Source of the DNA: Saccharomonospora cyanea NA-134
Lineage (GTDB): Bacteria; Actinomycetota; Actinomycetes; Mycobacteriales; Pseudonocardiaceae
DNA: 64,000 nt
Reading direction: 5' to 3'
Assembly: GCF_000244975.1 (NCBI RefSeq)
Contig: NZ_CM001440.1
Location: forward strand, 3,208,325-3,272,324
Shown here: piece after piece, positions 1 to 64,000 of the stretch
Layout of the letters: the number at the start of each line of letters is the position of its first letter
How positions within the stretch are numbered: the stretch's first letter is position 1
Notes under the pieces: model-generated
The model's input: only the letters and a program-made list of their open reading frames with translations
Database searches by the model: none
What the model was told of the DNA's origin: nothing
Position numbers and translations under genes: made by a program

Positions 1-293
1 CGCACGAGTTCGTTCACCATCGTGTCGATGTCGGGATGCATCAGCGGCTCGCCACCCGCGATCGACACCATCGGCGCGCCGCACTCCTCGATGGCGGCCA
101 CCGCCTGTTCCACGGGCATCCGCTGCTTCAGCACGTTCGCCGGATGCTGGATCTTGCCGCAACCCGGGCAGCTGAGGTTGCAGGCGAACAACGGCTCCAG
201 TTCCACGATGAGCGGGAACTTCGAGCGTCTCCTCAGTTTCTGGGCCAGCAGATAGCGCGCGATGCGCAGACTCTGGTGCCACGGCATGCTCAT
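1..293 (-). CDS. hpnH: Adenosyl-hopene transferase HpnH (radical SAM), partial, 3' end beyond window
   Basis: The first 97 residues are present; the rest lies left of the window. HpnH is the radical-SAM enzyme that adds a 5'-deoxyadenosyl group to hopene to start C35 hopanoid side-chain synthesis. The N-terminus has the iron-sulfur cluster motif CNLSCPGC (CxxxCxxC), followed by a SIAGGEP segment typical of radical-SAM barrels. The ATG at 293 overlaps the TGA of hpnG as ATGA, so the two are translationally coupled. Family assignment is secure from the motif and its place at the end of the hopanoid operon. Confidence 0.93.
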   Translation of the reverse strand, partial: MSMPWHQSLRIARYLLAQKLRRRSKFPLIVELEPLFACNLSCPGCGKIQHPANVLKQRMPVEQAVAAIEECGAPMVSIAGGEPLMHPDIDTMVNELV

Positions 294-913
294 GGGTGCC
301 GCACCTCCTTCACAACGCTGTCGTTCTTGCCTCGGGCGACGGTCGCCGCCCAGCTCCGCAGCGCCGGGCCGGATGCCTTCAGCGCCTTCAGTGCCGCGAC
401 ACCGCCCGGCACGGTCGCCGCGCTCAGCAGGGGCCGCGCCGGCGTGTCGACCACAGCGCGCAGCACGACGACGTGTCGTCCGTCGTCCACAAGATCCAGC
501 AGCAGGCCCGACTCCAGATCGAGCGCCACGGCGCCGAGCGTCTCCTCGGGCACGCGCCCGACGATGTGGTCGGCCTCGGTCACCTCTCCGGTGTGGACGG
601 TCCGGTTGCCGCGGCGCAACGCCGAGGCCAGCACCGCCGCCGCCGGACACCGGCGCGAACCGCGTGGCGAGCGCACCACGTCGGGCACCACGAGGTCTCC
701 CGGACGTGCGCGGGTGGTGAGTGCGCACGCCACGCCCACCACGGCCACGGGCACCCCGGGACTGTGTCGCAGTGCCGCGCGCACGGCCGAGCGCCGCCGC
801 GCGCGCATCCCCGCCCGGACGACACGGCCGCCGCGCAGCCCGCACCGCACGCTCACCGCCTCCACGGTGAGCGGGCACAGGACGAGAACCTCGTCAGCCC
901 GGCCCGGCAGCAC
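290..913 (-). CDS. hpnG: Hopanoid-associated phosphorylase HpnG
   Basis: A 207-residue protein of the nucleoside phosphorylase/nucleosidase fold. In the pathway HpnG releases adenine from adenosylhopane to give ribosylhopane. The sequence starts with an LVLCPLTVEA strand and has a GVACAL turn and a PGDLVVPD strand, as in purine nucleoside phosphorylases. The start is a GTG at 913, overlapping the 3' end of shc by 20 nt, the only longer overlap in the operon. The 3' end overlaps hpnH by 4 nt. Identity rests on length, fold and position between shc and hpnH. Confidence 0.88.
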   Translation of the reverse strand: MLPGRADEVLVLCPLTVEAVSVRCGLRGGRVVRAGMRARRRSAVRAALRHSPGVPVAVVGVACALTTRARPGDLVVPDVVRSPRGSRRCPAAAVLASALRRGNRTVHTGEVTEADHIVGRVPEETLGAVALDLESGLLLDLVDDGRHVVVLRAVVDTPARPLLSAATVPGGVAALKALKASGPALRSWAATVARGKNDSVVKEVRHP

Positions 914-2810
914 GGCCGCTCTCCAGGTACCGGCCGAGGGCGGTGAGGGGGAACACCAGCCGGTACAGGTGGTAGTTGATGTAGAAGTCTCCGGGGAACC
1001 CCGTGCCGGTGAACTGCGGTTCGTCCCAGCCGCCGTCCGGGCGTTGCGTGGTCACCAACCACTCCACTCCCCGCGTCACGAGGTCACCGCGCTCCCCCGC
1101 GGCCAGCAGCGCGAGCAGTGCCCACGCCGTCTGCGAGGCCGTGGACGTGCCCCTGCCCACCCACGCGCGGTCGACGTAGGAGCGCATGTCCTCGCCCCAG
1201 CCGCCGTCGGGGTTCTGGTGGGCGGTGAGCCAGTGAACGGCCGCGCGCACGGACTCGTGGTCGCGGGGCACGCCACAGGCGACGAGCGCGGGCACCACGG
1301 CACCCGTGCCGTAGACGTGGTTCGCGCCCCACCGGCCGAACCACGACCCGTCGGCCTCCTGCGCGTCGAGCAGCCACCGGACACCGCGGCGTGCGGCCTC
1401 GCAGTCGACCATGCCACGCGCCGCCAGCATCTCGACGACGTGCGCGGTGACGTCGGCCGACGGCGGGTCGATCACGGCACCGAAGTCGCAGAACGGCAGC
1501 TTCTCGCACAGTGCGCGGGTGTTGTCGGCGTCGAACGCTCCCCAGCCGCCGTCCGAGGACTGCATGCCCACGAGCCACTCGGTGGCCCGCTCCACGGCCG
1601 CATCGACCCGGCTCGGCTCGGGATGGCGCACCCGCCGCAGGCCCAACACCACCTCGGCCGTGTCGTCGGTGTCCGGGTAGTGATCGTTGGCGAACTCGAA
1701 CGCCCAGCCCGACGGCGACAGGTCCGGCCTGCGTACCTGCCAGTCGCCGCCGGTGCGGATCTCCTCCCGCAGGATCCAGTCCGCCGCGGCGACCAACGCC
1801 GGATCGTCGGCCGGTGTGCCCGAGTCCAGCAGTGCGGTCATCGCGAGCGCCGTGTCCCACACCGGCGACTGGCATGCCTCCAGCCTGCGCACCCACCCGT
1901 CCTCGGTGTGCTCCCGGACGGTGAAGCCCTCCAGCCCGTCCAGGGCCTTGCGGAGCACCGGGTGATCCACCGGATAACCCCGCAGGTGTAGCGCCAGGAT
2001 CGAGTACACCCACGGTGGCTGGATGCCGCCCCAACCGCCGTCGGCCTCCTGCCGGTCGAGGATCCAGCGCTCGGCGCGATCGAGTGCGATGTTGCGCAAC
2101 GGTTTCAGGGGCAGCCGTTCCAGCCGGTGCAGCACGGCGTCGAGGCCGTGGAACACGCCCGCCCACGACATCACGGAGTCGTCTCCCCGCCGCTCGACTC
2201 CCGTGCGCAGCTCCCGCAGGCTGAATCCCAGCTGCCGAGCGGGTCGCGCGGCGCCGACGATCGTCAACGGCACCACCGTCTGCCGGGCCCAACAGGCCCA
2301 GTCGTAGATGTTGAGGGGGAACCAGTCGGGCAACAGCACCAGTTCCGGAGGCAGCACCGGAAGCCTGCGCCACGACCACTGCCCGAACAGAGCCAGCCAG
2401 ATCCGCGTGAACACCCGGGTGGCCTCGATGCCTCCGCTGTCGAGAATGTACTCGCGGGCACGCCGCAGGTGCGCGGCGTCGAGCGGGTCGCCCGCGAGCC
2501 GCAACGCGGTGTAGGCCTCCACACTCGTGGACACGTCTGGGGGCCCGTCGTGGAACGTCGCCCACGTGCCGTCCTCCCGCTGCCGCGAACGGATCCACCG
2601 CGCCGTCTCCTCGGTCACGCGGGCGTCGGAGATCCCCAGGAACCGTCGCAGCAGCAGGTCCTCGGCCTCCATCGTCACGTTGGTCTCCAGCTCTCCCTTC
2701 CACCAGCCCTCCGCGTGTTGCAGGGACAACAGGTGGCGGCGAGCGGAGTCGGCGCAGCGGCGCACCCGCTCCTGCGTCAGGGTTGCCTCGCGCGTCAGGA
2801 CGTCGGTCAT
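894..2810 (-). CDS. shc: Squalene-hopene cyclase
   Basis: A 638-residue class II triterpene cyclase that turns squalene into hopene/hopanol at the membrane. The catalytic DxDD acid is present as DTDD at residues 380-383. At least five QW repeats stabilise the alpha/alpha barrel, among them QEADGGWGG, QSSDGGWGAFD, QEADGSWFG, QNPDGGWGED and QRPDGGWDEP. Length matches bacterial SHCs of 630-680 residues. The ATG at 2810 overlaps the stop of the upstream prenyl synthase by 4 nt (ATGA). Its substrate is supplied by the genes upstream in the same transcript. Confidence 0.97.
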   Translation of the reverse strand: MTDVLTREATLTQERVRRCADSARRHLLSLQHAEGWWKGELETNVTMEAEDLLLRRFLGISDARVTEETARWIRSRQREDGTWATFHDGPPDVSTSVEAYTALRLAGDPLDAAHLRRAREYILDSGGIEATRVFTRIWLALFGQWSWRRLPVLPPELVLLPDWFPLNIYDWACWARQTVVPLTIVGAARPARQLGFSLRELRTGVERRGDDSVMSWAGVFHGLDAVLHRLERLPLKPLRNIALDRAERWILDRQEADGGWGGIQPPWVYSILALHLRGYPVDHPVLRKALDGLEGFTVREHTEDGWVRRLEACQSPVWDTALAMTALLDSGTPADDPALVAAADWILREEIRTGGDWQVRRPDLSPSGWAFEFANDHYPDTDDTAEVVLGLRRVRHPEPSRVDAAVERATEWLVGMQSSDGGWGAFDADNTRALCEKLPFCDFGAVIDPPSADVTAHVVEMLAARGMVDCEAARRGVRWLLDAQEADGSWFGRWGANHVYGTGAVVPALVACGVPRDHESVRAAVHWLTAHQNPDGGWGEDMRSYVDRAWVGRGTSTASQTAWALLALLAAGERGDLVTRGVEWLVTTQRPDGGWDEPQFTGTGFPGDFYINYHLYRLVFPLTALGRYLESGRAAGPG

Positions 2811-3814
2811 CGGTCACGCTCCACGACGAAACGGGTGAGATCGACCAGCGCCGCCCGAATGTCCGAGGGCGGGTCCACCGCGGCGAGGGATGCCTCGGCC
2901 TCGGCGATGTAGCGGTGGGCGCGGTCACGGGTCCAGGCGATCGCGCCCGTGTCGTCGACCAGCGCCGCCATCGTGCGCACGTCGTCCTCGCTCGGCGCAT
3001 CCTCCCTGCGGTAGAACTCGCGCAGCGCCAGCGCGCTGTCTGTTCCCGAGTTCAGGGCCACCGCGACGGGGACCGACTTCTTGCGCACCCGGAGGTCGGC
3101 GAGCACGGGCTTGCCGGTGACCTCGGGACTGCCGACGATGCCGAGCAGATCGTCCACGAGCTGGAACCCCATGCCGAGGTTGCGCCCGAACCGTCCGAGC
3201 GCCGCGACGGAGGCGTCGTCTCCACCACCGAGCAACGCGCCCAGCTCGGCGGCGCACGCCATCAGCGCGGCGGTCTTGCCGTCCTCCATGTGCAGGCACT
3301 CCTCGACCCCGACGAGGGCACGCCTTTCGAAGTCGATGTCGGCGGTCTGCCCCTCGATGAGCCTTCGCACCGCGCGGGTCAGGTAACGGCCGGCCGAGAG
3401 CAGGCCCGTCGCCTCCAGTACCTCGACGGCGAGTGTCAGAAGGGCGTCACCCGCCAGGATCGCGGCGGGTGTACCGAACAGGGCCCACACGGTGGGGCGA
3501 TGCCGCCGCTCGGTGTCCCCGTCCATGACGTCGTCGTGCAGCAGGGAGAAGTTGTGCACCAGCTCCACGGCCACGGCACCCGCCAGCGCGGTCTCCGGCC
3601 GCGCCCGCACCGCCTGCGCCGCGAGCAGGGCCAGTGCCGGGCGCAACGCCTTGCCACCACCGCCCTCCACGGCCGCGCCGTGTTCGTCGGTCCAGCCGAG
3701 GTGGTAGCTGACGATGCGTCGCATCGCGGGGTCCAGGGTGTCGACCGCTTCCCGCAACGCGGGTCGCACGAGCAACCGGGTGGCGCTCACCTCGGACGGC
3801 AGGGTCATGGTCAT
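2807..3814 (-). CDS. Polyprenyl (farnesyl-type) diphosphate synthase of the hopanoid operon
   Basis: A 335-residue trans-isoprenyl diphosphate synthase. The first Asp-rich motif reads LLHDDVMDGD (about residue 93) and the second GFQLVDDLLG (about residue 220); both bind the Mg-diphosphate. Lying between hpnE and shc, it most likely makes the farnesyl diphosphate that HpnC/D/E condense to squalene; chain length cannot be read from sequence alone. The ATG at 3814 overlaps the hpnE stop by 4 nt, which fixes the start over longer upstream extensions in this frame. Confidence 0.92.
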   Translation of the reverse strand: MTMTLPSEVSATRLLVRPALREAVDTLDPAMRRIVSYHLGWTDEHGAAVEGGGGKALRPALALLAAQAVRARPETALAGAVAVELVHNFSLLHDDVMDGDTERRHRPTVWALFGTPAAILAGDALLTLAVEVLEATGLLSAGRYLTRAVRRLIEGQTADIDFERRALVGVEECLHMEDGKTAALMACAAELGALLGGGDDASVAALGRFGRNLGMGFQLVDDLLGIVGSPEVTGKPVLADLRVRKKSVPVAVALNSGTDSALALREFYRREDAPSEDDVRTMAALVDDTGAIAWTRDRAHRYIAEAEASLAAVDPPSDIRAALVDLTRFVVERDR

Positions 3815-5190
3815 CCGCTCACACCCCCCGCCAGGTGAGCGGTGACGAGATCGGCGGCTCGGTGTCCACTTCGCACGGCTCCCTCCATCGTGTCGGGCCA
3901 ACCTGTAGCGGTCCAGGATCCGGCGAGGACAAGGCCGGGCAACGCCGTGCGCTGGGCCGCGCGCAAACTGTTCGATCCCGGTCCCTGGCGGAACGTGGCC
4001 CGCCGCTGCCGGGTGACGAAGAACCGGGAACACGGTGTGGTGGCGGCGGCGGGGAAGAGCCTGCCGAGTTCGGCGAGGAACACGTCACGCAACGCCGACG
4101 CGGGGGTGGTCAGCCAGGTCTCGGCCGCCGAAAGCGACACCGCGAGGTACTGCCCCGAGGTGAGTCCCGCCGCGGCGGTGCGGTCGAACACCCACTGGGC
4201 GGGTGATCCCACGGCCGCGGCGAACGGCAGCTCGGTGACGGGCCGCTCGTAGACGACGTGGACGTTCACGATCGGCACCGCTCCGAGCCCGGCGAGCCGC
4301 CACCGCTGCAGCCCCGCCCGTCCGGGAGCGACTCGCATCGCGGTCTCGGGCGGGACGGCGAGGACGACCGCGTCGGCGTCCAGCACCTCGTCGTCCATCC
4401 GCACGAGGAACCGCTCACGCACGGGTGTGATGCCCCGGACCGGGCTGTGGGTGCGCACCTGTCCGTCGCGTTCCAGCAGGTACTTCTCCGCGGGACGGAC
4501 ATGCAGGTCCTCCAACGGCCAGCGGGGGATCCCGATGTCGGCGCCGTCGGACGAGGTCAGCAGTGCGGTGCGGAACACCATCGCCGCCGAGGCCAGCGAC
4601 ACCTGGGACACGTCGCCGTTGAGCGCGGCCACGGTGATGAGGTTCCACAACCTGTCGCGGGTGGCGTCGTTCTGACCGTGCTGGGCGAGCCAGTCGCCGA
4701 AACTGTGGGCGTCGAGCGCGGTGTCGTCCGGATCGAGCGAGCGCAGGGCCACGGCGGCCCTCAGCACCCGGAACCGGTCGAGCGGGCTCAACGCCGAGTA
4801 GCGGGCGATCGCGGGTGCCAGGTGCAGGGGTGCCCGCGCGTCCGTACGCCGCAGTTCGGTGAACCGGCCGCCGGGCGCGAGCACCGGCACCCGGAAGCGC
4901 TCCTGCGTCTCGAGGCCCTCGGAGCTGCCGAGCCGTTCGAGCAGGGCCCGGTAGGCGGTGCAGCAGCGCAACGTCACGTGTTGCCCGTTGTCGACGGTGA
5001 GACCGTCGCGCTGGAACGAGAACGTCGCGCCCCCCAACCGGGAGCGCGCTTCCAGCACCGTCACCGCGATCCCGGCGTCGGCGAGGTCGCAGGCCGCGGT
5101 GAGCCCGGCCAGCCCGGAGCCGACGACGACCACGCGGACGTCCTTCCGGCCCGACCCACGCGCCCGGGGCTGGACACACGGGGCTGTCAT
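3811..5190 (-). CDS. hpnE: Hydroxysqualene dehydroxylase HpnE
   Basis: A 459-residue FAD amine-oxidase-type flavoprotein. The N-terminal Rossmann motif VVGSGLAGLTAACDLA is followed by VLEARSRLGG, the usual FAD-binding pair. A C-terminal FAD-contact segment reads VLAGSWTATGWPDTMEGAVRSG. HpnE reductively removes the hydroxyl from hydroxysqualene made by HpnD. The start at 5190 makes an ATGA overlap with hpnD; the frame is open much further upstream, but that part only shadows hpnD. Confidence 0.93.
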   Translation of the reverse strand: MTAPCVQPRARGSGRKDVRVVVVGSGLAGLTAACDLADAGIAVTVLEARSRLGGATFSFQRDGLTVDNGQHVTLRCCTAYRALLERLGSSEGLETQERFRVPVLAPGGRFTELRRTDARAPLHLAPAIARYSALSPLDRFRVLRAAVALRSLDPDDTALDAHSFGDWLAQHGQNDATRDRLWNLITVAALNGDVSQVSLASAAMVFRTALLTSSDGADIGIPRWPLEDLHVRPAEKYLLERDGQVRTHSPVRGITPVRERFLVRMDDEVLDADAVVLAVPPETAMRVAPGRAGLQRWRLAGLGAVPIVNVHVVYERPVTELPFAAAVGSPAQWVFDRTAAAGLTSGQYLAVSLSAAETWLTTPASALRDVFLAELGRLFPAAATTPCSRFFVTRQRRATFRQGPGSNSLRAAQRTALPGLVLAGSWTATGWPDTMEGAVRSGHRAADLVTAHLAGGVSG

Positions 5191-6050
5191 GGTGTGCCTC
5201 CCGCCAGCGCCACACAGGCCACCAGTGCCTTCTCCCAGTCGGGCAGGCCGGTTCGGCCCCGCAGTACCAGCGACGGCCGCAACGCCATCCGCGTCAGCAA
5301 CCGGTGGTAGATGCCTGCCATGGCCGCGCAGCACGCTCGGCTGCGCCCGTCGAGCACATCGAGCAGCCGCAGACCCCGCTCGTACCACTCCTGTGCGCGG
5401 GCGACCTGGAACTCGAGCAGTGCCAGCAGGTTCTCGGTGTCGTCGACGAACTCCCCGTTCCCGTCGCGCTTCAGCGTGCAGCCGAATCGTTCGAGCTCGT
5501 CGGCGGGGAGGTACACCCGGCCGTTGTCGAGGTCCTCCACGACGTCCCGCAGGATGTTGGTCAACTGCAACGCCACGCCCAGGTCGTCGGCGATCGGTTC
5601 GTCGCGTGCCCGGTCGGGGCTGCCGAACACCGCGAGCGACAGCCTCCCGATCGACCCGGCCACGCGCTGGCAGTACCGCCGCAGCGTGGTGAAACTCGCG
5701 TACTCCACGCCGAGCACGTCGGCGCGGCAACCGTCGATCAGGTCGTCGAAGGCGTCCAGCGGCAGGTCGAACCGGCGGGCGGCGTCCGCGAGGGCGAACG
5801 CCACGGGATCGCCGGTGTCGAGCCCCGACTCCACCGCCCGCAGGTCCGACCTCGCGTCCTCGAGCCCCTTCAGCTTCACCTCGGGAGAGAGGTCGCCGTC
5901 GCCGATGTCGTCGATCCTGCGGGCGAAGGCGTAGACCGCGCTGAGGGCGTTGCGTTTCGGCGGGGGCAGCAGCCGGATGCCGTACGAAAAGTTGCGGGCC
6001 TGTTCCCGGGTGATGCGTACACAGGTTTCGTAGGCCTGTTCCGTCCTCAT
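5187..6050 (-). CDS. hpnD: Presqualene diphosphate synthase HpnD
   Basis: A 287-residue squalene/phytoene synthase family protein. The first Asp motif is in YAFARRIDDIGD and the second in NILRDVVEDLDNGRVYLP, both needed for Mg-diphosphate binding. HpnD condenses two farnesyl diphosphates to presqualene diphosphate. It is distinguished from the neighbouring HpnC by position and by having the more canonical second motif. The ATG at 6050 overlaps the hpnC stop by 4 nt. Confidence 0.93.
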   Translation of the reverse strand: MRTEQAYETCVRITREQARNFSYGIRLLPPPKRNALSAVYAFARRIDDIGDGDLSPEVKLKGLEDARSDLRAVESGLDTGDPVAFALADAARRFDLPLDAFDDLIDGCRADVLGVEYASFTTLRRYCQRVAGSIGRLSLAVFGSPDRARDEPIADDLGVALQLTNILRDVVEDLDNGRVYLPADELERFGCTLKRDGNGEFVDDTENLLALLEFQVARAQEWYERGLRLLDVLDGRSRACCAAMAGIYHRLLTRMALRPSLVLRGRTGLPDWEKALVACVALAGGTP

Positions 6051-6904
6051 CGCACACCACCGGACCCCAGCGAGGTCAGCAGCGAGGCGGCGACGTGGGA
6101 GCGCCGGGGGCGCGGTGTGCGGGCGAGCACGTCGAATCCCGCGTCGGCCAGCGCGCGCGCCGTGGCCCGGCCGCCCGCGACGTAGCCGGCGACGGCCAGC
6201 CTCGCCGCTCCTCGCAGGTCGTTCACGAGCGGGGCACCCTCGTCCAGCAGTCGCACGGCCCGCTGCACCTGGAGCGCGACGGCCGCCCGGACACCCGTAC
6301 CGGCCCGCGCGGCCACGAGGTCGTCCTCCGCCACGCCGTACCGTTCGAGGTCCACGGTCGGGAGGTAGACGCGGCCCGCGTAGGCGTCCTCGACGACGTC
6401 CTGGCAGTGTTCCAACACCTGCAGGGCACTGCAGATCCGGTCGGACAGCAGTCGCCGCCGTTCGGAGTCGGAGTCGAACACGCGCAGTACCAGCCTGCCG
6501 ACCGGGTTGGCCGACAGCGCGCAGTAGCTGAGGAGTTCGTCGAAGGTGCGGTAGCGGTACACCACCTGGTCGCGACGGTTGGCCTCGACAAGCCGTTCGA
6601 GCTCCGACCTCGGGAGGTCGCACATCGACACGGTGTGCGCAAGCCCGCGGTACAGCGGATCGTCACCGGCGGTTCCGGAGTACACCCGGTCGAGTTGAGC
6701 GGACACGCCGTCCAGAAGGGAGAGCCGGTCTCCGGGGGCGGCGTCACCGATGTCGTCGACCATCCGGGCGAACGCGTAGAGCGTGAGCAGGTGCCGCCGG
6801 TACCGGGGCGGCAGCACGCGAAGGGCGACCGGGAAGTTCTCGTGTCGTGCCCGTGCGCGCAACCGCTCCAGGGGCGGTGACGCCTGTGCTGCTTCGGCGT
6901 GCAT
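6047..6904 (-). CDS. hpnC: Hydroxysqualene synthase HpnC
   Basis: A 285-residue squalene/phytoene synthase family protein, first gene of the hopanoid operon. It has YAFARMVDDIGDAAPGD and EHCQDVVEDAYAGRVYLP as the two metal-binding motifs. HpnC converts presqualene diphosphate to hydroxysqualene. I chose the ATG at 6904, preceded by a GAGGCGAGG purine stretch. An ATG at 6949 would add 15 residues with a weaker site, and the frame stays open to 7402 without family resemblance. Confidence 0.9.
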   Translation of the reverse strand: MHAEAAQASPPLERLRARARHENFPVALRVLPPRYRRHLLTLYAFARMVDDIGDAAPGDRLSLLDGVSAQLDRVYSGTAGDDPLYRGLAHTVSMCDLPRSELERLVEANRRDQVVYRYRTFDELLSYCALSANPVGRLVLRVFDSDSERRRLLSDRICSALQVLEHCQDVVEDAYAGRVYLPTVDLERYGVAEDDLVAARAGTGVRAAVALQVQRAVRLLDEGAPLVNDLRGAARLAVAGYVAGGRATARALADAGFDVLARTPRPRRSHVAASLLTSLGSGGVR

Positions 6905-7077
6905 GGGCCTCGCCTCGTCCCGTTCGGCGGGTTGGCCGAGCGTCGGCATCTGGGATGTCTCATTGTCGGCCCGGACCCGCGCCGAGGGCAACTCCTCGGC
7001 CGTGGTCCCGACCGACTCGGGTCCGGTGACGTAGTCCGGACTCCGGTCCTTTCTGGCTTCCGCGTCCACCGGAAGAG

Positions 7078-7105
7078 ATGCTATGGCGTAACGGTTCTTC
7101 CGCAA
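7078..7105 (-). promoter_or_regulatory. Candidate promoter of the hopanoid operon
   Basis: Read on the minus strand: TTGCGG (7105-7100), a 16-bp spacer, then TAGCAT (7083-7078), a plausible vegetative promoter about 170 nt before the hpnC start. The surrounding gene-free stretch 6905-7245 (341 bp) otherwise holds only an open but unconvincing 5' extension of hpnC. No clear operator was seen. Confidence 0.3.
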
Positions 7106-7245
7106 CCCTGAGAACGAGTCCCCGATCGTGTGACGTGAACGCTTCCGCCACCGTCGACGAGTCGACCGATCGTCCACAGTGGCTTGCTCTGTCCGTTGTG
7201 AACAGATGATCGAACCACCCCCTTCAATCCACATGGGAGCAACGA

Positions 7246-8292
7246 CTACGGTGTCACGACTGCACGTCCGGTGAGTGTCCCCTCCTCCAGGTGCCGATAC
7301 GCCTCCGCCACGTCGTCGAGCCGGAACCGGATCACCTCGGTTTGCAACAGTCCCCTCGCGGCGAGGTCGAGCACCTCCCCGAGTTCCGGACGACTCCCCC
7401 AATAGGTGGTCTGCACCGACATCTCATACGGCAGGGAGAAGAACGACACGGGAAGCTGACCTCCCCCCAGCCCCACGATCGTGAGGTCCCCGAGCACCCG
7501 GCCCACCGAGGACGCCAGCGTCAACGTCCCGTCGCTTCCCACACAGTCGATGACGACATCGGCGCCTCGGCCGCCGGTCTCCTCCCGTACCAGCGCGGTC
7601 ACCCCGTCACCCGGCTCAGCGGTCAGGTCCGCTCCGAACCGCCGTGCCAGCTCCAGCGCCTCCGCCCGGGTGTCGACGGCCAGCACGCGCGCGGCGGTCG
7701 TCGCCTTGACGATCTGTACCGCCAGGTGCCCGAGCCCGCCGATGCCGATGATCACGGCCAGGGCGGCGGGAGTCAGTTTCGGCCACGAACGCCGCACGGC
7801 GTGGTACGGCGTCAACCCCGCGTCGGTGAGTGGCGCGGCGGTCACCGGATCGAGTCCGTCGGGCAGCGGTACGACGTGTCTGGCGTGAGGCACGAGCAGG
7901 TAGTCGGCCATGCCGCCGTCGAGCCCCAGCCCCGCGCCGCCGCGCTCCACCGGAGCCTCACTCTGCCGCTCGCAGTAGGTGTCCACACCACGCAGGCACT
8001 GGTCGCACACACCGCAGCCCCACGGCCCGTACACCGCCACCGGCATGCCGGGCTCCAGCCCGGTCACCCCCGCACCGACGGACTCGACCCAGCCCGCGTT
8101 CTCGTGCCCCAGCGTGAACGGCAGTTCCCACGGCATCTGCCCCGGTGGGAACTCGTGGATGACGTGCAGGTCGGAGTGGCACACACCCGCACCCCCGACG
8201 CGCACCAGCACCTGCCCGGCACCCGGCTCCGGTGTGTCCACCTCGGTCAGCACGGGATCGGTCTGCCAGTCCCGCATCCGAAAGGCTCGCAT
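7246..8292 (-). CDS. Zinc-dependent alcohol dehydrogenase (MDR family)
   Basis: A 348-residue medium-chain dehydrogenase. The catalytic zinc site is visible as GVCHSDLHV and GHENAGWV. The structural zinc lobe is GCGVCDQCLRGVDTYC, with four cysteines. The NAD-binding turn is IGIGGLGHLAVQ, and the cofactor-selecting acid is in VLAVDTRAEAL. The ATG at 8292 has a GAGGGAG site; a GTG at 8316 would overlap the upstream gene. It follows the universal stress gene by 13 nt on the same strand, so both are probably one transcript. It oxidises or reduces primary alcohols/aldehydes; the exact substrate is unknown. Confidence 0.92.
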   Translation of the reverse strand: MRAFRMRDWQTDPVLTEVDTPEPGAGQVLVRVGGAGVCHSDLHVIHEFPPGQMPWELPFTLGHENAGWVESVGAGVTGLEPGMPVAVYGPWGCGVCDQCLRGVDTYCERQSEAPVERGGAGLGLDGGMADYLLVPHARHVVPLPDGLDPVTAAPLTDAGLTPYHAVRRSWPKLTPAALAVIIGIGGLGHLAVQIVKATTAARVLAVDTRAEALELARRFGADLTAEPGDGVTALVREETGGRGADVVIDCVGSDGTLTLASSVGRVLGDLTIVGLGGGQLPVSFFSLPYEMSVQTTYWGSRPELGEVLDLAARGLLQTEVIRFRLDDVAEAYRHLEEGTLTGRAVVTP

Positions 8293-8305
8293 CGCCACTC
8301 CCTCG

Positions 8306-9214
8306 TCAGCTCTCACCGCCCGGAGGCCGTACGACCATCACAGGGCACTGTGCGTGGTGGATCAACGCCTGACTGGTGGAACCCAGGAGCAATCCGGTGA
8401 AGCCGCCACGGCCGCGACTGCCGACGACCACCAGTTGGGCCGTGGCCGACCGGTCGAGGAGCTGCCTGCGGGGCCGGTCGCGCACCAGGACGCGCTCGAC
8501 GGGGACACCGGGGTACCTCGCCTGCCAGCCCGCGAGCTGTTCGTCGAGCTTCGCTCGGAGCTCGTCCTCCTCGGGCGAGTTCGTGAAGAACAGTCTGGCG
8601 CGGCGGAGCACGCTCTCGTCCTCGACGTCGGCCCACGCGTGTACGGCCACCAGGGGTGCCGACCGCCGTCGCGCCTCCTCGAACGCGTGGGCGACGGCGC
8701 GCTCACCCAGTGGGCTGCCGTCCATGCCGACGACGACCGGCCCGGTCGAGGGCGGTTCGGTCCGGCCCTCGCCGCACCGCACCACGACGACCGGTGCGTG
8801 GGCGTGCGCGGCCACCGCGACCGCCGTCGACCCGGCGAGCATCCCGGTGAACCCACCGAGCCCCGACGCTCCGAGCACGACCAGTGCCGCGGTCCGGGAC
8901 CGGTGGGTCAGCGCGGGGACGGGCGGTTCGTCCACCGCCTCCGGTGACACGGCGAGACCCGGCGCGACCGCCACCGCCTCGTCCACCGCGTTGTCGACGA
9001 TGGTCTGTGCTTCCTCCAGCAGGGACTCGATGACGCTGGGCGGGACCGGCGCCTCGACGGCGAAGTACCGCGCCACGAGACCGTAGGCGTACACCACGTG
9101 CAACGGGGCCCTCCGGTGCGCGGCCCGCTCCGCGGCCCATCTCAGAGCCCGCGTGGCCGTCTCCGACCCGTCGACCCCCACCACGATGGCGTCCCGCTCG
9201 TCCTCACCCGCCAT
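8306..9214 (-). CDS. Universal stress protein, two UspA domains
   Basis: A 302-residue tandem UspA protein (domains about 1-145 and 155-300). Both carry the ATP-binding loop G-x2-G-x9-G-S/T: GASGLGGFTGMLAGST and GSRGRGGFTGLLLGST. The strand-1 motifs IVVGVDGSETA and VVVGMDGSPLGE open each domain. This is the ATP-binding class found in actinobacterial dormancy/hypoxia regulons. It is first in an operon with the alcohol dehydrogenase, and a degenerate DosR-type palindrome lies about 105 nt upstream. The ATG at 9214 begins MAGEDER just before the first beta strand. Confidence 0.93.
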   Translation of the reverse strand: MAGEDERDAIVVGVDGSETATRALRWAAERAAHRRAPLHVVYAYGLVARYFAVEAPVPPSVIESLLEEAQTIVDNAVDEAVAVAPGLAVSPEAVDEPPVPALTHRSRTAALVVLGASGLGGFTGMLAGSTAVAVAAHAHAPVVVVRCGEGRTEPPSTGPVVVGMDGSPLGERAVAHAFEEARRRSAPLVAVHAWADVEDESVLRRARLFFTNSPEEDELRAKLDEQLAGWQARYPGVPVERVLVRDRPRRQLLDRSATAQLVVVGSRGRGGFTGLLLGSTSQALIHHAQCPVMVVRPPGGES

Positions 9215-9318
9215 GTCCGCTCCCCTCGCCCCACGGGCGTCGCCATGCACCGACAGGCACAGCCGACCGTAAGGCCGTGAGCGAGGCGGGCACCTCCGCC
9301 GTTGGTCCCGTCCACGTC

Positions 9319-9332
9319 GGGACTTCGGACCC
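9319..9332. promoter_or_regulatory. Degenerate DosR/DevR-like palindrome upstream of the universal stress gene
   Basis: In the gene's orientation the site reads GGGTCCGAAGTCCC followed by GA. It matches 11 of 14 positions of the DosR core GGGACTWWAGTCCC, by hand comparison. It lies 105-118 nt before the start codon. The left half is poor, so this is only a candidate. Confidence 0.3.
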
Positions 9333-9350
9333 GTGCCGGAGCGATCGGGC

Positions 9351-10526
9351 TCAGATCCGCGGAGGGAGCAGCGAGAACGGGTGGGCGTAGAGGTGGGTGA
9401 GCAGTCCCGCACAGGCGGCCATGGCCTGCACGTCCGGACCGAACCGGCTCATCGTGACGATGTCGGCGCCGGGCAGCACGGTGGTCGCCCGGTACGCGTC
9501 GTGCACCACGGCCAGGTGCTCCGGGGCGTCGGTGAACGCCTGTCCGCCCAGTATCACGAGTTCGGGGTTGACGATGTCCCGCAGCAGCGCCACCGCGGTG
9601 CCCAGCGCGCGAGCCCGATCGGTGAGGATGCGATCCGCCGTCGCGTCGCCGTCGCGCGCCGCGGATCGCAGCGCGCGGATGTCGGGCCTGTGCAGCGCCC
9701 CCGCTCGCACCGCCCGTTCCAGCACGGCGCGCTCCGCGACGGCCGCTTCGAGGCACCCTGTGCGGCCGCACGGGCACGGCACGTCACCTCCGACCGGCAG
9801 GTGCGCGATGTTGCCGGACTGGCCTGGCCCCCGATGCAGTACGCCGCCTGCGGCCACGGCCACGCCGACCATCTCCCGGGCGTAGAAGTAGAGCGCGCTG
9901 CGCGTGTGGACGGCCTCACCGAACAGCAGCTCGGCGGTGGCCATGGCGGGCACGTGCCCGTCGAGGTGGACGGGCAGTCCCGTGACGGCCTCGACGATCG
10001 CCCTGGCGGGCACCCCGCGCCAGTCGAGGGGGCCGTGGTCGAGCAGTCCCCGTTCGGGGTCGACCTGACCGCCGATCGCCAGCCCCACACCGATGATCCG
10101 CCGCTCCGGCCAGTTCCCCAGGAAACCCCCCACCTCACGCGCGATCCGCTGGAGAACCTCCTCCGGTGTTCCCGGCGGGGTCGGAATGCGCACGCTGTCG
10201 AGCAGGACACCGCGGAGCGTGGTCAGCCCGTACGTGGTCGTGGTGACACCGACGTGCACCCCGCACGCCGCGATCACGTCGTCGTTGAGGTCCACCGGCA
10301 CCGTGGGCCTGCCGACCTCTCCCGTCGGCTGCGGGCTCGGTGACTCGGAGAGCAGCCCGAGGTCGATCAACGTCGAGATCTGCCTGCTGACGGTGGGCAT
10401 GCTGAGCGACGTGTGCCGCGCGACGGCTCCTCGGGACAGCGGACCGTGCGCTCGGACCGCGTTGAGGACCGCCGCCGCGTTCGCCTCACGGACGCCGCCA
10501 CCCGTTCCCGACGGCGCGCCCACCAT
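9351..10526 (-). CDS. ROK family transcriptional regulator
   Basis: A 391-residue protein with an N-terminal winged helix (about 15-80, SLSMPTVSRQISTLIDLGLL) and a ROK sugar-binding fold. The ROK zinc motif is intact: GNIAHLPVGG, then CPCGRTGCLEA. In the active-site strand the usual N-D-A-N reads G-H-V-P (LPVHLDGHVPAMATAE), so the catalytic Asp of ROK kinases is replaced by His. It is therefore probably a pure ligand-responsive repressor, not a kinase. It is divergent from the TauE exporter, its most obvious target besides itself. Confidence 0.9.
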   Translation of the reverse strand: MVGAPSGTGGGVREANAAAVLNAVRAHGPLSRGAVARHTSLSMPTVSRQISTLIDLGLLSESPSPQPTGEVGRPTVPVDLNDDVIAACGVHVGVTTTTYGLTTLRGVLLDSVRIPTPPGTPEEVLQRIAREVGGFLGNWPERRIIGVGLAIGGQVDPERGLLDHGPLDWRGVPARAIVEAVTGLPVHLDGHVPAMATAELLFGEAVHTRSALYFYAREMVGVAVAAGGVLHRGPGQSGNIAHLPVGGDVPCPCGRTGCLEAAVAERAVLERAVRAGALHRPDIRALRSAARDGDATADRILTDRARALGTAVALLRDIVNPELVILGGQAFTDAPEHLAVVHDAYRATTVLPGADIVTMSRFGPDVQAMAACAGLLTHLYAHPFSLLPPRI

Positions 10527-10577
10527 GCCGAGCGTCCTCCCCGCCACACCGACCTCACTCCCACCTACAGACCACCG

Positions 10578-10596
10578 GACGACGGCAATGGTCGTC
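10578..10596. promoter_or_regulatory. Inverted repeat in the ROK/TauE divergent region
   Basis: GACGAC (10578-10583) and GTCGTC (10591-10596) form perfect 6-bp arms around a 7-bp spacer, 52 nt before the ROK gene start. The divergent region (10527-10790) is also unusually AT-rich near 10620-10665. This could be the ROK operator, but short arms like this arise by chance in GC-rich DNA. Confidence 0.28.
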
Positions 10597-10790
10597 AACA
10601 CATTCCACGAGGCGGGCTCGGTATTTATTTTCAGCGTTTTCCTTAATCGCGATCGATATGCCCTCCAGCTCAGAACGTGAGAATCGCGTGACCGCGTCGC
10701 CATTCCGCTGCGATGATCGAAATCCTTCTGACGTCGTGTTCTTCCAGCCGGGGCCAGCGAGGCGCAGACACCGGGGAATCGAGGACTTTC

Positions 10791-11693
10791 ATGCGAACGC
10801 TGTTGTTGTTCGGCCTGGCCGGGTTTCTCGCCCAACTCGTGGACGGGTCGCTCGGAATGGCGTTCGGTGTGACGGCCACCACCACGCTGGTCGCGGTGGG
10901 CACCACACCCGCGGTCGCCTCCGCCGCGGTACACCTCGCCGAGGTCGGCACCGCGTTGGCCTCGGGCGCCGCACACTGGCGGTTCCGCAACATCGACTGG
11001 CCCACCGTCGCAGCACTCGCCGCCCCGGGCGCACTCGGCGCGGTGCTCGGAGCCTACGTCCTGACGTCCCTGCCGATGGAGTTCGCCGAGGTCTGGATCA
11101 CCGCGGTACTGCTGTTGCTCGGGCTGTACGTGCTGGTCCGCTTCGCGTTCCGGCGGCTCGGTGCGCTGGTGACGAAGCGCCGTCCGGCAGTCCGGTTCCT
11201 CGCCCCGCTGGGACTCGTCGCGGGCTTCGTCGACGCGAGCGGAGGCGGTGGCTGGGGGCCGGTCGCGACGACGAGCCTGCTGTCCTCCGGCAGACTCGAA
11301 CCGCGCAAGGTCGTCGGGTCGGTGGACACGTCCGAGTTCATCGTCGCCCTCGCGGCCAGCCTCGGCTTCCTGCTCTCCCTGTCACAGGAGGACGAGCTGA
11401 ACTACACCGTCGTGGCGGGATTGATGCTCGGCGGCATCCTCGCCGCTCCCGCGGCAGCCTGGCTGGTGCGCAAACTGCCGCCCAGGGTGCTCGGCGCCGC
11501 GGCGGGCGGGCTGATCGTGTTCACCAACGCGCGGAGCCTGCTGGACACCTCGGGGGCGAGCGCGGGCGTCGTCACGCTCACGCTCACCGCCGTCGGTGCC
11601 CTCTGGGCCGCCGGGCTCGTCACCGCCGTCCGCTCGGTACGCGTCGAACGGCACGCCGCTGCCCGGGAAGTGGACGAGGCGCGCGTGAGTTGA
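10791..11693 (+). CDS. Sulfite exporter TauE/SafE family membrane protein
   Basis: A 300-residue polytopic membrane protein with about eight hydrophobic segments in two repeats. It opens with the family's GLAGFLAQLVDGSLGMAFG and has the second-half signature GLVAGFVDASGGGGWGP. Members export sulfite, sulfoacetate or related organosulfur anions. The start is the ATG at 10791, after a GAGGAC purine run, giving MRTLLLFGLAGF with no extra N-terminus. It is divergent from the ROK regulator. Substrate unknown. Confidence 0.9.
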   Translation: MRTLLLFGLAGFLAQLVDGSLGMAFGVTATTTLVAVGTTPAVASAAVHLAEVGTALASGAAHWRFRNIDWPTVAALAAPGALGAVLGAYVLTSLPMEFAEVWITAVLLLLGLYVLVRFAFRRLGALVTKRRPAVRFLAPLGLVAGFVDASGGGGWGPVATTSLLSSGRLEPRKVVGSVDTSEFIVALAASLGFLLSLSQEDELNYTVVAGLMLGGILAAPAAAWLVRKLPPRVLGAAAGGLIVFTNARSLLDTSGASAGVVTLTLTAVGALWAAGLVTAVRSVRVERHAAAREVDEARVS

Positions 11694-11758
11694 GGGACTC
11701 CCCGGCCGTGGTGTGCGCTGCCAGCGAACTCGCCGGTGCCGGAGCACTGCGAGCCCTG

Positions 11759-11903
11759 AGAGCTCCTGACACATCGGCGTTCGATCAGGGAGCGGCGGCC
11801 AGACGGATGGATCGTAAGGCGGAGGGTGCGTGGGCGGTCCTCCAACGCAGCGAGGCGCCGTCTGGGCGTCGCGAGCCGAACAGGCCAATGTGTCAGGGGC
11901 TCT
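11759..11903. mobile_element. 145-bp MITE-like element with 20-bp terminal inverted repeats
   Basis: The left end AGAGCTCCTGACACATCGGC (11759-11778) and the reverse complement of the right end (11884-11903) match at 18 of 20 positions. No credible coding frame lies between the ends. I saw no clear target-site duplication. The element ends 12 nt before the GTG of the next gene, so it may carry that gene's promoter. It could instead be an unrelated long hairpin. Confidence 0.5.
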
Positions 11904-11914
11904 AAGCTCACGCG

Positions 11915-12769
11915 GTGGCCAACATCCTGATCAACGATGCGCGGATCGCCTACGACGACGTCGGGTCCGGCCCCGCCGTCGTCCTCGTCCACGCGGGCAT
12001 CGCCGACCGGCGCATGTGGGACGCCCAGCTTCACGCGCTCTCCCCGACTCACCGGGTGGTGCGCTACGACTGGCGTGGATACGGCGAGTCCGGTGACGCC
12101 CGGGGCCGGTTCGCCCACCACCGGGACCTGCTCGGTCTGCTCGACGCGCTCGACATCGAGCGGGCCACGGTCGTGGGAGCGTCCATGGGCGGCGCCTACG
12201 CCGTCGACGCGGCGCTCACGGCCCCCCACCGGGTGTCCGGGCTGGTGGTACTCGGCTCCGGGCTGTCGGGCCACACCTGGCCCGACACCATGCTCGCCGC
12301 CGTGCGCGACCGCGTCCACAGTGCTGTGCCCGCCGAACGGCTCACCCGGTACCGCGCGGGTACCGCGGACCGAATCGACCCCGCCGACGTCGAGGCCATG
12401 GCTCTCGCGCAGGCTCGGTTCCTGGTCGCCGGACCGGACCGGGATCCGAGCACGGTGGCCGCGGAGGTGTGGGACCGCGCGATCACGATGCTGCACGGTG
12501 TGTTCCGGCGACTGTGGACGGCACCCGCGCACGAGGAGACTGTGCTCCATCCCCCAGCCGTACACCGGCTCCACGAACTGACCGTGCCGCTCACCGTGGT
12601 GAACGGCCTGGCGGACGCACCGTGGATCCAGGACGTGGCCGACCTGCTGTGCGACGGGGTGCCGCACGCCCACCGCCTCGATCTGCCCGGTGTCGGTCAT
12701 CTGCCGTCGATGGAGCGGCCCACCGAGGTGACGGCCGCCATCGCCGACACCGTCCGGCAGGGCCTCTAG
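11915..12769 (+). CDS. Alpha/beta hydrolase
   Basis: A 284-residue alpha/beta hydrolase with the oxyanion strand VVLVHAGIADRRMW and a nucleophile elbow GASMGG. The late histidine is in GVGHLPSMERP, and a likely acid lies in the VNGLADAPWI region. The fold resembles 3-oxoadipate enol-lactonase-like enzymes, but the substrate cannot be read. The GTG at 11915 has no Shine-Dalgarno site and sits 12 nt after the MITE-like element, so translation may be leaderless. Its 3' end overlaps the convergent DinB gene by 4 nt. Confidence 0.88.
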   Translation: MANILINDARIAYDDVGSGPAVVLVHAGIADRRMWDAQLHALSPTHRVVRYDWRGYGESGDARGRFAHHRDLLGLLDALDIERATVVGASMGGAYAVDAALTAPHRVSGLVVLGSGLSGHTWPDTMLAAVRDRVHSAVPAERLTRYRAGTADRIDPADVEAMALAQARFLVAGPDRDPSTVAAEVWDRAITMLHGVFRRLWTAPAHEETVLHPPAVHRLHELTVPLTVVNGLADAPWIQDVADLLCDGVPHAHRLDLPGVGHLPSMERPTEVTAAIADTVRQGL

Positions 12770-13302
12770 CCCATGGTCTTCTGACCGTCGAGACTCTCGC
12801 GGATGATGTCCGCGTGACCCGCGTGCTGTGCCGTCTCAGCGATCACGTGCAGCAGCACGCGCCGCACCGACCAGTGGGCGCCGGGCTCGAACCACGGCGC
12901 GTCGGGCAGCGGGTAGGACACGTCGAGGGTGGGCAGTCCCTCGACGATCCGCTCGGTCTCGGCCGCGACCCCGTCGTAGTGGGCCAGCACGTCGGCCAGC
13001 GTCTCGCCCGGCAGCATCCGGAACTGCTCCTCGCGCTCCCGCCTGGCCACCCGCATGCCCTCCTCCGTGCTCGGCGACGCCATGGCCTCGGCGTCGCCCT
13101 GCGCGAAGCGAAGCCACTGTTGTTCCGTGTGCGCGACGTGTTTGATCAGTCCGCCGAGACAGAGCGCGCTCGTGGTGGGCCTCGCGGCCGCCTGCTCGTC
13201 GCTCAGTCCCTGAACCGTGTGGCGCAGGAATCCGCGGTGCAGGGCGAGCGTCTCCACCAGGTCGGCGCGTTCGCCGGTCAGCGCTGCCTGGGCGTGGGCC
13301 AT
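12766..13302 (-). CDS. DinB/DUF664 family protein
   Basis: A 178-residue four-helix-bundle protein of the DinB/DUF664 superfamily. It has helix-borne histidines for a divalent metal: ALHRGFL near the N-terminus, GLIKHVAHTEQQWL about 30 residues later, and VLLHVIAETAQHAGHAD near the C-terminus. Members act as metal-dependent thiol transferases (mycothiol/bacillithiol type) or are uncharacterised. In an actinobacterium a mycothiol link is plausible but is inference. The ATG at 13302 has a GGAAGGAAC site. Confidence 0.85.
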   Translation of the reverse strand: MAHAQAALTGERADLVETLALHRGFLRHTVQGLSDEQAAARPTTSALCLGGLIKHVAHTEQQWLRFAQGDAEAMASPSTEEGMRVARREREEQFRMLPGETLADVLAHYDGVAAETERIVEGLPTLDVSYPLPDAPWFEPGAHWSVRRVLLHVIAETAQHAGHADIIRESLDGQKTMG

Positions 13303-13365
13303 CGTCTGTTCCTTCCGGTCGGGATTCCGGCACGCTAGCGCCGAGGACCGACAGGAACCCGCCGC

Positions 13366-14043
13366 TCAACCGCCCGACCGCCGCGCACGTTCCAGCGCCG
13401 GGCCGAAACGCTCCCGCACGGCACGCCACGCCTGCACGATCTCGCCGCGTTCGGGTTCCACGGGTTCCGGGTCGGCGCGGTCACCCTGGAACGACAGCAG
13501 CAACTGCACCACCCTGCCGACCACGTCGGGATGGCCGAGCGGCACCGGTGGCTCCACACGCACCGCGGGGTCGGAGGCCCGGCTGACGAACGCCGCCACC
13601 CGCACTCCCCGCGCGAGCAGTCGCTGCCGGGCCGCCGCCGTGTCGGAGTCCCACCAGTCCGCGTACGAGCCCGCGGCGTCGGCCTCCACACCGCCCTCGA
13701 CACCGGGCGCGGGGTCCATGACGACCACGCTGCGCACCCGGTCCGTGTGCTCGTCGGCCAGGCGCAGAGCGGCCTCCGCGGCCGTCGCCGCGGCCACCAG
13801 GTGCACGCGCTCGGTGATGCCCGCGAGCAGGTCTTCGACCGACGGCGCGTCACCGACCTCGGCGGGCAGCCGACACCAGCCGATGCGCAGGTGTTCGGCC
13901 AGCGGCCGCCACGTCGCGGGCAACGTGTCGTGCTTCGCCTCGCCTGCCGGGTCGAGCACGAGAACCACGGGAGCCCGCTCCGGTCCCTGCCACACCACCG
14001 GCGGTCCCGCTCCGCGCACCTCGTCGTCCTGGAAGTCCCTCAT
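13366..14043 (-). CDS. Alpha/beta-hydrolase-like protein lacking the nucleophile elbow
   Basis: A 225-residue protein with the early strands of an alpha/beta hydrolase (PVVLVLDPAGEA, then LRIGWCRLP). Where the G-x-S-x-G elbow should be, it has VHLVAAATAAEAAL with no Ser, Cys or Asp nucleophile. The following strand VRSVVVMDPAPG fits the fold. A catalytic role is unlikely; binding is possible. I cannot name a family. The start is the ATG at 14043 (MRDFQDDE). It is divergent from the TetR gene. Confidence 0.7.
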   Translation of the reverse strand: MRDFQDDEVRGAGPPVVWQGPERAPVVLVLDPAGEAKHDTLPATWRPLAEHLRIGWCRLPAEVGDAPSVEDLLAGITERVHLVAAATAAEAALRLADEHTDRVRSVVVMDPAPGVEGGVEADAAGSYADWWDSDTAAARQRLLARGVRVAAFVSRASDPAVRVEPPVPLGHPDVVGRVVQLLLSFQGDRADPEPVEPERGEIVQAWRAVRERFGPALERARRSGG

Positions 14044-14181
14044 GGTCGAGGACGTACCCGATTTGATCGAGAGTATGCCCGGCCGAGTGGCTCCCCAGGG
14101 CCTCCCCCGCCTCACCCGACCCGGTCAGCCAGGATCGTCGTCGCCTGTGCACCACCCGGATCGTTCGTAGAATTGCCGGTT

Positions 14182-14796
14182 ATGCCCGATCGAGGCCACT
14201 ACCACCACGGTCACCTCCGGCGCGCCGTCATCGACGCCGCCGTGGAGGTCATCGCCCGTGACGGTATCGGCGCCATCAGCCTCCGCGAGCTGGCCCGGCG
14301 GGCGGGCGTCTCCCACGCCGCACCCGCCCACCACTTCAAGGACAAGGCCGGGTTGCTCACCGCCATCGCGATCGAGGGTTTCGAGATGCTCGCCGACTCG
14401 CTGGAGGAGGCGCTGAACACCGCGTCCCTGCCGCTGCTGGAACTGGGTACGCGATACGTGCGGTTCGCGGTAGAGCATCCCGGCCACTTCGAGGTCATGT
14501 ACCACCCTGACGTCTACCACCGCGACGATCCCGAGTTGCTCGCCGCCAGGCTCTGGACGCGGCGCGTCTTCCGCGCGGGTGTGTCGCCCATGCCCAGGAA
14601 CCAGCACGAGGAGGCGGTGCGCTCCGGTGTGCTCGCCGTCTGGTCCGTCGCACACGGTTTCGCCACGCTCCTGCGAAGCGGGAACCTCGACGACTACCTC
14701 GACGGCTCCTCGCCCACGGAGCTGTTCCGGCACATCGCCTCCCAACCCCCGGCGTTCGACCGGAAGGCATCCGGCTCCGACGACGTGGCCCCCTGA
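14182..14796 (+). CDS. TetR/AcrR family regulator
   Basis: A 204-residue TetR protein. The N-terminus YHHGHLRRAVIDAAVEVIARDG and the helix-turn-helix ISLRELARRAGVSHAAPAHHFKDK belong to the WHG-domain TetR subgroup, whose C-terminal half binds small ligands. It converges on the big carboxylase gene, with a shared hairpin terminator between them. Its target is not obvious from position: no partner gene is divergent from it except the degenerate hydrolase. Confidence 0.92.
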   Translation: MPDRGHYHHGHLRRAVIDAAVEVIARDGIGAISLRELARRAGVSHAAPAHHFKDKAGLLTAIAIEGFEMLADSLEEALNTASLPLLELGTRYVRFAVEHPGHFEVMYHPDVYHRDDPELLAARLWTRRVFRAGVSPMPRNQHEEAVRSGVLAVWSVAHGFATLLRSGNLDDYLDGSSPTELFRHIASQPPAFDRKASGSDDVAP

Positions 14797-14800
14797 CCAA

Positions 14801-14833
14801 CCGGTGCCGTGCCCGCGGCGAGCACGGCACCGG
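14801..14833. terminator. Bidirectional hairpin between convergent TetR and carboxylase genes
   Basis: CCGGTGCCGTGC (14801-14812) and GCACGGCACCGG (14822-14833) are perfect 12-bp arms around a 9-nt loop. The hairpin is centred between two converging stop codons. No U-tract follows, as is common for actinobacterial terminators. Confidence 0.75.
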
Positions 14834-14839
14834 CCACGA

Positions 14840-20341
<5,502 letters not shown>

Positions 20342-20530
20342 CGAACTCCCCTTACCCTCCTGGACGACACGCGACCGGCACGGACGCTCCGACGGAGACG
20401 ACCGGCCTCTACCACTCTCCCGGCCGGGGGCCGTTCGCGGGAATGATCGGACTCACCACGACGCGTCACAGGAGTTTGTAGGAACCCGCCAAAGGGCGGG
20501 GAACCCGCGCGCCCGCGTTACCGTCGTCCC

Positions 20531-20941
20531 ATGACCGAACGCAAGCCTCCCGGTATGTCGTTCGACACGTGGGTGGAGCGGCAGATCCGGCGGGCCGTCG
20601 AGCGCGGGGAGTTCGACGACCTGCCCGGCGCGGGCAAGCCACTGCCCCGCAGGAACGACGGTGAACTCGGATGGGTGGCCCGGAAACTGGAGAAGGAGAA
20701 CCTCGACGCGACCGCCCTGCTACCGCCGTCGCTCGCACTGCCGAAAGAGGTCGAACGGCTTCCGGAGCGGCTGGTGCGGCAACGTGACGAACGCGAGGTC
20801 CGCAGGCTCGTGGAGGCGCCCGACGAACGCATCCGCCGGGCGCACGCCGCACCACAGGTCGGCCCGCTGCTGCGGCTCGGCCCGCTGGACATCGAGGCGG
20901 TCGTCCGCACGTGGCGGGAGTCCCGCCGCACGAACCGTTGA
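20531..20941 (+). CDS. DUF1992 (DnaJ subfamily C member 28 conserved domain) protein
   Basis: A 136-residue protein carrying the DUF1992 domain seen in eukaryotic DNAJC28. The core is MSFDTWVERQIRRAVERGEF followed by the near-invariant DDLPGAGKPLP. No J-domain is present. Function unknown in bacteria. The ATG at 20531 opens MTERKPPG, directly before the domain. It converges with the MFS gene, with only 2 nt between stops. Confidence 0.88.
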   Translation: MTERKPPGMSFDTWVERQIRRAVERGEFDDLPGAGKPLPRRNDGELGWVARKLEKENLDATALLPPSLALPKEVERLPERLVRQRDEREVRRLVEAPDERIRRAHAAPQVGPLLRLGPLDIEAVVRTWRESRRTNR

Positions 20942-20943
20942 GC

Positions 20944-22239
20944 TCACGCCGGGGTCAGCGGCTGCGCAGGCCCCGGCCTGCCGTCCGGTTCGTCCGCTGC
21001 GGCCATGGCAGGCACCGGAACCGGCTGCGGGGCGGGCTCCGGGACGGCGTCGGGCCGCCGCGACAGCGACCGCAGCACCAGCGCCGCCGCCCCGGTCACC
21101 AGCAGGGTGGCCAGACCGGCGACGAGAAGGGCCTCCTGCGGGCCGAGCCGTTCGGACAGCCAGCCGAGGGCGGGTGCCCCGAGTGCTCCCGCGCCCCCGG
21201 CGACTGTCCCCTGCACCGCCAACACACGGCCCCTCATGCTGTCGGCGGCGTCCAACTGCAGGCGCGTGCTCTTCACGGTGTCGATCACCACCGCCCCGGC
21301 CGCGATCGGCACCAGCACCAGCGCGAACCCGGCCAGACCGGGGACGTAACCGCTGATCGCCTGCAGAACACTCGTCACCCCCGCCGCCACGAGCAGGACG
21401 GGAAGGGTGAAGTTTCCGATGCGGGCCGCGACCAGCCCGCCGAGCACCGTGCCGACGGCGAACACCGACGACAAGGTGCCGTAGCCCGCGGATCCCGCGC
21501 TCAGCGGTCCCTCCGCCATGGCGGCCATCGTCACCTGGTAGTTGCGTCCCAGCGACGACAGCACGAAACCCAGGGCGAACAGCACCAGCAACACGTGCTG
21601 CGTCCGCAGGTACCGCAGGCCTGCCCGCACCCCGGCGTGCTCCGGCGCGCTCACGGCGAGGGGGTGGAACTGCGCCGGGCGCATCAGGAGCACGGTGGCG
21701 ATGACGGCCGCGAAGCTCACGGCGTTGAGGCAGAACAGCGCGGGCTCACCGATCACCGCCGCCAGCACCCCGGCCAGGCTCATCCCCAGCACGCGGCCGA
21801 CCGAGTTCGTCACCGAGTTCCAGGCCAGAGCGTTGCCGAGGTCGGACCGGGGCACCACCTGACTCGCGAACCGGCCGAGCGCGGGCCCCTCGAACGTTCC
21901 CACGAGTCCGGCCGCGGCCGTCAGGCCGAACAACACGGCCAGCGGCAGACCGCTCCACACGGTCAGTGCCAGCGACACCGCGATGATCACGTGCAGACTC
22001 TCGCCCGCCAGGATGATGCGTCGCGGCGACACCCGGTCGGCCAGCGCGCCGGCCCACGGGCCGCACACCATCGCGGGCAGCGTGGACAGCGCCACCGACA
22101 GCCCCACGGACGTCGCCGATCCGGTGCGTTCCATGACGACCCAGTTCAGGCCGAGCACCTGCATCCAGGTCCCCGTGACCGACACCAGGTCCGCGAGTGC
22201 CCACAGCCGGTAGTTCCGGTTGGAGAACGCACGCAGCAT
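20944..22239 (-). CDS. MFS transporter (EntS-like)
   Basis: A 431-residue major facilitator with about 12 hydrophobic segments. It opens MLRAFSNRNYRLWALADLVSVTGTWMQ, typical of the enterobactin-exporter-like MFS_3 family. The cytoplasmic loop 2-3 motif reads GALADRVSPRRI. It probably exports a small hydrophobic compound or siderophore; substrate unknown. The ATG at 22239 is chosen. A TTG at 22269 has GGAGG too close (2 nt), and more upstream in-frame sequence is not family-like. Confidence 0.87.
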   Translation of the reverse strand: MLRAFSNRNYRLWALADLVSVTGTWMQVLGLNWVVMERTGSATSVGLSVALSTLPAMVCGPWAGALADRVSPRRIILAGESLHVIIAVSLALTVWSGLPLAVLFGLTAAAGLVGTFEGPALGRFASQVVPRSDLGNALAWNSVTNSVGRVLGMSLAGVLAAVIGEPALFCLNAVSFAAVIATVLLMRPAQFHPLAVSAPEHAGVRAGLRYLRTQHVLLVLFALGFVLSSLGRNYQVTMAAMAEGPLSAGSAGYGTLSSVFAVGTVLGGLVAARIGNFTLPVLLVAAGVTSVLQAISGYVPGLAGFALVLVPIAAGAVVIDTVKSTRLQLDAADSMRGRVLAVQGTVAGGAGALGAPALGWLSERLGPQEALLVAGLATLLVTGAAALVLRSLSRRPDAVPEPAPQPVPVPAMAAADEPDGRPGPAQPLTPA

Positions 22240-22762
22240 CGGCGGCAGATCTCGCCGCAAGATGTTCAATCCCTCCGGGCGGGCGCGGCCCGCACTCGCG
22301 CGTCGGGGGCGCGAGGGGCACGGCGTCCACCGCATCGACAGCAGTGTGAACCCGGCCGAGCGGTGTCGTCGTCGAGCACTCGCCGGCCATCGGCGTCATC
22401 ACGCTACCCAGCGGCTCCCGGACGTGTCCTCACTTCCCCTGTGTGGCGATGCCAACAATCAGGTTTAGACCGGGACGAACGTGCCGGAGGCCACCTCAGT
22501 CGTTTCCGGACAAGGGGGCAACCCGCTACGGGCGGTACCACCCGGACCCCTCGTGATCGACCGGACACGGCGAACCCCGGCAGCGCGAGACGCACCGTCA
22601 CGTGCCCGCGGCCTACGGCGCGGGCCCTCCCTCGGACGGTCCGGGCAACCACGCGAGACGGCTCACAGCCGAGAGGGAACCGCCGGAACCGAGGGAGCGG
22701 CGAACCTACCTGTACGTGCTCGTGTTGGCGCTTCTACGAGAGCGCGAGACGCGTACGGAAAG

Positions 22763-22793
22763 TGCGGACACGCGTGCGGGAACCGCGGACACG
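22763..22793. repeat. Tandem GCGGACACG repeat, copy A of a dispersed element
   Basis: TGCGGACACG (22763-22772) and CGCGGACACG (22784-22793) are 21 bp apart. A weaker third unit, GCGCGAGACGCGTACGG, lies just before them. The same 10-mer bounds a 31-bp inverted repeat at 54229-54328. The rest of the gene-free stretch 22240-22870 (631 bp) shows no convincing gene. It probably includes the MFS promoter and a 3' region for the PRC gene, whose stop lies 78 nt away. Confidence 0.5.
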
Positions 22794-22870
22794 ACGGGAG
22801 GGGCGACGGCCACATGCGGAGGAGGGAAGTCACGCCTGTGGCCGTCACCGGACGACGTCGTCGGAGCGCG

Positions 22871-23671
22871 TCAGCGCTCGGAGCCGCCTCGCCCGCGCTC
22901 CTCCTCGATGTCGAACTTCTCCCTGCGGACCTCGCCCGAGATCGTCTCGTCCTCGGTGACCTTCTCCTTACCGAGACGGACCTTCTCCACGGGCACGCTC
23001 TCCTTCGTGACATGCGGTTCCTCGCGGTGCAGGGTGACCTCCTGCTCCTCCTCACCGATGTCGTGCGTCGTGCCGCGCTCGGCCCCCGTCACCGGCTCCC
23101 GTTCGAGGCGGACCTCCTCGTGCGAGACCGGCACGGTCACCTGCTGTTCCTCGGTCACCACGTACTTGTGGAGGCGTACCCTGCCGGTCTCCACGTTCTC
23201 GGTGCTCGCGCGCAGCCGCTCCTCGGAACGCGTCATCGACTCGCCTTCCGCGCGGGAACGCGGCATACCCGTGTCACCGGGTCGGCCCCCCTCACCGGTC
23301 GTTCCGGCGGTTTCGGCCGTTCCGGAGGTGCCGGTCTCCTCCGGCATCGCGGCCCTGGGGGCAGGCAGGTTGTAGTGGCTATACAACTCTGCGCTCTCCT
23401 CGCCGGTGAGGTCGGTGTCGGTGTCGGTGCGCGGAGCGTCGGAGACCTGGTCCTTGGACACCGACACGTGGACACCGTCGGACTCCATGTGGGCGCCCTG
23501 CAGGGGGACGAAGCTCTCCTTCTGTCCGAAGAGGCCGGTCCGTACGGTGACCCACTCCGGCTGCCGTGACTCGTCCGACAGATAGACCGTGCCGACCTTA
23601 CCGATCTTGCGGCCATCGACGTCGACAACGGCATTGTCGACCAGTTCCTCCGGACGCAGTGTCGTTGCCAC
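22871..23671 (-). CDS. PRC-barrel and DUF2382 domain stress protein
   Basis: A 266-residue protein. Residues 1-75 form a PRC-barrel (DVDGRKIGKVGTVYLSDES, PEWVTVRTGLFG). A low-complexity Thr/Gly/Glu linker spans about 100-150. The C-terminus is DUF2382, made of acidic/basic amphipathic beta repeats (VRLHKYVVTEEQQVTVPVSH, EEVRLEREPV, EKVRLGKEKVTEDE). Such PRC-DUF2382 proteins are widespread in dry- and radiation-tolerant bacteria; their role is unknown. The ATG at 23671 follows a GGAGG-rich leader. A (TD)n run occurs near residue 85. Confidence 0.9.
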   Translation of the reverse strand: MATTLRPEELVDNAVVDVDGRKIGKVGTVYLSDESRQPEWVTVRTGLFGQKESFVPLQGAHMESDGVHVSVSKDQVSDAPRTDTDTDLTGEESAELYSHYNLPAPRAAMPEETGTSGTAETAGTTGEGGRPGDTGMPRSRAEGESMTRSEERLRASTENVETGRVRLHKYVVTEEQQVTVPVSHEEVRLEREPVTGAERGTTHDIGEEEQEVTLHREEPHVTKESVPVEKVRLGKEKVTEDETISGEVRREKFDIEEERGRGGSER

Positions 23672-23787
23672 GATCGCTGCCTCCCTTCACGTTGGTGTGA
23701 TCACGGGGAGGATCGAACTGCGGAACCGTCCAACCCTGCGTCAGGCGTTCACCCCTCACCGGCAGGGAAAACCAGCCTCGCAACCAA

Positions 23788-23803
23788 CCACCCACATGGG
23801 TGG
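23788..23803. repeat. Perfect palindrome between RtcB and PRC genes
   Basis: CCACCCA and TGGGTGG are perfect 7-bp arms with a 2-nt centre. The site is 53 nt past the rtcB stop and 117 nt before the PRC start, both minus strand. It could be an operator for the PRC gene or part of the rtcB 3' end; the loop is too small for an ordinary terminator. Confidence 0.4.
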
Positions 23804-23855
23804 GTGAGCCGCTCGCCAGAGGCAACGACCGGGCACGGACCGTCGTCAGGGGCGG

Positions 23856-25055
23856 TCAGCCCTTCACACACACCACCTGCTTGAGGTGTGCCACCACCTC
23901 GACCAGGTCGGTCTGCGCCGCGATCACCGAATCGATGTCCTTGTACGCCGCGGGGATCTCGTCGACGACGCCGACGTCCTTACGGCACTCGACACCCCGC
24001 GTCTGCTCGGCGAGATCCGCGGCACTGAACTGCTTGCGCGCCTTCGTCCGGCTCATCCTGCGGCCCGCGCCGTGGGAGGCCGACCGGAAGGACGCCTCGT
24101 TGCCGAGTCCACGCACGATGTAGGAACCGGTGCCCATACTGCCGGGGATGATGCCGAGGTCACCCTCGGCCGCGCGGATCGCCCCCTTGCGGGTCACCAT
24201 CACGTCGACGCCGTCGTAGCGTTCCTCGGCGACGTAGTTGTGGTGACACGAGATCGGCTTCTCGAACCGCACACCCGGCACGGTTTCGGCCAACGCCCGT
24301 TGAACCAGCGCCAACATGGTGGCCCGGTTGCGCGCCGCGTACTCCTGCGCCCAGTACAGGTCGTGACGGTACGCGTCCATTTCCGGAGTGCCCGCCACGA
24401 ACACGGACAGGTCCGGGTCGGGCAGGTCGGCGTTGTGAGGCAACGACCTCGCGATGTCCATGTGGCGCTTGGCGAGTTCGTTGCCGATGCCCCGTGACCC
24501 CGAGTGAAGCATCAGCCACACCCGTCCCTCGTCCTCGCCACCCTGTTCGAGGCACACCTCGATGAAGTGGTTTCCGCCGCCGAGCGTGCCGACCTGCCGC
24601 CGCGCACGGTCGAGCAGCTTGTGCACCGAAGGGTGCAGTGACGAGAACGCCGACCAGAACGGGTTCCAGCCGCCGAGGCCGGGGACCTTCGCCGGATCCA
24701 CCGGCCTGCGGTGCAGATCGAAGCCCACCGGCACGGCGGCTTCGATCCGCCTCCGTAGCGTGCTCAGGTCGTCGGGCAGTTCCGAAGCGGTCAGCGAGGT
24801 GCGCACGGCCGACATCCCACAGCCGATGTCCACGCCCACGGCCGCGGGAGACACGGCGTCGCGCAGCGCGATGACGCTGCCGACGGTCGCGCCCTTTCCG
24901 TAGTGCACGTCGGGCATCACGGCGAGCCCGTGGATCCACGGCAGTGTGGTGACGTTACGGAGTTGCCGCATCGCGGCCTCCTCCACCGTCTCCGGGTCGG
25001 TCCACAGGCGAATGTCCGTCCTGGCGCCCTTGATCGTCGTGTACACGCTCACCAC
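23856..25055 (-). CDS. rtcB: RNA-splicing ligase RtcB family protein
   Basis: A 399-residue RtcB ligase, which joins 2',3'-cyclic phosphate (or 3'-phosphate) and 5'-OH RNA ends using GTP and Mn. Visible motifs are VDIGCGM with its metal cysteine, GGGNHFIEV, HSGSRGIGNELAKRH, SCHHNYV and the GMP-accepting histidine in SASHGAGRRMSR. All metal and guanylylation residues look intact. Tandem GTG codons at 25055/25052 are the likely start; an ATG further upstream has no family similarity. No archease gene is adjacent. Confidence 0.93.
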   Translation of the reverse strand: MVSVYTTIKGARTDIRLWTDPETVEEAAMRQLRNVTTLPWIHGLAVMPDVHYGKGATVGSVIALRDAVSPAAVGVDIGCGMSAVRTSLTASELPDDLSTLRRRIEAAVPVGFDLHRRPVDPAKVPGLGGWNPFWSAFSSLHPSVHKLLDRARRQVGTLGGGNHFIEVCLEQGGEDEGRVWLMLHSGSRGIGNELAKRHMDIARSLPHNADLPDPDLSVFVAGTPEMDAYRHDLYWAQEYAARNRATMLALVQRALAETVPGVRFEKPISCHHNYVAEERYDGVDVMVTRKGAIRAAEGDLGIIPGSMGTGSYIVRGLGNEASFRSASHGAGRRMSRTKARKQFSAADLAEQTRGVECRKDVGVVDEIPAAYKDIDSVIAAQTDLVEVVAHLKQVVCVKG

Positions 25056-25127
25056 CTCACGTCCGTTACGACGTTCACCATCCCCGATCGCCGCAGGCGA
25101 CGGCAACATCATTTCCGGACGCGAGTA

Positions 25128-25169
25128 CACCGCGTTCCCGAGGCGTCGGGTCGCCTCGGGAACGCGGTG
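25128..25169 (-). terminator. Perfect 18-bp hairpin ending the copper/sugar-oxidation operon
   Basis: CACCGCGTTCCCGAGGCG (25128-25145) and its exact complement CGCCTCGGGAACGCGGTG (25152-25169) enclose a 6-nt loop. The hairpin lies 43 nt past the stop of the cupredoxin gene. It is very stable, with no U-tract. It also insulates rtcB. Confidence 0.85.
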
Positions 25170-25211
25170 CTTGCGACGGGCACGGTCCGCGTACCCGCGG
25201 TGTGCCGACCG

Positions 25212-26810
25212 TTACCGGCTACGTGCGTGCTCCGCGGCTCGGAGGATGCGCCGCTTCTCCGCGTCGGAGATCACCTCGTCGGCGGCGAGCTGACCGGCCA
25301 GCTCCACCGCGCGCTCAGCCGGACCGCCGTGACCGTGGTGCCCGGTGTGTGAGGCGAGCATGTCGTTGATCGTGCAGCCGTTACCGGTGTCGACGTTCTC
25401 GACGGTGCTGTCGTGTCCACCGATCATCACCGTGGAGCGGATGTCCGAAGCCGGGCAGGCGTCACCCTCGGCGGCGACGACGGTGAACGTCACCTTGCCG
25501 TCCTCCGACCGGTTCCCCTCATGGTCGATGGCGTGGTAGAGCACCGTGTGCTCACCCGGGGTGTTGACCACGACCGGCTCCCCGTAAGGCGTGTAGGAAC
25601 CGCCGTCGAGGGAGTAGCGCAGGAACCGCACACCCGAGTCGGGGTCGTTGGCCGACAGCGACACCGTGGCGGAGTCCACGTACTTCCACTCCGAGTTCAT
25701 GGATCCGGTGAGCTGTACCGTGACCTCGGGCGGCGTGGTGTCCCCCTCGTCGACTTCCACGACGGTGAAGGTGACCGATCCCTCCTCGGAGGTGTTGCCC
25801 GCGTGGTCGGTGGCCCGGTATCGCACCGTGTGATCACCGGGCTCGGCCACCGTCAACGGCTCGGTGTAGGGCTTGAAACCGGCACCGTCGAGATCGTACT
25901 CGACGGTGTCCACACCGGACCCACTGTCCTCGGCCGTGACCTCCACCGTGGCGGAACCGACGTAGTTGCCGTCCCCGTCCCGGTCACCGCTGACCGAGGC
26001 GGACACCTCCGGAGGTGCCGTGTCGTTCGGATCACCCGCGACCACGGTGAAGGTCACCGATCCGGTCTCCGAGGTGTTGCCAGCGCCGTCGGTGGCTCGG
26101 TACTGCACGGTGTGGTCACCGGGCTCGGTGACGGTCACGGGTTCGGTGTAGGGCCGGAAACCGGTGTCGTCGAGCTCGTACTCGACACTCTCCACACCGG
26201 ACTCCGGGTCCTCGGCCGTGACCTTCACCGTGGCGGAACCGACGTAGTTGCCGTCCCCGTCCCGGTCACCGGCCACCTCCGAGGTCACCGAAGGTGGAGT
26301 GGTGTCCTCGCTACCGCCGCCCTCGGTGACCACGAGCACGCCCTGCATCTGCCCGTGTCCGGGGATCGTGCAGTAGTACCGGTAGGTCCCGGGTGAGAGC
26401 ACCACGTCCACCTCGTACCGGCCCCCGTTGGCGTCGAAGGGACTGGCGACGATGTTCAGTTGGACGTCGTTGTTGTGCTCCGGTGACGACGTGTCGAAGG
26501 TCAGCGTGTGCGACATGCCGGTCGTGTTGCCGGTGGCCGCGCTGTTCTCGAACACGATGGTCGTCGGCCCCGGCGCCGCCGTCGTCGGCGCGGAGGCGTA
26601 CTCCGTCACGCTGTCGTCCGCGGTCCAGGTGAGCACCTGCTGGGCCGAGGAGGAAGCTGTGTCCTCCCCGCCAGCCCCGCCAGCCCCCGGAACCGCACCC
26701 GCCGGCACCAGCCAGAGGGCGATCAACGAGGTGGCGAGGGCGGCGACCACCGCCCCGCGCACCGAACTCGTGCGTCGAGCCCGCAGGCTCGTCACTAACC
26801 GCCGGATCAT
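25212..26810 (-). CDS. Secreted cupredoxin with three OmpL47-type repeats and a C-terminal GCT module
   Basis: A 532-residue exported protein. Residues 1-40 are a Sec signal with Arg-rich start and a hydrophobic core ending VPAGAV. A type-1 copper cupredoxin (about 55-165) has ligands His in GMSHTL and Cys/His/Met in CTIPGHGQM. Three near-identical 94-residue beta domains follow (about 175-460; motif SGVxxVEYxLD, PGDHTVxYRATD). The last 70 residues share a module with the neighbouring ThuA protein: NGCTIND, then a helix with VISDAEKRRILRAAE. The ATG at 26810 has a TGGAGT site. Third gene of the operon; likely an extracellular electron carrier. Confidence 0.88.
   Translation of the reverse strand: MIRRLVTSLRARRTSSVRGAVVAALATSLIALWLVPAGAVPGAGGAGGEDTASSSAQQVLTWTADDSVTEYASAPTTAAPGPTTIVFENSAATGNTTGMSHTLTFDTSSPEHNNDVQLNIVASPFDANGGRYEVDVVLSPGTYRYYCTIPGHGQMQGVLVVTEGGGSEDTTPPSVTSEVAGDRDGDGNYVGSATVKVTAEDPESGVESVEYELDDTGFRPYTEPVTVTEPGDHTVQYRATDGAGNTSETGSVTFTVVAGDPNDTAPPEVSASVSGDRDGDGNYVGSATVEVTAEDSGSGVDTVEYDLDGAGFKPYTEPLTVAEPGDHTVRYRATDHAGNTSEEGSVTFTVVEVDEGDTTPPEVTVQLTGSMNSEWKYVDSATVSLSANDPDSGVRFLRYSLDGGSYTPYGEPVVVNTPGEHTVLYHAIDHEGNRSEDGKVTFTVVAAEGDACPASDIRSTVMIGGHDSTVENVDTGNGCTINDMLASHTGHHGHGGPAERAVELAGQLAADEVISDAEKRRILRAAEHARSR
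25470..26306 (-). repeat. Three in-frame 282-bp tandem repeats
   Basis: The anchor GTGGCGGA recurs at 25666, 25948 and 26230, exactly 282 bp (94 codons) apart. The two right-hand copies are identical over about 40 bp after the anchor; the left copy has diverged. They encode the OmpL47-like domains of the cupredoxin protein and suggest recent duplication. Confidence 0.9.
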
Positions 26811-26839
26811 CGTTGACTCCACTTCTCGGGCCGCGCGTC

Positions 26840-29800
26840 TCACAGTTCCCGCACCCGGATGTTGCGGAACTCGATCACATCGTCACCACCGTGGTTCTGG
26901 AGCCCGACGTACCCGTCGACGAACTGGCGCAGACCGGTCGCCGGGTCGCCGTCCCGGGAGGACTGCTTGCCCGGGGTGTTGTCGAACTCGTTGATCACCT
27001 TGCCGTTGCGGATGATCGTGTAGTGCTGCCCCTCCACACGGATCTCGTAGTCGTTCCACTGCTCCTTCGGTGTCACACCGGCGCGCCCGTGGTAGACCTG
27101 GTCGAAGTTGTAGACCGACCCGGTCTTCTGCGGCTCGCCCGACTTCCCGTCGTAGATCTGGATCTCATGTCCACAGTAGATCGCGACCCACGCCTGCGAG
27201 TCCTTGGCGGAACCACGCGTTCCACAACTGGTCGCAGGCCTGTCCTTCAGCGGAGTCCGCGGGTCGGGGAACCGCACGAACACACCGCTGTTGGCACGAT
27301 GATCGCCCGGTGCGACGTCCCGGAACTGCAGCTTCAGCGAGAAGTCCCCGAACGCCTTCTTCGAGTACCACAGCATGCCGAGCCCACCGTCGGCGCGCAG
27401 GGACCCGTCCGGCTGCAGCTCGAACTCGCCACTGGGTGCCTGTTGCCAGCCCTGCAGCGACTGCGGGGTCCCGTCGAAGAGCGCCACGTAACCGGTGTCA
27501 CCGTCGGCACCGATCCCCGAGTTCCTGGCCGCCTTGACGAGGGTGTTCGCCTCGGCCTTGCTGATGACGCCGTCCTGATCGAGCTTCTTGGTGACGTCCC
27601 GGACGTGGGCGACGAACGCGCCGTTGTCCGACCAGCCGCTCTCGTCGTCGATCAGGTCGTCGACCGTGCAGCCTCCCGCGGCCTCGTGGTTGGTCACACC
27701 CGTGTCGTCGTCCCGGTAGCGAACCGTGCGGCCGGTGTCCGGCACCGCGCACTCCACCGCCACGTCGGTCTTCACCGTGGCCTTCTCCCCGTCGGCGTAG
27801 GTCACCGTCAGGGTCGCGGTGTAGTTGCCGACCTCGGCATAGGTGTGCCTGGGGTTGGCCTCGGTCGAGGTGGCACCGTCACCGAAGTCCCACTTGTAGG
27901 ACACGCCACCGGAACGCGCTCCGTTGAAACCGATCGTCAGCGGCTTGTTCTGCACCGTGTACGCCTGCGCCGCCGGAGCCGGTGTCGCCGGACCGCCGTG
28001 GTAGGTCACCCGGACGAGCTTCTGGTTGTCTGTCAGACTGAAGAAACCGCCGCCGTAGTCGAGCAGGTACAACGCACCGTCCGGACCGAACTCGGCGTCC
28101 ATCCACTGCTGCAACTCGTTCGGTCCCCCGCCACCGGGGATGATCTTCCGGAGGTCCTCGGCGAACGGCGGCGGAGTCCCGTCGTCCACCGTGGCCGGGT
28201 CGACGGTCACCGCGATGCGGTTGTTCGCGTTCGACTGGTCCCCGATGAACCACTTGCCGTCCCAGTACGACGGCCACGCCACACCGCTTCCGGTGTCCAC
28301 TTCGGAGCTGTAGTACGTGGGGCCCGACATGACCGCCTGGCCGCCGCCCTTCAGGTACGGCCACGTGTACGTGGCATCGTCCAGCTCGTAGGTCGGCACA
28401 CCGCTGCCGTCCTCCCGGTCGGGGAACACCGGACCGCCGCCCTGCGGCGAGTACCAGATCATGTTGTTCCTGACCGGCGGCAGGTCCTCCAGGCCGGTGT
28501 TGCGGGGCGAGGTGTTCTTCGGGTTGTCACAGTCGTACCAGCCCGTCAGCACGTTCGCGTCCTCGTTGCTGCGGTCGCGGTACGGCTGCTTGTCGCCCAT
28601 GCAGTACGGCCAACCCTGGTTGCCCGCGGAGGTGATGATCGTGGCGTGTTCGTACTTCGCCGGCCCCAGGTCGGGGTTCGGCTCGAACGCGTCCGGACCC
28701 ACCCAGGCCGCGGTCAGCCAGTCGTGCTTGGCGTCGATCTGGATGCGAGCGGGGTTGCGCACACCCATGACGTAGATCTCGGGGCGGGTCTTGTCACCGG
28801 GGTCCTCGGCCTCGGGGAACAGGTTGCCCTCGGGGATCGTGTAGGTCCCGTCGTCCTCGGGATGGATCCGCAGGATCTTGCCGTTGAGGTCGTTGGTGTT
28901 ACCGGAGGTGCGGCGGGCGTCCTGGAACGACACGCCCTTGTACTCCTTGGTCCAGTTGTTTCCCGAGTAGCCGTCGGACCCCTGGGAGGAGTTGCTGTCA
29001 CCGGTGGCGATGTAGAGGTTGCCCTCGTCGTCGAACGCCATCCCACCGCCCGCGTGGCAGCACGAGTGGATCTGCGTGTCCCACGCCAGCAGGTCCTTGC
29101 GGCTGTCCAGGTCGATGGTGGCGGTGTCGTGGTCGTAGGTGAACCGCGAGACCGTACGCTCGCCGATACGCTTGTCGGTGTCGATCGACTCGTACGGCAT
29201 CCAGTACACGTACATCCAGCCGTTGGAGGCGAAGTCCGGGTCGAGCTCCATGCCGAGCAGGCCCTCCTCGGTCTTGACGAGCTCGTCACCGCTGCCGCGG
29301 TTGCCGAACACGTCGAGGGAGGCGAGCTGCTTCACCCGCTTCGTCTCCGGGTCCCACTGGTGGATGGTCCCGCAGCCGAGGCCGACGTTCTCGTCCTCCC
29401 AGCTCGGGATCGGGCCCGTGGCGCACGCGGCCTTGCCGACGTAGAAGACCGTGCCGTCGTCGGCGATGGTCAGGCCGTGCGGCTCACCGATCTGGTTGAG
29501 CCTTCCGGGGAGGTTCTCCTCGGTCAACCGCTCGATCTCGTAGTTCGACGCGATGGTGGCCTGGCAGTCACCGCGGACCAGTCCGGTGGTCCACTCGAGA
29601 GCGCCGAGCAGATGCCCTCGGAAGTTCTTCTCGCCGTAGCTGTCCTCGGTGCCACCCATGGCGGTGTAGAACGACCGGCCGCCCTCGTAGTCGTGGCACC
29701 ACGAGATCGGGTGGAAAGGCCCGTTGGCGGTGTTGCCGGGGTCGTAGGTGTGCTCCTGGACCTGCGCGACGGTGTGGACCTCACCGACCGGATTCGTCTC

Positions 29801-30856
29801 CCAGTTCAGCCACTTGTCGGTGCGCTTCCACGTCAGCGGAAGACCCTTGTTGGCCGGGTGCTGGCGGTCGACGACACTGACCACCGCTTCCTGGGCCCGG
29901 ATCTCCTCCGGCGGGGTCTCGTTCCCCGTGTAGAGCTCGAACTCGGCGAGCTGAGTGGCGTCCTCGCCGTCGTTCGCCGTGATGTTCAGCCGGTAGTGGG
30001 CGTAGGCGGTGTCGTTGTCGAAGCGGTACTGCTTCGGCTGGAACCGGTTCGGGAAGTCCTCCCCGGACCGGGAGTCCAGGTCCGTCCAGGTCTGCCCGTC
30101 GTTCGAGCCCTGCAGCGTCCAGTCCTTCGGGTCCCGGCCGGGGAAGTCGTTCGCCGAGACCAGCGCGTAGTGCGACACGGCCGCGGGTTCGGCGAGTTCG
30201 ACGCTCAACCACGCCGAGCTGTCGAACGCCAGCCACTTGGTGTCGTCCTTGCCGTCCACCGCGTGTGCCGCGGACTCGTTGGGGGCGTTCTCCCCGCTGG
30301 CGCTGACGTTCGCGACCTCGGCGGGGGTGGGGCGGGCGCCCGCGGGTCGCGCGCCGACGAGGCCGGTGAACCATTCCGACCGCTCCTGCGCCCTCGCCGC
30401 GTCGCGGATGCCGAGGAAGCCGCCACCGTTACCGATGTAGTCCCGCAGGGCCGCTTCCTGCGACTGGTCCAGTTCGGAGCCGTGGGCCGAGAGGAAGACC
30501 ACACCGCGGTAGTCACTCAGGTTCTCGCTCGTGAACGCGGCCGGGTCGGTCGTGACGTCCACCTCGATACCGCTCACGGCGCCGAGTTCACCGATGGCCT
30601 CGGCGGCGCGTTCCACCGGGTCGTCCTGTTCGTCGGCGGCACCGTGGAAGACGAGCACCGACGCCGCCGCCTCGGCGGTGTCCGCGGTCTTCCCGGGCTT
30701 CGCGGCCTGTTCCTGGAGCGCGGGCGCTCCGAAACTCGGGGCCGACGCGAGTCCGAAGACCAGCGCCATCCCCGTGGCGACCGCCATCGTGCGCCGCAAC
30801 GGCGTCGGTCTCGCACGCCCGTTGCGGGGTAGAGCTGACAATCTCCTTCGACCCAT
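26840..30856 (-). CDS. Secreted ThuA / sorbosone dehydrogenase / PKD / DUF1080 protein with inserted F5/8C domain
   Basis: A 1338-residue exported protein. The order is: signal (1-45); first half of a ThuA glutamine-amidotransferase-like fold (67-176, VLVFHGA); an F5/8C discoidin-like domain (177-324, LQGSNDGQTW) inserted in it; second ThuA half (325-431, HPISWCHDYEGGRSFYTAMGG); glucose/sorbosone dehydrogenase propeller (about 432-950, CCHAGGGMAFD, GVRNPARI); PKD (about 960-1033, YKWDFGDG); GCT module (about 1034-1117); DUF1080/3-keto-disaccharide hydrolase-like domain (1118-end). The propeller is of the soluble PQQ sugar-dehydrogenase type. The ATG at 30856 has GAGGAG. Middle gene of the operon, 29-43 nt gaps. 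Sugar substrate unknown. Confidence 0.92.
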   Translation of the reverse strand: MGRRRLSALPRNGRARPTPLRRTMAVATGMALVFGLASAPSFGAPALQEQAAKPGKTADTAEAAASVLVFHGAADEQDDPVERAAEAIGELGAVSGIEVDVTTDPAAFTSENLSDYRGVVFLSAHGSELDQSQEAALRDYIGNGGGFLGIRDAARAQERSEWFTGLVGARPAGARPTPAEVANVSASGENAPNESAAHAVDGKDDTKWLAFDSSAWLSVELAEPAAVSHYALVSANDFPGRDPKDWTLQGSNDGQTWTDLDSRSGEDFPNRFQPKQYRFDNDTAYAHYRLNITANDGEDATQLAEFELYTGNETPPEEIRAQEAVVSVVDRQHPANKGLPLTWKRTDKWLNWETNPVGEVHTVAQVQEHTYDPGNTANGPFHPISWCHDYEGGRSFYTAMGGTEDSYGEKNFRGHLLGALEWTTGLVRGDCQATIASNYEIERLTEENLPGRLNQIGEPHGLTIADDGTVFYVGKAACATGPIPSWEDENVGLGCGTIHQWDPETKRVKQLASLDVFGNRGSGDELVKTEEGLLGMELDPDFASNGWMYVYWMPYESIDTDKRIGERTVSRFTYDHDTATIDLDSRKDLLAWDTQIHSCCHAGGGMAFDDEGNLYIATGDSNSSQGSDGYSGNNWTKEYKGVSFQDARRTSGNTNDLNGKILRIHPEDDGTYTIPEGNLFPEAEDPGDKTRPEIYVMGVRNPARIQIDAKHDWLTAAWVGPDAFEPNPDLGPAKYEHATIITSAGNQGWPYCMGDKQPYRDRSNEDANVLTGWYDCDNPKNTSPRNTGLEDLPPVRNNMIWYSPQGGGPVFPDREDGSGVPTYELDDATYTWPYLKGGGQAVMSGPTYYSSEVDTGSGVAWPSYWDGKWFIGDQSNANNRIAVTVDPATVDDGTPPPFAEDLRKIIPGGGGPNELQQWMDAEFGPDGALYLLDYGGGFFSLTDNQKLVRVTYHGGPATPAPAAQAYTVQNKPLTIGFNGARSGGVSYKWDFGDGATSTEANPRHTYAEVGNYTATLTVTYADGEKATVKTDVAVECAVPDTGRTVRYRDDDTGVTNHEAAGGCTVDDLIDDESGWSDNGAFVAHVRDVTKKLDQDGVISKAEANTLVKAARNSGIGADGDTGYVALFDGTPQSLQGWQQAPSGEFELQPDGSLRADGGLGMLWYSKKAFGDFSLKLQFRDVAPGDHRANSGVFVRFPDPRTPLKDRPATSCGTRGSAKDSQAWVAIYCGHEIQIYDGKSGEPQKTGSVYNFDQVYHGRAGVTPKEQWNDYEIRVEGQHYTIIRNGKVINEFDNTPGKQSSRDGDPATGLRQFVDGYVGLQNHGGDDVIEFRNIRVREL

Positions 30857-30899
30857 CTCTACTCCTCACTGAAAGGGTGTTGCAGGCCAGTTCGACATG

Positions 30900-31931
30900 T
30901 CAGCGACCGGTGGCCGTGTGATGGCCACCGCCGTGCTGGTGGTAGCGGTCGATCGCCTCCTGAGCGCCCTCGGGCATGCTGCCGTCGGCGTTGCGGACGA
31001 GGAAGACACCGGACATCCCGCCTTCGGAGTGGCTCTGCACGTGGCAGTGGAACATCCAGGCGCCCGGCCCCACGCCGTCACCGGCGATCACCTGGAACCC
31101 GAACGAGTCGCCAGGGTTCAGGTCGCGGTTGTCGACGATGCGGCTCGGGTCGTCCGGGCCCTGGAGGTAGCCGGTGCGGTTCTCGGCCCAGCGGTGGGCG
31201 TGCAGGTGGAAGGTGTGGAAGTTGCTGCCGTGCCCGATGGCGATGAACTCCACGCGTTCCCCGAGGTTGGCCTCCAGCACGGGAACGTGCGGCGCCATCT
31301 TGTTGTTGATCGTCATGTCGTTGAAGACGACCGTGTGCTGCCGGTCCGGCAGGAGGTCGCCCTCTCGCCGCACGACGAGCGCGCCGTAGAGTCCCTTCGC
31401 GATGCCCTCGGTGCCGTGCGGGCTTCCGAGAGCGTGGTCGTGGTAGTGCCAGTAGCCCGCGCTGCCGGGTCGCCAGAAGCCGTCGGGCCCCTGTGACTGC
31501 GGACGTGTCCGCCATACGTAGGTGCGCGTCTCGCCGGGTTCGTTGAACGAGTCGTTCATCGGGCTGCCGTCGGAGGCGGTGTCGTAGTCCACACCGTGCG
31601 GGTGGATGGACAGCCGACGGTCGGTGTTGTTGACGAGTTCGATCTCGAGGGTGTCACCCTCCCAGATCTCCAGAGTCGGCCCGGGAACGGTCGCCTTGCC
31701 CGGCTCCAGTCCGTAACCGTAGAGGCCGCTGGGAAGCTCCTCGGCGTAGACGGTGATGCGCTTGGTCTCTCCCTGGCCACCCGGCTTGCTCCTGCCCGGA
31801 GCCGCCGCGGCGGAGGGGCCGCCGAGCGCCGCGGCGGCCACGGGTGCGACCACACCGGCCGCGGCACCGGCCAGCATCGAACGACGGGACACCTGTCCTA
31901 CCCGGGGGAACCGTGCCTGCCTACCAGTCAT
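30900..31931 (-). CDS. Two-domain multicopper oxidase (small laccase type), Tat-exported
   Basis: A 343-residue oxidase with a twin-arginine signal ([12 protein letters not shown]). All copper-binding motifs are intact: [20 protein letters not shown] and [12 protein letters not shown], the last giving Cys, two His and the axial Met of the type-1 site plus the type-3 His. The length fits two-domain laccases that form trimers, reducing oxygen to water while oxidising phenols, metals or a protein donor. First gene of a three-gene operon; the ThuA protein starts 43 nt downstream. The ATG at 31931 precedes the signal. Physiological donor unknown; the cupredoxin two genes away is a candidate. Confidence 0.93.
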
Positions 31932-31976
31932 GGGTCTGTGCCTCCAGCGACATGGGTTTCCGTCGGGACGGTAAAC

Positions 31977-32029
31977 ACTTCTGACGTGGACGTAAATATC
32001 TACGGTCAAAAACGTCCAACTTCCGACGT
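31977..32029. promoter_or_regulatory. Nested repeat array upstream of the multicopper oxidase operon
   Basis: Direct repeats ACTTCTGACGT (31977-31987) and ACTTCCGACGT (32019-32029) are 42 bp apart. Inside them, TGGACGT (31987-31993) and ACGTCCA (32012-32018) form perfect inverted arms. The stretch is AT-rich for this genome and lies 46-98 nt before the oxidase start, where a promoter and operator would be. It does not resemble the CsoR operator I know; the regulator is unknown. Confidence 0.5.
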
Positions 32030-32088
32030 AAAAAAGCAGAAGTCGCTAGGCCAAACGGTCTAGACCACACAGCCGATCGCCACACGAA

Positions 32089-32133
32089 GAGGCGGGGATC
32101 ACGAGGACGACCGTCTCCCGCGATCCCCGCCTC
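32089..32133 (-). terminator. Hairpin after the GH95 gene
   Basis: GAGGCGGGGATC (32089-32100) and GATCCCCGCCTC (32122-32133) are perfect 12-bp arms around 21 nt. They begin 16 nt past the fucosidase stop codon on the minus strand, separating that gene from the oxidase operon. Confidence 0.75.
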
Positions 32134-32148
32134 ACCGGGGTTTCACAC

Positions 32149-35100
32149 TCAGCCGAACGCGCGCTCCTTCCAGGACGCGATCTCGGAAACGGACAGACTC
32201 TCGGCGATCACTGCCATGCGGTCGACCACGCCCGTCAGTCGTTGACCACCGTTCTGGTCCGCCGCGAACCGCAGTTCCCGGGTCGCACAGCCGTTGATCC
32301 CGTCGTCGGGCACGCGCGCCGAACCGGCCCGTTCACCGTCGACGTACACCACGATCTCCCCGTTGTCACTCATCGTGACCACAAGGTCGACGAAGCGGCC
32401 GGTCGGCACCACCGCGTCGGTCGTCACGTTACGGCCCGCCCCGATGAACCGCACGGTGTTCGCGGGGGTCAGGTCCACCAGCACCCCGTCGTCACCGGGA
32501 TCGCCACTGGGCTGCCAGTCGAAGAGCCTGCGATACGAGCCCGACGACGTCACCTTGACTTCGGCGGCGAAGGTCGCCTCCCGCAGGAAACCGAGCGTGA
32601 TGGGCTCCGACCGGAGATGGGTTCGCCCGTCGAGCACGAGCCCGCTCTCGGTCGGGGCCTCCTCGGTGTACGTGACCTCGCCCTCCACCCGCGCGTCCCG
32701 CCCGTACGGCGAGGCGTCGGTCATCACCGCCCCCTTCTCGGGGTCCCATGCCACCAGCAGCACACCCCCGGACGCTGGTGTGCACGGCGGCAGAGGTTCG
32801 ATGTGGACGATTCGGGCCGCCGAGGCCTGCCAGCCGTCGCCGTGCAGCACCGCACGCACCCTCGCCGTGTCGCCTTCCCCCGCCTTCGGTACGACCTCGA
32901 ACGACACGGTGGTCGACCGTCCGGCCTTGACGGGCCGCAGCGCGTGCTCGGCGGGCGTGACCGTCCACCCCTCCGGCACGGTGAGCCCGAGCCTGCTCGC
33001 CGGCACCGTGCGGTCGGCGGCCGCCACCGTGGCCGTGACGGTGAACGGCGTGCCGTCCTCCACCCGGTCGGGCGCGGACAGCGCCACCTCGACGCGGGTC
33101 GTCGCCACGTACGTGCGTCCGGCCTTCGCGTCGATCGTGATCTCCTGGCCGTCGCGCTTCACGTCCACGGTCCGGCCGGTCTCGGCGTCGACGACACGGA
33201 ACCGGCCGGCGAACAGTCCACTGCGGACCTTGAGCTGACCGTCCCGCCCGGCTTCCAGCGCGACCCGCGTCGCCACTCCGTTCGCCCAGTCGACGTCCAC
33301 GGTGACGTCACCACGCGCCCGCAGCCCCGACACCGAACCCGTGCTCCACTCACCCGGTAGCGCGGGCAGCACGTCGACGACACCCCGGTGGCTCTGCACC
33401 AGCATCTCCGCGACGCCCGCCGTGGCACCGAAGTTCCCGTCGATCTGGAACGGCGGATGCGTGTCCCACAGGTTCGGCAGCGTGCTGTGGGACAGCAGCT
33501 CCGACAGCATCTTGTGGGCGTGGTCACCGTCGAGCAGCCGCGCCCAGAAGTTGATCTTCCATGCCTTACTCCATCCCGTTCCGCCGTCACCACGGGCGAT
33601 CAGGGACCTTTCGGCGGCCTCAACGTACTCGGGCTCGGAGTACGGGTCGATCTGGCGTCCCGGGTGCAGGGCGAACAGGTGCGACACGTGCCGGTGCTGG
33701 TTGTTCGGGTCGTCCCAGTCCTCCTTCCACTCCTGCAACTGGCCCCACGAGCCGACCCGCAGTCCCGGGTCGAGTTCGGCGAGTGTGCCCGCGAGCTCGG
33801 AGCGGAACGCCTCCTCGCCGCCGACCAGCTCGGCGGCCTCGGCGGTGCTGGTGAGCAGGTCCCACACGATCTGCTGCGACATCGACGCCCCTGCCGAGAA
33901 GTCACCCTGCTCGGGCGAGTAGCTGGGGTTCACCACGAGCTTGCCGTCACGGGGATCGGTGACGAGTTCGTCGATCCAGAACTGCGACAGCGACTTCAGC
34001 ATCGGGTAGGCGCGCTCCCGGAGGAACGTCTCGTCCCGAGTGAACAGGTAGTGCTCCCAGTAGCTCTGGGCCAGCCACGCCCCCGCCTCAGGGAACCAGA
34101 ACGCCGTCGCCCAGTCGTGCACACCCGTGTAGCCGAAGGGCGTGGTCTCGTTGTGCACCACCCAGCCCCGGTTGTCGAACATCTCCCTCGCCGTGACCTC
34201 GCCGGGTGCCACCAGCGAGTCGACGTAGTCGAACAGCGGGTCCGTCGTCTCGGAGAGGTTCGTGACCTCGGCTGGCCAGTAGTTCATCTGCAGGTTGATG
34301 TTGACGTGGTAGTCGGCGCTCCACGGTGGGGACGTCGAGTCGTTCCACACCCCCTGCAGGTTCGCGGGCAACGAGCCGGGGCGCGACGACGCGATGAGGA
34401 GATACCGCCCGTACTGGAAGTACAGTGCCTCCAGCGCCCTCCGCTCCTCGGCGGCGAGTCCACCGTCGCGGTAGCGGGCGAGTAGTTCGTCCGTTGGCAG
34501 GTCGGGCATCCGCTGGCCGAGGTCGAGCGAGACCCGGTCGAACAGCTCGCGGTGGTCGGCGACGTGCGCGGCGCGCAGCGCGTCGTAGCCTTCGGCCACC
34601 GCCGCGTCGACGCGTTCGGTGACGGCGGCATGCGGGTCGTCACCGCGGTAGGCCGGGTACTCGTCGGAGTAGTCGGTGCCCGCCGCGAGCACGAGTGTCA
34701 TCGTGTCGGCGTCGGCCACGGTGACCGATCCGTCGGGGTTGTCGGTGCGTGAACCCCCTTCGGTGAGCACCTGGAGCTGGGCCTCGTAGCGCAGGCCGTT
34801 GTCGTCGAGCGCGCCCGCGAAGGTGATGCGGCCGTCCTTCGCGGTGACGTTCTTCGACCGATTGTCAGGCGCGGTGACACCCACCGTGACGTCCACCGCC
34901 CCCGTCTCGTCACCCGAGAAGCGCGCGACGATCACGTCATCGGCCGCGGTGGCGAAGTACTCGCGGGTGTGGCGGACACCGTCGGCCTCGTACGACACGC
35001 CCGCCACGGCGTCGGCGATGTCGAGGTACCGCCGGTAGTCGGTGACCTCCTGCGGTTCGGCTCCGCTGACGCGCACCTCGCCGAAGGTCTGGTACGCGCC

Positions 35101-35541
35101 GTAACCCTGTTTCGGCTGCCCGAGCTTGCTCGCGACCCACTCCGGGTCGACCCGCTGCTCGGCGTCGATGCGTTCCTGGACCTCCTCGATGGCTCCCGGT
35201 CGCGGCTCCTTCCAGTTGCCGAAGTCGTACCCGGCCGACCCGGGTCCGCCCGTCCACAGCGTCTTCTCGTTGAACTGCAGCCGCTCGGTGGCCACCCCGC
35301 CGAACACGCCCGCGCCGAGTGCCCCGCTGCCGATCGGGAGAATCTCCGACTCCCAGTCGGAGGCGGGTTCGTCGTACCAGAGAGTGAGGTCCTCGTGGGA
35401 CTCCCGGACGTCGGAGGTCTCGGCACCGGCGGTCATACCGAGTGCCGGGAGACCCGCCGTTGCCACGGTCAACGTCGTCGCTGTCACGGCAGCGCGGTAC
35501 CACGGTGGTCTGGTTGGTCGTGCACGTCCTCGTTCGATCAT
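32149..35541 (-). CDS. Secreted GH95 alpha-L-fucosidase with NEW3-like and LamG-type domains
   Basis: A 1130-residue exported glycosidase. A signal (about 15-40, ending GMTAGAETS) precedes the GH95 beta-sandwich (from LWYDEPASDWESEILPIGSGALGAGVFGG) and the alpha/alpha barrel. The barrel holds the catalytic-site asparagines in VNINLQMNYWPAE and the aspartate in IDGNFGATAG, matching the unusual Asn-activated Asp base of this family. A NEW3-like beta domain (about 850-940) and a concanavalin/LamG-like C-terminus (about 960-1130) probably bind glycan. GH95 enzymes remove 1,2-linked alpha-L-fucose (some act on galactose). The ATG at 35541 has a GAGGGGA site. Monocistronic. Confidence 0.92.
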   Translation of the reverse strand: MIERGRARPTRPPWYRAAVTATTLTVATAGLPALGMTAGAETSDVRESHEDLTLWYDEPASDWESEILPIGSGALGAGVFGGVATERLQFNEKTLWTGGPGSAGYDFGNWKEPRPGAIEEVQERIDAEQRVDPEWVASKLGQPKQGYGAYQTFGEVRVSGAEPQEVTDYRRYLDIADAVAGVSYEADGVRHTREYFATAADDVIVARFSGDETGAVDVTVGVTAPDNRSKNVTAKDGRITFAGALDDNGLRYEAQLQVLTEGGSRTDNPDGSVTVADADTMTLVLAAGTDYSDEYPAYRGDDPHAAVTERVDAAVAEGYDALRAAHVADHRELFDRVSLDLGQRMPDLPTDELLARYRDGGLAAEERRALEALYFQYGRYLLIASSRPGSLPANLQGVWNDSTSPPWSADYHVNINLQMNYWPAEVTNLSETTDPLFDYVDSLVAPGEVTAREMFDNRGWVVHNETTPFGYTGVHDWATAFWFPEAGAWLAQSYWEHYLFTRDETFLRERAYPMLKSLSQFWIDELVTDPRDGKLVVNPSYSPEQGDFSAGASMSQQIVWDLLTSTAEAAELVGGEEAFRSELAGTLAELDPGLRVGSWGQLQEWKEDWDDPNNQHRHVSHLFALHPGRQIDPYSEPEYVEAAERSLIARGDGGTGWSKAWKINFWARLLDGDHAHKMLSELLSHSTLPNLWDTHPPFQIDGNFGATAGVAEMLVQSHRGVVDVLPALPGEWSTGSVSGLRARGDVTVDVDWANGVATRVALEAGRDGQLKVRSGLFAGRFRVVDAETGRTVDVKRDGQEITIDAKAGRTYVATTRVEVALSAPDRVEDGTPFTVTATVAAADRTVPASRLGLTVPEGWTVTPAEHALRPVKAGRSTTVSFEVVPKAGEGDTARVRAVLHGDGWQASAARIVHIEPLPPCTPASGGVLLVAWDPEKGAVMTDASPYGRDARVEGEVTYTEEAPTESGLVLDGRTHLRSEPITLGFLREATFAAEVKVTSSGSYRRLFDWQPSGDPGDDGVLVDLTPANTVRFIGAGRNVTTDAVVPTGRFVDLVVTMSDNGEIVVYVDGERAGSARVPDDGINGCATRELRFAADQNGGQRLTGVVDRMAVIAESLSVSEIASWKERAFG

Positions 35542-35623
35542 CCCGTCCCCTCGCGTCGGAGGCGCTCTGGGCGGTCACGAGCACACGGCTCAGAGCGGTA
35601 CGTATGGTGCAGGTCACGCGGAG

Positions 35624-35650
35624 GTTATAGATCGGATGTCTTACCGTCAA
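35624..35650 (-). promoter_or_regulatory. Candidate promoter of the fucosidase gene
   Basis: On the minus strand TTGACG (35650-35645) is followed after 15 bp by TATAAC (35629-35624), about 85 nt before the start codon. The spacer is short, but both hexamers are good and the area is AT-rich. Confidence 0.4.
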
Positions 35651-35725
35651 GATCCAACCATTTCCGCTAACGGACACCACGATCGAGCTGAAAGACCCGA
35701 TCACAATGCCTCCGACGCGCGGGAG

Positions 35726-36226
35726 TCAGGACGTGAAGTCGGTCGTGTAGCGCACCTGGAGGTTCACGAACCGGGGTTCGTCGACACACACCTTGCGCAC
35801 GTTCTCGGCGAACCGCGTGGTGACGGGGTTCTCCGAGTTGGCCCTCGCGGCGGCGTGGTCGGGGAACTCCACGATCTCCACGTAGGTGTCCGGGCGATCG
35901 CGGTCGGCGCCGACGACCGCCCACCGGGCGGTGCGGTTCGCTCCCATCGCCTCGGCCCACTCCCGCGCCATCCGCTCGACCTCGTCGATCCGGTCGGTGT
36001 GGAACTCGATCAACTGCACGAACGCGCCCGGCCGCGTGTCGGCCACGGGAGCGTCCTTGAGGCCCCGCCGGACTCCCTCGCGCAGTTCGTCGTCGTCGGT
36101 GTGCCCGTGCACGTCCACCGCGTGGTTCACCGCCGCGCGGACCAGTTCCTCCTCCTCCCCGCTCATCGTCAGCGTGCAGCCGGACACGCTGGGTGTCTCC
36201 CGGCAGTCCACGTACTTCCGTGTCAT
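35726..36226 (-). CDS. DUF1059 plus ABM-like (monooxygenase-fold) protein
   Basis: A 166-residue two-part protein. Residues 1-60 are a DUF1059 domain (KYVDCRETPSVSGCTLTMSG, with AVNHAVDVHGHTDDDEL). The C-terminal part looks like a dimeric alpha+beta-barrel (AFVQLIEFHTDRIDEVERM, TYVEIVEFPDHAAA), as in antibiotic-biosynthesis monooxygenase-like stress proteins. The two conserved cysteines and histidines of DUF1059 could bind metal. Function unknown. The ATG at 36226 gives MTRKYVDC. Divergent from the LuxR gene. Confidence 0.82.
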   Translation of the reverse strand: MTRKYVDCRETPSVSGCTLTMSGEEEELVRAAVNHAVDVHGHTDDDELREGVRRGLKDAPVADTRPGAFVQLIEFHTDRIDEVERMAREWAEAMGANRTARWAVVGADRDRPDTYVEIVEFPDHAAARANSENPVTTRFAENVRKVCVDEPRFVNLQVRYTTDFTS

Positions 36227-36326
36227 CGTCGTTCTCCGTTCCGATGTCGGCGCCGCTTGACTTTTCCGCCGGTCACGGCGCACGGTCTAAAGGCACGCCA
36301 CGCGTCCTTCCCGAGCAACCTCGGCC

Positions 36327-36908
36327 ATGTACCTTTCGCTGCACACAGTGCGACAACTCTTGTCCGTTGTAGACGCCATCGCCGGGATCACCGACCCGCA
36401 GCGTTTCCCCGAGTCATGCCTGCACTCGATGTGCGACCTCCTCGCGTCCGATTCCGTCACCTACCACGTGAAAGACCTCCACACGGGGAAGGCCCACCAC
36501 GTCGAGTTCCGGCGCCTGTCCGGGCCGCCGGAGAACGGATTCCGCCCCCACCGCGTCACGCTGTCGGTCGAACCCTTCCCGACCCTGCACGCCACCGTGG
36601 TCTTCTCACGCCACGCACGCCCCTTCTCCGATGTCGAACACGACGTGTGCGAGCTGCTGCGCGAACCGATCGCGTCGATGCTGCGGCGTGTCCGTTCCGA
36701 TCACCTCGTCGACCCGGCTCTGCGGGACGGCGAGCTGACCCTGCGTGAGCAGGAGATCGTGCGCCTCGTGGCGCTGGGGAGAACGAACGTCGCGATCGCC
36801 CACGAACTCGCGCTCAGCCCGCGCACGGTCGCCAAACACCTGGAACACGTCTACCGCAAACTCCGGGTCGACGGCCGGACAGCGGCGGTCGCCCGCGTAC
36901 TGGGCTGA
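36327..36908 (+). CDS. LuxR family transcriptional regulator
   Basis: A 193-residue regulator with a C-terminal LuxR-type helix-turn-helix (LTLREQEIVRLVALGRTNVA, LSPRTVAKHLEHVYRKL). The N-terminal 120 residues have a GAF-like pattern without a phosphoacceptor Asp, so it is not a response regulator. Its target may be the divergent DUF1059 gene or the methyltransferase that converges with it. The N-terminal ligand is unknown. Confidence 0.88.
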   Translation: MYLSLHTVRQLLSVVDAIAGITDPQRFPESCLHSMCDLLASDSVTYHVKDLHTGKAHHVEFRRLSGPPENGFRPHRVTLSVEPFPTLHATVVFSRHARPFSDVEHDVCELLREPIASMLRRVRSDHLVDPALRDGELTLREQEIVRLVALGRTNVAIAHELALSPRTVAKHLEHVYRKLRVDGRTAAVARVLG

Positions 36909-36933
36909 CCACCACCGTCCGGCATCCTCTTCG

Positions 36934-38031
36934 TCAGCGCCGGAGTTCGTACACCCGGTTGAAGTCCGTGGCCACCGCCTCACGCGCGACGCCGAAACCC
37001 GCTTCACGGGCGAGTGCGCACGTCCTCGCCGGACCCGCCTGGTTGCCGAGGCCGTAGGCCGGTTCCGCCGACAACCCGCTCGGCAGGCAGATCCAGGCCG
37101 ACGCGCCCGCCAGCAACCGCCCCAGCGGGTTCAGCGTCTCCTCGATGCTGTCCCAGCTCATCGGCTCGACGAGCATCACCGTGCCGTCGTCGGCGAGCGC
37201 GGAGGATGCCGCTCGCAGCGCTCCCACGGGATCGGGCATGTCGTGCAGGCAGTCGAAGAAGGTGATGAAGTCGAAGCTGCCGTCGAGATCGGCCGCCCCC
37301 ATCGTGCGGAACGAGACCCGGTCGGCGACGCCCGCGTCCGCCGCGCGGTGCTGCGCCAGCACGATGGAAGGTCCGTGGTAGTCGACACCCACGAACGTGC
37401 TGTTCGGGTACTCCTTCGCCATGATGATCGTCGACGCGCCGAGCCCGCAGCCGACGTCCGCCACGCGCGCACCGGTCCGCAACTTGTCCTCGACGCCGGT
37501 CAACGCCGGGATCCACGTCGACGTCAGGTTCGCCAGGTAGCTCGGCCGGAAGAACCGCTCCGTGCCGAGGAAGAGATCCTCGTGGTGCTCGTGCCAGCCC
37601 ACTCCCTCGCCCGTGCGGAACGCCTCGGTGAGCCGGTCGAGGATCCGGGTGGCCGCGGTGAGGTTCTGGAAGGCACCCGCGACGTAGGCGGGGCTCTCCG
37701 GGTTGGTGAACGCCTCAGCCTGCTCGGGCGACATACGGTAGCGCGCCTGGGCAGGGTCCGACGAGCCGTCGGTGCTCCCGTCGTGGGTGACGTAGCCGGT
37801 CGTGGCCATGGCGAGCAGCCACTCCTGAACGTAGCGTGCGTCGAGTCCGGTGCGCTCGGCGAGCTGGCCGGCGTTCATCGGGCCGCCTTTCGCCAGTGCT
37901 GTGAACAGTCCCAACCGGTCACCGATGAGTGCGAGTGGCACGGTCATCGCCGCGCCCACGTCGGTGACCACCTGATGCAGTAGCTCCTCCAGGCGTTCGG
38001 CGTCGACGGCTGAGGTGTCGGTCGTGGTCAT
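36934..38031 (-). CDS. Class I SAM-dependent methyltransferase with N-terminal winged helix
   Basis: A 365-residue protein. An N-terminal winged-helix-like domain (about 20-100, LIGDRLGLFTAL, LAERTGLDARYVQEWLLAMA) resembles the dimerisation part of O-methyltransferases. The SAM-binding motif I reads VADVGCGLGAST, with an acid in VGVDYHGPS at the next strand and ITFFDCLHDMPDP at motif IV. The C-terminal third is unusual. Members act on small molecules; substrate unknown. The ATG at 38031 has a GGGAG site. Confidence 0.88.
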   Translation of the reverse strand: MTTTDTSAVDAERLEELLHQVVTDVGAAMTVPLALIGDRLGLFTALAKGGPMNAGQLAERTGLDARYVQEWLLAMATTGYVTHDGSTDGSSDPAQARYRMSPEQAEAFTNPESPAYVAGAFQNLTAATRILDRLTEAFRTGEGVGWHEHHEDLFLGTERFFRPSYLANLTSTWIPALTGVEDKLRTGARVADVGCGLGASTIIMAKEYPNSTFVGVDYHGPSIVLAQHRAADAGVADRVSFRTMGAADLDGSFDFITFFDCLHDMPDPVGALRAASSALADDGTVMLVEPMSWDSIEETLNPLGRLLAGASAWICLPSGLSAEPAYGLGNQAGPARTCALAREAGFGVAREAVATDFNRVYELRR

Positions 38032-38185
38032 GGGCGTCTCCCTTCCGTGCTGTTCACCAGCACACGCTCCGGGTGACGTCCTCGTCCATACGCACAGCGC
38101 GCACGCCGTGGTTGGCCGAACCCGTCCGGGGTACGCCGCACACCGAGCCACGGCCTTTCGTTCACCCACCCGAGAGGATTCCGAC

Positions 38186-38641
38186 ATGGACCGCGTCGCC
38201 ACCTGCCTGTGGTTCTCCACCGACGTGGAGGAAGCCGTCCGTTTCTACGGCACGGTCTTTCCCGACCTGCGCGTCGAGGACGTCTCTCGTAACCCCGACG
38301 GCTCGGCCCTCGTCGTGGAGTTCGAGCTGCGAGGCCAGCGCTACCTGGCGTTGAGCGGAGGTCCTCAATACAGGCTGTCGCCCGCCGTGTCGATCTACGT
38401 CCCCTGCGCCGACCAGGCCGAGGTCGACCGGCTGTGGGCCGCCCTGACCGACGGCGGCACCGAGCTGCGGTGCGGCTGGCTCACCGACGCCTACGGCCTC
38501 ACCTGGCAGGTCGTCCCCGAGGAGCTGCCGCGCCTGCTCACCGATCCGGACCCCGCCAAGGCCGAACGTGCGCAGGAGGCCCTGCGACCCATGCAGAAGA
38601 TCGACATCGCCGTGATCCGCGACGCGGTCGCCTCGGTGTGA
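38186..38641 (+). CDS. VOC family (PhnB-like) protein
   Basis: A 151-residue vicinal-oxygen-chelate protein of the PhnB/3-demethylubiquinone-like group. The first beta-alpha-beta unit is VATCLWFSTDVEEAVRFYGTVFP, and the second half has CGWLTDAYGLTWQVVPEEL. PhnB-like proteins of this size are uncharacterised and often lack a complete metal site. The ATG at 38186 is preceded by GAGAGGA. Convergent with the MEDS-STAS gene. Confidence 0.9.
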   Translation: MDRVATCLWFSTDVEEAVRFYGTVFPDLRVEDVSRNPDGSALVVEFELRGQRYLALSGGPQYRLSPAVSIYVPCADQAEVDRLWAALTDGGTELRCGWLTDAYGLTWQVVPEELPRLLTDPDPAKAERAQEALRPMQKIDIAVIRDAVASV

Positions 38642-38650
38642 CGGCGGGTC

Positions 38651-39508
38651 TCAGCCTTCCGCGACCACCCGGCGCATCGCGGGAAACTCGTCGCGGGAGA
38701 GTTCGACGATGCGTCGCAGCGCGGTCGGAGGGTCGTGCAACACCAGTCGGCGCGGTGCGATGCGTTCGGCGAGCTCGGCGAGGGCGTGCACGCCTCCCAC
38801 GTCGATGAAGTCGAGTTCGTCGAGCTTGATGTGCAGGTCACCACGCACGGGCAGGGCGTCGAGCGCGATTCCGAACACCTCACGGGAGGCGAGGTCGAGT
38901 TCGCCGTGCACACGCCACGTTTCGATGTCCTTGGGGTCGGCGTACAGGCCCGAGCCCGCCCCGAACGTCGAACGCTGTCTCAACGGGTGCACGAAGGCGA
39001 GCGCCGCCGCAGCACGGTGGTCGACGTAGCGGCCGTCGTAGCCGCACAGCAACACCACCGGGGTCCGCGCGACCAGTTCGTCCATGACCAACTCGGACTG
39101 CACGAACCGCACGGCGTCGGCTCTGCCCTGGATGGGGTGTGCGGATTCGGCGGCGAGTCGCAGTCGCTCGTACCCGGCCGCGACGGCATCGTCCGCCGCG
39201 CGGCGCACGGTGTCCATCTGATCGGCGAGGAGCTGCTCGCCCGCCATCCCCCGGGCCGGCCCCATGGACATCAGGGTCAGCTGCCCGGTGCGCGACAACT
39301 CGTCGCGGTCGGGCAGCCTTTCCAAGTCCTCGGTCAGTTCCTCCAGGCTCTTGTCGGAGATGTAGAGCAGTGCTTCCCGGCGCGCGACGCCCTCGGCGAA
39401 GAACGGCACGAGCACTTCGCGCCAACTCTGGGGGCCCGCGTGGAACCAGCAGGTGTGATCGTGCCATCCCTGTCCCACCGGCACGGTGAGCGTGCTCGTC
39501 CTGCGCAT
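38651..39508 (-). CDS. MEDS sensory domain fused to STAS anti-sigma antagonist
   Basis: A 285-residue protein. Residues 10-180 are a MEDS/DcmR-like sensory domain (HTCWFHAGPQSWREVLVPFFAEGV, ALLYISDK) related to KaiC-like ATPases. Residues about 200-285 are a STAS domain (LDLASREVF, LDELDFIDVGGVHAL). The position of the usual STAS phospho-serine (DxS) reads D-V-G, so phosphorylation by an anti-sigma kinase is doubtful. It probably senses a ligand and modulates a sigma-factor partner switch. The ATG at 39508 has AGGTGG. Confidence 0.87.
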   Translation of the reverse strand: MRRTSTLTVPVGQGWHDHTCWFHAGPQSWREVLVPFFAEGVARREALLYISDKSLEELTEDLERLPDRDELSRTGQLTLMSMGPARGMAGEQLLADQMDTVRRAADDAVAAGYERLRLAAESAHPIQGRADAVRFVQSELVMDELVARTPVVLLCGYDGRYVDHRAAAALAFVHPLRQRSTFGAGSGLYADPKDIETWRVHGELDLASREVFGIALDALPVRGDLHIKLDELDFIDVGGVHALAELAERIAPRRLVLHDPPTALRRIVELSRDEFPAMRRVVAEG

Positions 39509-39534
39509 GGCACCACCTAAGCAGTTCCCGGAGC

Positions 39535-39559
39535 GAGGGACTTGGTCCGAAAGTCCCTC
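39535..39559. promoter_or_regulatory. Perfect 9-bp inverted repeat between lapA and MEDS-STAS genes
   Basis: GAGGGACTT (39535-39543) and AAGTCCCTC (39551-39559) flank a 7-nt centre. The site lies 27 nt upstream of the MEDS-STAS start and 1 nt past the lapA stop codon. It is either a lapA terminator without U-tract or an operator. The half-site resembles DosR half-sites, but the spacing is wrong. Confidence 0.5.
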
Positions 39560-39560
39560 C

Positions 39561-39893
39561 TCATCTGTGACCACGCCGATCGTCGGAGCTTCGGCGCACC
39601 GTACGCCGGAGTTGGGCGATGCGGGCGGCTCCCAACGCGGCGACGGCGAGGGCACCGACCACGGCGGACAACAACATCGACACACCGAGCGGGAGCGCGC
39701 CGGACACCGAGAGGAACTGGACGGTCACCGACTCGGTGTTCTGGAGGATGAACACCAGCAGGAACACGAGCGGCAGCATCGCCACGACCGCACTCGCCCA
39801 GGCACCGCTGACCCTGGTGCGCTGCACCGCCGGTGCGCGAGGCCCCTTGTCGTTCACGCCGCGCGACGCGTCGTCGGCCGAAGTACTCATCAT
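39561..39893 (-). CDS. LapA family (DUF1049) membrane protein
   Basis: A 110-residue membrane protein with two hydrophobic helices (about 31-52 and 63-88) and a basic tail (IAQLRRTVRRSSDD). The FILQNTESVTVQFL segment is the LapA/DUF1049 signature. In Proteobacteria LapA controls LPS assembly; in Gram-positive actinobacteria the role is unknown. ATGs at 39893 and 39890 are equally good starts. It may be cotranscribed with the MEDS-STAS gene. Confidence 0.85.
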   Translation of the reverse strand: MMSTSADDASRGVNDKGPRAPAVQRTRVSGAWASAVVAMLPLVFLLVFILQNTESVTVQFLSVSGALPLGVSMLLSAVVGALAVAALGAARIAQLRRTVRRSSDDRRGHR

Positions 39894-40106
39894 TCCATCG
39901 TCGGCCCGGCCGACCGCGTTCGCAGGGCGACGGCACGTTCGATGCACCCGCCGGAACACAGCGACCACGCGGTTTCGACAGCCTCGACGTCGACCCAAAC
40001 CAGTCCACAGTGGAATTACCCCGCACGAGACCACCGGTTCGTGGTCCCACGACAGCGGGGCTTTCCGGCCCTCCCCCCAGCCGGGCTCCCGTCACACGGT
40101 GGTCCC

Positions 40107-40949
40107 ATGGACGTACGAGACACGATGGGCCTCGCGCCGGTGCGCGACGAAGGCACCTGGCAGGGCCGGCTGCCCTACCTCGTGTCGGGTTCGGGTGCAC
40201 GGCTGCTGTACCTGCCCGGCATCACGACGACCCATCGGTTACCCACAGGCCCCGACCGGTGGTTCCAGCTCGCCGAGATCGCCCCCTACACCCGCGCTCA
40301 CGAAGTGTGGTGGGTCAACCGCGGAACTCACCTCCGCGGTGAGGTGACGCTGTCCGACCTGGCCTGCGACTACGCCGAGTTCGTCAGGGACCGCCTGGAC
40401 GCACCGGTGGACGTCGTCGGCCTTTCCACCGGTGGGTCGGTGGCGCTGTGGCTGGCCGCCGAACACCCGGACGTCGTGCGGCGGCTGGTGGTCGTCTCGG
40501 CCGCGCACCGCCTCTCTCCACTCGGGCGGGCGGCACAGCGGGTGGTGGCGGAATCCGTTCGCTGCGGCAGACCACGCATCATGAGCAGCGCGATGTTCGC
40601 ACCCCTTGGCGCGACCCCGCGCTCCCGGGTTCTGCTGGCGGCGCTGGGGTTCGTCCTCGGCTCCGTGGCGTTCGGCCGAGGCGACGAGGACATGGTCGCC
40701 ACGCTGGAGGCCGAAGACTCCGCCGACGTGGCTCCCCGACTCGGTGACATCAAGGCGCCGACCCTGCTGGTCGCAGGCGACCACGACGGCTTCTTCGACC
40801 GGTCGCAGTACGAGCGCACCGCCGCGGCGATTCCCGGCTGCCGGCTGGTGCTCGTCCCCGGCCGTGGCCATCTGCCCACGCACACCTCGGTGGTGAGCAG
40901 GCCCGTACTGGAGTACCTCGCGGCCCGTGTGCCCACGGCGTCCCGGTGA
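40107..40949 (+). CDS. Alpha/beta hydrolase
   Basis: A 280-residue alpha/beta hydrolase with a complete triad: nucleophile in GLSTGG (about residue 109), acid in LLVAGDHDGFFD and histidine in PGRGHLPTH. The strand RLLYLPGITTTHR forms the oxyanion region. The first triad motif has Thr after Ser (S-T-G-G), common in esterases. Substrate unknown. The ATG at 40107 gives MDVRDTMG; long upstream open frame is not family-like. Confidence 0.88.
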   Translation: MDVRDTMGLAPVRDEGTWQGRLPYLVSGSGARLLYLPGITTTHRLPTGPDRWFQLAEIAPYTRAHEVWWVNRGTHLRGEVTLSDLACDYAEFVRDRLDAPVDVVGLSTGGSVALWLAAEHPDVVRRLVVVSAAHRLSPLGRAAQRVVAESVRCGRPRIMSSAMFAPLGATPRSRVLLAALGFVLGSVAFGRGDEDMVATLEAEDSADVAPRLGDIKAPTLLVAGDHDGFFDRSQYERTAAAIPGCRLVLVPGRGHLPTHTSVVSRPVLEYLAARVPTASR

Positions 40950-40970
40950 CGCCACGTCGCCGGCCGAACC

Positions 40971-41000
40971 GGGTCAGGTCGGGCCGGGTCAGGTCGGGCC
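40971..41000. repeat. Tandem 15-bp repeat overlapping a stop codon
   Basis: GGGTCAGGTCGGGCC occurs twice head to tail (40971-40985, 40986-41000). The stop codon of the small gene on the minus strand lies inside the second copy, so its last residues and 3' end come from the repeat. Confidence 0.8.
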
Positions 41001-41294
41001 GGTGTCGTGCGTGCCCGACAACATGATCTGGCCGGCCAGTTTCACCGCCCTGGCCACAGCGCTGTCCGCCCCGGTCACGTCCGGCAGCGTGTCGTCCGCA
41101 CGCGCGGGCCGGGGTTCGAGCTGGCGCAGCAGTGACCCGAGCTCACCACCGAGCCGGTTGACGGCCGCCCCGATCACCCGGGGATCGGGGCCCGTGTCGG
41201 GTGACGTCGTGTCCGGCCGTAGCGCGGCGATGACCACCGCCGCGAGTTGCCGCGCCACGTGCTCCGCGAGGTCCCCGGTGTCGCCTGTCGTCAT
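40989..41294 (-). CDS. Small hypothetical protein downstream of the DevS-like kinase
   Basis: A 101-residue protein with no family I recognise. It is mostly helical (LAEHVARQLAAVVIAALR, VIGAAVNRLGGELGSLLRQL), soluble, and has no signal or Cys. A strong GGGAGGG site precedes the ATG at 41294. It lies 77 nt after the kinase gene on the same strand and may belong to that transcript. Confidence 0.6.
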   Translation of the reverse strand: MTTGDTGDLAEHVARQLAAVVIAALRPDTTSPDTGPDPRVIGAAVNRLGGELGSLLRQLEPRPARADDTLPDVTGADSAVARAVKLAGQIMLSGTHDTGPT

Positions 41295-41371
41295 GTTTCC
41301 CTCCCCCGACCGTTGGTCCAAAAGCGTCCTCTGTGTGTTCGGCACGGTGAAGAGTCGAAGGTCCTGGTTCC

Positions 41372-43048
41372 CTACGGCGGGGCGGTGTCGGCGTCCGGCA
41401 GCGGAACCGTCCAGACCAGCCGCACAGCGCCGCCGCTGGCGTGCACGTCCACCTCACCACCGTGGTCGTCGGCCCGGCGGCGGATCTCCTCGAGCCAGGG
41501 GCTCTGCGGGGGAACGTGACCCGCCCCCTCGACGTCGATGTCGACGGTCACCGCGTCACCGACGTTGACGTCGAGCACGATCTCCGGCGTGCTGCCACGG
41601 TCGGTGGCCTGCCGGGCGAGCTGCCCGATGCCCTGCCGGGCCACGGCCTCGATGTCACGACCGAGCCGCTCGGGCACGAGAGTGTCGAGCGCTCCTCCGA
41701 TGCGGACCGAAGGCACCTCCGCACCGTCCGGCGGACTCGACGCGATGTCGAGCAGCCTGCGCCGCAGACTGTCGTTTCCCGACGTGCCCAGGGAGTGCAG
41801 GTTGAAGATCGACGTGCGGATCTCCCGTACCGTCTGGTCGAGCCGCTGCACGGCGTCACGGACACGTTCGGCCGCGTAGGGGTCGCGCAGGTCCCTGAGC
41901 ACGCCCTGCAGGCTCATGCCGACGGCGAACAGGCGCTGGATGACATGGTCGTGCAGGTCCTGCGCGATACGGTCCCGGTCGGCGAGCAGCGCGATGGTGC
42001 GCTCGCCCTCCTGCTTGTCGGCGAACCGCAGAGCCACCGTGGCCTGCGTGGCGAACGAGGTCACCAGCGACCTCTCGCGGCGGGAGAATCCGGTGGCGTC
42101 GCGGCCCCGCAGCGCCAACAGCACTCCCTTGACACCTTCGGCGCTGCGCAGCGGGGCCACCACCGCGGGCCCGAACGCCGTGGTGAACGATGTGGGCAGG
42201 GGTGTGTCCGCGCGGCGGAGGTCGTCGAGAACCGTCGGTTCGACGGTGCGCAGCACGTCGGTGAGCACACCACCCGCCGCGATCAGCTCACCCACCGCGA
42301 GCCGGGACACCGGTCCGGAGACCGCGCCGACGGACAACGCGCCGCCACCCTCGTCGAGCAGGACCACGGTCGCGTCGGCCCCGGACAACTCCCCGGCCAC
42401 CTCGGCGAGACGCCGCAGCGACCGGTCGGGGGACGCACCGGCGAGCAGTTCCGCGTTCACCGCGGCCACGGCTTCCAGCCACCGGCCACGCACCCGGGTC
42501 TGCTCGAAGAGCCGGGCGTTCTCCACCGCCACCCCGGCCGAGGCCGCGAGCGACCGCAGCACGATCTCGTCGTCCGCGCTGAACTCGCCACCGCCGCGCT
42601 TGTTGTTGACGTACAGAGTGCCGACCGTCTCCTCCCGCACCCGTACGGGCACGGCGAGCGCCGTCCGCGACTCGGGGGCGCGGGCGTGCGGCACCTCCAC
42701 CACGGTGTCGGTGTCGGTGTCGGTGTCGTGGTCGAGGTCCACGGAGACCCGTTCCGGAGGGCCGCCCTCCGAGTTGAGCACCGTCAGCATGCCGCAGCGC
42801 GCGTCCACCAGGTCGAGCGCGGCCCGCACGGTGCGCCGCAACGTGGTGTCGAACTCGAGCTGACCGCTGACCGCGAGCACCGCGTCGAGCAGCGACTGCA
42901 GGCGGTCGCTCGTGCGCGAGATCTCGGTGAGCCGGGTCTGCACTCCGGCGAGGAGCTCGTCCAGCCTGAGCCCGGCCAACCGCCCGGTGGCCGACGTGGA
43001 CCGCAGCGTGTCCGGCTCCCGGCCTCCCGATTCGGCGCTACTCGGCAT
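41372..43048 (-). CDS. DevS/DosS-like GAF sensor with degenerate ATPase domain
   Basis: A 558-residue protein built like DevS: two GAF domains (about 60-190 and 205-350), then a HisKA_3 helix with phospho-His in RDRIAQDLHDHVIQRLFAVG, then an HATPase-like domain. The N-box reads RQGIGQLARQA (family E-x-x-x-N lost) and the G1 box VEGAGHV (Asp lost), so ATP binding is unlikely. The first GAF is about 25 residues shorter than that of DevS in the heme-pocket region, with a (DT)4 run there instead. No response regulator is adjacent. It is downstream of the DUF1876 gene on the same strand. The ATG at 43048 lacks a good Shine-Dalgarno site. Confidence 0.88.
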   Translation of the reverse strand: MPSSAESGGREPDTLRSTSATGRLAGLRLDELLAGVQTRLTEISRTSDRLQSLLDAVLAVSGQLEFDTTLRRTVRAALDLVDARCGMLTVLNSEGGPPERVSVDLDHDTDTDTDTVVEVPHARAPESRTALAVPVRVREETVGTLYVNNKRGGGEFSADDEIVLRSLAASAGVAVENARLFEQTRVRGRWLEAVAAVNAELLAGASPDRSLRRLAEVAGELSGADATVVLLDEGGGALSVGAVSGPVSRLAVGELIAAGGVLTDVLRTVEPTVLDDLRRADTPLPTSFTTAFGPAVVAPLRSAEGVKGVLLALRGRDATGFSRRERSLVTSFATQATVALRFADKQEGERTIALLADRDRIAQDLHDHVIQRLFAVGMSLQGVLRDLRDPYAAERVRDAVQRLDQTVREIRTSIFNLHSLGTSGNDSLRRRLLDIASSPPDGAEVPSVRIGGALDTLVPERLGRDIEAVARQGIGQLARQATDRGSTPEIVLDVNVGDAVTVDIDVEGAGHVPPQSPWLEEIRRRADDHGGEVDVHASGGAVRLVWTVPLPDADTAPP

Positions 43049-43215
43049 AACGGGCGTGTACCCGGGCGGTCGGGCGTCAATCCGCTGGTCACGCAGGCCG
43101 CCTCGAATCGCCACAAGGGGCGACCACCGGGTCTGCGGTCCGGCACCCTGCCTCAGATCCTGTTCTGCGATCCCTCAGCTACCTGCGCGCGGAGAAGGGT
43201 CAGCAGAACAGACTC

Positions 43216-43485
43216 TCAGCGGACGAGATGCGCGGGCTGGTGCGTCACCGACTCGATGTCGGTCACCGTGGCCTCGAGCAACTGGTGCGACAGCTCGGCC
43301 AGCGCCCTCGCGACCGCGAGCTCGTCCCCGATGGAGGGGACGTCGGTGTCGCGCGGGTTCCGTCTGGCCACACCGGCTCCCGTGAGGGCGGTGCCGTCGT
43401 CCTTCCGCAGCAGCGCCTCGGCACGGGTCTGCCCGTCCCGTTCGTCTATGACGATGTTCATCGTCCATGTCGTCGTGTGTTCCAT
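43216..43485 (-). CDS. DUF1876 (Rv1738-like) protein
   Basis: An 89-residue dsRBD-like-fold protein of the DUF1876 family. Its best known member, Rv1738 of Mycobacterium tuberculosis, is among the strongest DosR-induced dormancy genes and resembles ribosome-hibernation factors. The core TWTMNIVIDERDGQTRAEALL and the C-terminal helix LAELSHQLLEATVTDIE fit. A DosR-type box lies 50 nt upstream. The DevS-like gene follows 167 nt downstream on the same strand. The ATG at 43485 starts MEHTTT. Confidence 0.88.
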   Translation of the reverse strand: MEHTTTWTMNIVIDERDGQTRAEALLRKDDGTALTGAGVARRNPRDTDVPSIGDELAVARALAELSHQLLEATVTDIESVTHQPAHLVR

Positions 43486-43534
43486 GTCGATCGCCTCTCG
43501 CGTCGAGTGTCGCCCGCGCCCGGCCCGCCGGGGA

Positions 43535-43551
43535 GGGGCTTTCGTCCCGAA
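43535..43551 (-). promoter_or_regulatory. DosR/DevR-type box upstream of the DUF1876 gene
   Basis: Plus-strand GGGGCTTTCGTCCCGAA reads on the gene's strand as TTC-GGGACGAAAGCCCC. That matches 12 of 14 core positions of the DosR consensus TTSGGGACTWWAGTCCCSAA and the TTS flank. It sits 50-66 nt before the start of an Rv1738-like gene, a typical DosR target. Comparison was by hand. Confidence 0.6.
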
Positions 43552-43672
43552 CGCGGCGCGGACGAGCGGCCGCGGGATCCCGCCGTGAGTGGCGCGGGGC
43601 CGCACCGGGCAGCACGATGGCGGCAGGCAGGCGAGCACATCGCCCACGAGCGGCCCATGACCGGAGGACACG

Positions 43673-44008
43673 TTGAGCGAACACCCCACCGTGACAGCCG
43701 TCGACGCCCTGGCCGCCGAACTGCTTGACGAGGCCGAGAGCCACAGCGCGCGCCGTACCGCACGCACGCTCGTGTCGGGCAACTCGCTGCGGTCCACACT
43801 GATCGCGATGCTCACGGGCACCGAACTGGCCGAGCACGACTCACCGCAGGCCGGGACACTGCACGTGCTGGGCGGCAGCGTGCTGCTGCGCACACCGAGC
43901 AGGCAGTGGGAACTGGCGGAGGGCGACCTCGTGCCGCTGCCGCCGGAACGGCACTCGGTCTACGCGCTGACCGACGCGACGCTGCTGCTGACGGTGGCCC
44001 TGCACTGA
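43673..44008 (+). CDS. Cupin-domain protein
   Basis: A 111-residue small cupin. The barrel core is TELAEHDSPQAGTLHVLGGSVLL, then LAEGDLVPLPPERHSVYAL. The first cupin motif keeps one His of the usual H-x-H, and the second keeps its His (RHSV). Such proteins are sensors or metal-binding stress proteins. The start is a TTG at 43673 with GGAGGAC ideally spaced. It is divergent from the DUF1876 gene, so the DosR-type box could serve both. Confidence 0.82.
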   Translation: MSEHPTVTAVDALAAELLDEAESHSARRTARTLVSGNSLRSTLIAMLTGTELAEHDSPQAGTLHVLGGSVLLRTPSRQWELAEGDLVPLPPERHSVYALTDATLLLTVALH

Positions 44009-44033
44009 CCCACGGCGGTCATCCCCGCGCGGG

Positions 44034-44402
44034 TCAACAGTCACCGTCGAAGCAGAATCGCGACTCCGCCGCGTCCGTCTTCCGCACGCTGAGTGTCACC
44101 TCCCCACCCGGAGGGACGGTCTCACCGGCCCGCGGCGCCTGCCGCACCACGATCCAGTTGTCGCGGTTGAGCACGAACAGATGACCGTCGATCGGCACGG
44201 TGGTGACCTCGTCGATTCCGAGGGCCCGCAACGCCTTCACCCCGTCGCCGAGCACGACACCGTGCAGTGGTGGCATCGGCGCGGGGCGGGACGGCACGTG
44301 CTCGTCGAGGGCCACGTGCAGTGGCAGGCAGGCCCCCGAACCCAGGACGAGGATCGCGACAGCGACGACGAGAGAGTAGAACCTGCGGTGGATTGCGCGC
44401 AT
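44034..44402 (-). CDS. Small secreted or membrane-anchored PASTA-domain protein
   Basis: A 122-residue protein with an N-terminal hydrophobic segment (FYSLVVAVAILVLGSGAC) and one PASTA repeat (VVLGDGVKALRALGIDEV to ETVPPGGEVTLSVRK). PASTA domains bind muropeptides in kinases and penicillin-binding proteins, but here there is no such partner domain. The cysteine at the end of the hydrophobic segment could be a lipid anchor, though the lipobox is poor. Two C-terminal cysteines (FCFDGDC) could form a disulfide. Confidence 0.82.
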   Translation of the reverse strand: MRAIHRRFYSLVVAVAILVLGSGACLPLHVALDEHVPSRPAPMPPLHGVVLGDGVKALRALGIDEVTTVPIDGHLFVLNRDNWIVVRQAPRAGETVPPGGEVTLSVRKTDAAESRFCFDGDC

Positions 44403-44469
44403 GACGTGACCTCCGACGAGGGAGGGGAAGGGGCACGTCCACCAGTGCGGCCCCGGGGGCCGGGGCCTG

Positions 44470-44496
44470 CCGGACCGTCCTTACCGGACAGTCCGG
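44470..44496 (-). terminator. Imperfect 11-bp hairpin after the aldehyde dehydrogenase gene
   Basis: CCGGACCGTCC (44470-44480) and GGACAGTCCGG (44486-44496) pair at 10 of 11 positions around 5 nt. The hairpin starts 55 nt past the ALDH stop codon and 67 nt before the PASTA start, both minus strand. It could instead be an operator for the PASTA gene. Confidence 0.55.
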
Positions 44497-44551
44497 CCGT
44501 TCCACACCCTCATGGTGTCACGCTTCACCCCGCCGTGTCACCGCCCTTTCG

Positions 44552-46021
44552 TCAGCGCGCGAACCAGCGTTGCGGTTCGGGGGCCGTGTTCTCGTAGATG
44601 TGCTTGGCCTCCTGGTACTCCGCGAGCCCGGCGTGGCCGAGCTCCCGGCCGACGCCGGAGCGCTTGTACCCGCCCCACTCCGCCTGCGGCAGGTACGGGC
44701 CGAAGTCGTTGATCCACACGGTTCCGTGCCGCAGGGCACGGGCCACGTACTCGGCCCTGCGCGCCTCGGCCGTCCACACGGCCGCCGCCAGGCCGTACGT
44801 GGTGTCGTTACCGATCCGCACCGCGTCCTCGACCTCGGAGAACCGCTCGACCGTCAGGATCGGCCCGAAGGTCTCCTCCTGCACCACCCGCATGCCTCCG
44901 TGGCAGTCGTCGAACACGGTGGGCAGGTAGAAGAATCCCCTCCCGAGCTTGGGATCGTCGGGCCTGCGTCCGCCCGTCAGCAGGCGCGCGCCCTCCTCGA
45001 CTCCGACACTCACGTACCGCTCGACCTTCGCACGGTGTTCCTCCGACACCAGTGGTCCGCTCTCGGTGTCGGGATCGAGTCCGTTGCCCAACCTGATGCG
45101 CTCGGCACGCTCGGTGAGTTCCGCGACGAACCGCTCGTGCAACGAATCCTCCACCACCAACCGGGTCCCGGCCGAGCACACCTGACCGGCGTGGAAGAAC
45201 ACCGCGATGAGGGCGTAGTCGATGGCGGCCTCGAAATCGGCGTCGGCGAACACGATGTTGGGGTTCTTGCCGCCGAGTTCGAGCGCCACCTTCTTCACCG
45301 TTCCCGCCGCCGACGCCATGATCGCGCGGCCGGTGGCCAGGCCGCCCGTGAACGACACGAGGTCCACCTGCGGATGCTCCACGAGCGTCGAGCCCACCGG
45401 GTCCCCCGCACCCAGCACGAGGTTGACGACACCGGCGGGCGCACCCGCCTCCTCGATCAGCTCCACCATCTTGACGGTGGTCAGCGGTGTCGTCTCGCTG
45501 GGTTTGAGCACCATCGTGTTGCCCGCCGCCAGCGCGGGCGCCACCTTCCACGCCATCTGCAACAGCGGGTAGTTCCACGGCGCGATCAGCGCGCACACCC
45601 CCACCGGTTCGAACACCACCCGGCTCCGCACCGCCGGGTTGCCCGCGTCGACGAGCCTGCCGGGGTCGGACTCCGCCTGGGTGGCGTAGTACTCGAAGAC
45701 CGAGGTCACGTCGTCGACGTCGATGCCTCCCTCCACCAGCGTCTTGCCGGTGTCGAGGGTCTCCGTCCTGGCGATCTCGGCTCGGTCCCGCTGCAACAGC
45801 TCCGCGATGCGACGCAGCAGGCGCGAGCGGCGCCGGGCCGTCCAGTCTCGCCACTCACCACCGTCGAAAGCCTTCCTCGCGGCCAGCACGGCGGCTTCCG
45901 CGTCGGTGGCGCCGGCCTCCGCCACGGTGCTCACCACCGACTGGTCGTACGGGTTGAGGACGTCCCGAGTGGCTTCCGCCGAGGCGGGCACCCAGCGGCC
46001 GTCGATGAACAGAGTGGACAT
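44552..46021 (-). CDS. Betaine-aldehyde-type aldehyde dehydrogenase
   Basis: A 489-residue NAD-dependent aldehyde dehydrogenase. The catalytic Cys is in FFHAGQVCSAGTRL and the general-base Glu in ALELGGKNPNIVF. The cofactor strand is in ALIAPWNYPLLQMAWK. The C-terminus reads EWGGYKRSGVGRELG. The sequence type matches betaine aldehyde dehydrogenases, and it faces a BCCT choline/betaine transporter, so conversion of betaine aldehyde to glycine betaine is likely. Related aminoaldehydes are possible. The start is the ATG at 46021 (MSTLFIDGRW). Confidence 0.92.
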   Translation of the reverse strand: MSTLFIDGRWVPASAEATRDVLNPYDQSVVSTVAEAGATDAEAAVLAARKAFDGGEWRDWTARRRSRLLRRIAELLQRDRAEIARTETLDTGKTLVEGGIDVDDVTSVFEYYATQAESDPGRLVDAGNPAVRSRVVFEPVGVCALIAPWNYPLLQMAWKVAPALAAGNTMVLKPSETTPLTTVKMVELIEEAGAPAGVVNLVLGAGDPVGSTLVEHPQVDLVSFTGGLATGRAIMASAAGTVKKVALELGGKNPNIVFADADFEAAIDYALIAVFFHAGQVCSAGTRLVVEDSLHERFVAELTERAERIRLGNGLDPDTESGPLVSEEHRAKVERYVSVGVEEGARLLTGGRRPDDPKLGRGFFYLPTVFDDCHGGMRVVQEETFGPILTVERFSEVEDAVRIGNDTTYGLAAAVWTAEARRAEYVARALRHGTVWINDFGPYLPQAEWGGYKRSGVGRELGHAGLAEYQEAKHIYENTAPEPQRWFAR

Positions 46022-46208
46022 GAGGGGACCCTTCCGAGGAGTTCGCCGTAGCCAGCACGGTGCCGTCGGCCTCGCTAACGTTGGAAACGTGCCCTGAAGC
46101 ACCCTCACCGCAAACATGGAGGCCGTCACCCGCGCCCGTCGTAGCGTGAGAGCACAAGCACGAGAGCACGGTGGAGGCGGCCGGTCCCCGATCGAGCCGG
46201 GAGCGGCC

Positions 46209-48338
46209 TTGGCGACCACCGACGACAACAGGAACCCTCCGAGGCCGTCCACGCCGGACATCGGCGGGACAGGGGAACACGGGCTCAAACGACTCGTCTT
46301 CATCGGGTCGGCAACACTCATCGTGGCGTTGTCGGTCTGGGCCATCCTGACTCCCACCGGAGCGTCGAACGCCATCGGCAGCGCCGTCGCGTGGATCTCG
46401 TCGAGCTTCGGCTGGTACTACTTCCTCGCCGCCACTCTGTACCTGGTGTTCGTCGTCTACGTAGCGCTGTCCCGCTACGGCAGGGTGAAACTCGGCCCGC
46501 AACACTCGACGCCCGACTACGGCGTGTTCTCGTGGGCCGCCATGCTGTTCGCGGCGGGGATCGGTATCGATCTCATGTTCTTCTCCGTGGCGGGCCCGGT
46601 GAGTCACTACCTCGCCCCGCCGGAAGGGCCGGGACAGACCGTCGAGGCCGCCCGCCAGGCGGTCGTGTGGACGTTGTTCCACTACGGCATCACGGGGTGG
46701 GCCATGTACGCGCTGATGGGTATGGCGCTCGGCTACTTCGCGTTCCGTTACCGGCTGCCCCTGGCGATCCGCTCGGCGCTGTACCCGATCATCGGCAGGC
46801 GCATCCACGGCAGGTTCGGCGACACCGTGGACCTCGCGGCCGTCATCGGCACGATCTTCGGTATCTCCGTGTCACTCGGCATCGGCGTGGTGCAGCTCAA
46901 CTACGGCCTGCGGTTCATGTTCGGCATCCCGGAGGGAGTCGCCGCCCAGCTCGGGCTGGTGGCGCTCGCCGTGCTCATGGCCACCCTCTCCGCGGTGTCG
47001 GGTGTGGACAAGGGCATCCGCAGGCTGTCGCAGCTCAACATCATCCTCGCCGCGCTGCTGATGCTGTACGTCCTCGTGCTGGAGAGCCCCGCGCGGCTGT
47101 TGAACACGCTGATCCTCAACATCGGCGACTACGTCAGCCGCTTCCCCTCGATGACACTCAACACGTTCGCCTACGACCAGCCGGTGGAGTGGCTGAACGA
47201 CTGGACCCTGTTCTTCTGGGCGTGGTGGGTCGCCTGGGCGCCGTTCGTCGGGCTGTTCCTGGCCCGGATCTCGCGCGGGCGGACCATCCGGCAGTTCGTG
47301 GCGGCCACCCTCGTCGTGCCGTTCCTGTTCACCCTCACGTTCCTGTCGGTGCTGGGAAACAGCGCCATCAGCGTCGTCCGGCGGGGCAACGCCGCGTTCG
47401 GCGAGACCGCGATGAACGCCCCGGAGCAGGGTTTCTACGGGCTGCTCGCCCAGTACCCGGGAGTCACGTTCAGCGCGGGCCTCGCCACCGTCGTGGGGCT
47501 GCTGCTGTACGTGACGTCGGCGGACTCCGGGGCTCTCGTGATGGCCAACCTGAGTTCCCGCCTGCCGACTCCGGTCACGGACGCGAAGCCGTGGTTGCGC
47601 ATCTTCTGGGCGCTCGCCACCGGACTGCTCACCATGGCCATGCTCATCGTCGGAGGCGTGGACGCGCTCACCAGCGCCACCATCATCATGGGCCTGCCGT
47701 TCTCCCTGGTGATGTTTTTGATCATCTGGGGCCTGTACCGGGCGTTACGAGTGGAACGCTTCCGCGAGGAGGCTCTGCGCACCACACTGCCGTCGTCGCT
47801 GTCCGTGCGCACCACCACCTCGCCCGGGCAGGCACCCGGAACGTGGCGCCACCGGCTGGCTCGGGCGCTCAGCTACCCCGGCACGCGGGCGGCGACGCAC
47901 TTCGTCGACGACGTGTGCCGCCCCGCGTTGCACGAGGTGGCGGAGGAACTGCGGGATCAGGGCGTGCCCGCCACCGTCAGTGAGGAGACCGACCCGGACA
48001 GCAAGCTGCCCCACCTGACCCTGCGCGTTCCGATGGGAGCCGAACAGCACTTCGGCTACCGGCTCCGTCCGGTGGAGCGCCCCACTCCCTCCTTCGCCAT
48101 GCGGTCGGTGGCCGGATACGACACCTACTGGCGGGTGGAGGTCCACCTGCCGGAAGGCGGTCAGGACTACGACGTCATGGGATACACGCGCGACCAACTC
48201 ATCGGAGACGTCCTCGACCAGTACGAGCGCCACCTCGAGTTCCTGCGCCTGCACCGCGAGACCGAGGCACGTCACGTGCTTCCCGACCACACGCCGGGCC
48301 CACGCGACGAGCCGACAGCGGGCGGCGAGGACCGCTGA
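46209..48338 (+). CDS. BCCT family choline/betaine transporter
   Basis: A 709-residue (from the TTG) secondary transporter with about 12 hydrophobic segments. The Trp-rich BCCT signature is WTLFFWAWWVAWAPFVGLF. A long cytoplasmic C-terminal domain (about 540-709, with a BetT-like osmosensing region) is present, as in high-affinity choline transporters. The start is uncertain: the TTG at 46209 has GGGAG upstream, while an ATG at 46116 would add 31 low-complexity residues without a site. Divergent from the ALDH. Probably Na+ or H+ driven choline uptake; the exact ion is not readable. Confidence 0.92.
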   Translation: MATTDDNRNPPRPSTPDIGGTGEHGLKRLVFIGSATLIVALSVWAILTPTGASNAIGSAVAWISSSFGWYYFLAATLYLVFVVYVALSRYGRVKLGPQHSTPDYGVFSWAAMLFAAGIGIDLMFFSVAGPVSHYLAPPEGPGQTVEAARQAVVWTLFHYGITGWAMYALMGMALGYFAFRYRLPLAIRSALYPIIGRRIHGRFGDTVDLAAVIGTIFGISVSLGIGVVQLNYGLRFMFGIPEGVAAQLGLVALAVLMATLSAVSGVDKGIRRLSQLNIILAALLMLYVLVLESPARLLNTLILNIGDYVSRFPSMTLNTFAYDQPVEWLNDWTLFFWAWWVAWAPFVGLFLARISRGRTIRQFVAATLVVPFLFTLTFLSVLGNSAISVVRRGNAAFGETAMNAPEQGFYGLLAQYPGVTFSAGLATVVGLLLYVTSADSGALVMANLSSRLPTPVTDAKPWLRIFWALATGLLTMAMLIVGGVDALTSATIIMGLPFSLVMFLIIWGLYRALRVERFREEALRTTLPSSLSVRTTTSPGQAPGTWRHRLARALSYPGTRAATHFVDDVCRPALHEVAEELRDQGVPATVSEETDPDSKLPHLTLRVPMGAEQHFGYRLRPVERPTPSFAMRSVAGYDTYWRVEVHLPEGGQDYDVMGYTRDQLIGDVLDQYERHLEFLRLHRETEARHVLPDHTPGPRDEPTAGGEDR

Positions 48339-48351
48339 CCGCGACGTCTCC

Positions 48352-49917
48352 TCACCCCGCGGCGGCCAGGGCGATCACGAGCGCGAGCCGGGTCTTCGGA
48401 TCGTCCAGTTCCAACCGCACCAGCTCACCCATCCTGCGCATGCGGTAGCGAACCGTGTTGGGGTGCACGCCCAGAGCGGCCGAGGCCGCGCCCAGATCAC
48501 CTTGCGCCTCCAACCAGGCCCGCAGGGTCGGCACGTAGTGGGTGTTGTGCCTGGCGTCGTGACGGGCCAGTTCCACGATCGGCCCGCGCCGGGGCCGCCT
48601 GCCCGACTCGGCGGCCGTGCGGAGCCGTTGGAGCAGGATCTCCGACCAGGCGGCGTCGTAGTCCACCGGCTCACCGCCCGGACGGGTGACGTGCAGTGCG
48701 AGACACTCGTCGGCCTCCTGCCTCCCCGCCGGCAGCTGCGTCACCTCGCACACGCCTCCGATCCCCGCCGCCACCGTCACGTGGTCGGGCAGGTCGCGCA
48801 CCAGCTCGGCGATCCACGCCCTCGCCGGAGCCGGGTCGTCCCCGCACGGCAGCACCGTGTAGACGGTGTTGCCGAACAGCGTGCTGCGGCCGGGACGCGA
48901 CCACCCGAATCCCGTGGTGGCCCGGTCGTAGGCGAGCAGCACGGCGGCGTGCCGCTCGTCGTCGGCGTGCGCCTGCAGTGCCACCACCCGGAACGTCTCG
49001 GGTGGCAGGCCGAGCTTGCCGCACAGCGGGGCCGCGTCGGGGGTGCCCTCCAGCAACTGGATCACGAGTTCCGACTCCACCTGCCGTTCCAGGTCCGAGC
49101 TGACCCGCGACCGCAGCAGGTGCAGCGCGACCGCCTCGGCGCCGTCGCGGAGCGCGCGCAGCCGCCGCCCGGTGAGCGGTTCGTCGCAGGTGACCCACAC
49201 CGACCCGAGCAACTCCCTGCCCGCGCGCACACCCGCCACCATGCGTCCGCGTAACCCGTGCTCCGGCGAGGGCGCCACGAACAGCGGCTCCGACGAGGTC
49301 ACAAGGTGGCGGAACACGCCGCGCTCCTCGAACAGCCGCCGGACGGGCTCCGACACCCGCCTGCCGAGAATGGTGTCGAGACGTGCGGGGTCGGCGTCCT
49401 GTTGCAACGAGGAGTAGGCGACCACGCGCGACAACCGGTCCTCCACCGTGACCTGCCCGCCCACCGTGGTGGCGATCGCGTCGGCCAGCGCGAACAGGTC
49501 GCTCGGCCCACGGCCCACCTCGGTCTCACGGCCCTCCAGCACCAGCCCGTAGACGACGCCGCAGACCTGGCTCCACGCCACGGCCGAGTCCACGAGCAGA
49601 ACCGCGACCCCACACCGGGTGGCCGTCTCCACCGCCTCCCGCTCGACACCGGGTGAGGCTGTGGGCTCGGTGGGCTCGCGGGGCTCACGGGGGGCGTGCA
49701 CCAGCACCACGGTGGCCTGCGCGGTGACGGCCAGCTCCACCGCCCGCCGCGGGTCGCGCACACCCACCGCGAGCAGTACGTCACCGACCGGGACCTCCGA
49801 GGCGACCGGGTCGTGCACGACCACGCTGTGCAACTCGACGGCACGTGACGGCACCGCGGCCAGCGGGCGCACACCGTATCCGCCGAGGACGTTGATCAGC
49901 CGATCCAAAGTCACCAT
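48352..49917 (-). CDS. PucR family transcriptional regulator
   Basis: A 521-residue PucR-type regulator: N-terminal purine-catabolism-like domain (about 10-130), a middle GGDEF-like/CdaR region, and a C-terminal helix-turn-helix (LGVHPNTVRYRMRRMGELV). It is divergent from the DadA-like gene (139 bp apart) and convergent with the BCCT gene. It may control one or both in response to an amine or amino acid. A (PREPTEP)-like Pro/Glu run at about 77-90 comes from a short DNA repeat. Confidence 0.92.
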   Translation of the reverse strand: MVTLDRLINVLGGYGVRPLAAVPSRAVELHSVVVHDPVASEVPVGDVLLAVGVRDPRRAVELAVTAQATVVLVHAPREPREPTEPTASPGVEREAVETATRCGVAVLLVDSAVAWSQVCGVVYGLVLEGRETEVGRGPSDLFALADAIATTVGGQVTVEDRLSRVVAYSSLQQDADPARLDTILGRRVSEPVRRLFEERGVFRHLVTSSEPLFVAPSPEHGLRGRMVAGVRAGRELLGSVWVTCDEPLTGRRLRALRDGAEAVALHLLRSRVSSDLERQVESELVIQLLEGTPDAAPLCGKLGLPPETFRVVALQAHADDERHAAVLLAYDRATTGFGWSRPGRSTLFGNTVYTVLPCGDDPAPARAWIAELVRDLPDHVTVAAGIGGVCEVTQLPAGRQEADECLALHVTRPGGEPVDYDAAWSEILLQRLRTAAESGRRPRRGPIVELARHDARHNTHYVPTLRAWLEAQGDLGAASAALGVHPNTVRYRMRRMGELVRLELDDPKTRLALVIALAAAG

Positions 49918-50056
49918 TGCCGTGAGTGTCCCCCGTGGCCGTCCGCGAACAAAGGGCGTCGGCCAGATTGTGCCGATCCGACAAATGCATCACGCGTGTG
50001 GTCGGTCACCCTGGAAGTGCAACGACGCACAGCAGCCCACAAGGAGGCAGGCGGTC

Positions 50057-51319
50057 ATGGACGCACACACGCGCATCGACGGAGGTCCCCGCACGGCGGT
50101 GGTGGTCGGGGCCGGCATCGTGGGCCTGTCGACGGCCTGGTTCCTCCAGGACCGGGGGGTCGAGGTCACCGTGGTGGACCGCGACGACGTCGCGGCGGGA
50201 GCGTCCTGGGGTAACGCGGGGTGGCTCTCCCCCGGCCTGGCGATCCCCCTCAACGAACCCAGTGTGCTGAAGTACGGCCTGCGTACCCTGCTGGACCCGA
50301 AGGCTCCGCTGCACGTGCCCTTCACGGTGGACGTCGGGTTGTGGCGCTTTCTGACCCGGTTCGCCGCCCACTGCACGTGGGGGGCGTGGGAGCGTGCCGC
50401 ACAGGCGAACCTGCCCTTCAACGCCGAATGTCTCGAAGCGTTCGACACGCTGACCTCGGCCGGAGTCACCGCGCCGACCGTCAGCGCCCCCATCACGGCT
50501 CTGTTCGAGACCCCGAAGCAGGCCACCGGCCTGCTGAAGGAGCTGCGGCGCGTCAACGCGTCCGGCGGCCACATCGCCTACCGCGGCCTCACCGGTGAGG
50601 AGCTGCGCGAAGCCGCACCGCAGGCCTCCGGCCGGATCGGCGCGGGGGTCCGGCTGGAGGGACAGCGCTACGTCGACCCCGGAGCTTTCGTCGCCGCGTT
50701 GGCCGACTCGGTCAGGCAGTGGGGCGGTGTGATCCGCACGGGCTTCGACGTCACCGCCATCCGCCCGCACGAGCACGCCGTCACGCTCGAATCGCGAACC
50801 GGCGAGTTGGTCTCCGGCAACGTGGCGGTGGTCGCCACCGGCGCGTGGCTGAACCGCCTGGCACGTAGCAAGGGAGTGCGGGTGCCGGTGCGCGCCGGCC
50901 GCGGGTACTCGTTCACCGTGCCCACCGACCGGCCCGTGCCGGGCCCGGTGTACCTGCCTCACGTCCGCGTCGCCTGCACGCCGTACCGTGGCGCGCTGCG
51001 CGTGGCGGGCACGATGGAGTTCCGAGGCCCGGACGACGCGCTCGACCGTGCTCGCATCGAGGCCATCGTGGCGTCGGCACGGAACCTGCTCGACGGGGTT
51101 CGCTGGGACGAGCGCACCGACGAGTGGGTGGGTCCGAGGCCGGTCACCCCGGACGGCAAGCCGCTGATCGGTGCGACCGCGGCTCCGGGGTTGTACGTCG
51201 CGGGCGGCCACGGCATGTGGGGGTTCACGCAGGGACCGGTCACCGGCCGCCTGCTCGCGGAGCAGATCGTCACGGGCAAACAGCCCGAGGCACTGCGACC
51301 GGTCGACCCGCTGCGCTGA
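50057..51319 (+). CDS. FAD-dependent amino-acid/amine oxidoreductase (DadA-like)
   Basis: A 420-residue FAD oxidoreductase of the DAO/DadA family. The Rossmann motif is VVVGAGIVGLSTAWFLQDRG, followed by VDRDDVAAGASWGNAGWLSPG, the pattern of D-amino-acid dehydrogenases. The C-terminal flavin contact is GGHGMWGFTQGPVTGR. It oxidises a D-amino acid, sarcosine/dimethylglycine-type amine or similar; choline-pathway context favours a methylated glycine but this is inference. An excellent AAGGAGG precedes the ATG at 50057. Confidence 0.9.
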   Translation: MDAHTRIDGGPRTAVVVGAGIVGLSTAWFLQDRGVEVTVVDRDDVAAGASWGNAGWLSPGLAIPLNEPSVLKYGLRTLLDPKAPLHVPFTVDVGLWRFLTRFAAHCTWGAWERAAQANLPFNAECLEAFDTLTSAGVTAPTVSAPITALFETPKQATGLLKELRRVNASGGHIAYRGLTGEELREAAPQASGRIGAGVRLEGQRYVDPGAFVAALADSVRQWGGVIRTGFDVTAIRPHEHAVTLESRTGELVSGNVAVVATGAWLNRLARSKGVRVPVRAGRGYSFTVPTDRPVPGPVYLPHVRVACTPYRGALRVAGTMEFRGPDDALDRARIEAIVASARNLLDGVRWDERTDEWVGPRPVTPDGKPLIGATAAPGLYVAGGHGMWGFTQGPVTGRLLAEQIVTGKQPEALRPVDPLR

Positions 51320-51331
51320 GTCCACTCAGGC

Positions 51332-51378
51332 CGCCGAGCCGGCCCGGTCAGTCCTCTGTGGCCGATGTCGGCTCGGCG
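51332..51378 (+). terminator. Hairpin after the DadA-like gene
   Basis: CGCCGAGCCG (51332-51341) and CGGCTCGGCG (51369-51378) are perfect 10-bp arms around 27 nt, starting 13 nt after the stop codon. No U-tract follows. Confidence 0.6.
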
Positions 51379-51392
51379 ACGTTACATGCCTC

Positions 51393-51416
51393 CCACCGAA
51401 TCCGCCCGTTCGGTGG
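51393..51416. promoter_or_regulatory. Perfect 8-bp inverted repeat upstream of the 77-residue gene
   Basis: CCACCGAA (51393-51400) and TTCGGTGG (51409-51416) enclose 8 nt, 115 nt before the start of the small gene. Position suggests an operator, though it could be a second hairpin of the DadA terminator region. Confidence 0.35.
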
Positions 51417-51530
51417 TCACCCGTCCCCGTGATGCAACTTTCACCTCGCGCGTTGCCGTCCTACGGTTCAACCGTCAGAAGCACGAAATGCGCAGCCTGG
51501 GGTCCGGATACGTGTCCGGAGGGGACCGTC

Positions 51531-51764
51531 ATGAACAAGACTGCCGACCAGATCGTCGTCGGTGACCGGATCACATACCTCGCGGGAACGCCTGTCGGGA
51601 TGGAGAAACTGTTCCGCAACGGAGAAGTCGTCGCCTACCCGATCTCGGACCCGTACACCTCGGTGCTGTGGTTCCCCACGCGCCCCGACGACGCGGGAGA
51701 GGACACCGAACCGGTGTGGGTCCGTCACGACAAGGTCGTCGACGTGGCCTCCGCCGTGGAGTGA
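51531..51764 (+). CDS. Small hypothetical protein, 77 residues
   Basis: I recognise no family. The sequence looks like a compact all-beta protein (ITYLAGTPVGMEKLFRNGEV, TSVLWFPTRPD, VWVRHDKVVDV) in the style of an SH3/KOW-type domain. It is well expressed by its signals: a GGAGGGG site before the ATG at 51531, and a strong terminator behind it, so it is a single-gene transcript. Confidence 0.7.
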   Translation: MNKTADQIVVGDRITYLAGTPVGMEKLFRNGEVVAYPISDPYTSVLWFPTRPDDAGEDTEPVWVRHDKVVDVASAVE

Positions 51765-51788
51765 CCGCGCGGACGACGAGACAAAAAC

Positions 51789-51829
51789 CGGAACGGGTGT
51801 GGGCGGCAGGATCGCCCACACCCGTTCCG
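51789..51829 (+). terminator. Rho-independent terminator, 17-bp perfect stem
   Basis: CGGAACGGGTGTGGGCG (51789-51805) and its exact complement (51813-51829) enclose 7 nt and are followed by CTTTT. An A-tract precedes the stem, so it may also work on the other strand. It ends the 77-residue gene's transcript 24 nt past the stop. Confidence 0.92.
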
Positions 51830-51966
51830 CTTTTCCCGCGCAGTTCCCACTCCCGTGCGCGGGAGCACACTCTCGTCCACCCCAACACCCACCGACGCCT
51901 TCCTCCGCAGGCCATGTGACACTCGGCCGGGCGCCCCGAACGAGTGACACGCTGAGGAGGACCGCT

Positions 51967-53499
51967 GTGGCTGACGGTGACCTCACCCGCCGCCGGTTCC
52001 TGCGCAGGACCGCACTGGTCGGCGCGGGAATCGCCGTTCCGTTGACGTCCGGATACGTCGGCTACCGCCTTCCCAGAGCGGAACCGGCACCCCCGGCGAG
52101 TGCGCCACCGCCCCCACCCGGCGAGGACGTGCGGCACTTCCGCTCGCGCCCGGACCTGAGGCCCCCGAAACTCACGGTCACCGACGCCGGCGAACGCCCG
52201 GCCGAGCCCGAGTACCTCTTCCTTTCCCCAAAGGCGTACCAGGACCGGAGCCCGAGCCAACCCGGTTTCCTCATCGCCGACCGGCAGGGGCGTCCCGTGT
52301 GGTTCCTGCCGAGCGAGGGACCCGAGTCGGTGCCCATGGACTTCCGGGTTCAGACCTACCGCGGCGAGCCCGTGCTCACCTGGTGGCAGGGCCGTGTGCT
52401 CGCCGGGTACGGCCAGGGGGTCGGTGTCGTCTACGACAGCTCCTACCGCCAGGTGGCGGAGGTGCGCATGGGCAACGGCATGCAGGCCGACCTGCACGAG
52501 TTCCTGATCACCGAGCGGGACACCGCGCTACTGATGGCCTACCACCCCGCGCCCGCCGACCTCACGCCGATCGGCGGGCCTCACGACGGGTGGGTGTACG
52601 CCGGCGTCGTGCAGGAGGTCGACATCACCAGTGGTGAGGTCCTGTTCGAGTGGAACAGCCTCGACCACGTCGGAATCGAGGAGACGTATCAGGAGCTCGG
52701 TGACACCGGCACAGAGGAGGCCCCGTTCGACTACATCCACCTCAACTCGATCGAGGTCGACGGCGACGGTCTGGTCCTGTCCGCTCGTAACACGTGGGCG
52801 CTGTACCGGGTGTCGCGCTCCACGGGCGAGGTCGAGTGGCGGATGGGCGGTCGTGCGTCCGACTACTCGCTGGCGGAACGAGCTCGGTTCTCGTGGCAGC
52901 ACGACGCCCGATTGCACGACGGCGACCGGGTGGCGTTGTTCGACAACTCCTCGTCGCCCCCGCAGGGACCGCACTCCCGCGGGCTCGTCCTGCGGGCGGA
53001 CCACCGGCGCCGCGAGGTGAGCCTGGAGCAGGAGTTCGTGCATCCCGCCAGGTTGCGCGCCGACAACCAGGGCAGCATGCAGCTACTGGAGAGCGGCGGC
53101 GCGCTGGTGGGCTGGGGCTCGCAACCACACACGTCCCAGTTCGACGCCGACGGCGAACTCGTGTTCGACAGTCGCTTCCCGGAGCCTGACCAGTCCTACC
53201 GAGCGCGAACCTTCGCCTGGACGGGCACGCCCGCGGAGAAGCCCGCCGTCACGGTCGGCCGCAACAAGGCGGGCGGGCGGACCGTGTACACGAGCTGGAA
53301 CGGTTCCACGGAGGTGGCGCAGTGGCGCGTGCTCGCGGGCGCCTCACCGGCGGAGCTGACCCCGGTGGCGCAGGCACGCTACAGCGGGTTCGAGACGGCG
53401 GTGGTGGCGGGTGACGAGGGCCCGTTCTTCGTGGCGGTGGCGCTCGACGAGCACGGGGCCGAACTCGCTCGCTCCGAGGCCGTCCGCGAGTCCGGCTGA
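51967..53499 (+). CDS. Arylsulfotransferase (ASST) family protein, Tat-exported
   Basis: A 510-residue beta-propeller protein of the bacterial arylsulfotransferase family (Arylsulfotran_2 type). A Tat signal is evident (TRRRFLRRTALVGAGIAVPL). Propeller motifs include FDYIHLNSIEVDGDGLVLS, STGEVEWRMGG and RFSWQHDARLHDGDRVALFDN, with the paired His of the family. PAPS-independent sulfate transfer is known for some members, but this subgroup is uncharacterised. The GTG at 51967 has GAGGAGG. Confidence 0.87.
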   Translation: MADGDLTRRRFLRRTALVGAGIAVPLTSGYVGYRLPRAEPAPPASAPPPPPGEDVRHFRSRPDLRPPKLTVTDAGERPAEPEYLFLSPKAYQDRSPSQPGFLIADRQGRPVWFLPSEGPESVPMDFRVQTYRGEPVLTWWQGRVLAGYGQGVGVVYDSSYRQVAEVRMGNGMQADLHEFLITERDTALLMAYHPAPADLTPIGGPHDGWVYAGVVQEVDITSGEVLFEWNSLDHVGIEETYQELGDTGTEEAPFDYIHLNSIEVDGDGLVLSARNTWALYRVSRSTGEVEWRMGGRASDYSLAERARFSWQHDARLHDGDRVALFDNSSSPPQGPHSRGLVLRADHRRREVSLEQEFVHPARLRADNQGSMQLLESGGALVGWGSQPHTSQFDADGELVFDSRFPEPDQSYRARTFAWTGTPAEKPAVTVGRNKAGGRTVYTSWNGSTEVAQWRVLAGASPAELTPVAQARYSGFETAVVAGDEGPFFVAVALDEHGAELARSEAVRESG

Positions 53500-53506
53500 C
53501 GGCATG

Positions 53507-54190
53507 TCACAGGTCGCGGACGAGTGCACGCAGTACCTCGCCCGCTCCTGCGACCACCGGGTCACCGTGACCGAAGCAGGCGACTTCGACGTCCAGTGCG
53601 GACAGTAGTCGCACCGATTCCGCCAAGCGGGCGCGATCCCGGTTGAACACTCCGAGGATCACCCCACCGTCGTGCCCCGCGATCGTGTCCCCGGTCAGCA
53701 GCACCCTGGCGTCCGGCTCGTACAGTGCGATGCTGCCGTCGGTGTGACCCGGCACGTGCAGTACGCGCAGCCCGCCACGCAGGACGTCGCCATCCGCCAC
53801 GGTGGCGTCGACCTCGGCCGGGGGTCCGGCCAGGTGGGCGCCGACCTGCGCGAACAGTGGCCGCTCCCACTCCTCCAACACGGGTGGCTCGGGCGCCCGC
53901 TCACCCCGGACGCAGGCAGCGTCGAGTTCGTGCGCGAACACGGAAGCGGTGCTCCAACGCCGGATCTCCGCGAGCGAGCCCGTGTGGTCGCCGTGGCAGT
54001 GCGTCACGACAACGGTGTGCAGGGCGGCGCGGGAACCCAGGACGGTGTCGAGCGCGTGGGCGATGTCGTCACCGTGCCCCCGCGGTCCGGAGTCCACGAG
54101 TGTCGCGCCGTCGTCGTCCCGCCAGACGTAGCACTGCCCCACCTCGAACCTCAGCAGATGCAGGCGCGGCGTCACCTCGATGGTCTCCAT
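53507..54190 (-). CDS. MBL-fold metallo-hydrolase
   Basis: A 227-residue metallo-beta-lactamase-fold hydrolase. The metal motif is THCHGDHTG, with later ligands His in VPGHTDG, Asp in LTGDTI and His in FGHGDP. This is the glyoxalase II-like/lactonase-type group; substrate unknown. The ATG at 54190 opens METIEVTPRLHLLRF. Convergent with the ASST gene, 7 nt apart. Confidence 0.92.
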   Translation of the reverse strand: METIEVTPRLHLLRFEVGQCYVWRDDDGATLVDSGPRGHGDDIAHALDTVLGSRAALHTVVVTHCHGDHTGSLAEIRRWSTASVFAHELDAACVRGERAPEPPVLEEWERPLFAQVGAHLAGPPAEVDATVADGDVLRGGLRVLHVPGHTDGSIALYEPDARVLLTGDTIAGHDGGVILGVFNRDRARLAESVRLLSALDVEVACFGHGDPVVAGAGEVLRALVRDL

Positions 54191-54228
54191 GTCTTTCGAC
54201 GCTAGCCGCCCTCCCGACCCGGCACAGC

Positions 54229-54328
54229 CGTGTCCGCACCTGGCGAACGCGTGTTCGCGGTTCGCGTACGCAGGTTCGCCGATGCCCGTACCGGTACTGC
54301 GAACACGCGTGCACAGGCTGCGGACACG
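54229..54328. repeat. 31-bp imperfect inverted repeats with GCGGACACG ends, copy B
   Basis: The left arm (54229-54259) starts CGTGTCCGCA and ends CGCGTGTTCGCG. The right arm (54298-54328) starts TGCGAACACGCG and ends TGCGGACACG. Outer 10 and inner 11 bases pair; only the 9-nt middles differ. The arms are 38 bp apart. The element lies between the minus-strand MBL start and the quinone-oxidoreductase stop (10 nt away). The same sequence family occurs at 22763-22793. Confidence 0.65.
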
Positions 54329-54338
54329 ATGTCTCGGG

Positions 54339-55307
54339 TCAGCGGACCGCCAGGACGATCTTGCCCTTAGCCGAGCGGGTGTCCAGTTCGGTCAGGGCCG
54401 TGGTGACGTCGTCCAGTGGGTACGTCGCTCCGATCGGCGGGTCGAGGACACCCCGCTCGACGAGCGGGCGCAGTTCCGCCCACTGCCGCCGCAGATAGTC
54501 CGGCCGGGTGGCCCAGAAGGCGCCCCAGCCGACGCCGACCACCGAGATGTTGTTCAACAGCAGGCGGTTCACCTTCACGGTGGGGATCTCCCCCGCCGTG
54601 AAACCGATGACGAGCAGCCGTCCTTCGGGCGCGAGGCAGCGGAGCGAGTCGGTGAACCGGTCACCGCCCACCGGATCGACGACGACGTCGACACCGGACC
54701 CACCGGTCAGGTCCTTCACCGCCGCACGGAAGTCGTCGGGTGCCACGACATCGTGCGCGCCGGCTCGACGGGCCACTTCGCCCTTCCCGGGCGACGACGT
54801 CACCGCGATCACCCGCGCCCCGAGCGCCGAGGCGAGCTGCACCGCGGCCGTGCCCACTCCCCCGCCCGCGCCGTGCACGAGCACCGTCTCGCCCTCCCGC
54901 AACCCGCCCCGGCGCGTCAGCGCGAAGTGCACGGTGAGGTAGTTCATCGGCAGGGCCGCCGCCGTCACGAAGGACACCGTGTCGGGAATGCCGAACACGG
55001 CGTCGGCCCGCACGGCCACCGTCTCGGCGAACCCGCCGATTCCGGGGAAGGCCGCGACACGGTCACCGGCCCGTACGGGCACACCGTCCGGTGCCGAGCG
55101 CACCACCCCGGCGACCTCGGTACCCGGCACGAAGGGCAGCTCCGGCCGGTACTGGTAGAGCCCGCGCGTCTGGAGCAGGTCGGGGAACGTCACCCCGGCC
55201 GCGTGCACGTCGATCACCACCGTTCCGTCACCGCCGCACGGTTCGTCGACCTCCGTCACCCTCACCGCGGAGGGACCGTCGAGTGTGGTGATCTGCGCTG
55301 CTCGCAT
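54339..55307 (-). CDS. NADPH:quinone oxidoreductase-like zinc-binding dehydrogenase family protein
   Basis: A 322-residue medium-chain reductase of the quinone-oxidoreductase type. It lacks the zinc cysteines (GRxxxPDLLQTRGLYQYRP start, PFVPGTEVAGVV) and has the NADPH turn VHGAGGGVGTAAVQLASALG. Members reduce quinones or enoyl compounds by one or two electrons. The ATG at 55307 lies 40 nt downstream of a TGAGC-N4-GCTCA palindrome on the opposite side, so a TetR protein may control it. Confidence 0.9.
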   Translation of the reverse strand: MRAAQITTLDGPSAVRVTEVDEPCGGDGTVVIDVHAAGVTFPDLLQTRGLYQYRPELPFVPGTEVAGVVRSAPDGVPVRAGDRVAAFPGIGGFAETVAVRADAVFGIPDTVSFVTAAALPMNYLTVHFALTRRGGLREGETVLVHGAGGGVGTAAVQLASALGARVIAVTSSPGKGEVARRAGAHDVVAPDDFRAAVKDLTGGSGVDVVVDPVGGDRFTDSLRCLAPEGRLLVIGFTAGEIPTVKVNRLLLNNISVVGVGWGAFWATRPDYLRRQWAELRPLVERGVLDPPIGATYPLDDVTTALTELDTRSAKGKIVLAVR

Positions 55308-55347
55308 GCGTGACTCCTTCGTCGGGGTGCGACAGGCCGCACTCTAC

Positions 55348-55361
55348 TGAGCAAGCGCTCA
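55348..55361. promoter_or_regulatory. Candidate TetR-type operator upstream of the quinone oxidoreductase gene
   Basis: TGAGCAAGCGCTCA has perfect 5-bp arms (TGAGC/GCTCA) around 4 nt, 41 nt before the start codon. It resembles operators of TetR regulators of acyl-CoA metabolism in actinobacteria. The regulator is not identified here. Confidence 0.45.
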
Positions 55362-55395
55362 CCACAGCGACACGGATGTGGTGTCCGACACGGCT

Positions 55396-55665
55396 TCAGT
55401 CGCGGCGGCGCCCCGCGCCGATCACCACCCGGTAGAGCAACAGGATCACCAGGGCACCGAGGATCGCCAGGCCCCACGTGCGGAGATCGAAGAAGGTGCC
55501 GAGGTCGACGTCGAACGCCGTCCTGCCGAGCCAGCCGCCCAGCAGCGCGCCGCCGATACCGAGCAAGATCGTGATCAGGCATCCGCCGGGATCGCGACCC
55601 GGCATCAGCAGCTTCGCGATGGCGCCGGCGAGCAGTCCGAGGACGATCCAACCCAGTACACCCAT
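55396..55665 (-). CDS. GlsB/YeaQ/YmgE family stress-response membrane protein
   Basis: An 89-residue membrane protein with three hydrophobic helices. The N-terminus GWIVLGLLAGAIAKLLMPGRDPGGC and the GIGGALLGGWLG helix are the family signature (transglycosylase-associated protein). Function is unknown; members are general stress genes. The ATG at 55665 is divergent from the TetR gene, with a perfect palindrome in the 58-bp gap. Confidence 0.93.
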   Translation of the reverse strand: MGVLGWIVLGLLAGAIAKLLMPGRDPGGCLITILLGIGGALLGGWLGRTAFDVDLGTFFDLRTWGLAILGALVILLLYRVVIGAGRRRD

Positions 55666-55701
55666 GAGGCCAGCCTACGGACATCTCGACCACTCGCCAC
55701 A

Positions 55702-55715
55702 AATACAGTTGTATT
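55702..55715. promoter_or_regulatory. Perfect palindromic operator AATACA-GT-TGTATT
   Basis: A 14-bp palindrome with 6-bp arms ends 8 nt before the TetR start codon and 37 nt upstream of glsB. It is AT-rich in a GC-rich genome and sits over the expected promoter elements, the hallmark of TetR autoregulation. Known TetR operators often have this geometry. Confidence 0.65.
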
Positions 55716-55723
55716 CTCGCATC

Positions 55724-56362
55724 ATGATCACGGCGGGCGAGCAGGCGAGCGAGGAACGGAAACGTCAGGTGGCCGAGGCTGTGATCAGCCTCGTGGCACG
55801 CGAGGGGCTGGCAGCCGCGAGTATTCGCCGGGTCGCCGCCGAGGCCGGAGTGTCGGCCGGACTCGTGCAGCGCTACTTCCGCACGAAGCGGGAGTTGCTC
55901 CGGTTCGCGTTCTCCCACCTCCACGACGCCACGATGCGGCGCCTCTCCGAGGTCGGGCCGCGTACGGGCGACGTCACGGCCCGTCTCGTCGACAGCCTGT
56001 CGGTGTTGCTGCCGCTCGACGAGTGGCGCAGGGCGGAGGCCGCCGTCTGGCTGGCCTTCCTGGCCGAGACCCAGCACGATCCCGTGCTCGCCCGCGCTCA
56101 CGAGGACGCCACCCGGCTCGGCCGGGAACTGATCGCCGAGGCCGTCCGAGCAGCGCAACGCACCGGCGAGGCCGAGTCCACCGTGGACGCCGACTCAGCC
56201 GCCGCTCTCGTGATGGCCTTCCTGGACGGGCTGGTCACGCAACTCGCCACCATGCCGGGGCTGTGCGACGCCGACTGGGGACGACGAGCCCTGGCCGCCG
56301 CCGTCGAGCACGCCCTGCGCCACCCCGTTTCCTCGCCTGACGATGCCGGGGAGCTCACGTGA
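55724..56362 (+). CDS. TetR family regulator
   Basis: A 212-residue TetR protein (helix-turn-helix AASIRRVAAEAGVSAGLVQRYFRTKRELL). The C-terminal half is a TetR_C_6-like ligand domain. Start ATG at 55724. The TGA overlaps the GTG of the next gene by 4 nt, so the regulator and the GAP-family membrane protein are coupled; it probably senses the substrate of that protein. Confidence 0.93.
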   Translation: MITAGEQASEERKRQVAEAVISLVAREGLAAASIRRVAAEAGVSAGLVQRYFRTKRELLRFAFSHLHDATMRRLSEVGPRTGDVTARLVDSLSVLLPLDEWRRAEAAVWLAFLAETQHDPVLARAHEDATRLGRELIAEAVRAAQRTGEAESTVDADSAAALVMAFLDGLVTQLATMPGLCDADWGRRALAAAVEHALRHPVSSPDDAGELT

Positions 56363-57075
56363 CCCTCGACATCGTCCTGCCACTGCTGGGCTTGTCGCTG
56401 CTCGATGCGACCAGCGTTGGCACCCTGCTCGTCCCGCTGTGGCTGCTCACCACTCCCGGGGAGCTGCGCGCCCGCCGCATCGTGTGCTACCTCATCACGA
56501 TCGCGGCCTTCTACTGGGCGGTGGGCCTCGCGTTGTCCGCAGGGATGTCCGGCATCGCGCCCCTTCTCGGAACACTGGCCCACCACGACGTCGGGCTCTG
56601 GGCCGAACTCGCCGCCGGCGTGCTGCTGTTCTCGTGGTCGTTCCGTTTCGGGGATAGCGGGAAGAGCGCCGACGACGGGAGACCGGGTCGGCTCGTCCGG
56701 TGGCGGCACCGCCTCTCCACCGGCCGAAGCGGCGCCGGCGCCGTGGTGGGGCTGGCACTGGCCGCGGGCACGGTCGAACTCGCGACGATGCTGCCCTACC
56801 TGGGTGCCTTGAGCATTCTCGGTGGTGCGGACCTCACGTGGTGGGCCGTGGCCGCCGCACTCGCCGCCTACTGCCTCGTGATGACCGCACCGGCGTGGAC
56901 GTTGCTCGCCACGCGGCTTGCCTGGGGTGACCGGGTCCTCCCGTGGCTCGCCGCGTTCGACCGTCGCCTGACCCGCCACGCGCGGTCGGCGACGGGCTGG
57001 GTCCTGGCGATTGTGGGCTTCCTGCTGGCCCGAGACGCCGCGTGGCGCCTCGGGCTGTTCGACGCGCTGCTGTGA
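56359..57075 (+). CDS. GAP family (Sap-like) membrane protein
   Basis: A 238-residue protein with six hydrophobic segments. It resembles the GAP/Sap family of actinobacteria (glycolipid-addressing proteins such as the mycobacterial sulfolipid-1-addressing protein). The opening LPLLGLSLLDATSVGTLLVPLWLL is typical. The GTG at 56359 overlaps the TetR stop (GTGA). A role in moving a lipid or small molecule is likely; substrate unknown. Convergent with the acyltransferase gene, 7 nt apart. Confidence 0.8.
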   Translation: MTLDIVLPLLGLSLLDATSVGTLLVPLWLLTTPGELRARRIVCYLITIAAFYWAVGLALSAGMSGIAPLLGTLAHHDVGLWAELAAGVLLFSWSFRFGDSGKSADDGRPGRLVRWRHRLSTGRSGAGAVVGLALAAGTVELATMLPYLGALSILGGADLTWWAVAAALAAYCLVMTAPAWTLLATRLAWGDRVLPWLAAFDRRLTRHARSATGWVLAIVGFLLARDAAWRLGLFDALL

Positions 57076-57082
57076 CGAGCCG

Positions 57083-59155
57083 TCACCTGGGCGCGGAGTG
57101 GTCCTCCCAACCCAGTGCGGCCAGCATCTTCTCCTGCAGGAAAGGCGAGAGGGTGTTCATGTAGGTGTCGCTGACGTGGTTGTCGTCCATGTAGACGAGC
57201 ACGTTGCCGATCACCGGCGGGCACGCCGTCGAGGTGCAGTAGTAGTCGCTGAGGTCCACGAACACGGTGTTCGGCGGGACCCCCGGCGCCCTCTCGTACG
57301 GAGGCACCGCGTGGTACATCTCGTCGCGCGGGTGGCCGCATTCCTCGGAGGTCAGCCCCTTGAGCTGCACACATTCGGAGGGCTCGAAGTCGAACCGGGG
57401 GTTGTCCCGGATGGCGACCACCGGGATTCCCGCCTCGTCAAGTCGCTGCCACTGCCGCACGTATCCCTCCGGGGTCCACTCCCGCAGGCCCACGCGCACG
57501 TCCCGCGTCGCCATGGTGACCACGGCGTCGGGCCGGAGATCGAGGATCTTCGGCAGGACGACGCGGTTCCAGTCGACACACACCTGGTTGTTGGGCAGTA
57601 CCTCGGTGGCGGTGAGCGGGCAGCCCGGCCTGCCCAGCACGGTGAGCTGCCAGTCCAGCCGCTCCGAGATCGGGCGCAACGCCCCCATGAGCTGCATGGA
57701 GTGCGAGTCGCCGACCACCACCACGTGCCGCGTCGGCTCGGCGCCCTTCAGCGGCTTCACCGTGCAGGTTCGGACCTCGACGCCCTGCTCCATGCGTTCG
57801 ACGCACTCGCCGGGCTTCCAGCCGATCCACTCGTAGGGCAGCGCGGCATACGGCGGGATGACCGGAACCTCGGGATCGTAGACGGGAGCACCGGTCGCCA
57901 CGACACCCGCACCGGGGTGTTTCGGGTCGTCGGCCCGGAACTCGAACTGGGCGCGCTGGTTGGTCACGTTCTGCCACACCACCGCGCCCACGATCACGGG
58001 TACCAGCACGATGACCGCGAACCGGTAGGCGCCCCACCGGGTGGTCACGCCGATCTTGGAGTTGCGGACCGGGTTCTCGACGAGGTGGTAGGTGAGCACG
58101 GCGAGTCCGACGGACAGCGCGATCACACCCGCGCCGCCGACCAGTCCGATCTCGCTCCGACCGCGCACCACCAGGTAGAACAGCAGGACCGGCCAGTGCC
58201 ACAGGTAGAGCGAGTAGCTGATGTTGCCGAGGTAGGTCAGGGGCCGCGACGACAGGAAACGGTCGGCGCCGATCCTGCTGCCGGTCGCGCCGGCCAGCAG
58301 GACGAGCAGGGCCGACACCATCGGCCACAACGCCACGTACCCGGGGAACATCGTGCCGACCTGCAGCACCAGGCCACACGAGGCCAGCCCGACCACACCG
58401 AGCCAGCCACACAGGATCGCCAGCCAGCGCGGCAGCGCGATCCGGTCGATGGTCAGGGCGAGCAGTCCGCCGAGCGCGAACTCCCACACCCGCGTCAGCG
58501 AGTTGAAGTAGGCGAACGGCTGGTCCACCGCCGTCAGCCACACCGAGTACGCGAGCGACACCGCGAACAACACCGCCATCGCGGCGAACAACGTCTTCCG
58601 CATGCTCCAGCCCAGCCGACGGACGACCAGCATGAGCAGGGCGATCAGCAGTGGCCAGACCAGGTAGAACTGCCCCTGCACCGACAGCGACCAGAAGTGC
58701 TGCATGATGCTGGCCGAGCTGTGCTGGGCGAAGTAGTCGGCCGAGTCGGCGGCGAGCTGCCAGTTCTCGTAGTACAGCGCCGACGCGACGACTTCCTTGG
58801 CTGTCTGGACCCATCGGTGCTCGGGCAGCCAGAGGAGTGCCGCGCCCATCGAGACGACGATGACCGTCAGCGCCGCGGGGAACAACCGTTTGAACATCCG
58901 GCCCCAGAAGGGCCGGAACTCGATACGGCCGCGCAGGCTCGCGCGGAACAACTGGCCGGTGATGAGGAAGCCGGAGACGAAGAAGAAGACGTCCACGCCT
59001 CCGGAGATGCGGTCGAGCCACACGTGGTACACGACCACCAGCCCGGCGGCCAGGGCGCGAAGCCCCTGGAGTTCGGGACGGAACTTGCGTTGTGGTCGCG
59101 GCGGCGGTGGCGCGGACGCGTTGTCCTCCCGCAGGGGTTCCCGCAACGTGGTCAT
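57083..59155 (-). CDS. Acyltransferase-3 (OafA/YrhL) with C-terminal SGNH domain
   Basis: A 690-residue integral membrane acyltransferase. Residues about 25-400 form the ten-helix acyltransferase-3 domain (FRPELQGLRALAAGLVVVYH, FFFVSGFLITG). Residues about 450-690 are an extracellular SGNH domain with GDSHSMQLMG and the DNHVSDTY dyad. OafA-type proteins acetylate cell-surface polysaccharide or lipid, the SGNH part passing the acyl group to the acceptor. The ATG at 59155 follows GGGAGG. The acceptor glycan cannot be told. Confidence 0.93.
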   Translation of the reverse strand: MTTLREPLREDNASAPPPPRPQRKFRPELQGLRALAAGLVVVYHVWLDRISGGVDVFFFVSGFLITGQLFRASLRGRIEFRPFWGRMFKRLFPAALTVIVVSMGAALLWLPEHRWVQTAKEVVASALYYENWQLAADSADYFAQHSSASIMQHFWSLSVQGQFYLVWPLLIALLMLVVRRLGWSMRKTLFAAMAVLFAVSLAYSVWLTAVDQPFAYFNSLTRVWEFALGGLLALTIDRIALPRWLAILCGWLGVVGLASCGLVLQVGTMFPGYVALWPMVSALLVLLAGATGSRIGADRFLSSRPLTYLGNISYSLYLWHWPVLLFYLVVRGRSEIGLVGGAGVIALSVGLAVLTYHLVENPVRNSKIGVTTRWGAYRFAVIVLVPVIVGAVVWQNVTNQRAQFEFRADDPKHPGAGVVATGAPVYDPEVPVIPPYAALPYEWIGWKPGECVERMEQGVEVRTCTVKPLKGAEPTRHVVVVGDSHSMQLMGALRPISERLDWQLTVLGRPGCPLTATEVLPNNQVCVDWNRVVLPKILDLRPDAVVTMATRDVRVGLREWTPEGYVRQWQRLDEAGIPVVAIRDNPRFDFEPSECVQLKGLTSEECGHPRDEMYHAVPPYERAPGVPPNTVFVDLSDYYCTSTACPPVIGNVLVYMDDNHVSDTYMNTLSPFLQEKMLAALGWEDHSAPR

Positions 59156-59390
59156 CGCCGGAAGGTCCTCCCATGTACCTACTCGGGCGGCCTCGCGCAA
59201 CCCGAGCTGATGCAGCCCTGGCACGGTATCCCCTCCACCGGGCGATCCGACGCGCGGGTAGGCACTGTGCGCGTGTTGCCGACCACGCATGGTTTCCTCA
59301 TCCGTGCACGAGGGGCCATGGAGCTCCTGCTAGCGTGAAAAACAGCAGGTGACGGGTACGCCGCCGCTGTCGAGTCGCAGGGAGTTGGAA

Positions 59391-60680
59391 GTGGTCGAGC
59401 AGACACCGACGCCTCCGAGCGTGACCGCACACGACGTCGAGGCGGCGGCCCGGCGGCTCGCCGACGTGATTCCTCCCACTCCCCTGCACCGCAACGAGCG
59501 GTTGTCCCGCCGCCACGGTCTCGACGTCTGGCTCAAGCGGGAGGACCTGAACTCCGTCCGCTCCTACAAGGTGCGCGGCGCCTACAACCTGGTGAGCCGC
59601 CTTTCCGAGGAACAGCGCTCCCACGGCGTGGTCTGCGCCAGCGCGGGAAACCACGCCCAGGGTGTCGCGTACGCGGCGGCGGCCCTCGGGGTCGACGCGC
59701 GCGTGTACCTGCCGAGGACGACACCGAGGCAGAAACGCGAGCGGGTGGCCTGGCTCGGTGGCAAGCACGTCCAGGTGGTCGTCGAGGGCGAGACCTACGA
59801 CGACGCGGCAGCGGCGGCACGCGCGTACGCGACCGCCACGGGCGCGGTGCCCATCCCGGCGTTCGACGACCCGCGCACCATCGCGGGTCAGGGCACGGTC
59901 GCGAAGGAGATCGTCGAGCAGCTCGGGTACGCACCCGACGTGGTGGTCGTCCCCGTGGGAGGCGGCGGACTGCTCGGCGGCACGCTGGCCTGGCTGCGGG
60001 AGCGGTACCCCGACGTGGAGGTCCTCGGCGCGGAGCCGCAGGGCGCGACGAGCATGGCGCTGGCACTGGAACGAGGCGGGCCCACACCACTGGACACGCT
60101 CGACCCGTTCGTCGACGGTGCGGCCGTCCGGGTGGTGGGCGAACACACGCACGCGCTCGCCGCGCGCCACGCTCCCCGTCTCGTCGCCGTGCCGGAGGGG
60201 CGCATCTGCGTGGAGATGCTGGACCTCTACCAGTCGGACGGCGTCATCAGCGAACCCGCGGGCGCCCTCGCCCCGGCCGCGCTGGGACTCGGTGACCTCG
60301 GTGGACTCGGTGGACTCGGCCTGCCGGAGGGCGCCACCGTGGTGTGCGTGCTCTCCGGCGGGAACAACGACGTCAGCCGCTACGCCGAGATCGTGGAACG
60401 CGCCCTGATCCACGAGGGGAAGAAGCACTACTTCCTGGTGGAGTTCCCCCAGGAGCCGGGTGCGCTGCGCCGGTTCCTCGACGACGTGCTCGGGCCCGAC
60501 GACGACATCACGCTCTTCGAGTACGTGAAGCGCAACAACCGCGAGACGGGGCCCGCGCTGGTGGGCATCGAACTCGGTGCCGCGGAGAACCTCGCCGCGA
60601 TCCTGGAACGGATGCAGCGCGCACCCCACCGCATCCAGCGGGTCGAGCCGGACAGCCCGCTGTTCACGTTCCTGACGTGA
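59391..60680 (+). CDS. ilvA: Threonine ammonia-lyase
   Basis: A 429-residue PLP enzyme converting threonine to 2-oxobutanoate for isoleucine synthesis. The PLP-binding lysine is in SYKVRGAYN (about residue 61), and the phosphate-binding loop is GGGGLLGGTLA. A single short ACT-like C-terminus (YFLVEFPQEPGALRRFLDDV) is the short regulated form, as in Bacillus and actinobacteria. The GTG at 59391 has GGAG six bases before; an earlier GTG at 59349 lacks a site. A GLGGLG run near residue 305 comes from a short repeat. Confidence 0.95.
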   Translation: MVEQTPTPPSVTAHDVEAAARRLADVIPPTPLHRNERLSRRHGLDVWLKREDLNSVRSYKVRGAYNLVSRLSEEQRSHGVVCASAGNHAQGVAYAAAALGVDARVYLPRTTPRQKRERVAWLGGKHVQVVVEGETYDDAAAAARAYATATGAVPIPAFDDPRTIAGQGTVAKEIVEQLGYAPDVVVVPVGGGGLLGGTLAWLRERYPDVEVLGAEPQGATSMALALERGGPTPLDTLDPFVDGAAVRVVGEHTHALAARHAPRLVAVPEGRICVEMLDLYQSDGVISEPAGALAPAALGLGDLGGLGGLGLPEGATVVCVLSGGNNDVSRYAEIVERALIHEGKKHYFLVEFPQEPGALRRFLDDVLGPDDDITLFEYVKRNNRETGPALVGIELGAAENLAAILERMQRAPHRIQRVEPDSPLFTFLT

Positions 60681-60683
60681 GCG

Positions 60684-60893
60684 TCAGTCCACCCGGTGCA
60701 GCTTGTCCGGGTGGTGCACGGCCGTCTTGCCTGACTTCTCGCTGCGCACCAGGTACTGCGGGTGTTCCTTCGACGCCCTGACCGTGCGTCCGCCCGCCTC
60801 GGTGTCGGAGGTGATCTTCTCCTCGACGGTGCCGACCGAGCTCTGGTTGCCCGCCTCCCACCGCACGCGATCGCCCTTTGCGAACTCCGCCAT
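60684..60893 (-). CDS. DUF2945 (HVA1-like Tudor) protein
   Basis: A 69-residue protein of the hypervirulence-associated HVA1/DUF2945 Tudor-like family. The core is FAKGDRVRWEAG, then GTVEEKITSDTE and the C-terminal VHHPDKLHRV. A strong GGGAGG precedes the ATG at 60893. Function in bacteria unknown. Stops of this and ilvA are 3 nt apart. Confidence 0.9.
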   Translation of the reverse strand: MAEFAKGDRVRWEAGNQSSVGTVEEKITSDTEAGGRTVRASKEHPQYLVRSEKSGKTAVHHPDKLHRVD

Positions 60894-60950
60894 GGCCGGT
60901 CCTCCCTTCACTGCTCCCACGGAAAAGGCGTACCCACCACGAGGGCCGGG

Positions 60951-61562
60951 TCACGGGAAGGCCTGTCCCGCTTCGACGAGAGCCTGGTCGATGAACTCCG
61001 CGGCCGAGGTGTCGTCGCCGCGGTCCAGCCATGCCTGGGTGCCGACCCGGAGGGCGGCGAGGAAGCAGGCGGCGACCACCCTGACCCGGGTGACCGACCG
61101 GCTCTCCTCCGGCGTCCTCCGCGCGATCTCCACTGCGAGGGTGCGTTCGAAGGAGGCGTAGGTGGCGACCTGTTCGGCCAGCAGCGCCGGATGCGACCGG
61201 ATCACCCGCGCCCGGGTGAGCCAGTCGGGGGAGTCGCTTCGGTCGCGTCGCCGTTGCCGGAGTTCGCGCAGCACAGTCGCGGTCCCCTCGCGCAGGGCCG
61301 TCCACGCGGATTCCTCGTCCGGGCGTGCGGCCACGGCGTCGAGCAGCGCGTAGAGGCGCATGCTGTCGCCGTGCAGCATGGCCTCCTCCTTGCTGGCGAA
61401 GTAGTTCGAGAACGTGCGCCGTGAAACGCCTGCCGCGTCCGCGATGGCCTCCACCGTGACGGTGTCGTAGCCGTGCTCCACGGACAGCCGCATCGCCGAC
61501 TCGTGCAGCGCCAGTTTCGTGGCGATCTTCTTCCGTTCCCGCAACCCGAGCGCTGTCTCCAC
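60951..61562 (-). CDS. TetR family regulator of the divergent efflux pump
   Basis: A 203-residue TetR protein with helix-turn-helix VTVEAIADAAGVSRRTFSNYFASKEE. I chose the GTG at 61562 (METALGLRERKK); the frame is open further upstream to 61691, but that part overlaps the operator. It is divergent from a DHA2 efflux gene, a common drug- or lipid-responsive pairing. A near-perfect 21-bp palindrome lies 45 nt upstream. Confidence 0.92.
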   Translation of the reverse strand: METALGLRERKKIATKLALHESAMRLSVEHGYDTVTVEAIADAAGVSRRTFSNYFASKEEAMLHGDSMRLYALLDAVAARPDEESAWTALREGTATVLRELRQRRRDRSDSPDWLTRARVIRSHPALLAEQVATYASFERTLAVEIARRTPEESRSVTRVRVVAACFLAALRVGTQAWLDRGDDTSAAEFIDQALVEAGQAFP

Positions 61563-61606
61563 GTCCGCGATGGTAGGCCGACACGTGACATGATTCTCAA
61601 CGCGCA

Positions 61607-61627
61607 AACTTGCACAGTGGGCAAGTT
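61607..61627. promoter_or_regulatory. Near-perfect 21-bp palindromic operator in the TetR/efflux divergent region
   Basis: AACTTGC (61607-61613) and GCAAGTT (61621-61627) are perfect 7-bp arms. The inner CA/TG also pairs around a central G at 61617; one pair mismatches. It lies between the two divergent genes, 45 nt before TetR and 85 nt before the pump, so it can repress both. Confidence 0.75.
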
Positions 61628-61711
61628 CACGAGGATAGTTGCCTATGGCAACGATGTCTGCTGTCTCGATTGCCGCCCGATCCCACCCCACACCGACAGC
61701 CCGGAGGCTGC

Positions 61712-63274
61712 GTGAGTTCCTCGACCCTGCCCACCCCGCGTGAAACCGACCGCGCGAGCGTGCTGCGGCCGCTGTTCGGCCTGCTGCTCGTGCTGTTCGT
61801 CGCGATGATCAGCTCCACCGTCGTGTCCGTCGCACTGCCGAAGATCATCGGCTCGCTGAACGGCAGCCAGACCCAGTACACGTGGGTCGTCACAGCGACT
61901 CTGCTGGTGGCCACGGCGTCGACCCCGATCTGGGGGAAGCTCGCCGACCTCTACGACAAGAAGACCCTCGTCCAGATCGCGATCGGCATCTTCCTCGTCG
62001 GTTCACTGCTCAGCGGATTCGCCCAGGACGCGGGACAGCTGATCGCCGCCCGCGCGTTCCAGGGCCTCGGCGTCGGTGGGCTCCAGGCGCTCGTGCAGAC
62101 GATCATCGCCGCGATGATCCCGCCGAAGGACCGCGGCCGCTACAACGGCCTGCTCGGCGCCGTCATGGCGGTCGCCACCGTGAGCGGCCCGCTGCTCGGC
62201 GGTGTCATCACCGAGACCTCGTGGCTCGGGTGGCGCTGGTGCTTCTTCGTCGGCATTCCGTTCGCCGTCGTGGCCCTCGGCGTGCTGCAGCGCTCACTGC
62301 ACCTGCCCGCCGTACGGGGACGCGCCGAGGTGCAGGTCGACTACGTCGGCGCCGCCCTGCTCGCGACCGGGGTCAGCGCGCTGCTGATCTGGGTGAGCTT
62401 CGTGGACTCGTCGTTCGCGTGGCTGTCGTGGCAGACCGCGGCCATGGTCGGCCCCTCGGTGCTCATCCTCGGCATCGCCGTGTGGTGGGAGTCGCGCGTG
62501 GCCGAGCCCGTGCTGCCGCTGTCGGTGATCAAGCAGAAGGGCCCGGCACTGGCGATCCTGGCGAGTCTCGCGGTCGGCATGGCGATGTTCGGCGGCGCGG
62601 TGTTCCTCGGCCAGTACTTCCAGGTCAGCCGCGGGTACAACCCGACGGAAGCCGGGCTGCTGATGATCCCGATGATGCTCGGGACGCTCGTCTCGTCCAC
62701 GGTGTCGGGCCAGATCGTCAGCCGCACCGGCAAGCTCAAGGCGCAGATCGTCGCGGGCACGGTGGTCCTGGTCGCGGGCTTCGGCGTGCTGTCGACGCTC
62801 GACCGCGACACGCCGCTGCTCGTCGTCTTCGCGGGGCTGGCCGCCGTCGGCGTCGGCGTCGGCATGTCGATGCAGAACCTCGTGCTCGCCGTGCAGAACA
62901 CGGTGTCGCTGCGCGACGTCGGTGCCGCGAGCGCGTCGATCACGTTCTTCCGGTCGCTGGGCGGCACCATCGGCATCTCGGTGCTGGGAGCCGTGCTCGC
63001 CAACCGGGTCAACGACAGCGTCGCGGAAGGCCTTCGGGAGGCCGGTGTTCCCGCCTCCGCGTCGGGCGGGACGAGCAACCTCAACCTGGAGGCGCTGCCC
63101 GAGCCGATCCGCGGGATCGTCGAGCTGGCCTACGGCGACGCCACGGGGCACATCTTCCTGCTCTCCACGGCCATCGCGGTGGTGGGTGTCGTCGCGGCGC
63201 TGCTGCTCAAGCCCGCACCGCTGCGCACGACCCTGGACGTGGAGCCGGCCGAGAAGGACGACGCCCGCTCCTGA
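61712..63274 (+). CDS. DHA2 family (EmrB/QacA-like) MFS efflux transporter
   Basis: A 520-residue 14-helix MFS drug exporter. Motif A is in GKLADLYDKKTL, and motif C-like GVITETSWLGWRWCFFVGIPF follows helix 5. The helix-1 VVSVALPKIIGSL with TQYTWVVTATLLVATAS is typical of DHA2. The start is the GTG at 61712 with GGAGG. It is controlled by the divergent TetR gene through the palindrome at 61607. Confidence 0.93.
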   Translation: MSSSTLPTPRETDRASVLRPLFGLLLVLFVAMISSTVVSVALPKIIGSLNGSQTQYTWVVTATLLVATASTPIWGKLADLYDKKTLVQIAIGIFLVGSLLSGFAQDAGQLIAARAFQGLGVGGLQALVQTIIAAMIPPKDRGRYNGLLGAVMAVATVSGPLLGGVITETSWLGWRWCFFVGIPFAVVALGVLQRSLHLPAVRGRAEVQVDYVGAALLATGVSALLIWVSFVDSSFAWLSWQTAAMVGPSVLILGIAVWWESRVAEPVLPLSVIKQKGPALAILASLAVGMAMFGGAVFLGQYFQVSRGYNPTEAGLLMIPMMLGTLVSSTVSGQIVSRTGKLKAQIVAGTVVLVAGFGVLSTLDRDTPLLVVFAGLAAVGVGVGMSMQNLVLAVQNTVSLRDVGAASASITFFRSLGGTIGISVLGAVLANRVNDSVAEGLREAGVPASASGGTSNLNLEALPEPIRGIVELAYGDATGHIFLLSTAIAVVGVVAALLLKPAPLRTTLDVEPAEKDDARS

Positions 63275-63296
63275 CGGCAGAACTCACGCCGCAGAC

Positions 63297-64000
63297 TCAC
63301 GTCACGGGCGTGGTCGGGGTGAGGCGGGGCAGGTGCACGACGGCGTCCAGGCTGTCGGCGAGCGGCCCCGCCTCGACGCGGAAGTCCTGGTCGCGGCCGG
63401 GGTCGTAGACCGGTCCGATCATGCGCGTACGCAGCGGGCGCCGCAGCCACCGCGCCACGGTGTCGGGAGCGTGTTCGGCCGCCCGGTGCAGGTCGAGCAG
63501 GAGTCCCTCGTCTCCTCCGGCGGGAAGCCCCTCGAACACCGACTCCAGGAAGTCCGGCTGCGGGGCGGGCACCGGGAACGGCGCCGCTCCGCAGCCCGTG
63601 GTGAACGCCGCGACGGCGTAACCGGGGCCGAGCCGGGCGCGCAGAGCTCCGCCCGCGCTGCGGCCGACGTGGTTGGGCGGGATTCGGCGCGGGTCGCCCA
63701 CGACGAGGTGGGCGATGCCGCCCCAGTGGACGATCCGCTGCCCCGTCTCGGCCCGCCACGTCAGCACGGTGTCGGCGAGTGCGGCTTCGATCCCGGCGAG
63801 CGAGTCGCCCTCGATCGGTCTCTGGACGGACACCAGGGACACGGGGTCGTCGGGGTGACTGCGGTTCCAGGACCGGATTCCGCGCAGCACGTCCTCCGCG
63901 TCGGTGGTGCGCAGGAACGACTGGCTCGCCCGCACGAGTGCCCGCAGGTCCCCCTCCCCCGTGCGCACGTACCGGTCGAGCGCGGGGCCCGTTTCCTCGG
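63297..64000 (-). CDS. Erythromycin esterase family protein, partial, 5' end beyond window
   Basis: The C-terminal 233 residues; the N-terminus lies right of the window. The order LDRYVRTGEGD, then a helix to IRSWNRSHPDDPVSLVSV, then QRIVHWGGIAHLV and LRARLGPGYAVAAFTTGCGA fits the EreA/EreB-like fold. The WGGIAH histidine lies where the family's WAHNxH sits. Such esterase-like proteins are common in actinobacteria; macrolide hydrolysis is not implied, because key N-terminal residues are outside the window. Confidence 0.75.
   Translation of the reverse strand, partial: EETGPALDRYVRTGEGDLRALVRASQSFLRTTDAEDVLRGIRSWNRSHPDDPVSLVSVQRPIEGDSLAGIEAALADTVLTWRAETGQRIVHWGGIAHLVVGDPRRIPPNHVGRSAGGALRARLGPGYAVAAFTTGCGAAPFPVPAPQPDFLESVFEGLPAGGDEGLLLDLHRAAEHAPDTVARWLRRPLRTRMIGPVYDPGRDQDFRVEAGPLADSLDAVVHLPRLTPTTPVT

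Follow-up and report, generated by a model that had tools for sequence, protein, structure and literature searches.

A small laccase, a secreted sugar dehydrogenase and a cupredoxin encoded side by side raise the question of whether the three serve one purpose, and if so what the laccase is for. The genes lie in a 64,000-nucleotide stretch of DNA from Saccharomonospora cyanea NA-134, analysed whole and referred to here as the window. The first-pass annotation had proposed a three-gene operon, and the window ORFs bear this out: the minus strand carries all three, in the order laccase, dehydrogenase fusion, cupredoxin protein, with the intergenic gaps of 43 and 29 nt that it gave.

31932..32060, minus strand: operon upstream region, richer in AT, with conservation seen by eye across several Saccharomonospora loci
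30900..31931, minus strand: SLAC-type two-domain (type B) multicopper oxidase, 343 aa (PF07731 and PF07732; best PDB matches all small or two-domain laccases)
26840..30856, minus strand: secreted fusion protein, 1338 aa, comprising by domain search a split ThuA domain, F5/8C, GSDH propeller (PF07995), PKD, a shared module and a 3-keto-disaccharide hydrolase
25212..26810, minus strand: secreted cupredoxin protein, 532 aa from ATG, with a type-1 copper domain, three OmpL47-type Ig-like repeats and the shared module (domain search, ligands)
25128..25169, minus strand: hairpin 3' of the last gene, with an 18-bp Watson-Crick stem and a 6-nt loop, lacking a T run

Membership of a common unit can be judged from related genomes. 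A lack of conserved linkage had been set beforehand as a refutation test, and the linkage proves to be strongly conserved among them. The laccase and the dehydrogenase orthologue are shared in 64/64 genomes and 0/136 others of a 200-genome family sample, and in 27/27 and 0/123 others of a 150-genome sample of the Streptomyces family. A class sample of 296 genomes gave 41 of 42 laccase genomes with a dehydrogenase orthologue, and 41/41 dehydrogenase orthologues with a laccase less than 1 kb away. The cupredoxin is found in 63 of the 64 operon genomes of the family sample. These counts depend on E-value cut-offs chosen by the analyst (1e-150 for the dehydrogenase orthologue in the family samples or at most 1e-240 in the class sample, 1e-60 or 1e-50 for the laccase, 1e-15 for the cupredoxin), and the Fisher values are descriptive only because the sampled genomes share ancestry, to which the co-occurrence is partly due. 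The trio is held together in three gene orders, with laccase and dehydrogenase nearly always neighbours, and this conserved synteny places the arrangement far beyond chance. Two rearranged genomes retain all three genes, one with the laccase 443 kb away (G024) and one with the dehydrogenase on a separate contig (G196). At the cut-offs used, G185 and the named locus L047, probably of the same species, gave no cupredoxin match, and G215 has laccases with no dehydrogenase orthologue found. Additional laccase copies occur on other contigs in five genomes (G093, G147, G227, G286 and G340).

Clustering of ORFs of at least 100 aa from simple gene calls found no other widely conserved neighbour, the next best family being present in 7 of 39 loci. 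A secreted fucosidase had been reported just upstream, and a secreted GH95 gene is indeed present (32149-35541), a hairpin lying in the space that separates it from the operon; the neighbour is not conserved, with 0 GH95 matches in 40 loci scanned (flanks of at most 10 kb), and it was ruled out as a member of the system. The LacI gene of locus L091 was likewise rejected as a conserved regulator: among 37 loci and the window, only L077 and L081 carry a close relative of it beside the trio.

The regulatory elements proposed earlier survive in part. The "perfect hairpin terminator" has its 18-bp stem; the T run is absent, and the hairpin was not among the terminators that the scan reported. The "AT-rich repeat-bearing promoter" is 48-58% AT in 50-base windows over the laccase-proximal half of the 217 bp upstream, where no exact direct repeat exceeds 8 nt (TTTACGTC, two copies), and the promoter scan gave no sigma-70-type match in the operon upstream region. 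No tRNAs and no Rfam families at gathering score were detected in the window. The cupredoxin protein has an alternative, longer GTG start that would read to 26843.

The middle gene was undersold by the first-pass annotation, which missed its ThuA, discoidin (F5/8C), PKD and 3-keto-disaccharide hydrolase domains and also overlooked a module of ~80 aa that the fusion has in common with the cupredoxin protein.

29588..30664, minus strand: ThuA domain made up of residues ~65-170 (by similarity) and 320-423 (PF06283, 189.6 bits in two stretches), split by a discoidin/F5-8C domain (184-306; PF00754, 51.2 bits)
27962..29581, minus strand: PQQ-type propeller, residues 426-965 (alignment with sGDH; structure model)
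27506..27751, minus strand: two-cysteine module of ~80 aa, with a second copy at the C-terminus of the cupredoxin protein (25215-25454)
26849..27493, minus strand: 3-keto-disaccharide hydrolase domain (DUF1080, PF06439), residues 1122-1336 (121.6 bits, cut-off 26.8)
26328..26633, minus strand: cupredoxin (plastocyanin/azurin) domain of the cupredoxin protein (PF00127, 26.3 bits, cut-off 21.2)

The hydrolase domain is not bound to one partner. Of 37 named loci, 27 carry it on the fusion alone, seven on the cupredoxin protein alone and three on both; in seven of eight Streptomyces named loci it sits on the cupredoxin protein and not on the dehydrogenase. Locus L081 is counted among the seven on the strength of a match of its cupredoxin protein to query residues 976-1338, and loci L084-L086 were left out of the 37, their match being to the discoidin domain only. 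Neither copy of the ~80-aa module has a relevant Pfam match, and a small alignment showed no correspondence between the module and the FIMAH domains that two paralogues carry.

The accessible portions of two reports link DUF1080 (PMC9007349) and ThuA (PMC7404187) to 3-keto sugars, and on domain content the two together point to cleavage of 3-keto-glycosides over simple aldose oxidation. The trio is read here, with somewhat more confidence than doubt, as a single working unit: an oxidative glycosidase that acts outside the cell and brings its own outlet for electrons. Carrying PQQ, either of the cell's own making or acquired from its surroundings, the propeller would oxidise a secondary hydroxyl of an extracellular glycoside, probably the one at C3. 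Cleavage of the resulting 3-keto-glycoside would fall to the DUF1080 domain, alone or together with ThuA, while electrons from the propeller would pass to the type-1 copper of the cupredoxin and on to the laccase, which would reduce oxygen to water. That there is a unit is well supported; its chemistry and electron path are what we infer. The chain proposed earlier, "sugar to PQQ to cupredoxin to oxygen", agrees with the conserved linkage and with intact copper and PQQ-pocket residues among those tested, and it omits ThuA and DUF1080.

The copper sites needed for such a path are in place. The oxidase, an orthologue of the 'small laccase' SLAC, carries two cupredoxin domains (Cu-oxidase_3 and Cu-oxidase_2), and its best PDB matches are 3t9w (E 1.9e-131), 9ix9, 8aip and 3cg8; the laccase of locus L083 is orthologous to SLAC in PDB 3cg8 (647 bits). 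All copper ligands expected of it are present and invariant in 34/34 sequences: H110, H112, H164, H166, H239, H242, H244, H295, C296, H297, H301 and M306, twelve residues assigned, by SLAC numbering, as the second-domain T1 ligands and the eight trinuclear-site histidines. The predicted Tat export is matched by a twin-arginine signal (SRRSML), and a loose RRx[FLMVI] motif lies near the laccase N-terminus in 31 of the 33 named loci with a laccase. The cupredoxin protein, called a type-1 copper cupredoxin at first pass, has the His-Cys-His-Met ligand set of such a site (H101, C147, H152, M155), invariant in 35/35.

The electron route might instead run through small aromatic molecules, the laccase making quinones or radicals from phenols or lignin fragments and the dehydrogenase, with the cupredoxin as carrier, re-reducing them at the expense of a sugar that is a reductant only. 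Fungal sugar dehydrogenases have been proposed to reduce quinones or radicals in such cycles. The laccase-dehydrogenase co-occurrence is explained equally well in this way, and, in the literature as far as available, phenolic compounds are substrates of SLAC-type enzymes, and lignin solubilisation has been studied with a laccase mutant of Streptomyces. The architecture of type-B two-domain oxidases is also relevant, since the T1 copper is described as facing a tunnel in the trimer (PMC13151041), a position awkward for a protein donor, which counts against the cupredoxin-to-laccase step and fits small molecules better than protein. Against the cycle, it leaves no role for ThuA, for DUF1080 or for the DUF1080 domain on the cupredoxin protein of some lineages; a cupredoxin in 63/64 family genomes would be needless if quinones carry the electrons; and the accessible text of the same 2026 study of a relative deems its two-domain enzyme unlikely to degrade lignin polymer efficiently in vivo. 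An aromatic cycle is regarded as unlikely, though it is the strongest of the alternatives. The study also describes the physiological roles of two-domain laccases as still poorly understood.

The fusion bears on the second alternative, in which the propeller simply oxidises aldoses at C1 outside the cell, with oxygen as respiratory acceptor, and the ThuA, DUF1080, PKD and discoidin domains merely bind carbohydrate. The propeller model (pLDDT 85.9) has soluble sugar dehydrogenases as its top fold matches, the closest being aldose/glucose dehydrogenases, and H601, R700, N701, G731 and P732 correspond to sGDH H144, R228, N229, G247 and P248, invariant in 29/29 (the alignment covers 29 of the 70 propellers at hand, from 69 loci and the window). 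The column aligned with sGDH Lys377, whose position is assumed from the sGDH sequence, holds Ser in the window protein and Arg in many orthologues when the alignment is read by eye; the region of the C-terminal PQQ-binding arginines failed to align with sGDH. Of the matched residues, His144, Arg228 and Asn229 are described as catalytic and Gly247-Pro248 as the calcium loop (PMC6881810). Related soluble glucose dehydrogenases are reported, in the sources as far as available, to convert sugars to lactones, an oxidation at C1 and not C3 that counts against the C3 step. The hydrolase-domain model, for its part, has structures titled 3-keto-glycoside eliminase/hydratase among its matches; the domain has a lectin-like fold in common with binding modules (CBM66, plant lectins), which score only slightly lower. 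A purely binding role is harder to reconcile with a PF06439 score so far above its cut-off and with the many polar residues invariant in 33/33 aligned copies (33 of 70, window included). The joint presence of ThuA and DUF1080 points to 3-keto chemistry, as do the propeller paralogues: of four in the genome, two adjoin Gfo/Idh/MocA genes and one a xylose-isomerase-like TIM-barrel gene, and no laccase or cupredoxin gene was found in the 15-19 kb examined around each. Plain C1 oxidation is held to be improbable, slightly more so than the aromatic cycle. The supply of oxidant or electrons to another system (priming of a lytic polysaccharide monooxygenase, homeostasis of peroxide or of copper), in which the laccase would protect from copper or oxygen, is very unlikely: all three proteins look secreted and two have copper sites, a fungal PQQ dehydrogenase is described with a cytochrome partner domain, and copper binding or metal homeostasis is among the roles suggested for a two-domain oxidase in the available text of PMC13151041, but no further gene is widely conserved beside the trio.

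The oxidative glycosidase reading resembles several known systems in part. The soluble PQQ sugar dehydrogenases (sGDH 1cru/1cq1; Asd 3das, 2g8s; 3a9g) share the propeller fold, catalytic His, Arg-Asn pair and Gly-Pro calcium loop, whereas the fusion adds ThuA, discoidin, PKD and DUF1080 and has, in the window protein, a Lys377 equivalent that reads by eye as non-basic. The lactose 3-dehydrogenase LacABC contains flavin and cytochrome parts. Its subunits are absent from the operon, which holds only the propeller fusion, cupredoxin and laccase. As described in the accessible text, Caulobacter LacABC with its DUF1080 3-ketolactose hydrolase (PMC9007349) likewise combines extracytoplasmic glycoside oxidation with a (proposed) DUF1080 hydrolase; it is a membrane-bound three-component dehydrogenase of separate proteins, in contrast with the PQQ-type propeller fusion, cupredoxin and laccase here. 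Fungal AA12 pyranose dehydrogenase is likewise a PQQ propeller, joined in the Coprinopsis enzyme to a redox partner domain of its own, and uses PQQ although the cofactor is described as prokaryote-made; a haem b domain replaces the cupredoxin, and the available portions of the reports mention no DUF1080 or laccase gene partner (PMC6881789, PMC6881810). The rhizobial ThuA/ThuB trehalose pathway has the ThuA family and 3-keto-disaccharide intermediates in common with the present proposal (PMC7404187, citing Ampomah 2013). In the window, ThuA belongs to a secreted protein that also contains the propeller, whereas ThuB is another kind of dehydrogenase, NAD-dependent and cytoplasmic.

The supply of PQQ does not discriminate operon genomes from others. 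PqqE is encoded in 43/64 genomes with the operon and in 90/136 without it (Fisher p = 1.0); among the 21 operon genomes lacking PqqE, PqqC is over the cut-off in none, with weak matches in two. PQQ synthesis was therefore ruled out as an obligate companion, and PQQ use by the propeller is plausible but unproved. The genome of the window itself encodes both PqqE and PqqC.

SLAC enzymes serve as structural and biotechnological models, and the window oxidase shares with SLAC (PDB 3cg8) its family by sequence, its copper ligands and its Tat-type signal. In the literature found, as far as available, SLAC is treated as a phenol oxidase, whereas the window laccase is part of a conserved three-gene unit. 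Titles and abstract starts among the matches listed from the open-access literature gave no description of this unit or of a cupredoxin partner for SLAC, which is weak evidence of absence. The near-constant pairing of the laccase, in the sampled genomes, with a secreted sugar-oxidising and sugar-cleaving protein suggests that its natural job is extracellular, handing on to oxygen the electrons that sugar oxidation releases. Under the proposed electron route SLAC would be the terminal oxidase of a sugar-oxidising chain and not primarily a lignin or phenol oxidase. The wider claim, that actinobacterial small laccases in general are terminal oxidases of an undescribed extracellular oxidative glycosidase (propeller, DUF1080/ThuA and cupredoxin, with oxygen as final oxidant) and not lignin enzymes, is offered tentatively, with doubt outweighing belief. 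One dehydrogenase and, in the sample where it was counted, one cupredoxin follow the laccase almost perfectly across the phylogeny, which offers a candidate for the natural electron donor of SLAC that can be tested directly. If true, the reading would add a copper- and oxygen-linked, extracellular form of oxidative (3-keto) glycoside cleavage in soil actinobacteria.

One locus, titled Rhodococcus rhodnii (L057), is 95% identical in DNA to that of Kibdelosporangium aridum (L076) over the dehydrogenase gene, so its title may be wrong.

Of all the results of this analysis, the strongest and most useful is the tie between a SLAC-type small laccase and a secreted dehydrogenase. The window is part of a single-contig genome of 5.4 Mb. 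The three-gene set described in the first-pass annotation is confirmed on its minus strand, with intergenic gaps of 43 and 29 nt:

30900-31931, minus strand, two-domain multicopper oxidase, 343 aa
26840-30856, minus strand, secreted fusion protein, 1338 aa
25212-26810, minus strand, secreted cupredoxin protein, 532 aa

The oxidase belongs to the SLAC-type small laccases, and its best solved relatives are 3t9w, 9ix9, 8aip and 3cg8 (SLAC). Pfam domains of the fusion are a ThuA domain in two pieces with a discoidin domain between them, a glucose/sorbosone-dehydrogenase propeller, a PKD domain and PF06439 (DUF1080), the 3-keto-disaccharide hydrolase domain. The cupredoxin protein carries one plastocyanin/azurin-type domain and three OmpL47-type repeats. 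A two-cysteine module of ∼80 residues lies ahead of the hydrolase domain of the fusion, also forms the C-terminal end of the cupredoxin protein, and is present a third time in the paralogue L012; two copies searched against Pfam gave no relevant match.

A hairpin of 18 Watson-Crick pairs (25128-25169) lies 3′ of the last gene but lacks a T run. AT content upstream of the laccase is higher than in the preceding stretch, and by eye this region is similar in several Saccharomonospora loci; positions 31932-32060, which contain GTC[AG]GAAGT-like repeats and AGATATTTACG, are a possible operator of the operon. The secreted fucosidase reported upstream corresponds to a GH95-type glycosidase that ends in a C-terminal lectin-like domain (32149-35541); it is not conserved as a neighbor, with no GH95 match in 40 loci scanned with flanks of up to 10 kb. 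Downstream, a minus-strand gene (23856-25130) resembles an RtcB-type RNA ligase by eye from its translation.

The unit is conserved across actinobacteria, as the proposed linkage implied. Whole genomes give a sharper test of this than the named loci below. A sample of 200 genomes of the family (E cut-offs of 1e-150 for the dehydrogenase orthologue, 1e-60 for the laccase and 1e-15 for the cupredoxin) has the dehydrogenase in 64 and the laccase in the identical 64, with the cupredoxin in 63 of these and in zero other genomes. The laccase lies within 2.5 kb in 62/64, the cupredoxin within 1 kb in 62/64, and both in 61/64. The exceptions are informative: all three genes are retained in G024, where the laccase is 443 kb distant, and in G196, where the dehydrogenase is on a separate contig; G185 has no cupredoxin match at the cut-off. 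Among 296 genomes of the class (laccase cut-off E 1e-50), 41 of the 42 with a laccase have the dehydrogenase orthologue, less than 1 kb away in 41/41. In the exception, G215, a contig begins with a laccase pair adjoining a cupredoxin, and the stretches fetched around its three laccases revealed no dehydrogenase. The Streptomyces-family sample (150 genomes) contains 27 laccase genomes, the same 27 that have the dehydrogenase, all pairs within 1.2 kb. These amount to 114 distinct laccase genomes over the three samples. In each of three genera (g22, g26 and g45), some species have the pair and others lack it, and its gains or losses are thus concordant there.

Named genomes yielded 40 loci, 37 of them true relatives, from genera that by record title include Saccharomonospora, Micromonospora, Jiangella, Nonomuraea, Promicromonospora, Isoptericola, Actinokineospora, Kibdelosporangium and Streptomyces; the closest by fusion protein are Saccharomonospora (85% identity with Saccharomonospora sp. 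NB11). Laccase and dehydrogenase are no more than 2.5 kb apart in 33/37, and 32/37 have both a nearby laccase and a cupredoxin within 5 kb. A nearby laccase is missing from four loci: two of Saccharomonospora (L049 and L050), L073, which is a 12-kb contig from a metagenome-derived genome, and L082, whose match falls at a contig edge. Three gene orders occur, with the laccase first on the same strand, divergent or last. A search of the Saccharomonospora halophila locus L047 found no cupredoxin; its expected position 3′ of the dehydrogenase is occupied by a CRISPR-like array (14626-16900, ∼30 repeats, spacing mostly 61 nt). Another protein family is encoded immediately 3′ of the cupredoxin gene in L051 (15336-16352) and is present in 7/39 loci, L051 included. 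L057, titled Rhodococcus rhodnii, and L076, titled Kibdelosporangium aridum, share 95% DNA identity over their dehydrogenase genes, reflecting either a mislabelled record or recent transfer.

The hydrolase domain is found only on the dehydrogenase protein in 27/37 named loci, only on the cupredoxin protein in 7/37 (L077-L083, all Streptomyces) and on both in 3/37 (L061, L065 and L075). The swap affects 7/8 Streptomyces loci, L056 having the domain on the dehydrogenase. Because the hydrolase domain can be attached to either partner, the hydrolase, the dehydrogenase and the cupredoxin probably share one site of action. In the Streptomyces locus L083, the laccase is orthologous to 3cg8 SLAC (647 bits, query residues 12-326). 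On the 927-kb plasmid p1 of Streptomyces fungicidicus, the trio adjoins a LacI regulator; the RefSeq-derived table labels the cupredoxin-hydrolase protein 'family 16 glycoside hydrolase' and the adjoining genes 'ThuA domain-containing protein' and 'multicopper oxidase domain-containing protein'.

The trio had been suggested as a possible extracellular chain from sugar through PQQ and cupredoxin to oxygen, or as a possible source of oxidant for polymer attack. This is partly supported and can be extended, the fusion being a candidate oxidative glycosidase. Among the members of the DUF1080 family are a 3-ketotrehalose hydrolase and a proposed 3′-ketolactose hydrolase partnered with a periplasmic dehydrogenase (PMC9007349), and the thuAB genes act via 3-keto derivatives (PMC7404187). 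Elsewhere in the genome are four more propeller fusions (L009-L012), with ThuA in three and assorted CBM6, PKD, DUF1080 and FIMAH domains, possibly a secreted 3-keto-sugar repertoire. The 15-19 kb fetched around each has no laccase or cupredoxin match. Two of the four neighbor Gfo/Idh/MocA genes, one a xylose-isomerase-like TIM-barrel gene and a sugar-type transporter, and one a sugar-type transporter, the transporters being assigned by reading only. Since these precedents and neighborhoods point the same way when taken together, the most economical reading is that a glycoside would first be oxidized and the keto-glycoside then cleaved. C3 oxidation by the propeller is the boldest step of this reading; we know of no PQQ propeller that catalyzes it. 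The C3 oxidations named in the literature consulted, PMC9007349 included, were carried out by flavoenzymes or other dehydrogenases.

Three points weigh against the proposed chain. In type-B two-domain oxidases, the T1 copper opens onto a tunnel in the trimer (PMC13151041), and so may be hard for a protein electron donor to reach. Additional laccases are encoded outside the operon in some genomes. PQQ synthesis is not associated with the operon: PqqE is encoded in 43/64 operon genomes of the family sample vs 90/136 others (Fisher p = 1.0), and PqqC exceeds the cut-off in 0/21 operon genomes without PqqE. Because these proteins are often missing, PQQ must often be of outside origin or the propeller must use something else. 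An outside supply would resemble that of fungal AA12 enzymes, whose PQQ seemingly also comes from outside. S. cyanea NA-134 itself encodes both PqqE and PqqC, in a PQQ synthesis cluster (L017, 6875-9826) whose neighboring genes are PqqB and PqqD by eye only.
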